Assembly (NCBI GenBank): GCA_024693225.1
Contig: JAILLI010000133.1
Span: 1 to 33,782 of the forward strand
Origin: Lachnospiraceae bacterium
GTDB taxonomy: Bacteria > Bacillota > Clostridia > Lachnospirales > Lachnospiraceae
Direction: 5' to 3'
Length of the DNA stretch: 33,782 nt
The notes beneath the pieces are model-generated. The model saw only the letters and a program-made list of their open reading frames with translations, was not told where the DNA came from and ran no database searches. Positions 1-33,782 of this stretch are shown here, piece after piece. Both the position numbers and the translations under genes were made by a program. How positions within the stretch are numbered: position 1 is the stretch's first letter; each line of letters opens with the position of its first letter.

Positions 1-76
1 CCTGAAGACCGCAGGCACTGAGCATGGAAGCGACCATTGTCGCAGCCAGAATGACTGATAATACTTTCTTCTTCAT
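1..76 (-). CDS. Lipoprotein N-terminus, probably an ABC substrate-binding protein (cut by window edge)
   Basis: Only the first 25 codons are inside the window, read leftward from ATG at 76. They encode a short Lys-rich start, a hydrophobic stretch and a lipobox LSAC at residues 19-22, so a secreted lipoprotein anchored on Cys22 is well supported. An AGGAGG at 84-89, seven bases before the ATG, fixes the start. This type of leader is typical of solute-binding lipoproteins of Gram-positive ABC transporters, but the ligand-binding part lies outside the window and the function is inferred only. It is divergent from the binding-protein/GGDEF pair to its right. Confidence 0.7.
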   Translation of the reverse strand, partial: MKKKVLSVILAATMVASMLSACGLQ

Positions 77-152
77 AAACCTTCCTCCTGTTTGTTTAAG
101 CCTCGTTATTTCGTCTGATACGAACTAACATGTTATTGACGTTATCAGATTA

Positions 153-166
153 ACATGCTAGCATGT
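153..166. promoter_or_regulatory. 14-bp perfect palindrome, possible operator
   Basis: ACATGCTAGCATGT is a perfect inverted repeat in the 238-base space between two divergent genes. A shorter palindrome AACATGTT lies 19 bases to the left at 127-134. The position upstream of the leftward lipoprotein gene fits an operator, but no regulator is identified. The rest of this spacer is AT-rich and holds the rightward promoter at 253-281. Confidence 0.35.
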
Positions 167-252
167 CAGTAGTAAAGATGGAATAATACACATAAATAAA
201 TCTGCAATTTAGTTAAAGTTGCCGATAGGCTTCCATAGCTTCATTCTTTTTA

Positions 253-281
253 TTTACAAACGGTTTTTTAAGTGATATTTT
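253..281 (+). promoter_or_regulatory. Sigma-A-type promoter for the binding protein / GGDEF pair
   Basis: TTTACA at 253-258, a 17-base spacer and TATTTT at 276-281, with TGA directly before the -10 (TGn extended -10). Transcription would begin near 288, about 27 bases before the ATG at 315. This argues against any start codon further upstream, such as the in-frame TTG at 282. Confidence 0.6.
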
Positions 282-314
282 TTGGTTGTATTTTGTGTTT
301 TGGGGTGTAATATC

Positions 315-1361
315 ATGAGAAAGATCTGTCTGCTATTTATCCTCATCTTAATACCCGTGTTCAGTCTTATGGGATGCCGGACCGGCGGTAACGGGTCTGA
401 TACTCCGATCTCACAGGAGATCTCTCACTTCGAACCCCTGACCGATGTTATCGATGGCCGGAAGGACATCTACCTTATCATTAAGGTAATGGACTCAAGC
501 TACTGGAACGTCATAGTAGAGGGGGTCAAGGCTGCGGGAGTGGAATATGAGTGCAATATATACTGCGGTGGTACCTTCAATGAAACTGACTGGCCAAACC
601 AGCGTATCCTTATAGAAGAGGCAGTAGACCGGGGCGCCGATGCCCTGATACTTGCTCCCGATGATTCTGTGGAGCTGGCCCCCGATATAGACAGAGTCCA
701 CAACCTTGGTATCCCGGTTGTTCTTATAGATACGGCAGCCAATACCGAAAGCTTCGATGTATGTTATATGACGGACAACCTCTATGCAGGCCAGAATGCG
801 GCCAAGGAAATGCTGAGCCGTCTTCACGCAGCGGGTTTTTCAAATTATGATGATGTATCGGTAGGCATCATGGTAGGAGCAGCCAATTCGCAGACCATAA
901 GCGAACGCCTTGCCGGCTTTTACCAGTACTGGTCCAACAATGCACCCGGCAAATGGAGCATCATATCCGATATCATGAACTGCAACGGTAATGTTGACAC
1001 CGGGCATGAACTGGTAAAGGAATTTCTTGAAAAATATCCCGATGTAAAAGGCCTGTACGGAACAAATAACGGTCCCACCAGGGCCATATGCCGGGTCATA
1101 GGAGAAAATGAACGTACCGATATCACCGTGGTCGGTTTTGATTTTTCCGATGAGATCAGGGATCTTATCATGTCACAGGAATACAGGGCTTCCACTATAT
1201 TACAGCGCCAGTATGAAATGGGTTACCGCGGGGTTATATCCGCTCTGGAGATAATGGATAAGGTCACCCCTCCGGTCCGCTTCGTCGATACCGGTGTAGT
1301 CACGGTCAACAAGGAAACCCTGAACAGTCCCGAAGTTGAGGAAGTGCTCAGGCAGAACTGA
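315..1361 (+). CDS. Sugar-type substrate-binding lipoprotein (type 1 periplasmic-binding fold)
   Basis: 348 residues from ATG 315, preceded by a GGGGTG ribosome site. The N-terminus is a lipoprotein signal peptide ending in the lipobox LMGC, so the mature protein is membrane-anchored outside the cell. The remainder resembles RbsB-like type 1 binding proteins: an N-terminal lobe with ADALILAPDD, a middle part with VGIMVGAANSQTISERLAGF, and a C-terminal lobe with GLYGTNNGPTRAI and VVGFDFSDEIRDLI. These are ligand-pocket regions for sugars or similar small molecules, but the ligand cannot be told. No ABC permease or ATPase follows. Instead the stop is 5 bases from a membrane GGDEF gene, so it probably delivers a ligand signal to that receptor rather than feeding a transporter. 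It could still serve a transporter encoded elsewhere. Confidence 0.85.
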   Translation: MRKICLLFILILIPVFSLMGCRTGGNGSDTPISQEISHFEPLTDVIDGRKDIYLIIKVMDSSYWNVIVEGVKAAGVEYECNIYCGGTFNETDWPNQRILIEEAVDRGADALILAPDDSVELAPDIDRVHNLGIPVVLIDTAANTESFDVCYMTDNLYAGQNAAKEMLSRLHAAGFSNYDDVSVGIMVGAANSQTISERLAGFYQYWSNNAPGKWSIISDIMNCNGNVDTGHELVKEFLEKYPDVKGLYGTNNGPTRAICRVIGENERTDITVVGFDFSDEIRDLIMSQEYRASTILQRQYEMGYRGVISALEIMDKVTPPVRFVDTGVVTVNKETLNSPEVEEVLRQN

Positions 1362-1366
1362 ACAGA

Positions 1367-2899
1367 ATGAAAACAGACAGTAACATTTTATCCGATCAGG
1401 GCACCAAGATAATAAAGAGCGGCAGATTCTTCTATCTGACACTTTTCATATGTCTTGCCGTTTTTATCGGTGCCATCAGCCTGCTGATACTTGCCTTCAA
1501 TGAACTCATTTCCAGTCATGACAAGCAGTTGTCGGCCGAGATCTGCACCATAATGACAGAGAAGATGAACTCCTCCATAGAGTATATGACGGAGTCTGCC
1601 GACGAAATGGCAAAGCTTCTGTCATCGCAGGATTATTCCGGTCCCGAGGAGATATACGAGGCCCTTAAAAAGAACAGGGATGCCGGTTACTTAAGCGCCG
1701 GCTTCATAGACCAGTCCGGGAAAAAATATGCAACGGCTGAGGAAGCCCGTGAGTTTGAAAAATGGGAACTCCTCCATACAGCAGCCCTTGCAAATCCCGT
1801 GTCCATATCAGCACCCTACCGTTCATCGGTATACGGACAGCCTGTCATAACCATGTTCTCTATACTTAAGTACGGCAGGGGCCGTCACGGGTTCCTCTTT
1901 ACCACCTATAAGCTCGCGGACCTTCAAAAGGTGGCTGCTACCAATTCTCTGGACAACGATATAGAGATATGGCTCATGAATTCCGAATCTGCCAACTTCA
2001 TCCAGTGTGCCGGATCGGATGAACACGCAAACGGGAACTGGACCAATTCCTATCTGGCCATGGGCTCCATCAATGATGAAGATGTCCCTGTATATACCGA
2101 ATGGCTGGACCGTATCCGGCATCTGGAGGACGATATAGGCATAAGCTATTCCATCGGGGATGTCGTATACTCACAGCACTGCTCAAGGATACATTCCATG
2201 CCCGGATGGTATGTTGTGGTACGTATACCCGGAAACACCCTTTCGGCGACCATGCACACTTTCAGGAACTATGTCCTTTACTTCCTTGCGGTACTTCTTA
2301 TGGTCGTTGTAGTCCTTATAGCCAACATGTACAGGCTGTCAAAGAGAGACAATGAGATACTCGAGCGGCTGTCCACCCATGACCCGCTCACCGGTGTCCT
2401 TAACAGGCGTGCCTTTGACATAGCTGCCGAAAACCGGCTGGCCCGTGGCAAAGACTGTGCACTGATCTTCTTTGACCTTGATTACTTTAAGCAGGTAAAT
2501 GACAATTTCGGTCATAATACAGGTGATAAGTTCCTTATCTCCTTTTCGGAGGCCCTGAAAAAGAATTTCTCCGGATCCGGCATCATCTCTCGTTTCGGCG
2601 GTGATGAATTCGTGGTAATGACGGATATGACAAGCGTCGATGAAGTTACCGCAAAGATCTGCCGGACCAATGAGGACTTAAGTTCCTTCGAGCTGCCCGA
2701 CGAGAACGGGAAAAAGGTGGACTTTAACATCAGCTTTTCTTCCGGTGCGGCCCGTTTCCCCTATGATGCAAATGATCTGTCCACACTCAAAAAACGGGCG
2801 GATACCGCTCTTTATCAGGTAAAGGAGAGAGGCCGCAACGGGTATCTGTGGTACATGTACCTTCCGAAAGAATTGGCGGATACTTCCCATGATCACTGA
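1367..2899 (+). CDS. Membrane diguanylate cyclase with extracellular sensor domain
   Basis: 510 residues. Membrane segments lie at about 22-44 and 301-321 and flank an extracellular domain of roughly 255 residues, probably of the double Cache type. The cytosolic GGDEF domain starts at about 339 (DPLTGVLNRRAF), has the metal and substrate motif FFDLDYFKQVND at 368-379, and an intact GGDEF at 411-415. It should therefore make c-di-GMP from two GTP. The usual inhibitory RxxD motif before GGDEF is absent (positions -9 to -6 read SGSG), so product inhibition at that site is not expected. No EAL domain is present. The gene begins 5 bases after the binding lipoprotein and has no strong ribosome site of its own, which suggests translational coupling and a shared signalling job. 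The Cache assignment is by layout only. Confidence 0.9.
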   Translation: MKTDSNILSDQGTKIIKSGRFFYLTLFICLAVFIGAISLLILAFNELISSHDKQLSAEICTIMTEKMNSSIEYMTESADEMAKLLSSQDYSGPEEIYEALKKNRDAGYLSAGFIDQSGKKYATAEEAREFEKWELLHTAALANPVSISAPYRSSVYGQPVITMFSILKYGRGRHGFLFTTYKLADLQKVAATNSLDNDIEIWLMNSESANFIQCAGSDEHANGNWTNSYLAMGSINDEDVPVYTEWLDRIRHLEDDIGISYSIGDVVYSQHCSRIHSMPGWYVVVRIPGNTLSATMHTFRNYVLYFLAVLLMVVVVLIANMYRLSKRDNEILERLSTHDPLTGVLNRRAFDIAAENRLARGKDCALIFFDLDYFKQVNDNFGHNTGDKFLISFSEALKKNFSGSGIISRFGGDEFVVMTDMTSVDEVTAKICRTNEDLSSFELPDENGKKVDFNISFSSGAARFPYDANDLSTLKKRADTALYQVKERGRNGYLWYMYLPKELADTSHDH

Positions 2900-2976
2900 T
2901 CAACTTCTGTTACAAGATAAACTTTCCACAACCGGCTGATGTCGGATGGGGTTTTCTTGTTGGATGATAATAAACA

Positions 2977-3010
2977 GCCCGGCAGGAGATATCTCCGGCC
3001 GGGCCCTTGT
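2977..3010. terminator. Hairpin between convergent genes, likely terminator
   Basis: GCCCGGC at 2977-2983 pairs with GCCGGGC at 2998-3004 around an inner GGAGATATCTCC palindrome, making a long GC-rich stem. A modest T-rich stretch follows on the + strand and another on the - strand (TGTTTATTATC). It sits between the convergent GGDEF and DHH genes and could serve either; neither U-run is strong. Confidence 0.55.
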
Positions 3011-3027
3011 ATTTTATATCCTACTCT

Positions 3028-3942
3028 CTATGAATTTGCAAGCGTCTTAAGCTCTTCAAGCATCACGCAGGCATCCTCATAGGATGCGAACTGACAGGTT
3101 CCGACTTTCTCGTGTCCGCCACCGCCGTACTTAAGGCAGAGGCTTCCGACATCCAGGGTCGCCGTCCTGTTCAGGATGCTGTAACCAACCGCACAGGCAA
3201 GTCCCTGACCTCCCTTTCCGGGGGTCATCCATACGGATATGTTCTGGTCGGGATACATGCTGTAGATCATGAACCTGTTCCCGGTATATATGGTCTCGAC
3301 ACCGCGCAGATCCGTAACTATCAGATTGCCGTATACTTCCGTATTCTCCGTTACCATCTCGCGGAATTTTCTGGTCTGGTCCTCATATAATTCGATCCTC
3401 TCGACAACATCGGGCATGCTCAGTATCTCATCAGTTGTCTTCTCGCCGCAGGCAACGAGAAGTTCTTCCATGAGCTGGTAGTTACTGATCCTGAAATCGC
3501 GGAAACGTCCGAGGCCTGTCCTGGGATCCATCAGAAATCCGACGAGTATCCATCCCTTGGGGTTCTGTATCTCATCTATTGTAAGATTACCGCTGTCGAC
3601 CTTATCGACAGCCACCATAAGGTCATCAAACTGGGGGAACCTGTCCCTGCCCCCGTAATACTCATATATGACCCTTGCGCAGGAAGGCGCACTGCTGTCA
3701 CACTTTCCCTTGTATCTTCCCTCAAGTTCATTACGCTCTTCCTCACTTGAGTGATGGTCGAACCAGAGGCCGCAGCCTTCAACAAAAGGAACGTTTGCAA
3801 GACAGTCATCGCTTGTGATCTCCACCTGTCCGTCCTGCAGATCCTTGGGATGTGCAAACTTCCAGTGATCGATTATTCCCGCTTCAAGAAGCAGGGCTCC
3901 GCATGCCAGTCCGTCAAAATCAGATCTTGTAACAAGTCTCAT
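3028..3942 (-). CDS. DHH-family phosphoesterase
   Basis: 304 residues. The N-terminal DHH domain shows the metal-binding motifs DFDG at 8-11 and DHH at 62-64. The C-terminal DHHA1-type substrate-binding domain carries GGGGHEKVG at 273-281. Proteins with this layout hydrolyse phosphodiester or phosphoanhydride bonds with Mn2+: nanoRNases, cyclic dinucleotide or pApA phosphodiesterases and exopolyphosphatases. The substrate cannot be assigned from sequence, and no signal peptide or membrane segment is seen, so it is cytosolic. Its ATG overlaps the stop of the upstream sensor-GGDEF gene as ATGA, so the two are co-translated. A link to breakdown of a c-di-GMP product such as pGpG is tempting but is only inference. 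Confidence 0.85.
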   Translation of the reverse strand: MRLVTRSDFDGLACGALLLEAGIIDHWKFAHPKDLQDGQVEITSDDCLANVPFVEGCGLWFDHHSSEEERNELEGRYKGKCDSSAPSCARVIYEYYGGRDRFPQFDDLMVAVDKVDSGNLTIDEIQNPKGWILVGFLMDPRTGLGRFRDFRISNYQLMEELLVACGEKTTDEILSMPDVVERIELYEDQTRKFREMVTENTEVYGNLIVTDLRGVETIYTGNRFMIYSMYPDQNISVWMTPGKGGQGLACAVGYSILNRTATLDVGSLCLKYGGGGHEKVGTCQFASYEDACVMLEELKTLANS

Positions 3943-5849
3943 AGCCTTTTCTCCTTAATCATCTGTTTGTTCTCATACATGGCTGCATCCGCTCTCGCAA
4001 ATACATCCGCAACCTTATCATCTTTATCACGATCAAATATCCCGATGCCGCCGGCGATGGATACCCTCTCCTCCGGAGGCGGATCCTTGGCCGCGATCTC
4101 TTCCATCCTGGATATGACCTTCTTCATCAGCCTTTCACGATCCCGGTAATCATTATCCTTAAGAAGGATGACGAATTCATCACCTCCTATACGGAAGACG
4201 GGACTGCGTGAAAAAACATCACATAACATCGAACAGCAGTTGACTATATAAGCGTCACCCGCTTCATGTCCCAGATTGTCATTGACCTTCTTCAGATCAT
4301 TGATATCAAAGAGGCCTATACCGAATTCGATACGGGCACCTGACCGGATGATGGAATTGATCTCCGCCTCACGTGACGAATATGCCGCACGGTTCTTGAC
4401 TTTTGTCATCACATCCGTTTCGGTAAGCTCAACCAGCCTTTTGTTCAAAACCCTCAGGCTTATGTTCTGCCTGACCTTGGACATCATAACGTCGATCCTG
4501 GAAATGTACTCAAATAGATGGTTACCGTTTCCCACGATGTCAACATTATCGCAGAAGATCATATATCCGTAATTATCCATGACCTCGTGTATGGGCACGA
4601 ACACAAAGACCCTGTTCTTCTTATCCGGATCTATATAAGGGACCAGCTTTCTTGATTCGAACTCGGGAAAGTTCATGACCTTACCGTTTTCCATCGAATA
4701 TATGGCATTCATTATCCTGCTGTATCCCCGGGTCCGAAACTTCGCATTGATATTGGTCATGGCCTTTCGAAAGCCCGGCTCTATAACAACATGAAAGGAT
4801 TCACCGATAAAAGACTTGTCACTCGAAAAAGCCCGTCTCATGTTGGTTTCAAACTCTTCAAAGGTGACACTTGAGAGCATCTCACCCTCGACCATGGTAA
4901 CATTCCTCTCGAAAATGGTTGTCATCATCCGGTCGAAGAAAACGCTCTTCCCGTGCATGCGTCTTAAATAGTCAAGATCATGCAGGCAACTGCAGCCGCA
5001 GCTCTCACTCTGGAACATCTCACAGCCTATATATACCTCGCGGTTTCTCTTGTTGCCGTCCATGACATCGAGAAGGAGCCTTAAGGCATAAGCGCCCAGA
5101 TCGCCGAACCTCTGATCCACACTCGTTATGGACGGGCTGTATATCTCGGCAGTATAGTCATTGTCAAAACCGGTCACTATGGTGTCACTGGGGACCTCAT
5201 ATCCTATCTCTTCAAGAGCAAGGCACGCAGCGATCGCAATAGTGTCATTGGCACAGACAAAGGCATCCGGAAGTGGGACGCTCCTGTCCCCGTACTTTTC
5301 ATGTATATAATCAACGGTTTGCTTGGGTTCCCAGTGGCTGTAAAAAACCTCGATGCCATCGGTTGCGATATCATGATCCGTCATGACCTCGCAGAGGGTC
5401 TCAAGCCTGGTGTTAGAATCGTCGTTATTGGGATTACCCGCTATGAAGACCGGGTGTCTTACATCATGAACCTCAACCAGATGCGTGTACAGGCTTGTGG
5501 CACCTTCATAGTTGTCACTGCCGACAAAATAGGCATCCTTGCTCTTTCGTCCCGTCGATACTACAGGAACACCTGCCTCTTTGCATCTTCTGATGATATT
5601 CTCATAAACCCCTATATGATCTATGGCATTACCGAGGACCAGTACCCCGTCAAAATCCTCCATGTGGGGCAGATCGAATATGTTCAGTTCACCGATCTTC
5701 TGGGTCTCGTCATCCACGTAGGGCGGGAAACAGACAAACATATACAGATCAACGTCCAGCCCCTGCATACGTCTGACTACTCCCTTGGAATAGTCATGCA
5801 AAAGATCGAAGGCCCAGCCGCACGAAAAAAGTGCTATTTTCTTGGGCAT
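3939..5849 (-). CDS. Cytosolic LacI-type sensor fused to a diguanylate cyclase
   Basis: 636 residues. Residues 1-283 form a LacI/GalR-type periplasmic-binding fold (DGVLVLGNA at 67-75, DAFVCANDTIAIA near 195-207, TGFDNDYTAEIYSPSITSV at 226-244) but with no DNA-binding headpiece and no signal peptide. A Cys cluster SCGCSC follows at 283-288. Residues 300-450 are a middle region that may be GAF-like. A probable coiled linker at 455-476 leads to a GGDEF domain with LFDINDLKKVNDNLGH at 513-528 and an intact GGDEF at 555-559. No RxxD inhibitory site precedes it. The predicted role is c-di-GMP synthesis controlled by a small cytosolic ligand. GAGGTGA before the ATG fixes the start, and a promoter is visible at 5908-5936. 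It overlaps the DHH gene by four bases. Confidence 0.88.
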   Translation of the reverse strand: MPKKIALFSCGWAFDLLHDYSKGVVRRMQGLDVDLYMFVCFPPYVDDETQKIGELNIFDLPHMEDFDGVLVLGNAIDHIGVYENIIRRCKEAGVPVVSTGRKSKDAYFVGSDNYEGATSLYTHLVEVHDVRHPVFIAGNPNNDDSNTRLETLCEVMTDHDIATDGIEVFYSHWEPKQTVDYIHEKYGDRSVPLPDAFVCANDTIAIAACLALEEIGYEVPSDTIVTGFDNDYTAEIYSPSITSVDQRFGDLGAYALRLLLDVMDGNKRNREVYIGCEMFQSESCGCSCLHDLDYLRRMHGKSVFFDRMMTTIFERNVTMVEGEMLSSVTFEEFETNMRRAFSSDKSFIGESFHVVIEPGFRKAMTNINAKFRTRGYSRIMNAIYSMENGKVMNFPEFESRKLVPYIDPDKKNRVFVFVPIHEVMDNYGYMIFCDNVDIVGNGNHLFEYISRIDVMMSKVRQNISLRVLNKRLVELTETDVMTKVKNRAAYSSREAEINSIIRSGARIEFGIGLFDINDLKKVNDNLGHEAGDAYIVNCCSMLCDVFSRSPVFRIGGDEFVILLKDNDYRDRERLMKKVISRMEEIAAKDPPPEERVSIAGGIGIFDRDKDDKVADVFARADAAMYENKQMIKEKRL

Positions 5850-5907
5850 TTACTGTCACCTCACAGTATCCGCGTAAAGTCAGCTTTCTTTGGAATTTGC
5901 ACCGACA

Positions 5908-5936
5908 ATTATATCAAAAAAAGTTCTGACAGGCAA
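5908..5936 (-). promoter_or_regulatory. Extended -10 promoter for the sensor-GGDEF gene
   Basis: On the - strand: TTGCCT (5931-5936), 17-base spacer, TATAAT (5908-5913) preceded by TGA, a perfect TGnTATAAT extended -10. The spacer contains a run of seven T. The -35 abuts the ispA stop codon, so the sensor-GGDEF operon has its own promoter separate from ispA. Confidence 0.65.
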
Positions 5937-6860
5937 TTATCTGTCCCTGTTCACAAGGCTCCTTATAAGTTCCTTCAGCACCTGTCCCTTCACGCCCGCA
6001 CCCTGCGGAAGTTCTTCAAGCAGATCCACAGCCCTTTGGGATATGGCCGCAACATCCTCCACGGCCTTCTCATATCCCACAAGCGACACATATGTTGCCT
6101 TACCGTTCCGCTCATCGCTTCCGGCCGGCTTGCCAAGCGTCTTATCGTCTCCGGTAACATCAAGTATGTCATCCCTTATCTGGAAAGCCAGTCCAATATC
6201 GGATCCAATCTTCTCTACCCTGTCAAGATCTTCGGGGGAAGCTCCCGCAAGGGCCGCCCCGATCATCATGGATGATTCGATCATTGCCGCAGTCTTGTTC
6301 TCATGTATGAACCCGATCCTGTCCATAGTGATATCTTCTGCCGGCTGATCTTCGGCCTCAACGTCCGCCACCTGGCCTCCGATCATCCCGTAAATACCGG
6401 CCTTGTCCGCAAGTATCCTGAGTGACCGTATCACATTCCACGTAAGGACGGCATCATCTTCCTTTACAGAGTCAAAGGCCTTCATTGCCGTCTCGAAGGC
6501 ATAATTGAGAAGACCGTCACCTGCCAGTATACCCATGGCCTCGCCGAACTTCGCATGTGTACTTGGTTTGCCCCGCCGCAGCATATCGTTATCCATTGCG
6601 GGAAGATCATCGTGGCAGAGTGAATAGGTATGTATCATCTCAATGGCAGCCATGAAGGGATGGAGGATATCCTCCCTGCTACCTCCGAACATCCTGTATA
6701 CTTCCTGCATGAGTATGGGCCGAAGCCTCTTTCCGCCCACATGTATGCTGTAGTTCATGGCCTCCCTGACAGTCCTTGCAAAGCCCGTCTCTTCGGGAAG
6801 AAAGCCCTCTATTATGGCATCTGTCTCTTTTACTCTTTCTGCGATAATGTCCTTTATCAA
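5937..6860 (-). CDS. ispA: Farnesyl diphosphate synthase-type polyprenyl synthetase
   Basis: 307 residues, the normal length for the bacterial short-chain enzyme. GGKRLRP at 42-48 binds diphosphate, the first Asp-rich motif DDLPAMDND is at 84-92 and the second, DDILD, at 230-234. The residues before the first motif (HTYSLCH) are those usual in IspA-type geranyl/farnesyl diphosphate synthases, which condense IPP with DMAPP/GPP in the cytosol to supply undecaprenyl and other polyprenyl carriers. The start is TTG at 6860, with GGGAGA a few bases upstream; it overlaps the upstream stop as TTGA. xseB and dxs, frequent ispA neighbours, are absent; the gene instead ends the radical SAM operon. The exact chain length of the product is inferred. 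Confidence 0.9.
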   Translation of the reverse strand: MIKDIIAERVKETDAIIEGFLPEETGFARTVREAMNYSIHVGGKRLRPILMQEVYRMFGGSREDILHPFMAAIEMIHTYSLCHDDLPAMDNDMLRRGKPSTHAKFGEAMGILAGDGLLNYAFETAMKAFDSVKEDDAVLTWNVIRSLRILADKAGIYGMIGGQVADVEAEDQPAEDITMDRIGFIHENKTAAMIESSMMIGAALAGASPEDLDRVEKIGSDIGLAFQIRDDILDVTGDDKTLGKPAGSDERNGKATYVSLVGYEKAVEDVAAISQRAVDLLEELPQGAGVKGQVLKELIRSLVNRDR

Positions 6861-8050
6861 ATCTTTTCTCCCGTGGCTTTTGCCAGTGCGCGAAGCTTAA
6901 GGTTGGTGTTATAGAAATCCTTCATGGTGCAGCCTGCCCTTCCGCCGCCCGCACAGGCACAGGCGCAGGCACAGGCACATGAACTGTGGGCGCAGGAACT
7001 GTGATGGGAGCGGCTGCTCCTTGAAGGTGCATGATAATGAGGGTTTGGAACACTTACGGAATTGACCCTGATGAAGACATTGGGGTCCATACCGTATCTG
7101 TATTCACCGTTCTTGGTAAATGCCGAAGCCGCCTTCTCCTCCTTCTTCAGCTGTTCATCGGTTATGGTCTCCTCGCTCTTTACGAGGGATTTGCCGCAGA
7201 ACTCGCAGAATTTTGACCCTTCTTTACGGGGAGCCCCGCATCCCGGGCAGGAATCGAAATAAGTTATCTTGGTACGTGTTGTCTTGGTAATGGTCGGACT
7301 GTTCCCTTTGAAGCCGCGGTTGAAAAGATAGCCGAGAAGGACCGGGATCACGAAAAATCCTGCTGTTGTCATGAAGCAGACCAGTCCTCCTATGATCTCA
7401 GCTATGGTATCGCTGAGCCCGCCGCCTTCTTCCTCTTCAATGGTCTTTGAAAGATCGAAACCGTATGCATCATTGGGATAAGTCATGGTCACTGTAAACT
7501 TATCGCCCTTTGAAAGGGATGTCTCCCAGACATTATAGGCTCCGTCCATGAGGCATTCGGGGGTAAAGGATACCGCTTTTTCATTATTCCACTTTATAAC
7601 GAGCTTTTCGACCCTGATATCGTCAAACCATCCGGGGGTAAAGGAGTATACCGTCTCACCCTCTTTCAGCTTGTTGACCTGGTACATATAATCCTGGACG
7701 ATAAGGAAATCAACGCTGGCCACTTCGCCCTCATAATATTCCCTGTCCAGATATACCTCCGCATAGTTTCCCGACAGGTTGATGTGATCAACCGTCCCGC
7801 TCATTCCCTGTGCCGATACCACATGACTGTTGGGTATACCTATCTTCATCCAGGAAAGGGGGCCGATCCCCGATCCAGAATCAAGGACCTTCCAGTCTAT
7901 ATGGTAATTCAGGTTAAGGGTCGCATCATCATTTACGTCAACGGTGATGGTATAGTTCAATATATCGTCCGTATCGGCCATGACCGGAGTGGCAAAAAGG
8001 AGCAGGCCGACAAGGAGTGTGAAAAAGAATGCCGTGATCTTATTTCTCAT
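6857..8050 (-). CDS. Membrane protein with zinc ribbon and Cys-Ala repeat tail; candidate radical SAM substrate
   Basis: 397 residues, not assigned to a named family with confidence. Residues 1-25 are a signal peptide (VMA before Asp26). Residues 26-215 form a beta-rich extracytoplasmic domain, loosely like DUF2207. A membrane segment lies at about 219-243. A zinc ribbon follows with Cys 268, 271, 282 and 285 (CPGC ... CEFC). The tail at 338-374 is rich in His, Ser and Cys: HSSCA occurs twice in tandem at 350-359, Cys and Ala alternate from 358 to 367, then GGGRAGC ends at Cys374. With a cleaved N-terminal signal and one later span, the ribbon and tail should be cytosolic. The gene overlaps the radical SAM gene by 11 bases and ispA by 4, so all three are co-translated. 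I propose it is modified by the radical SAM enzyme; that is inference. Confidence 0.8.
   Translation of the reverse strand: MRNKITAFFFTLLVGLLLFATPVMADTDDILNYTITVDVNDDATLNLNYHIDWKVLDSGSGIGPLSWMKIGIPNSHVVSAQGMSGTVDHINLSGNYAEVYLDREYYEGEVASVDFLIVQDYMYQVNKLKEGETVYSFTPGWFDDIRVEKLVIKWNNEKAVSFTPECLMDGAYNVWETSLSKGDKFTVTMTYPNDAYGFDLSKTIEEEEGGGLSDTIAEIIGGLVCFMTTAGFFVIPVLLGYLFNRGFKGNSPTITKTTRTKITYFDSCPGCGAPRKEGSKFCEFCGKSLVKSEETITDEQLKKEEKAASAFTKNGEYRYGMDPNVFIRVNSVSVPNPHYHAPSRSSRSHHSSCAHSSCACACACACAGGGRAGCTMKDFYNTNLKLRALAKATGEKI
6929..6994 (-). other. Cys-Ala repeat segment of the candidate substrate (Cys353-Cys374)
   Basis: This stretch encodes seven Cys: 353, 358, 360, 362, 364, 366 and 374. The five central ones alternate strictly with Ala. 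The codons vary among TGT/TGC and GCC/GCG, so the repeat is kept at protein level and is not a pure DNA slippage tract. Regular small-residue/Cys spacing is the style of thioether-forming radical SAM substrates. Metal binding by the Cys is the main alternative. Confidence 0.75.
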
Positions 8051-9428
8051 AAGAACCTCCTTCCTTCCCGGTCCTTAAAGGACAGGTTCCCGTCATCATT
8101 GCCGAGAAGTATCTTCTGTTTGCGCATTTGCCGCTGTACCATATCTTTTCCCAGTCCTCGTTCAGGAAATTCCCCAGGTTGCCGTCGGTCAGCCAGCTCT
8201 GGCAGGGTACCACATTCCCGCCCGGGCTTATTGCCATATTGGATAGGCAGGCCCCGCATGTGGGCATGTTAAGGCCGCATTCTTCAAAGAATTCCTGATC
8301 TATCCAGCCGGGAGAAGTAAAGCTTATCTCCATCCCGTTCGCATATGTATAATCAACAGCCTCCTTCAGTATGCCCCGGATCTCGTCAGGGCCAAGCTGC
8401 AGGCTTTCAGATTGAGAAAGAGCTGCATTTCCCGTTGTGATAAGACCGGAACATGTAACATATGTCACTCCCAGATCATGCAGAAATCTGAGCGTTTCCG
8501 TATAATCACGGTTCCTGGTACACAAGGGAGTATTGACGGAGATGTTGAGGCCCGCCTCAAGGGCATTTTTGATCCCGGCGAGGGTCTGTCCATACATCTG
8601 TGCCCCGACAAGCTCATTGTGTACTGCCTCGTCATGTGAGTAGAATGTTATCTGTATGCTGTCAAGGGAGGCATCAAAAAGGGCTTTGCAGTATTCCTTT
8701 GTAAGCTTTATCCCGTTGGTGTTGAGCCTGGTCACAAACCACTTTGCATGGTCTATGAGCTCAATAAGATCTTCTCTCATGGTTGGCTCGCCTCCCGTGA
8801 AGGTCACCTGTGGGATGCAGACCTTACGGCACTTGTCTATTATATCTTTCCATTCCTGTGTGGAAAGCTCCTCTTCATCTGCCATCTCCTGTCCCGCTGC
8901 ATAGCAGTGGATACACTTCTGATTGCAGTGCCATCCTCCCCCCTTTGTCATTGCGGATACCATCAGGTCCATCCTGTGGGGAGCACGCATGTGATCGGCA
9001 TAGCGGCCGATGTCCATATACTCTATCTCCTCATCCGGAACCTCCCCGTATGCGATCTGCTTAAAGGTGTTCATTATCCTGAATATGTCTTTTCTGAGAA
9101 TGAACTTTGGTATCATCCTGTATACGCTCCTTGCACGTATCAGGGTACTGTCAACTATCTTTTTAGTATCCTCGTCGGTTATGGGACGCCCGTGATACTC
9201 GTTTATGGCATCTATCAGCATGGACAGCAGTACTGCCCACGAAACATTTATGGGGATCACATCCTGTCCGTTCAGTATGACTATACTTCCCACGGGCTCC
9301 GGACCGTCGTACTTTGGCGGCACCATATGGATCCTGACTACACCGGGGCCTTCGGGATTAAGGGTCGTATGCTTGACCTCCCCAAGGTTCTCCTTGATGT
9401 AATTGACTACTCTTTTGGGATTTTTCAT
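8040..9428 (-). CDS. Radical SAM/SPASM protein, candidate peptide-modifying maturase
   Basis: 462 residues. The radical SAM core begins with CNQKCIHC (Cys 168, 172, 175), the CX3CX2C ligand set for the 4Fe-4S cluster that cleaves S-adenosylmethionine, followed by GGEP at 212-215. The C-terminus is SPASM-like, with Cys 384, 391, 394, 409, 435 and 449 around SPGGNVVPCQSW and LGNF, able to hold auxiliary clusters. Such proteins usually modify ribosomal peptides or mature enzymes. The long N-terminus has a region at about 46-100 that could be a PqqD-like peptide-binding wing, which is tentative. Its last 11 bases overlap the Cys-repeat membrane protein gene, the likely substrate. AAGGAGA eight bases before ATG 9428 sets the start. 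An extended -10 promoter is at 9511-9519. Confidence 0.88.
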   Translation of the reverse strand: MKNPKRVVNYIKENLGEVKHTTLNPEGPGVVRIHMVPPKYDGPEPVGSIVILNGQDVIPINVSWAVLLSMLIDAINEYHGRPITDEDTKKIVDSTLIRARSVYRMIPKFILRKDIFRIMNTFKQIAYGEVPDEEIEYMDIGRYADHMRAPHRMDLMVSAMTKGGGWHCNQKCIHCYAAGQEMADEEELSTQEWKDIIDKCRKVCIPQVTFTGGEPTMREDLIELIDHAKWFVTRLNTNGIKLTKEYCKALFDASLDSIQITFYSHDEAVHNELVGAQMYGQTLAGIKNALEAGLNISVNTPLCTRNRDYTETLRFLHDLGVTYVTCSGLITTGNAALSQSESLQLGPDEIRGILKEAVDYTYANGMEISFTSPGWIDQEFFEECGLNMPTCGACLSNMAISPGGNVVPCQSWLTDGNLGNFLNEDWEKIWYSGKCANRRYFSAMMTGTCPLRTGKEGGSYEK

Positions 9429-9510
9429 CTTGCGTCTCCTTTTTGAAACATGTCCCGGCCTGTACGGAAAGAAGCACAGGACTTCCGGTCAGGATTTTGA
9501 CTTCGTCGGT

Positions 9511-9519
9511 ATTATATCA
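9511..9519 (-). promoter_or_regulatory. Extended -10 promoter for the radical SAM operon
   Basis: The - strand reads TGATATAAT: a consensus TATAAT (9511-9516) with TGA before it (9517-9519). The -35 zone (about 9534-9540) is weak, which is common when the extended -10 is present. It lies about 83 bases upstream of the radical SAM ATG and back-to-back with the rightward promoter at 9536-9564. Confidence 0.55.
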
Positions 9520-9535
9520 TAAATATCTGTCCCGA

Positions 9536-9564
9536 TTGCATAATATCTGTTTTATATGTATGAT
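9536..9564 (+). promoter_or_regulatory. Promoter for the rightward glycosyltransferase
   Basis: TTGCAT at 9536-9541, a 17-base spacer and TATGAT at 9559-9564. Transcription would start near 9571, which favours the ATG at 9607 over upstream in-frame codons. Its -35 overlaps the -35 zone of the divergent radical SAM promoter, so the two may compete. Confidence 0.55.
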
Positions 9565-9606
9565 GTTAGGGTCAAAAGATCATACATAAGTCTGAAGGTT
9601 TATAAA

Positions 9607-10461
9607 ATGAACGACAGGATCACGGTCATCACCATATGTTATAACGCGGCGGCACTTCTCCCGCTTACCATGCGTTCGGTCCTCGCACAGGACTACCATG
9701 ACCTTGAGTATATCATCGAGGACGGGGAATCCACTGACACCACTTTGAATGTAGTCGAGAGTTTCCGTAAGTCTTTTGAAGACCGCGGCATCACCTTCAT
9801 CTACAACCGCAAACCCGATGAGGGTATATATGATGCCATGAACAAGGCTGCAGCCCTAGCCACGGGTTCCTATATCTGCTTCATGAACGCCGGCGACTGC
9901 TTTTACAGCACCGGTGCGGTAAGTTCCGCGGCAGCTGCCGCAGCAGATGACCCCGTCATAATATACGGAGACTGTGCGGTATATGAATTCGGCAGATTCT
10001 ACATGTTTGCCAAATCCCTTGAAGATATAGAAAAGACCATGCCTTTTTCCCACCAGTCCGTATTCGCCAAAAGCAGTTTCCTGCGCGACCACCCCTTTGA
10101 TACATCATACCGGTACAGTGCCGACTATGATCTTCTTCTTACCGCCCACGATCTGGGAGTATCATTTTGCGATACGGGGGACATCATATGCATAACGACC
10201 GCTGACGGAACGTCGAGCGTCAATTATCTCGATACCATGATGGAGACCATCCGTATCCAGAAGGCACACGGAGTATGCCACCTTGATGAGGGCAGGATAA
10301 AGCGCACCAGGATTCTGCTTGCCATCAAGCAGTTCGTTCTGGATCACTTCCCTTTGTTCATCAAAAAAAGGATACGCGGCATGCAGATCGCATCCCGTGG
10401 ACAGGAATTTGCCGGCTCTATACCGCCGTGGTTTGCGGATCACATCAAAAACAGTCTCTGA
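9607..10461 (+). CDS. Glycosyltransferase family 2 (WcaE-like)
   Basis: 284 residues from ATG 9607, with GAAGG eight bases upstream. The GT-A fold is shown by the N-terminal VITICYNA, EDGESTD at 38-44, and DEGIYDAMNKA around 71-81, followed by NAGD at 94-97 in the place of the DXD metal motif. This EGIYDAMN...NAGD pattern is typical of WcaE/colanic-acid-type glycosyltransferases, which move a nucleotide-activated sugar onto a lipid-linked glycan in the cytosol. There is no membrane segment. It has its own promoter, is divergent from the radical SAM operon and converges, with only 8 bases between stops, on a further GT2 gene. Sugar donor and acceptor are unknown. Confidence 0.88.
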   Translation: MNDRITVITICYNAAALLPLTMRSVLAQDYHDLEYIIEDGESTDTTLNVVESFRKSFEDRGITFIYNRKPDEGIYDAMNKAAALATGSYICFMNAGDCFYSTGAVSSAAAAAADDPVIIYGDCAVYEFGRFYMFAKSLEDIEKTMPFSHQSVFAKSSFLRDHPFDTSYRYSADYDLLLTAHDLGVSFCDTGDIICITTADGTSSVNYLDTMMETIRIQKAHGVCHLDEGRIKRTRILLAIKQFVLDHFPLFIKKRIRGMQIASRGQEFAGSIPPWFADHIKNSL

Positions 10462-10469
10462 TAAGATCC

Positions 10470-11519
10470 TCACCTTATGAGCAGATAATATACCTTTGCG
10501 AACAGTTTCAGTGTATGGGTCCTCACAAGCCGGACGAAGAGCCAGACACCGGCCCTGTGGCGCAGCTGCAGCTCTCTTTCCCTGAAGATACCGACATGGG
10601 GATTACGGCTGTAGCCCGGCAGTCTTTGCGGGACCACCCTCTGGGCAAAATCACAGAGCTTTTCAACAAGTGACTTTGAATACTTGCATCCTCTGTATTT
10701 GTGAAGGGCCGCCTGCATATGTTCACGGTTTCCGAGAAAGATAAAATAGGTCAGAAAGCTAAGAGCCGTAAACTCAAAGACATCATAGTCGTTGACCTCA
10801 TCCTTCCGGTCTGTCACATAGGCAAAAGCCTCCTCGAGCGCATCAAAAGGGACCTTGTCCTCTGTCAGATCGCTGGACATGGAGCTTCCCGGATGAACGA
10901 CCTGATAATGGCCCGTATAGGGAAGTATGGCAAGATTCTTACACAGAAAGAGGGCTTTGAGATTGAAGGGGTTGTCCTCATAGAGCTTGCCCGGGACATA
11001 GCGGATATGATGCCGGTCAAGAAAATCCCGCCTGTAAAGCTTGCCGTGGGGTGACAGCCTGCGGAGGGCATAGCCCGGAAAGCGGTCGACCGGATAATTA
11101 AGGTTTTCAATGACCACACCGTTCTCATCCACATAATGTGACCCTGACAGGACAACTTCGCTGTCATTCTCATAAGCTGCCTTAAGAAGCCTTTCAATAT
11201 AATCGACCTCGGCATAATCATCACTGTCCCAGAAAAGGATATAGATGCCCTTTGCCTTATCAAGGGCGAGATTCCTGGCTGTGGACTGTCCTCCGTTCTC
11301 CTTGTGATAGACCTGTATGATATCGGGATATGCTGCCGCATACTCATCAAGAAGCCTTGGCGTAGCGTCGGTGCTCCCGTCATCGACCATGATGATCTCA
11401 TAGTCCTTACAGGACTGGCCGAATATGGAGTCCATGGTCTTTTTCAGATATTTTTCTGTGTTGTAGCACGGCATCACTATGGAAACTGCCGGCATGCCCT
11501 TATTTTCATCCATATCCAT
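10470..11519 (-). CDS. Glycosyltransferase family 2
   Basis: 349 residues. The GT-A domain occupies about residues 10-230, with VSIVMPCYN at the start, VDDGSTD at 45-51, NGGQSTARNLAL near 75-86 and the DXD-type DSDD at 98-101 that binds divalent metal and the nucleotide sugar. The C-terminal 120 residues are basic and probably contact the acceptor or membrane, but no clear membrane span is seen. It is the last gene of the leftward run, 12 bases after another GT2 gene of similar size, which suggests sequential sugar additions to one surface glycan. The start used is ATG 11519; a second in-frame ATG two codons later is possible. The specificity cannot be read from sequence. Confidence 0.88.
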   Translation of the reverse strand: MDMDENKGMPAVSIVMPCYNTEKYLKKTMDSIFGQSCKDYEIIMVDDGSTDATPRLLDEYAAAYPDIIQVYHKENGGQSTARNLALDKAKGIYILFWDSDDYAEVDYIERLLKAAYENDSEVVLSGSHYVDENGVVIENLNYPVDRFPGYALRRLSPHGKLYRRDFLDRHHIRYVPGKLYEDNPFNLKALFLCKNLAILPYTGHYQVVHPGSSMSSDLTEDKVPFDALEEAFAYVTDRKDEVNDYDVFEFTALSFLTYFIFLGNREHMQAALHKYRGCKYSKSLVEKLCDFAQRVVPQRLPGYSRNPHVGIFRERELQLRHRAGVWLFVRLVRTHTLKLFAKVYYLLIR

Positions 11520-11531
11520 AAGACCCTTTTC

Positions 11532-12590
11532 CTATTTTCCCATCTTTCTGTATACCCCGAAAAACAATGCCAGAAGCAGAAACATCCTGTGCCTTATGAG
11601 AAAGAGGGGGATCTTTCTTGCAAAGGTAAGATATCTGCCGGAAAGGTTTTTAAATGCCGTGGCATATGGTTCCTCCGAAGCTCTCGCACCCATTTGGCGT
11701 ATACGGTCCATGAAAGGGGCGGGATTGTCCGGATGAAGGTAGTCGCAGTCCATGCTCTCAAGATAGAAAAACATGCACCGCATATAATAAACCTGGAAAT
11801 AGAGGTCCGGCTTTTTCTTTTCCTCCAGGTGCTGCCTTATGTGATAAAGGACCGGGGTCATCAGATCCAGTCCGTTTTCCCTGTATATAAATGATGCCGA
11901 CCGGTCATGCTGCCTGTAATCATAAAAAAAACTGTGCAGGAAGCCCACATGCTCCGCAGCATCAAAGACTTTCAGGTTAAAGAGCATATCCTCGGACTTT
12001 ACGAGGCCCGGGGTATACCTGAGATCATGTGTACGAAGAAAGTCCAGGTCGTAAAGCTTGGCACAGGCCGATCCCGCCGCATCAGGTCCCGCCGGCGGCG
12101 ATACATAAAACGGAAGGGTTCCCACCAGGCACTTGAACTGGACCTCCTCGAGCATCTTCTCCGAGAAATGGGGGATATCGCACAGATAGGGTGAAAAAGC
12201 GTAAATGTGATCCGGGTATACACAGTTGATGCCCCACATCAGGACCTCCAGTCCGTTTCTTTCGGCGTAAGAGACGGTTTTTTCAAACATGTCATCTTTT
12301 ACCGTATCATCCGAATCGATAAAGGTTATATATCTGCCGGAAGCGGCTTCTATCCCCCGGTTTCTTGCTGCCGCCACTCCCGCATTTTCCTGCCTTATGA
12401 TCTTAACATCCGCCGGGCTAAAATCATATCCAGCCATGAAGTCCCTTATATCATCGGGCGCACCGTCATCTACGATCACAAGTTCATAATCGGTAAAAGT
12501 CTGGGCCAGTATGCTCTTAAAACATTCCTCAAGGTATTCCCTGTCAACTCTGTATACGGGAACCACAACGGTAAGCGTCCTGCCCGGCAT
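11532..12590 (-). CDS. Glycosyltransferase family 2
   Basis: 352 residues. LTVVVPVYRVD at the N-terminus, IVDDGAPDD near 39-47, NAGVAAARNRGIEAA near 69-83 and DSDD at 92-95 define a GT-A family 2 enzyme. The C-terminal part is aromatic- and basic-rich, as in capsule and teichoic-type glycosyltransferases, with no certain membrane span. It starts five bases after the stop of the polyprenyl-phosphate glycosyltransferase and is followed by a second GT2 gene, so three such genes are co-transcribed. The likely role is building a cell-surface polysaccharide or glycolipid. The actual linkage is unknown. Confidence 0.88.
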   Translation of the reverse strand: MPGRTLTVVVPVYRVDREYLEECFKSILAQTFTDYELVIVDDGAPDDIRDFMAGYDFSPADVKIIRQENAGVAAARNRGIEAASGRYITFIDSDDTVKDDMFEKTVSYAERNGLEVLMWGINCVYPDHIYAFSPYLCDIPHFSEKMLEEVQFKCLVGTLPFYVSPPAGPDAAGSACAKLYDLDFLRTHDLRYTPGLVKSEDMLFNLKVFDAAEHVGFLHSFFYDYRQHDRSASFIYRENGLDLMTPVLYHIRQHLEEKKKPDLYFQVYYMRCMFFYLESMDCDYLHPDNPAPFMDRIRQMGARASEEPYATAFKNLSGRYLTFARKIPLFLIRHRMFLLLALFFGVYRKMGK

Positions 12591-12595
12591 ATGGT

Positions 12596-13534
12596 CTACT
12601 CCTCTTCCCTCGCGATGAATATGGGCCTGTTCTTGGTCTCAAGATAGGTCTTGCCCAGATAGGCTCCGACTATACCTGTGCACAGAAGCTGTGTGCCCGA
12701 AAAGAATACCACTATACATATCATGGATGGCCAGCCGCTCGTCGGATCCCCGAAGAGGAGCGTCCTGATCACGATAAAGACAATAAGGATAAAAGCAAAT
12801 GCTGTAACGACAAAGCCAAGGCTTATCACAAAGGAGAGCGGGGCCGTGGAAAAACCCAATATTGCTTCAAATGAGTACCTAAGGAGCCCGAAGAAGGACC
12901 ACTTGCTCTCTCCGACTATACGCTCCACATTTTCGAACTCCAGCCATTTGGTCTTAAAGCCCACCCAGCTGTATATGCCTTTGGTGAAACGGTTGTTCTC
13001 TCCAAGCTCGAGTACGGCATCAACCATCCTCCTGGTCATGATCCTGTAATCCCTTGCGCCGTCAACAAACTCCGTATCGCTTATCCTGTTCATGAGCCTG
13101 TAGAACATCCTTGCGAAGAAAGATCTGATCCTGGGCTCTCCTGCCCTTGTGACACGCCTTGTGGCGGCCGAATCATAACCTTCCTCGGCAACCGCCCTGT
13201 ACATATCCACGAGAAGGTCCGGCGGATCCTGAAGGTCGACGTCCATACAGACCACCATATCGCCTTTGGATCTTGACAGTCCGGCAAACAGTGCGGCCTC
13301 TTTTCCGAAATTGCGTGAAAACGACACAAAATGAACCCGTTCGTCCTTCTGTCTCAGGTCCCTGATGGCTTTCATGGTCCCATCCGAAGATCCGTCATCA
13401 ACGAATACAAACTCAAAGTCAAGGTCGGGATATTCTCTGCCGAACCGTTCCATCACTTCCGTCATGGCCGAATAGTAGAGAGGGATCGCCTCTTCCTCGT
13501 TATAGCACGGAACAACAACCGATAATAAACTCAT
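12596..13534 (-). CDS. Polyprenyl-phosphate glycosyltransferase (GtrB/CsbB type)
   Basis: 312 residues from ATG 13534, chosen because GGAG lies six bases upstream and the family motif SVVVPCYNEEE follows at once; a longer in-frame reading would run into the upstream U32 gene. Motifs: VDDGSSDGT at 45-53, SRNFGKEAAL near 72-81 and MDVDLQDPP at 97-105, all characteristic of GtrB/DPM1-like enzymes. Two membrane segments at about 231-258 and 268-293 complete the GtrB layout. These enzymes move a hexose from UDP- or GDP-sugar to undecaprenyl phosphate on the inner face of the membrane; a flippase and a GT-C enzyme then use the product outside. No GtrA-like flippase is adjacent. The DUF6311-like protein at 20775-22448 could be such a downstream GT-C partner, but that is speculative. 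Confidence 0.9.
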   Translation of the reverse strand: MSLLSVVVPCYNEEEAIPLYYSAMTEVMERFGREYPDLDFEFVFVDDGSSDGTMKAIRDLRQKDERVHFVSFSRNFGKEAALFAGLSRSKGDMVVCMDVDLQDPPDLLVDMYRAVAEEGYDSAATRRVTRAGEPRIRSFFARMFYRLMNRISDTEFVDGARDYRIMTRRMVDAVLELGENNRFTKGIYSWVGFKTKWLEFENVERIVGESKWSFFGLLRYSFEAILGFSTAPLSFVISLGFVVTAFAFILIVFIVIRTLLFGDPTSGWPSMICIVVFFSGTQLLCTGIVGAYLGKTYLETKNRPIFIAREEE

Positions 13535-13547
13535 ATGATCTCCTTCA

Positions 13548-14801
13548 TCAGACCCCTGCGGACTGCATCCTGAGCAGGTCTTTCTCGCTCCAGCCTCCCG
13601 CTCCTTCTGCGTCAAAGCCCACATAGAGGACCTGGCATGCATGGGGAGCCGACTCCTGCCTTACTCCGTCCTCACTCTCTATAGTCTTTACGGTCACCCT
13701 GATATTGGTCCCGTCAGCTTTCATGATCTCTATCCGGTCCCCGACACAGAACTTGTTCTTCTGTACGATCTTTACCCTGCCGTCGGGAAGGACCCGGTCT
13801 ATAGTCCCCAGAAATACCGCTTCCGTCACATAGGTGCTGTTGTCATATATCTGGGCATTCTGATCAGGCTTTCCGAAATAAAAGCCCGTAGTATACTGCC
13901 TGTAGGTGCACTTGCCTATCTCCGACCTGTACCAGTCAAGATTGCGCTCATATTCATCCCTTGACCTGCAGCAGTCATCTATGGCCTTTCTGTAACACCT
14001 TGCAACCGTCGCCACATAAAGTGCCGTCTTCATGCGTCCTTCTATCTTGAAGCTGTTTATCCCGGCATCGATCAGTTCGGGGATATGGTCTATCATGCAC
14101 AGGTCCTTGGAATTGAATATGAAGGTGCCCCGGTCATTTTCTTCAATATCCATGTATTCGCCGGGTCTTTTCTCTTCCACCACGGAATACTTCCATCTGC
14201 ACGGATGCGTACACTCTCCCCGGTTTGCATCCCTTCCCGCCATAAATGAAGACAGGAGGCATCTTCCCGAATAGGAAATGCACATGGCCCCATGGACAAA
14301 ACATTCTATTTCCATCTGAGGTGATATATGGCCGCGTATCTGCCTGATCTCCTCAAGTGACAGCTCCCTTGCACACACCACCCTTTTGGCTCCCATCTTC
14401 TCCCAGAAGTCAAAAGTCATGTAATTACAGTTGTTTGCCTGCGTGCTTATATGGATCGGGATCTGCGGACATTCCTTTTGTGCTATGGTAAAAAGGCCGG
14501 GGTCCGATATGATCAGGGCATCCGGTCCTATCCGGTCCAGTTCCCCGAAATACCCTGCAGCATCATCCAGGTCTCGGTTATGGGCCAGTATATTGGCCGT
14601 AACATAGACCCTGACCCCTGCGGCGTGAGCATACCTTATGCCCTCGTCCATCTCTTCGATCGTAAAGTTCTTTGCTTTGGCACGGAGGCCGAAGGCCTCG
14701 CCGCCTATATATACCGCATCTGCTCCGTATGTTACGGCAGTCTTCAATACGTCAAGACTGCCTGCCGGTATCAGCAGTTCCGGTTTGGCAAGTTTTTCCA
14801 T
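13548..14801 (-). CDS. U32 family protein, probable tRNA U34 5-hydroxylation enzyme (TrhP type)
   Basis: 417 residues, close in length to Bacillus YrrO. The U32 signature is clear: ECFVHGAMCISYSGRC at 166-181. Cys 174, 181, 197 and 201 match the cysteines proposed to hold an iron-sulfur cluster. Although once called collagenases, bacterial members next to trmR make 5-hydroxyuridine at tRNA position 34 using prephenate, which TrmR then methylates to 5-methoxyuridine. Here trmR ends four bases upstream, as in the Bacillus yrrM-yrrN-yrrO operon, which strongly supports this role. Only one U32 gene is present rather than the Bacillus pair. A C-terminal beta-barrel follows (VGDRIEIMKADGTNIRVTVK). 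Confidence 0.88.
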   Translation of the reverse strand: MEKLAKPELLIPAGSLDVLKTAVTYGADAVYIGGEAFGLRAKAKNFTIEEMDEGIRYAHAAGVRVYVTANILAHNRDLDDAAGYFGELDRIGPDALIISDPGLFTIAQKECPQIPIHISTQANNCNYMTFDFWEKMGAKRVVCARELSLEEIRQIRGHISPQMEIECFVHGAMCISYSGRCLLSSFMAGRDANRGECTHPCRWKYSVVEEKRPGEYMDIEENDRGTFIFNSKDLCMIDHIPELIDAGINSFKIEGRMKTALYVATVARCYRKAIDDCCRSRDEYERNLDWYRSEIGKCTYRQYTTGFYFGKPDQNAQIYDNSTYVTEAVFLGTIDRVLPDGRVKIVQKNKFCVGDRIEIMKADGTNIRVTVKTIESEDGVRQESAPHACQVLYVGFDAEGAGGWSEKDLLRMQSAGV

Positions 14802-14805
14802 CTGA

Positions 14806-15462
14806 TCACTCTTTCTTTACGGAAAGTGCCATGCCGTCAGCTATGGGAAGTATGGTGGTAACAAGCCCTTGATCTTCCGATATGAGCCGCAGATACTGCC
14901 GCATCCTTGAATGGATGGTCCTGTCCCTCCTTCGTACCGCATATCTTGACTGCACGATGTCGCCGTCAAAGAGGACATTATCGGAAACCAGCACTCCCCC
15001 TCTGCGAAGGAGCTTTTTGCACAGGGGCAGATAATCCGGATACTGGGCCTTTGCGGCATCAACAAATATCATGTCATATACCGCCGATCTGTCGGCAAGA
15101 TCCGCAAGAACTGCTTCGGCATCGCCTTCAAGCAGGCGTATCCTGTCCTCCATATGTGCCGCCTTTATATTTGCACGCGCGGCTTTTATATGCTTTTCAT
15201 AATTCTCTATGGTATCTATATGAATATCTGCAAAAGAGCAGGAAGCCATGAATATGGCGGAAAATCCGACAGCCGTTCCTATCTCAAGTAAGCTTTCCGG
15301 CTCATTTTCCGCCAGCAGATATCTGAGGAGACTGCGTGATGCCGGCCTTATTATCGGTATACCCGACTCCTGCGCTTTTCCTTCGAGTTCTTCAAGAAAG
15401 GGCGTCATGCCCGGACTTAAGGATTCGATAAAGACCGAACATCTCTCATCCGTTATCATCAT
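14806..15462 (-). CDS. trmR: tRNA 5-hydroxyuridine methyltransferase
   Basis: 218 residues, a class I SAM-dependent O-methyltransferase of the YrrM/catechol-type family. LLEIGTAVGFSA at 58-69 is the SAM-binding loop. Asp135 in FVDAAKAQYPDY and DN at 161-162 are the metal and catalytic positions of the family. The Bacillus homologue methylates ho5U34 of tRNAs to mo5U34, widening wobble reading. The function is assigned from the family plus the four-base spacing to the U32 gene. The ATG overlaps the stop of the upstream MltG-like gene (ATGA); a second ATG follows at once. Other O-methyltransferases share the fold, so without the context the substrate would be uncertain. Confidence 0.88.
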   Translation of the reverse strand: MMITDERCSVFIESLSPGMTPFLEELEGKAQESGIPIIRPASRSLLRYLLAENEPESLLEIGTAVGFSAIFMASCSFADIHIDTIENYEKHIKAARANIKAAHMEDRIRLLEGDAEAVLADLADRSAVYDMIFVDAAKAQYPDYLPLCKKLLRRGGVLVSDNVLFDGDIVQSRYAVRRRDRTIHSRMRQYLRLISEDQGLVTTILPIADGMALSVKKE

Positions 15463-16031
15463 TCATCCTCTGCTTCGGCTTCGGATGTATCCTCGCCTTC
15501 TTCCACGTTGGCACCCTCTTCATAAGGATCGTGTACTTCCCCTTCCTCGCTCTCGGTGCCCTCCCAATCGCCCGCTGCCTTATCGATAGCGGAATCACCT
15601 TCGGTAGAAGGATCGATCTCTACGGAAACATCAAGGCCCTCTTCGGTCTCTTCGCTTCCTTCTCCGTCCTTTTTACCTGCGATTATGGCAAACATGTCAT
15701 CCGCAGTCATTGAAGTGTTAAGAGTGTAAAAGCCCGGCTTTATGTCATCATCATACTCCGAGCACTTCTTCTGTATTATAAAAAGCTTGTAATCCCTTAT
15801 CAGGCCCTTTTCCTCGAGCATCTTTCCGACGTCCGTCGTGGAATCACCCTTTACTATCGTAACAGCCACATCTCTTCCCGGCGCCGGGCTTACGGCTTCT
15901 TCCGTAAAAATCCGGAAGCCGAAATCATATGCTTTTTCCCCGGTCCGAAATACGACCAGTATCGCAACAGCCAGTAGCGAGGCTCTTACGATAAAGCTCA
16001 TAAAGATCAGGGCTATACTCTTAATGTTCAT
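15459..16031 (-). CDS. MltG-like membrane protein lacking the transglycosylase domain
   Basis: 190 residues. A membrane segment lies at about 5-28. Residues 55-119 (VTIVKGDSTTDVGKMLEEKG, then IKPGFYTLNTSMTADDM) match the LysM-like subdomain of MltG (YceG/YrrL), the endolytic murein transglycosylase. The catalytic domain with its Glu is missing. Residues 120-190 are instead a low-complexity acidic tail rich in Glu, Asp, Gly and Ser. The frame is clean and the stop overlaps the trmR start, so this looks like a stable short form, not a frameshifted pseudogene. In Bacillus yrrL (mltG) also precedes yrrM, so it sits in the mltG position. It may act as a regulator or scaffold for wall enzymes; cleavage activity is not expected. 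Confidence 0.75.
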   Translation of the reverse strand: MNIKSIALIFMSFIVRASLLAVAILVVFRTGEKAYDFGFRIFTEEAVSPAPGRDVAVTIVKGDSTTDVGKMLEEKGLIRDYKLFIIQKKCSEYDDDIKPGFYTLNTSMTADDMFAIIAGKKDGEGSEETEEGLDVSVEIDPSTEGDSAIDKAAGDWEGTESEEGEVHDPYEEGANVEEGEDTSEAEAEDE

Positions 16032-16056
16032 CTCATCACCCTTTGAAGGTTTACTC

Positions 16057-16392
16057 CTATATGTCTATATCCACGGTCTCTATGATGTTTCCCAGCACTT
16101 CCTGGATCATGGTCATGTAGACCGCTTCCGCTCTCAGATAGTCATAGACAGCCGAATTCTCTGTGATCTCTTCATATTCGTTTTGAAGCGATTCGGCATA
16201 ATCACTGTTTCTGTCGTCTTCCGGGATATCCATGAATCTGCTCTGGAGATTTCTGACCCGTTCTATCAGGCTCCTTGTCTGGGGATCCGAACGGGCGATC
16301 TTCTGCTGTTTCACAAAATCCTCATACTCTTTTGTCTCTCTGATCGCAGATGTAACACTTATGGTTGTCTTCAGCAGTTTATCACTAAGCAC
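16057..16392 (-). CDS. YlbF/YmcA family protein
   Basis: 111 residues, all helical, with no signal peptide or membrane span. The pattern (LKTTISVTSAIRETKEYEDF, then RSLIERVRNLQSRF) matches the YlbF/YmcA (Com_YlbF) family. In Bacillus YlbF, YmcA and YaaT form a complex that adjusts RNase Y-dependent mRNA maturation and development. Here the gene follows RNase J by 6 bases, which fits a role in RNA turnover. The start is GTG at 16392 with GGAAGAG about nine bases upstream; no better ATG exists. The family match is by pattern and size, not by catalytic residues. Confidence 0.75.
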   Translation of the reverse strand: MLSDKLLKTTISVTSAIRETKEYEDFVKQQKIARSDPQTRSLIERVRNLQSRFMDIPEDDRNSDYAESLQNEYEEITENSAVYDYLRAEAVYMTMIQEVLGNIIETVDIDI

Positions 16393-16398
16393 CTGTTA

Positions 16399-18060
16399 TC
16401 ACTCTTCCAATTCCATTATGATAGGCAGGATCATGGGATTCCTCTTGATACGTCTCCATATGAAGCCCGAAAGGGCATCTTTTATGATGTCCCGTATCTT
16501 GTTCCTGCTTGTTATGTTCTTGTCACTTATCTTCTCAAGGGCCGTAAGCACGACCTCCCTGGCTTCTTCCATGAACTCGTCGGATTCCTTGATATATACA
16601 AATCCTCTTGACATGACCATGGGGCCTGCTGCCACGATATTGGTCCCCTCCTCCAGGGTAAGACATACTATGACTATACCGTCATCAGCCAGCCTCTGTC
16701 TGTCACGGAGCACGACATTTCCGACATCCCCTACTCCCAGTCCGTCAACAAACACCGCCCCGTTTGCCACCTCTCCGACAACCTTTGCACTGTTCTCATC
16801 AAGCTCGAGCACCTGCCCGTTTGAGAGTATCAGGACGTTCTCCTTTGGTATGCCGACCTCGATCGCAAGGCTTCTCTGCGCCATCAGATGACGGTGCTCC
16901 CCGTGAACGGGTATGGCAAACTTTGGTTTTGTCAGAGTATATATGAGCTTGATCTCTTCCTGGCAGGCGTGGCCGCTGACATGGGCATCCTGAAAGATGA
17001 CTTCGGCCCCCTTAAGGCTCAGTTCGTTGATGACCTTGAAAACGGCTTTTTCATTACCGGGAATGGGGTTGGAGGAAAATACAACAAGATCACCGGGCTT
17101 GATGGACACAGTCCTGTGCATGTTGGCGGCTATCCTTGAAAGAGCCGCCATGGACTCGCCCTGGCTGCCCGTTGTTATGATCACCGTCTTTTCGTCCGGA
17201 TAATCCTTAATCTTCGATATATCAGTCAGTATCCCGTCGGAGATCTTGATATAACCTATGTCTATCGCGGTCCTTATGATGTTGACCATGCTGCGGCCTT
17301 CAAGGATGACCTTTCGGCCGTATCTTTCCGCGGAATTTATGATCTGCTGGACTCTGTCGACATTTGAGGAAAAAGTTGCTACTATTATCCTCTTGTCCGC
17401 ATTATCCGAAAAAATGTTGTCAAGCGTCTGTCCGACCGTCTTCTCGGAATTGGTGAACCCGGGCCGTTCGGCATTGGTCGAATCGCACAGAAGGGCCAGG
17501 ACCCCCTGGCTGCCCAGTTCGGCAAATCTGGCAAGGTCTATGGGATCCCCGAATACCGGTGTGTAATCCACCTTGAAGTCCCCTGTATGGACCACTACTC
17601 CGACAGGAGATTTTATGGCAAGGGCACAGGCATCGGTTATGCTGTGGTTGGTCCTGATGTATTCGACCGAAAAAGATCCAAGTCTTACAACATCACCAAC
17701 GGATACCACCTGCCTTTGCACATCATCGAGCATCCCGTGTTCCGACAGTTTCCCCTCTATAAGTGCCATCGTGAGCTTGGTGGCATATATGGGGGTCTTG
17801 AACTTCTGAAGGACATAGGGAAGAGCCCCTATATGATCCTCGTGTCCGTGGGTGATCACCAGTCCCCTGACATTCTCCGCATTATCTTCAAGATAAGTGG
17901 TGTCGGGAATCACAAGGTCGATTCCAAGCATGTCGTCCTCCGGGAACGACAGTCCGCAATCGACCACTATAATGTCATTATCATATTCAAATGCGGTTAT
18001 GTTCATACCGATCTGGTCAAGTCCGCCAAGTGGTATGATCCGCAGCTTACCCTTATTCAA
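16399..18060 (-). CDS. rnj: Ribonuclease J
   Basis: 553 residues, the usual length. A metallo-beta-lactamase/beta-CASP nuclease: LRIIPLGGLDQIGMN opens the fold, HGHEDH at 71-76 binds the two metals, VHTGDFKVD and CDSTNAE follow, and the C-terminal part has GSQGE and the HGEHRHL motif. RNase J degrades RNA 5' to 3' and also cuts internally, and takes part in rRNA maturation and mRNA decay. The start is TTG at 18060 with GGGAG nine bases upstream, overlapping the end of the DUF1292 gene by 8 bases. The ireB-ruvX-DUF1292-rnj order is common in Clostridia. Only one paralogue is visible here. Confidence 0.95.
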   Translation of the reverse strand: MNKGKLRIIPLGGLDQIGMNITAFEYDNDIIVVDCGLSFPEDDMLGIDLVIPDTTYLEDNAENVRGLVITHGHEDHIGALPYVLQKFKTPIYATKLTMALIEGKLSEHGMLDDVQRQVVSVGDVVRLGSFSVEYIRTNHSITDACALAIKSPVGVVVHTGDFKVDYTPVFGDPIDLARFAELGSQGVLALLCDSTNAERPGFTNSEKTVGQTLDNIFSDNADKRIIVATFSSNVDRVQQIINSAERYGRKVILEGRSMVNIIRTAIDIGYIKISDGILTDISKIKDYPDEKTVIITTGSQGESMAALSRIAANMHRTVSIKPGDLVVFSSNPIPGNEKAVFKVINELSLKGAEVIFQDAHVSGHACQEEIKLIYTLTKPKFAIPVHGEHRHLMAQRSLAIEVGIPKENVLILSNGQVLELDENSAKVVGEVANGAVFVDGLGVGDVGNVVLRDRQRLADDGIVIVCLTLEEGTNIVAAGPMVMSRGFVYIKESDEFMEEAREVVLTALEKISDKNITSRNKIRDIIKDALSGFIWRRIKRNPMILPIIMELEE

Positions 18061-18337
18061 TATCTATATCTCCCAGACTTTCGGCAAAAACGGATGCGAC
18101 CGCGTCGAGCTCGACCTCATCCTCGACAGGGACATATACAGCTTCCGTATCACTTTCTGCCGATACATCTTTAAATATCATGGCCTCCGCTTCATCCTCG
18201 AGGCTCTCTGATACAAGTATATAATTGCGATTGCTGATGCGGGTCTCATCTATAACATAGAATTCCTCGACACCGTCATCCGTATTAAATGCTATCTTTT
18301 CCATAATTTTATCTGTCAGGACCTGCTGCTCTGACAT
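18053..18337 (-). CDS. DUF1292 (YrzB-like) protein
   Basis: 94 residues, strongly acidic. The core ([33 protein letters not shown]) matches DUF1292, whose Bacillus member YrzB sits beside yrrK (ruvX) and yrzL (ireB). No function is known. The start is uncertain: ATG 18337 has an AGGGG site about ten bases upstream but overlaps the end of ruvX, while ATG 18304 lies just past ruvX and gives an N-terminus (MEKIAF) more like relatives but has poor ribosome binding. The stop overlaps the rnj start. Confidence 0.8.
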
Positions 18338-18749
18338 AGTCAAGGTACCCCTGGAGTATGAGCATGGCCGCTATCTCGTCCACATATTTGTGGCGGTCCT
18401 CCCTGCGGATGCCGGTCTCCTTCATGGAGTTCTCTGCGGCAACCGTTGTCAGTCTCTCATCCCACAGGACAACCGGGATACCGCATCTCCTCTCGAGTGC
18501 CTCTTTGAACTGCTCGCTCTTTTGGGCACGTTCCCCTATGGTATTGTTCATGTTTTTGGGATAGCCCACCACTATCTTTTCAACATCTCCATAGGAAGCT
18601 ATGATCTCCTCTATCCTGGCATAAGTCTTCCTGAGCTTGTTTTCGGATTCTCTCCTTATGATCTCAAGTCCCTGGGCAGTCATAAGAAGCGGGTCGCTTA
18701 TCGCGACCCCTACTGTCCTGCTTCCGAGATCAAGCCCCATTATACGCAT
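18309..18749 (-). CDS. ruvX: RuvX/YqgF Holliday junction resolvase-like protein
   Basis: 146 residues, full length. [19 protein letters not shown] carries the first catalytic Asp of the RNase H fold; [16 protein letters not shown] and [12 protein letters not shown] hold further conserved acidic and basic residues, and [14 protein letters not shown] ends the fold. YqgF proteins are essential in many bacteria and act on branched DNA or in 5' maturation of pre-16S rRNA. Their placement among RNA genes here fits the latter. The gene starts one base after the ireB stop, showing tight operon structure. Confidence 0.92.
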
Positions 18750-18750
18750 G

Positions 18751-19014
18751 TCAGCGCCATCCGTTACTCTTTATATAAGATGTCAGAAGTTCATCCACAA
18801 GCTCATCCCTCTCAACCTTCATGATCATGCTCCTGGCTCCGTTATGGCTTGTGATATACGTAGGATCACCGGACATGATATAACCCACGATCTGATTGAC
18901 CGGGTTGTAGCCCTTCTCATTAAGTGCATCATACACCGTTTCAAGAACGACCTTTACGCCGGTCTCCGGCTCCGTCTGCACGTTGAAAAACTGAGTGTTC
19001 CCTAAATTCTGCAT
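18751..19014 (-). CDS. ireB: IreB family regulatory phosphoprotein
   Basis: 87 residues from ATG 19014, chosen because AGAGG lies six bases upstream and [10 protein letters not shown] is a usual N-terminus. An alternative GTG at 19050 overlaps the mtaB stop (GTGA) and would add 12 residues. The conserved block [10 protein letters not shown]-like (here [22 protein letters not shown]) and the RDELVDELL tail identify the UPF0297/IreB family. In Enterococcus, IreB is phosphorylated on Thr by the PASTA kinase IreK and controls cephalosporin resistance and envelope precursor synthesis. It is cytosolic. Its linkage to ruvX and DUF1292 matches Bacillus yrzL-yrrK-yrzB. Confidence 0.88.
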
Positions 19015-19046
19015 TTCCATCCTCTTTTCTTTAGAAATTGATCCGT

Positions 19047-20384
19047 TCACACTGATACCCCGTTTATTTTATCGCATCCGAGTTCAAAACACAAGATTCG
19101 GGTTAGGAGGCCGCTTTTGGTTACCGGTATGGAAACCTTCACATACTCAGGGGTGTATCCGACCGTCCTTTCCACCCCATCCTCCATCTCGGTATCCTCC
19201 GTAAGGACCATGACCTGCCTGCCGGTATAATAGGACATGAATTCCCTCTTCCGCCTGTCTGATTCTTCTATCAGGATCGAAGACCTGGCGGACTTTACCG
19301 CATCCGTAAGGTGTCCTTCCATCCTGTCGGCTGCCGTACCCTTCCTCCTTGAATACTTGAATATATGGCTTTCATAGAGGTTTGTCTCCCTAAGAAAGAG
19401 CCTGGTCTGCTCGAATTCCTCCTCGCTCTCTCCGGGGAAGCCCACTATGACATCCGTTGTAATGGCCGGGTGCTCATAAAAGCTTCTTATGAGATCCGTC
19501 TTCTCCCGGTATTCGGAAGCTGTATAGTGGCGGTTCATCCTTTTAAGGACCGTATCGGATCCGCTCTGGAGGGAGATGTGAAAATGGGGGCAGACCTTTT
19601 TCATCCCCGACAGCCGCTTTACAAAGCCTTCGGTCATAAGCCTGGCTTCAAGCGAGCCAAGCCTTACGCGCTCTATCCCGGAAACGGCACCGACACCGTC
19701 TATCACATCAAGCAATGCCTCATTGGTCCTGCCTTCTTTTGCAAACCCGTTATAGGGCCCGTCAAGTCCGTAGGAGCTTAAGTGTATGCCGGTGATCACT
19801 ATCTCTTTATAGCCGTTATCGGCAAGACGCTCTGCCTCTTTTATGATATCTTCGGGCTTTCTGCTCCTTGTGCGTCCCCTGACATAGGGAATGGCGCAGT
19901 AGCTGCAGAATTGGTCGCATCCGTCCTGTATCTTCAAAAAAGCACGTGTGTGGCCGGCTGTCCCCGATATGGGAAGTTCTTCATACCCGCATGGCTTGTC
20001 AAGATCCGTCACGACGCACCTGGATCCCTTTCCCGATCCCCGGTCCCGCATGTATTCTTCTACGATGTCGACTATACGGGCCTTATTATTATTCCCTACC
20101 GCTATATCCACCATGTCTGATGAGGCGGCATCGGGATGGCTCTGCACGTAACAGCCTGCCGCGACCACCACGGCATCCGGATTTTGCGCTTTTGCGCGGC
20201 TGAGCATCTGCCGGCTCTTACGGTCTGCAATATTTGTCACGGTACATGTATTTATGACATATACGTCAGCTTTTTGTACAAAATCCACAATTTCGTAGCC
20301 TCTTTTTTGGAAGATCTGCGAAATTCCATCCAATTCGTAAGAATTGACTTTACAACCGAGGTTGTGAAATGCTACCTTTTTCAT
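19047..20384 (-). CDS. mtaB: tRNA t6A37 methylthiotransferase
   Basis: 445 residues. The N-terminal UPF0004 domain has Cys 11, 47 and 78 for one 4Fe-4S cluster. The radical SAM motif is CDQFCSYC (Cys 156, 160, 163), and a C-terminal TRAM-like domain closes the protein. The sequence around it ([37 protein letters not shown]) is diagnostic of MtaB rather than MiaB or RimO. It inserts a methylthio group at C2 of N6-threonylcarbamoyladenosine 37 in ANN-decoding tRNAs. GGAG eight bases before the ATG supports the start. It is the first gene of the long leftward run; I could not find a convincing promoter in the short space to the divergent HPr-like gene. Confidence 0.95.
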
Positions 20385-20418
20385 TAGAAAACTCCGTATT
20401 TTTGGTGTTTTTTAGGAA

Positions 20419-20447
20419 TTGACAATTGTTCCCGCCGGATTTATATT
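20419..20447 (+). promoter_or_regulatory. Strong sigma-A promoter for the HPr-like gene
   Basis: TTGACA at 20419-20424, a 17-base spacer and TATATT at 20442-20447: a consensus -35, ideal spacing and a near-consensus -10. AAAAGGAGG at 20485-20493 follows before the ATG at 20501. Together they predict high expression of a small single-gene transcript. Confidence 0.8.
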
Positions 20448-20500
20448 GTACCCGTAAACGAAGAGAATGATTGAATAAATGATGAAAAGGAGGTATTTTC

Positions 20501-20731
20501 ATGAAGACAGTACAGATTTCATTAAACACGATCGATAAGGTTAAGTCATTTGTAAATGATGTTACCAAGTTTGACTATGATTTTGATCTCGTATCAGGCA
20601 GATACGTTATCGATGCAAAGTCGATCATGGGTATCTTCAGCCTGGATCTTTCCAAGCCGATAGACCTTAACATCCATACCGACGGAAACGCTGATGATGT
20701 TATGTCAGTCATCCAGCAGTACGTCATCTGA
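20501..20731 (+). CDS. HPr-like protein without the phosphorylatable histidine loop
   Basis: 76 residues. The second half aligns well with HPr of the sugar phosphotransferase system: DAKSIMGIFSLDLSKPIDLNIHTDG resembles the HPr region around Ser46, and Ser41 here occupies that position. The first half lacks the GIHARPA-type loop, so the EI-dependent His15 is missing (NTIDKVKSF stands in its place). It therefore cannot pass phosphate to sugars but could still be a target of HPr kinase, in the manner of Bacillus Crh, a catabolite-control cofactor. That role is inferred. The gene is monocistronic, with a strong promoter, an AAAAGGAGG ribosome site and a strong terminator directly after it. Confidence 0.8.
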   Translation: MKTVQISLNTIDKVKSFVNDVTKFDYDFDLVSGRYVIDAKSIMGIFSLDLSKPIDLNIHTDGNADDVMSVIQQYVI

Positions 20732-20748
20732 TCAGACGAACACTTACG

Positions 20749-20776
20749 GGATCACGGGAAACCGTGATCCTTTTTT
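20749..20776 (+). terminator. Intrinsic terminator of the HPr-like gene
   Basis: GGATCACGG, a GAAA loop and CCGTGATCC form a perfect 9-bp stem followed by TTTTTT (20771-20776). On the other strand no U-run follows, so it acts for the rightward gene only. The leftward DUF6311-like gene ends within the T tract. Confidence 0.95.
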
Positions 20777-22448
20777 ATTTCCCTTCCTGCTCTCTTGCCC
20801 TGAACATCACATGATCATATGCATGGACCACATCGGCATCCAGGCTGTCATAAAGAGCCCTGTTCTCGTCATAATCCTCCTGTTTCAGCACGTATACGGC
20901 TTTCTCTCTCAAATTGCCGCCGCTTATCTCGGCCCGGTACAGATCTATACCTTCCTGTACCTTTTCATCTATATCTCTTGCAAAATAATAATTGTTCTGT
21001 CTCATGCCATGCAGATATGCGTAATAAGCCGTCGGCATGGTGATGTCATTTTCCGTATACAGGAATATGAACTCACGGGCCCCATCCGTAAGCTGCGATA
21101 AGTCCCCGCTCTCCCATATGGTCTCAATGGGATGATATGATGTGTACAGTTCATATCTTGACGCGAAAGCTGCCGACATATCGACGATCTGCAGCATCAG
21201 GGCTCCGGCCAGCACCGTTACCGCCACCGGACGGTATCTCCTGAAGGTATATGCGGTAAAGCTTATAGCAGATGTAATGAGTATATACATGGCAGGCCAG
21301 ATGAAACGGCCGTTCGACCGGAATACGCCGAGGATCCTCTCCACAAAGGCCGGATAGGGGATCCAGATGATATTGATCTCATTGTAGCTGATATTGGGGA
21401 GCAGGGCCGAGAAAAAAGAAACAACGAAGAGCCCTATGGTCACCCTTCCGTAGATCCTGTCGGAATGAAAGGCAGCTTCCGGCACTTTTCTTGCCATACG
21501 AAAGACCATACCGGCAGCGACCACTATGAACAAAAACAGTATACCAACCCCCAGATATGCCATACCCTCATACTGAAAGTAATTCTGCAGGGGCATCTGA
21601 GGCAGAAGCCTTCCTATCTCCCAGGGATTGATGAAAGTGTTGAGATTAGAGGTAAATGTACCCAGGCCGTATCCGTAGGCCGATGTCCCTCCGTAAAAGC
21701 CTCCGAGTATGAACAGACCAGCAAGTCCCGCCGCGCAGAAGGAGGCAAACTCCATAAGAGGAAGGACAAAGCCTTTTTCCCTCAGGATCCGGGTGATGGC
21801 ATGGGCCGCCAGTATCATCCCGACCATGGGCAGGAAATATGAATGGATCCATACACAGGCAGCACCCAGCAGGCCCCAGTAAAGGCAGAGCTTCGCATCC
21901 GTGATCATGTCATCGTACACCCAGACGGCAAGAGCCGCGACTATCACCCACTGAGCCCCCAGGGCGGTATGATAATACATCCTCTGTATCACAGGTGCGC
22001 TTATGATATAAAAGACGGAGCCTATGATACAGCAGGCATCGCTTGCAACGATCCTGCGAAGGAGGATGGATGAAAAACCTCCCATGAGTGCAAAGGACAT
22101 GATGCCAAAGAGACCGAAATACTGGAAGGTCACGGGCAGATAAGCTCTCATCAGCTTGAAGATGACCGCAAAGACCGGAATGGAATCCGTATAGATCACG
22201 GACATGCTGTTTGGATAGGACAGACTGTCGATAAGGCCTATGGGAAAGGTCCAGGGGCTGTTCCTGTATGCACACCATCCGATATAATGCTGTCTGAGAT
22301 CGTGATCATTGTCGAACAGCCATCCGGTATCGGTAAAATCAAGGATCTGAATGCCGTATATGCCGGCAAAGCACAGAGCACCCAGACATGCACATATGAG
22401 GAACAAGAGCCCTGCGGATATCCTTTTGTGTTCACGGGTATCAAACAT
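20775..22448 (-). CDS. Multi-span membrane protein, DUF6311-like (GT-C fold candidate)
   Basis: 557 residues with about ten hydrophobic segments from residue 11 to about 425, then a soluble C-terminal domain of roughly 120 residues. The early extracellular loop has DNDHDLRQHYIGWCAYRNSPW and then SLSYPNSMSVIYTDSIPVFA, the pattern I associate with DUF6311 proteins, which look like GT-C glycosyltransferases using polyprenyl-phosphate sugars outside the membrane. Acidic residues in that loop (DNDHD) could be catalytic. It begins 8 bases after thiI with AGGTG before the ATG, though the partners by function are more likely the glycosyltransferases at 9607-13534. It faces the HPr-like gene's terminator. 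The family call is from memory of the motif; substrate unknown. Confidence 0.7.
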   Translation of the reverse strand: MFDTREHKRISAGLLFLICACLGALCFAGIYGIQILDFTDTGWLFDNDHDLRQHYIGWCAYRNSPWTFPIGLIDSLSYPNSMSVIYTDSIPVFAVIFKLMRAYLPVTFQYFGLFGIMSFALMGGFSSILLRRIVASDACCIIGSVFYIISAPVIQRMYYHTALGAQWVIVAALAVWVYDDMITDAKLCLYWGLLGAACVWIHSYFLPMVGMILAAHAITRILREKGFVLPLMEFASFCAAGLAGLFILGGFYGGTSAYGYGLGTFTSNLNTFINPWEIGRLLPQMPLQNYFQYEGMAYLGVGILFLFIVVAAGMVFRMARKVPEAAFHSDRIYGRVTIGLFVVSFFSALLPNISYNEINIIWIPYPAFVERILGVFRSNGRFIWPAMYILITSAISFTAYTFRRYRPVAVTVLAGALMLQIVDMSAAFASRYELYTSYHPIETIWESGDLSQLTDGAREFIFLYTENDITMPTAYYAYLHGMRQNNYYFARDIDEKVQEGIDLYRAEISGGNLREKAVYVLKQEDYDENRALYDSLDADVVHAYDHVMFRAREQEGK

Positions 22449-22456
22449 GGCGGCAC

Positions 22457-23638
22457 CTAGATCACATTGATCACTTCATCTGTTTCAAGGGCCTTGGCAA
22501 CAAGCCCGTCAATACAGTCAGCCAGCCTTTCTTCTGACTTTTTGATGACTGAAAGCTTGGGTTTGGTAACAGGATGCTTTGCAACAAATATGGTGCAGCA
22601 GTCCTCGTAAGGCAGGATGGATGTTTCAAAGGTCCCTATCTTTTCCGATATGGAGATTATCTCCTGCTTGTCAAAGCCTATAAGAGGCCGGAAAACAGGA
22701 AGATCGCATACCTCGTTGGTAACGGCAAGGGACTGCATGGTCTGGCTTGCGACCTGACCTATGCTCTCGCCCGTTATAAGAGCGAGGCAGTCATTTTCGC
22801 CTGCGATGGTCTCGGCTATCCTCATCATGTATCTCCTCATTATGATCGTCAGTTCATCATGAGGACATTTTTCATATATGGCAAGCTGTATGTCGGTAAA
22901 ATTGATCACATGGAGACAGATGGTCCCAGTATATTTAGCGACGATCCTGGCCAGATCCACGACTTTCTGCTTGGCCCTCTCACTGGTATAAGGAGGGGCA
23001 TGAAAATACACGGCATCGATCTTGACCCCGCGCTTTGCTATCATGTAGCCGGCAACGGGAGAATCGATACCTCCCGACAGAAGGAGCATAGCCTTGCCGT
23101 TGGTACCTATGGGCATACCTCCGGGTCCCGGTATCTGTTTCGAATAGATAAAGATACTCTCCCTCACTTCTATATTGAGGCTGATCTGAGGATCATGGAC
23201 ATCAACCTTCATATCCGGATAAGCGTCAAGTATGGCTTCTCCCAGCATACTGTTCATGTCCATGGAACAAACCGGAAAAGTCTTGTCCGCCCTCCTTGCA
23301 CATACCTTGAAGGTCATATTCCTTTGAGGATACTCCTCGCCGACATAACTTATGACCCGGTCCTTCAGTTCCGAAAAGCCGCTCTTTTCAAACTTTACCA
23401 CGGGACATATGGCGTTGATACCGAACACGGTCCCAAGGGCCCCGATAACCTCATCGCTGTCATGTTCACCCCGGCAGTCCACATATACCCTTCCCTGGGC
23501 CTTTGATACGGCAAAATCGCCCTGAACCTGCTTTAAGACAAGCTTTATCCTGTGCATCAGGGCATCCTCGAAGACATAGCGGTTCTTTCCCTTTATGGCG
23601 ATCTCGGCATATTTAATCAGATAGGTTTGATATCTCAT
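22457..23638 (-). CDS. thiI: tRNA 4-thiouridine synthase
   Basis: 393 residues. The order is an N-terminal ferredoxin-like domain, a THUMP RNA-binding domain at about 60-165, and a PP-loop ATPase with SGGIDSP at 178-184. YEDCCTIFVAKHPVT with Cys 347-348 holds the catalytic Cys. The C-terminal rhodanese domain of the E. coli enzyme is missing, as is normal in Bacillus and Clostridia, where a dedicated cysteine desulfurase supplies sulfur directly. That enzyme is the preceding gene, joined by a one-base overlap (TGATG). ThiI adenylates U8 of tRNA and inserts sulfur to give s4U. AGGAGA five bases before the ATG fixes the start. Confidence 0.96.
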   Translation of the reverse strand: MRYQTYLIKYAEIAIKGKNRYVFEDALMHRIKLVLKQVQGDFAVSKAQGRVYVDCRGEHDSDEVIGALGTVFGINAICPVVKFEKSGFSELKDRVISYVGEEYPQRNMTFKVCARRADKTFPVCSMDMNSMLGEAILDAYPDMKVDVHDPQISLNIEVRESIFIYSKQIPGPGGMPIGTNGKAMLLLSGGIDSPVAGYMIAKRGVKIDAVYFHAPPYTSERAKQKVVDLARIVAKYTGTICLHVINFTDIQLAIYEKCPHDELTIIMRRYMMRIAETIAGENDCLALITGESIGQVASQTMQSLAVTNEVCDLPVFRPLIGFDKQEIISISEKIGTFETSILPYEDCCTIFVAKHPVTKPKLSVIKKSEERLADCIDGLVAKALETDEVINVI

Positions 23639-24819
23639 CAGTGTCTCCTGTATCTTCTAAGTATAGGCAGTTCTTTTTCAAGGACCTCGATCGTACGGTC
23701 AAGCTCCTCCCGGCTGGTATCGCCGGAAAAAGAAAAACGCAGGGTACTTTCTGCCAGATCGGCCGGCACCCTGATGGCGGCAAGGGTCGCGCTCTTTGAA
23801 TGCTTGTTTGAGGCACAGGCGCTTCCGGCCGAAACGTATATGCCCTCTGCCTCAAGCGCATGAAGCAGGACCTCGGCCCGTACCTGCGCAAATGAAGCAC
23901 TCACTATATGGGGAGCCGTCATGGCTACCGCATCCTTAAGACCCTTTTCATCATGGTCGGGCAGCCCGTTGATATAAACGTCAGGAAGGTCGCAAAGCCT
24001 TCTTATAAAGTATTCTTTCAGGTCGAACATCCTTCCGGTTACCGCCTTAAGGTCATCATATACCATCCCGGCCGCAAGCCCCATGCCGGCTATGCCCGGG
24101 ACGTTTTCCGTTCCCGACCGCATGCCCTTCTGCTGGCCGCCGCCAAAGATGATCGGACGTACCTTTGCCCGGTCACTTATATACAATATACCGACCCCTT
24201 TGGGTCCGTGTATCTTATGTCCGCTGACCGAGACCATATCGGCACCCATCCTTTTGGGATGGACATCCATCTTGCCGAAGGACTGGACCGCATCCGTATG
24301 GAACAATATGGCAGGATCATAGCTTCTTACGATACCGGAAAGCTCCTCTATATCGTTTACAGATCCTATCTCGTTATTGACATGCATTACGGACACGAGT
24401 ACCGTATCTTCCCTGAGCGCGGCCTTAAGGGCTTCTTTATCCACCCTTCCGTCATCCTTCACATCAAGATATGTGACCGTATAGCCCTGGTCTTCAAGAT
24501 GCTTCATGGTCTCGAGCACTGCAGGATGCTCCGTTTTGGTGGTGATCAGGTGCATCCCTGCCCTCTTTTGGGCTGTGGCGCTCCCGATGATGGCGAGATT
24601 GTCGCTTTCCGTCCCCCCGGAAGTAAAATATATATTCTTTGCGTCAACCTTCATGACGGAAGCTATGATATCCTTAGCCTCTCTGACCCTGCGCTCCGCC
24701 TCGACCCCGGCCATATGCATGCTGGAGGGGTTCCCGTATACGTTTTGCATAACCTTGGCCACACACTGTGTTACCCGGTCAAAAGGTCGTGTGGTGGCAC
24801 TGTTATCCAGATATATCAT
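23638..24819 (-). CDS. Cysteine desulfurase (IscS/NifS type), sulfur donor for ThiI
   Basis: 393 residues, a class V PLP aminotransferase fold. TEHPAV holds the His that stacks on PLP (His98), SGHKIHGPKG at 199-208 has the Schiff-base Lys202, and GSACASNK has the sulfur-accepting Cys335 on a longer loop as in group I enzymes. It takes sulfur from L-cysteine, leaving alanine, and passes a persulfide on. The one-base overlap with thiI matches the Bacillus nifZ-thiI pair, so s4U formation is the likely main job; a role in iron-sulfur assembly is also possible. A terminator-like hairpin sits just upstream of its ribosome site. Confidence 0.94.
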   Translation of the reverse strand: MIYLDNSATTRPFDRVTQCVAKVMQNVYGNPSSMHMAGVEAERRVREAKDIIASVMKVDAKNIYFTSGGTESDNLAIIGSATAQKRAGMHLITTKTEHPAVLETMKHLEDQGYTVTYLDVKDDGRVDKEALKAALREDTVLVSVMHVNNEIGSVNDIEELSGIVRSYDPAILFHTDAVQSFGKMDVHPKRMGADMVSVSGHKIHGPKGVGILYISDRAKVRPIIFGGGQQKGMRSGTENVPGIAGMGLAAGMVYDDLKAVTGRMFDLKEYFIRRLCDLPDVYINGLPDHDEKGLKDAVAMTAPHIVSASFAQVRAEVLLHALEAEGIYVSAGSACASNKHSKSATLAAIRVPADLAESTLRFSFSGDTSREELDRTIEVLEKELPILRRYRRH

Positions 24820-24838
24820 GATCTTTTCCGTTACTTAC

Positions 24839-24875
24839 AAAAAACCCCGTAAGGCACAGACGCCATCACGAGGTT
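24839..24875 (-). terminator. Terminator or attenuator between rsmE and the desulfurase gene
   Basis: On the - strand AACCTCGT pairs with ACGGGGTT (one U-G pair), with a GGC/GCC inner pair, followed by TTTTTT. It lies after the rsmE stop and ends only 20 bases before the desulfurase ATG. No promoter fits after it, so downstream expression may depend on read-through. Confidence 0.65.
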
Positions 24876-24895
24876 TTGTGATCCTGGTCTTTTCT

Positions 24896-25645
24896 TCATT
24901 CGATATTATATACAATCCAGGAGAGCACGACAAGTCCTGCCGTTTCTGTCCTCAGAATCCTGCGCCCCAGTGTTATGGCGGTCGATCCCGCTTCCTGCGC
25001 CATGGATATCTCTTCATCCGTAAATCCGCCTTCGGGGCCGATAAATACGGCAACTTTCATGCCGGGTGCGATACTTCCGATCTCTTTGCGGGTAATATCC
25101 ATGGTTTTCGGATCGGCCATCTCATAGGGTATCAGCTTTATATCATGATCCCTGCAGTCCTCCAGGGCCTCCCTCATGGTCATGACAGGACAGACCTTTG
25201 GGATGATGCCTCTTTTTGACTGCTTTGCGGCTGCCTCGGATATGAGGTTCCACCTTGACACCTTTTTGGCGGCCCTTGACGCATCAAGCCTTACCACGGA
25301 TCTTGTCACCTCCACCGGGACTATCCTGGAAACGCCCAGTTCAACCGCCTTGCTTATGATAAACTCCATCTTGTCAGCCTTGGGAAGGGCCTGATAGAGC
25401 ACGACCCGGCAGGGAAGCTCAACATCACTTTCCTTTATAAAGAGGATGGTAAGCTCCACCGTATCTTCGGAAAAAGAGCTTATACTGCAGCGGTATTCCC
25501 TGTCATCCGGCGGGGTCATAAGGGATACTTCCTCGCCCGGCCGCATCCTGAGGACATTTTTAATATGGTTAACGTCCTCGCCGCTAATAAAGGCCCTCTT
25601 CTCAGCAGTGTTTATATGGTCTTTGTCAGTGAAAAATCTGTACAT
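24896..25645 (-). CDS. rsmE: 16S rRNA U1498 N3-methyltransferase
   Basis: 249 residues, the family length. An N-terminal PUA-like domain (MYRFFTDKDHI, then DVNHIKNVLRMRPGEEV) binds RNA. The SPOUT methyltransferase domain carries the knot motifs FIGPEGGFTDEEI and LGRRILRTETA, with VELGVSRIVPV before them. It methylates N3 of U1498 in assembled 30S subunits. It lies 15 bases after prmA, a pairing seen widely in Firmicutes, often near dnaJ as here. The ribosome site is weak, so translation may be coupled to prmA. Confidence 0.95.
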   Translation of the reverse strand: MYRFFTDKDHINTAEKRAFISGEDVNHIKNVLRMRPGEEVSLMTPPDDREYRCSISSFSEDTVELTILFIKESDVELPCRVVLYQALPKADKMEFIISKAVELGVSRIVPVEVTRSVVRLDASRAAKKVSRWNLISEAAAKQSKRGIIPKVCPVMTMREALEDCRDHDIKLIPYEMADPKTMDITRKEIGSIAPGMKVAVFIGPEGGFTDEEISMAQEAGSTAITLGRRILRTETAGLVVLSWIVYNIE

Positions 25646-25660
25646 ATGATACCGTCAGCA

Positions 25661-26611
25661 TCAGGGTTTTTTGGCCACTACCAGGGCCCATTCTCCCTGC
25701 CGGGCCTGCTCTGCTATCTCAAGACCCCTCTTTTTGCACTCTCTTACGACTTCCTCTTCCTTGTCATCGATTATCCCGGACATTATATATATGCCCCCGC
25801 TTTTAAGGCACCTTATCCCGGCCGGCATCAGATCAATGAGGACCCCGGCAAGTATGTTGGCGACCACTATATCGTAACCGTCTCCGACCGTCTTCTGAAC
25901 ATTCTCATCATCAGTCAGATCCCCTAAGATAAACCTGAAACCGGCGTCAGACAGGCCGTTTGCCGCCATGTTGTCAGATACCGCCGCCTCGGCGCACTGA
26001 TCAAGATCGGTACCCGTTATATCACCGGCTCCGAACTTGTATGCAAGGACCGAAAGTACTCCGCTCCCGGTACCTACATCAAGCACCCTGCATCCTTTTG
26101 TGACATATCTCCTAAGAGCGCGGATACACAGCTGCGTCGTTTCATGCATACCGGTCCCGAAGGCCGTCCCCGGATCTATATGTATGGTCAGGCCTTTATG
26201 ACCGGTATCTTCCACTTCCTCCCATGAAGGGATGAAGAGTATGTCATCAACATAGAACTGGTGAAAAAACTCCTTCCAGTTGTTGAGATAATCCTCATCT
26301 TTTGTTTCGGTCACCGTGACAGAACAGCTTCCCGCATCCACATAAGCACGTATGCCCTCAAGCTCCGCTTTGACAGCTGATATAAGTTCCTCGTGATCCT
26401 CATCGGCATCAAGATAAAATGATACATATGCGCTGCCGTCATCCTCTCCGACCGAAGGCATTATATCAACGAACATTCCCTTAAGGTCATCTTCGGACAG
26501 GGGTACCCTGTCTTCAATCTGGGCTCCTTCCACTCCGAGATCGTCAAGCATGCTGACTATTATGTCCTCGGCTTCCGTCTTTGTCTCTATCGTATATCTT
26601 TTATATCTCAT
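25661..26611 (-). CDS. prmA: Ribosomal protein L11 methyltransferase
   Basis: 316 residues. An N-terminal substrate-recognition region (RYKRYTIETKTEAEDII) is followed by IDPGTAFGTGMHETTQLC, typical of PrmA, and the SAM-binding loop VLDVGTGSGVLSV. VVANILAGVLIDLMP is the family's NPPY-like region. It trimethylates Lys and the N-terminus of ribosomal protein L11; the loss of this is usually mild. No good ribosome site sits at the expected distance from ATG 26611; a GGAGG lies about 30 bases upstream with a small GGGC-AGA-GCCC hairpin between. It follows the terminator of the DUF3048 gene, so a promoter should lie close by, but I could not place one. Confidence 0.94.
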   Translation of the reverse strand: MRYKRYTIETKTEAEDIIVSMLDDLGVEGAQIEDRVPLSEDDLKGMFVDIMPSVGEDDGSAYVSFYLDADEDHEELISAVKAELEGIRAYVDAGSCSVTVTETKDEDYLNNWKEFFHQFYVDDILFIPSWEEVEDTGHKGLTIHIDPGTAFGTGMHETTQLCIRALRRYVTKGCRVLDVGTGSGVLSVLAYKFGAGDITGTDLDQCAEAAVSDNMAANGLSDAGFRFILGDLTDDENVQKTVGDGYDIVVANILAGVLIDLMPAGIRCLKSGGIYIMSGIIDDKEEEVVRECKKRGLEIAEQARQGEWALVVAKKP

Positions 26612-26652
26612 GGTCTTATACTGCGGGCTCTGCCCTTTATCCTCCCTGTTAT

Positions 26653-26680
26653 AAAAAAGGGCCTTGATAAAAGGCCCTTC
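26653..26680 (-). terminator. Intrinsic terminator of the DUF3048 gene
   Basis: On the - strand AAGGGCCTT pairs perfectly with AAGGCCCTT around a short loop and is followed by a T-run, 12 bases after the DUF3048 stop. This closes the heat-shock/DUF3048 region and separates it from prmA-rsmE. Confidence 0.93.
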
Positions 26681-26692
26681 ATTTCAACGTCC

Positions 26693-27871
26693 CTATTTGA
26701 CCACAACGTTTTCCATCTCGCTGTCCTGTATCACGCAGACGAATGTCTTTCCGTTATTTATCTCGATCTCATTCCCGTCCATATCATAATATCTTATGGC
26801 TGACAGATCATAATTTTCCTTGTTGATGTCACGCTGCCAGGTGCCGGGGACCCATTTGCCCTTTGTGCAGTACTGTATCACACCGCCCTTGTGGCAGTCG
26901 AAGGCAAGATAGTCCTTATCATCCAGCTGGACCCAGTAATTATACTGGAGTATGACATTGTCATAGGATATCTGCTGCCCGTTCAGATCATCGATCTGGG
27001 GACCGTCATACTGATACCTGTCATATTTGCCCGTCTTCTCATTATACTCAAACCAGGGCTTGTTGATCTTGTACTTGGGCTCTATATGGACGGCACTTTC
27101 GCCATTCTCATTGGTAACCTCTTTGTCAAGATCGCAGAATTTAAACTTGCCCTTGTAGCCTTCGTAATGATCCCGGCGGTAGCCCAGCATATCTATTCCA
27201 GCATCTATACCCTTTTTGCTGGTGTAAACGTTATGGGGAGCCTCGCGGTCAGTCGTCCTGTAGAAGCTGATATCTCCGGCCGGACCCAGCCCGTTGATAT
27301 TATCAACATAATCCTTATCCAGAAGCTCAACGGCATATGTGGCCTGGCCAAAATGCATATAGATGGCGTCAAATTCAAGGGCAGTATAAACGAAGTATTC
27401 CCTGCAGCTCCTGACGGATCCGATCTTATCGAGACTGTCGTAGTTCTCAAAGACTCCCATCATTCTGGTTATTCCGCCTTCAACGACGTACTCGTAGACC
27501 ACATCGGCATAGCTTACACCACTCATGGGCTGTGCAGCCTTTAAGTTGTTGAGCATGATGGCTACAGGCCGGCGGTTCCCTATCTTTTCATCCACAGGAA
27601 GCCCCGAAAGAAAGCTTCTCATCTGTCCCTCGGGAAGAGCATTGGGGTCATCCTTTGACGTTTCCGCCTCCGAAACCGGCTTCTGGCCCTCCGCTTCAGG
27701 CGCAGCAGCTTCCTCTGCAGGCTTTGATGCCTGGGCAGGATCATCGGGCGGTGGCGTGGTGCCGGTACGCGTCATGGCAAAGATAATAAGGCCTGCTGCC
27801 AGTACCAGGCATATGACCACAAGAGCCACTATCTTTTTGTTTTGCAGTATATTCTTAAGTTTCTCACTCAT
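26693..27871 (-). CDS. DUF3048 (YerB-like) membrane-anchored protein
   Basis: 392 residues from ATG 27871, chosen because AGGTGA lies six bases upstream and a clear promoter is just before it. A single membrane segment at about 14-32 follows a basic N-terminus; then a Pro/Ala/Glu-rich linker to about residue 85 leads to the extracellular DUF3048 domain. The family motifs are RRPVAIMLNN, GVSYADVVYEY, GGITRMMGVF, KIGSVRSCREYF and HFGQATYAVELL. Bacillus YerB has this layout; its function is not established. It is downstream of dnaJ on the same strand with its own promoter, and no terminator separates them, so both routes of transcription are possible. Confidence 0.9.
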   Translation of the reverse strand: MSEKLKNILQNKKIVALVVICLVLAAGLIIFAMTRTGTTPPPDDPAQASKPAEEAAAPEAEGQKPVSEAETSKDDPNALPEGQMRSFLSGLPVDEKIGNRRPVAIMLNNLKAAQPMSGVSYADVVYEYVVEGGITRMMGVFENYDSLDKIGSVRSCREYFVYTALEFDAIYMHFGQATYAVELLDKDYVDNINGLGPAGDISFYRTTDREAPHNVYTSKKGIDAGIDMLGYRRDHYEGYKGKFKFCDLDKEVTNENGESAVHIEPKYKINKPWFEYNEKTGKYDRYQYDGPQIDDLNGQQISYDNVILQYNYWVQLDDKDYLAFDCHKGGVIQYCTKGKWVPGTWQRDINKENYDLSAIRYYDMDGNEIEINNGKTFVCVIQDSEMENVVVK

Positions 27872-27882
27872 CGCATTCACCT

Positions 27883-27898
27883 GCCTGCAGACGCAGGC
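27883..27898 (-). other. Hairpin at the predicted 5' end of the DUF3048 mRNA
   Basis: GCCTGC, a 4-base loop and GCAGGC form a perfect 6-bp stem lying directly before the AGGTGA ribosome site. Given the -10 at 27906-27911, transcription would start near 27899, so the mRNA would begin with this hairpin. Such a structure can protect the 5' end or affect initiation. Confidence 0.45.
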
Positions 27899-27905
27899 AA
27901 GTGAC

Positions 27906-27934
27906 ATTATACGTTATCTTCTTCCAATGTTCAA
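27906..27934 (-). promoter_or_regulatory. Sigma-A promoter for the DUF3048 gene
   Basis: On the - strand: TTGAAC (27929-27934), a 17-base spacer and consensus TATAAT (27906-27911). It lies between the dnaJ stop and the DUF3048 start, predicting a leader of about 28 bases. Confidence 0.8.
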
Positions 27935-27952
27935 GTGACCCTTTATACTACC

Positions 27953-29134
27953 CTATTTCATGAAGCCTCTTTTTTTCTTCTCCTGCTTCTCACCGTCAGT
28001 CCCTGCTTTGGATGCCTTGTAACGGTCCACTGCAGTAAGCGAATCGTCTGTTTCGGCATCAAATTCCTTAAGGAGCTTTTTGGCATTTGACGACAGCTTG
28101 ACCGGGGTCTGGACCACCAGAGTTACATAGTGGTCTCCCCTGACACTTGATGACCGAAGGGACGGAACTCCCTTGCCCTTAAGTCTGACCTTGGTATCCG
28201 TCTGGGTACCGGGCTTGACATTATATGAAACCTTTCCGTCAACCGTATCTATCAGGATGTCACCGCCAAGGGCCGCGACCGCAAAAGATACGGGTGCCGT
28301 GGAATATATATCCATGTCCTGGCGCTGGAAGATGGGATGCGGTGCGATAACGACTTCCACAAGAAGGTCACCCCGGGGGCCGCCGTTTGTTCCCGGTTCT
28401 CCCTTATCCCGCAGTCTTACGCACTGTCCGCTGTCTATACCGGCAGGTATCGAGACCGACAGTTTCTTACGGGATGATATATAACCCTGTCCGCGGCAGT
28501 CGGGACACTTATCCTTTATGATCTTGCCCGTTCCCTGACAGTCGGGACAGGTCTGTACATTACGGACCGTTCCAAAGAGGGACTGGGAAGTAAAGACAAC
28601 CTGTCCTTTTCCTCCGCACTTGCTGCAGGTCACCGGGCTGGATCCGGGCTTTGCCCCGGTACCGTGACAGGTCTTGCACTCATCCTTCTGGAGAGGTTCT
28701 ATCTCCTTTTCGCAGCCGAAGACCGCTTCCTCAAATGATATCCTGACACTGGCCCGCAGGTTCTGACCCTTCATGGGGCCGTTATAGGACCTTGATGACC
28801 TGCTTCTTCCGCCGCCGAACAGATCCCCGAATATATCGCCGAATATATCCCCAAAATCCATTGAACCGAAATCAAACCCGCCGTATCCGCCGGGTCCGCC
28901 CTGTTCAAAGGCCGCATGTCCATACTGATCATACTGACGTCTCTTATCGGGATCCGATAAAACGGCATAAGCCTCGGAGGCCTCTTTAAATTTGGCCTCC
29001 GCGTTCTTATCGCCGGGATTCATATCAGGATGATATTTCTTGGCAAGCTTACGATATGCGCTTTTGATCGTACTGTCATCGGCGTTTTTCTCAACGCCTA
29101 AGACTTCATAATAATCTCTTTTGCTCTCTGCCAT
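27953..29134 (-). CDS. dnaJ: Chaperone DnaJ
   Basis: 393 residues, complete type I DnaJ. The J domain at 1-70 has YHPDMNPGD with the HPD tripeptide that stimulates DnaK ATPase. A Gly/Phe-rich linker follows (about 74-115). Four zinc-binding CxxCxGxG repeats come next ([32 protein letters not shown]). The C-terminal substrate-binding domains follow. It loads unfolded protein on DnaK in the cytosol. It is the last gene of hrcA-grpE-dnaK-dnaJ, 9 bases after dnaK, and has AAGGA upstream at a long spacing. Heat-shock control is by HrcA at the CIRCE element. No terminator is seen after it. Confidence 0.97.
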
Positions 29135-29143
29135 GATATTTTG

Positions 29144-31066
<1,923 letters not shown>

Positions 31067-31086
31067 TTATCAAAATAAGTTATCGT

Positions 31087-31791
31087 CTACTGTGTTACAC
31101 CTACCATGCTGGGCCGTACCAGCGTTTCATGGTACATATATCCCTTCTGGAGTTCTTGGGCTACCACGCCGCTTTCATACTCCTCGCTTTCCACCTGCAT
31201 GACTGCATTGTGGATGTTGGGATCAAAGGGCTGTCCCACCGCCTCTATCGGCTTTACTCCCAGCTTCTCAAGCTCTGCTGCAAGCTGTTTGTATATCATC
31301 TGCATCCCGTCGACAAAGGCCGTATCACTGCCTTCCGGAACGCTCTCAAGGCCTCTTTCGAAATTATCGATTACCGGCAGGATCTTTTCGATAACACTCT
31401 TTGCTCCCATATCGAACATCTGGGATTTCTCCCTGTCCGTCCGCTTCCTGAAGTTCTCAAATTCGGCCATCTGGCGCTTTACCCTGTCTTCGAGCTGCTC
31501 TATCTTCTCGTCCCTGGGATCCTTTTTATTCTTCTTACCGGAATGTTTCTTCCGGCCCCCTTCCTCTTCTTTCTTTTCTTCAGATCCTCCCTTTTCTTCG
31601 GATCCTTCCTTTTCTTCGGATCCTTCCTTTTTTTCGGATCCGCTCACCTTATCTTCAGCCTCTTTTGTACCGGACAAATCTTCCGCTGCCGTATCTGCTT
31701 TTGCTTGGGCATCTTCATCCGCTTTGACGGTATCCTCCCTTACATCTTCTCCGTCTTCGATATTGATCTTCATTCCTTCTTCGTTACTCAA
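31087..31791 (-). CDS. grpE: Nucleotide exchange factor GrpE
   Basis: 234 residues, longer than usual. The first ~90 residues are a low-complexity acidic region with GSEEK-type repeats, then a Lys-rich patch. The conserved part is about residues 90-234: a long coiled coil (IEQLEDRVKRQMAEFENFRKRTDREK split by heptads) and the beta domain with VIDNFERGL, LEKLGVKPIEAVGQPFDPNIHNAVM and VAQELQKGYMYHETLVRPSMV. GrpE releases ADP from DnaK. The start is TTG at 31791 with AAAGGAG at ideal spacing; a later ATG has no such site. It lies 11 bases after hrcA. The repeat region is described separately. Confidence 0.96.
   Translation of the reverse strand: MSNEEGMKINIEDGEDVREDTVKADEDAQAKADTAAEDLSGTKEAEDKVSGSEKKEGSEEKEGSEEKGGSEEKKEEEGGRKKHSGKKNKKDPRDEKIEQLEDRVKRQMAEFENFRKRTDREKSQMFDMGAKSVIEKILPVIDNFERGLESVPEGSDTAFVDGMQMIYKQLAAELEKLGVKPIEAVGQPFDPNIHNAVMQVESEEYESGVVAQELQKGYMYHETLVRPSMVGVTQ
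31574..31645 (-). repeat. Four 18-bp tandem repeats inside grpE
   Basis: Four successive 18-base copies at 31574-31591, 31592-31609, 31610-31627 and 31628-31645. The middle two are identical; each contains GGATCC or a one-base variant. The 18-base period keeps the frame and encodes six-residue GSEEKE-like units, so copy number can change without breaking grpE. Confidence 0.85.
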
Positions 31792-31802
31792 TTTCTGCTC
31801 CT

Positions 31803-32852
31803 TTACGTCTTCTTGAACAAGGTGTCGAGCTCACTTGTCAGTTTCTTCATAGTGGACAGTACCTTGTCGTAATCCATTCTCTTGGGACCTATGATACCGA
31901 TCGTGCCGTGTATTCCTTCATCGAGCTCATACGTTGCAGTCACGACACTGCAGTCCTTCATGTTTGCCACAGGAGATTCCTCTCCTATATATACCTGTAT
32001 GCCTCTCTCGTCCGAGTGGGACAGGGTTTCGTAAACTATATCGGTCAGCTGTTTCTTTTCTTCAAAAGCGGTAATTATCTCGCTCGCACTCTGATTGTCT
32101 GCAAGCTCGGGATACTTGAAGATATTGTTGGCACCGCTCGTGTATATCTCAAGATCCTCATCCGCCTTGATAGATTCGGCGACCGCATCTATGACCTCGG
32201 CTATTATGCCTGCCTGATCGCCCGCCTGCTGCTTCATCTTGGCTATTATGGAAAGATTGATATCTTCTATGGCCATACCGTTCAGTGTGGTATTAAGGAG
32301 CATGTTGAGCTTGAGCAGTGTCTCGTCATCGATCGGCTCATCGATGTCTATGATCTGGTTCTTGATCATGTTCCCTTCCACTACGATAACGGCAACAATG
32401 CGCTTTTCTTCCATCCGTGACAGCTGGATGAACTTAAGCCTGTTCACGTTATAGCGCGGGGCCGATATCATGGCGGCATAGTTGGTGTTCACCGACAGGC
32501 TCCTTGCAACCTGTTTCAGAAGACGTTCCATCTTGTCGGCTTTATCGATGAGCATTTCCTTAATCTCATCGGTTTCCCGCTCGCGTTCTTCTATCTGCTG
32601 TTCCTTCTCGCTCATGAGCTGGTCGACGTAAAACCTGTAACCCTTATCGGAAGGGATACGTCCCGCTGATGTATGGGGCTGGAGTATATATCCCATGTCT
32701 ACCAGATCAGCCATCTCATTACGTATGGTGGCGGAACTCAAGTTCAGACCTTCTATCTTCGATATGGTCCTCGAACCGACCGGTTCTCCCGTATCGAGAT
32801 AGGTCTTTATTATGGCCAGCAGTATCTTTTTCTTTCTGTCGTCCAGATCCAA
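31803..32852 (-). CDS. hrcA: Heat-inducible transcription repressor HrcA
   Basis: 349 residues from TTG 32852, chosen because AAAGGA lies about nine bases upstream and LDLDDRKKKILLAII is the normal N-terminus. A longer in-frame GTG start at 32885 falls inside the CIRCE element and is unlikely. The N-terminal winged helix has GEPVGSRTISK and SSATIRNEMADL as recognition region, then HTSAGRIPSDKGYRFYVDQLM, which is diagnostic. The C-terminal GAF-like domain ends GTIGIIGPKRMDYDKV. HrcA binds CIRCE and represses the dnaK operon; in most systems GroEL assists its folding. CIRCE just upstream makes it autoregulated. Confidence 0.96.
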   Translation of the reverse strand: MDLDDRKKKILLAIIKTYLDTGEPVGSRTISKIEGLNLSSATIRNEMADLVDMGYILQPHTSAGRIPSDKGYRFYVDQLMSEKEQQIEERERETDEIKEMLIDKADKMERLLKQVARSLSVNTNYAAMISAPRYNVNRLKFIQLSRMEEKRIVAVIVVEGNMIKNQIIDIDEPIDDETLLKLNMLLNTTLNGMAIEDINLSIIAKMKQQAGDQAGIIAEVIDAVAESIKADEDLEIYTSGANNIFKYPELADNQSASEIITAFEEKKQLTDIVYETLSHSDERGIQVYIGEESPVANMKDCSVVTATYELDEGIHGTIGIIGPKRMDYDKVLSTMKKLTSELDTLFKKT

Positions 32853-32878
32853 GGCTGTAGTCCTTTCGGTGTTTGTTG

Positions 32879-32905
32879 TTAGCACTCAACCGATTAGAGT
32901 GCTAA
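32879..32905 (-). promoter_or_regulatory. CIRCE element (HrcA operator)
   Basis: TTAGCACTC-N9-GAGTGCTAA, a perfect match to the CIRCE consensus, at 32879-32887 and 32897-32905. It lies between the promoter at 32918-32946 and the hrcA start, so bound HrcA would block transcription of the hrcA-grpE-dnaK-dnaJ operon. Confidence 0.98.
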
Positions 32906-32917
32906 CACCCTGTACAT

Positions 32918-32946
32918 AATGTACCACCAGCCTTTGTTATTGTCAA
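32918..32946 (-). promoter_or_regulatory. Sigma-A promoter of the hrcA-dnaK operon
   Basis: On the - strand: consensus TTGACA (32941-32946), 17-base spacer, TACATT (32918-32923). The -10 lies in an imperfect palindrome GTACATAATGTAC. Transcription would start about 5 bases upstream of CIRCE. Three 23-bp repeats abut its upstream side. Confidence 0.8.
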
Positions 32947-32949
32947 TAA

Positions 32950-33018
32950 GGAATTTTGAAACATATGATCTTGGAATTTTGAAACATATGATCTTGGTAT
33001 TTTGAAACATATGATCTT
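32950..33018. repeat. Three 23-bp tandem repeats upstream of the hrcA promoter
   Basis: Copies at 32950-32972, 32973-32995 and 32996-33018. The first two are identical; the third differs by one base (GGTATTTT for GGAATTTT). Each holds the palindrome CATATG and a T/A-rich block. The array ends 3 bases from the -35 of the hrcA promoter. It is not coding. The remaining 53 bases to the next gene hold only a weak hairpin. Confidence 0.93.
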
Positions 33019-33071
33019 GGGATGTGAAGCGGGAAATAAGTGAGAAATGAGCCCTTTCAGGCTATAGCATC

Positions 33072-33767
33072 TTATTTTCCCTTCTTTATTTTAAGGGTCT
33101 TCAGATATTCTTTCCGCTCCTGTGTGATGCGGTAGCTTTCAACAGACTTCTGGATGGCCTTATTGTGGGTCCATACATCAAGGCGTCCCTCCTCGATGAA
33201 GGGGAGGACGGCTTCATACTGCTTGGCAAGTGCTGTCGCAAAATACCAGGCGATCATCATATTGACATAGTATTCTTCGGAACGGATACGCGACACCATA
33301 TCCGGATAGGCAAGGTCAAAATCTTCGTCAAGGAAATGCTCCATCAGCATACCGATCCCGAACCTTACAGTGTATGTCTTATCCGAGGCGATCCATGATC
33401 TTATCTTTTCCGTAAGGTCCTGTCTGTGCTTCTTAAAGATCTTGGGCGACATCTGGTCGCAGGTGGCCCAGTTATCGACAAAAGGCAGAAAGCGCTCCAC
33501 CTTCTCCATGCATTTTGTATAATCCTTTATCCCGGAAATAACAAATGCATGGAGCTGGTTTTCGTCAAAATATGTATGAGGAAGTTCATTAAGAAAATCC
33601 TCGATCCCTTCTTCGCCCGCAACTTCCTTTGCAAGTTTTCTAAGTTCGGGTGTCCTGACCCCTATGATCGCATCCGGCCGGACAGTCGGTATGATCTTAA
33701 CCTGCATATCGCGGTATTTCACATCCTGCAGGTCAAAGAGCATTTTTCTTATATCTTCCGATTTCAT
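33072..33767 (-). CDS. DNA alkylation repair protein (AlkD-type glycosylase)
   Basis: 231 residues, all helical HEAT-like repeats. GVRTPELRKLAKEV, DENQLHAFVISGIKD, VDNWATCDQMSPKIFKKH and YYVNMMIAWYFATAL are the conserved blocks of the small DNA alkylation repair family; the WATCD Asp and neighbouring Trp fit the AlkD active site. AlkD removes positively charged 3- or 7-alkylated purines without base flipping. The frame is complete: GGAGG lies ten bases before ATG 33767, near the window edge. It is upstream of the heat-shock operon on the same strand but separated by about 220 bases with a dedicated hrcA promoter, so it is probably independent. Confidence 0.9.
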   Translation of the reverse strand: MKSEDIRKMLFDLQDVKYRDMQVKIIPTVRPDAIIGVRTPELRKLAKEVAGEEGIEDFLNELPHTYFDENQLHAFVISGIKDYTKCMEKVERFLPFVDNWATCDQMSPKIFKKHRQDLTEKIRSWIASDKTYTVRFGIGMLMEHFLDEDFDLAYPDMVSRIRSEEYYVNMMIAWYFATALAKQYEAVLPFIEEGRLDVWTHNKAIQKSVESYRITQERKEYLKTLKIKKGK

Positions 33768-33782
33768 GTCCTTTTGTCCTCC

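Follow-up and report, generated by a model that had tools for sequence, protein, structure and literature searches.

The window (the whole stretch of 33,782 nucleotides that was analysed) carries on its minus strand a gene for a radical SAM enzyme and, after it, a gene for a membrane protein that ends in a repeated Cys-Ala tail (Table 1). The two genes share 11 bases (8040–8050), and the end of the membrane-protein gene shares 4 bases with a TTG-started prenyl-synthase frame. Translation of 6857–8050 gave the C-terminal sequence SSCAHSSCACACACACAGGGRAGCTMKDFYNT..., with five Cys-Ala units at residues 358–367 and further cysteine residues flanking them. The positions of the genes, their overlap, the CX3CX2C motif of the enzyme, the 397 residues of the membrane protein and its five units with flanking cysteine residues had been listed in a first-pass annotation, and all were found in the sequence. 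DNA coding for three units (CACACA) occurs at a single site in the 2.68-Mb window assembly (85.1% complete, 6.76% contamination), namely in the membrane-protein gene, and the same pair with an identical array is present in a same-genus genome that is 99% complete.

Table 1. Features of the gene pair, with positions in the window
Feature	Positions	Strand	Details
Radical SAM enzyme gene	8040..9428	-	462 aa; P0002
Enzyme N-terminal part, residues 1–130	9039..9428	-	Strands then helices (DSSP, AlphaFold2 model)
CX3CX2C cluster motif, C168/C172/C175	8904..8927	-	Kept in 27/27 aligned members
Auxiliary-cluster region	8082..8258	-	C391, C409 and C449 invariant (27/27); C394 in 21/27
Cys-Ala-tailed membrane protein gene	6857..8050	-	397 aa; P0001
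Extracytoplasmic beta-sandwich, residues 28–192	7475..7969	-	
Membrane helix, residues 211–244	7319..7420	-	Predicted topology
Zinc ribbon, residues 268–289	7184..7249	-	22.5 of 25 bits, slightly below Pfam cut-off
Tail CAHSSCACACACACAGGGRAGC, residues 353–374	6929..6994	-	Probable substrate
KDFY motif 3' of tail, residues 377–380	6911..6922	-	Possible recognition element

The enzyme and the membrane protein

P0002 matched the Pfam families Radical_SAM (2.4e-20) and SPASM (PF13186, 5.3e-6), the latter also being matched by 27/27 enzyme members at E up to 0.1. The description of the enzyme as SPASM-like is thus supported by Pfam, but the window's group has only the one-cluster form: the second-cluster motif CX2CX5CX3C was found in 0/27 of its rows, compared with 9/10 in the f134 group and 4/4 in the f93 group, and the SPASM region of the window enzyme is, as read from its cysteine pattern, Twitch-like. 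The AlphaFold2 model of the enzyme had a mean pLDDT of 91.1, and its closest solved relative in both sequence and fold was SkfB (Foldseek, among the matches listed), the structural alignment beginning at model residue 31. EpeE was placed under SkfB and SuiB in this comparison, and TigE was among the fold matches. The N-terminal part resembles the RRE peptide-binding domain only in the order of its secondary-structure elements, with no useful sequence match. Cys303 of the enzyme is replaced by valine in three divergent loci (L231–L233).

When compared with NCBIfam, the enzyme reached no cut-off among the best 25 of 69 families, TIGR04133 scoring 79.6 bits (cut-off 425). For the SkfB equivalog TIGR04403, two enzyme relatives scored 57.3 and 95.2 bits, below the cut-off of 300, and the matches at 1e-20 included 2/27 enzyme members, P0002 not being one of them. 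The 'ACGX' repeat system named in the first-pass annotation does exist in NCBIfam (TIGR04340), but P0003, a relative of the window enzyme, scored only 63.7 bits against a cut-off of 400, and the family was absent from the best 25 of 69 for P0002. PADLOC also gave a match to the anti-phage viperin pVip, covering the radical SAM core only (1.8e-16, residues 167–304); the viperin reading was set aside because the remaining enzyme aligns with peptide maturases.

The predicted order in the membrane protein is a signal segment, the outer domain, one membrane helix and the tail, which would place the tail in the cytosol. The zinc ribbon noted earlier is present as a match, yet one that falls short of the Pfam cut-off (Table 1); a CxxC...CxxC pattern between helix and tail was found in 76/121 tail proteins. 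P0001 gave no match to DUF2207 (PF09972), 13/46 representative tail proteins had a weak match to this family (E up to 0.1, the strongest 1.7e-4), and two DUF2207 matches from the genome searches that are tail proteins scored 22 and 21.1 bits (cut-off 24.4). The 46 proteins were 307–463 aa long, a size at which the candidate substrate is not a small leader/core precursor.

Conservation of the tail and its pairing with the enzyme

In the family, 299 genomes were searched with the enzyme (E <= 1e-40), and all 24 that were positive (window included) had an adjoining tail-bearing gene. These genomes were chosen by the enzyme, and therefore the set is free of selection for the tail. The membrane protein itself was detected at E <= 1e-5 in 25/299 genomes, namely the same 24 and G082, whose protein (E 8.6e-8) has no tail and whose fetched stretch contained no P0002 homologue at E <= 1. 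The pattern CACACACA-(GG or SS)-GRAGC-(S/T)-x-K-(D/E)-F-(Y/F) was observed in all 24 genomes; at the KDFY positions, K and F were found in 24 each, the second position was D in 23 and E in one, and the last was Y in 17 and F in seven. The three-unit CACACA pattern was found in 57/299 family genomes, including all 24 with the system; among the other 33, 21 matched loci were examined and no GRAGC tail was found there. Since the CACACA-coding DNA is unique in the window assembly, and the tail is kept in 24/24 genomes by 24 different codon strings, the tail is not a chance array.

The composition of the tail was analysed in 121 distinct tail proteins, counted unthinned for relatedness and without f134-type tails. 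Alanine follows 824 of the 850 cysteine residues before GRAGC (V 22, F 3, G 1). When the last three units, which are fixed by the search pattern, were left out, it followed 461/487 (V 22, F 3, G 1), and the residue preceding cysteine was S in 226, A in 203, G in 51, H in six and T in one of these 487. The tail has C, S, G, H or R at +2 and A, S, G, V, C or H at +3, whereas +1 is nearly fixed, and alanine stands after isolated tail cysteines too. Cysteine residues are spaced by 2 (559), 4 (94), 5 (68) or 3 (8). Tails of the f134 type also have valine after cysteine, and tyrosine or histidine at the first unit. Judged from these sequences, the invariant object is the Cys-Ala dipeptide and not a spacing, which suggests a reaction of cysteine with its next neighbour.

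The pairing was also examined from the side of the tail, using a degenerate DNA pattern (CACACA..GRAGC) on the genome_contigs collection, which gave at least 118 stretches with 120 tails; some contigs are common to this set and the enzyme-selected one. The enzyme was found in the fetched stretch for 98 of the 120 listed tails (>100 bits) and somewhere in the genome for 116: when the 22 genomes lacking it in the stretch were searched whole, 18 were positive, and the tail adjoined the enzyme at 14 of these 18 loci. In three of the remaining four (L091, L145 and L150) the tail gene crosses a contig end; in the separate case of L085 it is 5'-truncated, and no enzyme match was obtained in the 1.7-Mb MAG. 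The finding named in advance as fatal to the coupling, tails commonly lacking the enzyme, was therefore not what we observed. Judged by coordinates, four stretches (L065, L094, L149 and L168) have the enzyme 3' of the tail gene, five other 'down' rows being overlapping stop-to-stop frames. L064 has a second, divergent tail gene, and a distance of 1281 belongs to the second tail gene of L141. Four tails (L058, L089, L142 and L146) lie in short frames 690–791 bases from the enzyme, which probably reflects broken reading frames in draft sequence. The genomes are mostly drafts, and MAG taxonomy is given as titled, so that a few labels, Eggerthellaceae among them, may reflect misbinning or transfer. 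Many Clostridia-type genomes carry the pair, most of them MAGs of gut or rumen origin, and so do two named isolates, Gemmiger formicilis ATCC 27749 (L074/L220) and Hungatella hathewayi WAL-18680 (L133/L221).

At the class level, a search of 391 genomes with the 27-row enzyme alignment A1 (E <= 1e-60) gave 10 matches (window included), with a tail visible in seven; L230 is cut within its tail and L225 carries two tail genes. The contig ends before any tail in L228 and L231, the L231 enzyme frame having an internal stop, and in L232 an intact enzyme adjoins an 89-codon broken membrane gene. At the phylum level, 14 enzyme matches beyond the window's own were obtained at 1e-50 from 398 genomes. 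For ten of these (L239–L248; f134 and f196), the adjoining membrane protein shares the outer domain (hmm 4.2e-26 to 8.4e-32). Tails such as GCACVSCACACVSCACACACAGGGGAGC were seen in 9/10, that of L248 being cut off where the stretch ends, and the tenth, L244, has an assembly gap at this place. The other four (L249–L252; f93 and f98) adjoin a different membrane protein of 474–490 aa, in which the outer-domain model found nothing at E <= 1 and Pfam gave no match at 0.01, and which ends CACACACACASSGGCT, the extreme C-terminus reading SSCACACACACASSGGCT or GGSCACACACACAGGGGCT. P0003, the f93 enzyme, shares 34% identity with the window enzyme across 325 residues. The f134, f93 and divergent (L231–L233) groups were fully or well supported in the enzyme tree, and the window group had 83/80. 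In the class of G707, five genomes were searched and gave only three already-known matches. Thus the enzyme and the Cys-Ala-tailed membrane protein form a conserved pair, as the earlier coupling had it, and because two deeper enzyme lineages also adjoin Cys-Ala-tailed proteins, one of them another carrier, the pairing persists through deep enzyme divergence and a change of carrier.

No third widely recurring gene was found among 826 ORFs in the 118 listed stretches (up to 8 kb), a protease or exporter included, which agrees with the absence of both reported for the window. The membrane gene recurred in 87 stretches and the enzyme in 78. All other clusters recurred in nine or fewer (the downstream prenyl-synthase, GGDEF and DHH genes in five each), bar two of 16 stretches that are opposite-strand frames across the pair, judged from the coordinates of one example each.

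Proposed modification of the tail

The enzyme constantly adjoins the Cys-Ala tail, and therefore it probably alters the tail chemically; that the tail is its substrate we regard as highly probable. The reading that we slightly favour is that of a maturase and a resident membrane-protein substrate, in which cysteine sulphur is joined to a backbone carbon, that of the next alanine being the likeliest candidate. Taken separately, a thioether product has a little more than an even chance, and the next alanine as its partner is a tentative assignment. The enzyme would bind the cytosolic C-terminus with GRAGC..KDFY as a likely handle; this conserved downstream stretch is likely to be the recognition stretch in the group of the window enzyme, and other sequences stand at that place in the two deeper groups. 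Unit by unit, the enzyme would abstract hydrogen, and the cysteine sulphur would then be bonded to the backbone, for which the alpha carbon of the following alanine is the likeliest site. The Val, Phe and Gly found at +1 share with Ala an alpha carbon and no side-chain carbon, in agreement with such an acceptor. Each Cys-Ala unit would give a six-membered thiomorpholinone, and the protein would remain in the membrane with its outer domain, one helix and, inside, a rigid modified tail with few free thiols.

Another product from the same substrate, namely a longer-range thioether (for example Cys to +3), a C–C bond, or an oxidized or decarboxylated cysteine, appears unlikely: radical SAM/SPASM enzymes do yield many product types, and sactipeptide rings of i to i+3 or longer exist, but the variable +2 and +3 positions contrast with the nearly fixed +1. 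We give a slim chance to the inversion of the alanine of each unit to D-Ala, which would leave the thiols free in a strand where L-Cys and D-Ala alternate. PoyD-type epimerases invert residues in peptides, as do those of the EpeE type, but EpeE ranked lower than SkfB and SuiB as a structural match, Cys303 is valine in L231–L233, and the tail cysteine residues would be left unexplained. Equally improbable is an unmodified metal or redox arm (metallothionein-like CXC), with the enzyme acting elsewhere or drawing iron–sulphur or electrons from the tail. CXC arrays are established binders of thiophilic metals, and 76/121 tail proteins have a zinc-ribbon-like pattern nearby, but such an arm would not account for enzyme–tail co-occurrence in nearly all cases tested, or for alanine after isolated cysteine residues. 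Formylglycine formation was discarded, the sulfatase-type motif being absent from the tail.

The architecture fits the earlier proposal that a cellular protein is modified here and not a secreted peptide: the protein is membrane-anchored, its tail is predicted to be cytosolic, and neither a protease nor an exporter recurs widely, the modification itself being our inference. As a guess, the tail may be a docking or sensing element where DUF2207 proteins carry a Gly/Ser tail. More doubtful is a widespread two-gene system, with at least three radical SAM lineages and two carriers, in which every Cys-Ala would become a thiomorpholinone and build a poly-heterocyclic arm, one that would function within the cell envelope instead of being secreted. 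If the enzyme does alter the tail, this would be a permanent modification of a new kind for a resident membrane protein. The repeated Cys-Ala offers a clean, testable substrate motif for enzyme chemistry, and the pair is an entry point to DUF2207-like envelope proteins.

Comparison with known systems

To our knowledge, the substrates of radical SAM maturases of Cys-rich peptides are nearly always natural products destined for export. The maturase kind is itself known; what is new is its partnership with a resident membrane protein. Among the titles and abstracts listed by searches of an open-licence library, which lacks most subscription papers, none dealt with a Cys-Ala tail and a radical SAM enzyme. 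The locus shares with sactipeptide and ranthipeptide clusters a CX3CX2C maturase with a SPASM/Twitch region, and differs from them in its large candidate substrate and in having no protease and exporter in the cluster.

QhpD, a radical SAM/SPASM enzyme, acts not on a free peptide but on a protein subunit, that of a soluble, exported dehydrogenase, in which it forms thioethers. By family name, TIGR04133/TIGR04134 pair a radical SAM/SPASM enzyme with an envelope-anchored protein (putative lipoprotein), and TIGR04340 pairs one with a Cys-containing repeat; however, the window enzyme and its relative score far below the cut-offs of TIGR04133 and TIGR04340, respectively.

The nearest systems are SkfB, the thioether maturase of the sporulation killing factor, and, beside it, SuiB (a C–C peptide cyclase) and CteB. 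SkfB likewise has a radical SAM domain with Twitch/SPASM, an additional N-terminal domain and a Cys-bearing substrate encoded adjacently, and its first two auxiliary-region cysteine residues, taken as C333 and C351 of PMC6231123, align with C391 and C409 at an equal distance of 18. It is a sactisynthase, a class described as forming sulphur-to-alpha-carbon bonds (PMC6231123). In contrast with SkfB, the putative substrate of the window enzyme is an integral membrane protein without recurring leader-processing or export genes, and has many identical Cys-Ala units in a C-terminal substrate region.

DUF2207 proteins, according to PMC10457818, similarly have an outer N-terminal domain, a membrane segment and a low-complexity intracellular C-terminus. 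However, the three above the Pfam cut-off, which come from 3/24 system genomes, end in tails of the Gly/Ser type, their final 150 residues containing 0, 0 and 1 cysteine residues, and the stretches fetched for them contained no enzyme homologue. In TvgA/TvgB, a single radical SAM enzyme also acts repeatedly on a short repeat (TVGG), giving cyclopropylglycine (PMC9062424), but the repeat has no cysteine and the precursor peptide is separate, with extra enzyme and transporter genes; a relative, TigE, is among the fold matches given above. Enteropeptins show that a thioether between neighbouring residues is possible, leading to a thiomorpholine (PMC12395415); they differ in being small antibiotic peptides with a single ring and an acceptor that precedes the cysteine, whereas in the Cys-Ala tail the proposed acceptor would follow it.

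Enzyme residue C303 and genes near the pair

C303 of the radical SAM enzyme is kept in all 27 aligned members, yet lies outside both cluster regions; the position is Val in the divergent enzymes of L231–L233. The window's sensor–GGDEF, prenyl-synthase and DHH genes each recur near an enzyme/tail pair in five of the 118 stretches.

Features in the window and in fetched stretches of other genomes (L-numbers)
Feature	Stretch	Position	Strand	Remark
Residue C303 codon	Window	8520-8522		
GGDEF gene	Window	3939-5849	minus	Fused to periplasmic-binding/LacI-type sensor
Tail-bearing membrane genes	L064	2004-3278 and 4828-6117		
Two-tail-gene locus	L141	3251-5851		
Outer-domain relative (G082)	L052	1366-2211	plus	No tail
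Unrelated gene, 3' of relative	L052	2392-3120	plus	CX6CX2C-like motif
Broken membrane gene	L232	1259-1525	minus	Frame ends after ~89 codons
Tail gene	L085	3631-4446	minus	Signal-peptide part absent

Double, broken and tail-less membrane genes

Two tail-bearing membrane genes accompany a single enzyme gene in L064, L141, L208 and L225, and the outer domains of the L064 pair are 59% identical to each other. In L232, from a single-contig genome, the broken membrane gene adjoins an intact enzyme gene. The truncated L085 tail gene, which adjoins a large gene for a repeat-containing surface-type protein, is a remnant or an assembly junction; a search of that genome gave no enzyme match. Downstream of the tail-less relative, the motif of the unrelated product reads WRGCHRYSEGCKFCY, and this product showed no homology to the enzyme (P0002) at E ≤ 1.

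A different membrane protein in L249–L252

At these phylum-search loci, a membrane protein of another kind ends in CACACACACA(SS/GG)GGCT, encoded at the 3' end of its gene. A radical SAM/SPASM gene follows immediately, and an additional gene of 267–308 codons comes next in L249–L251.
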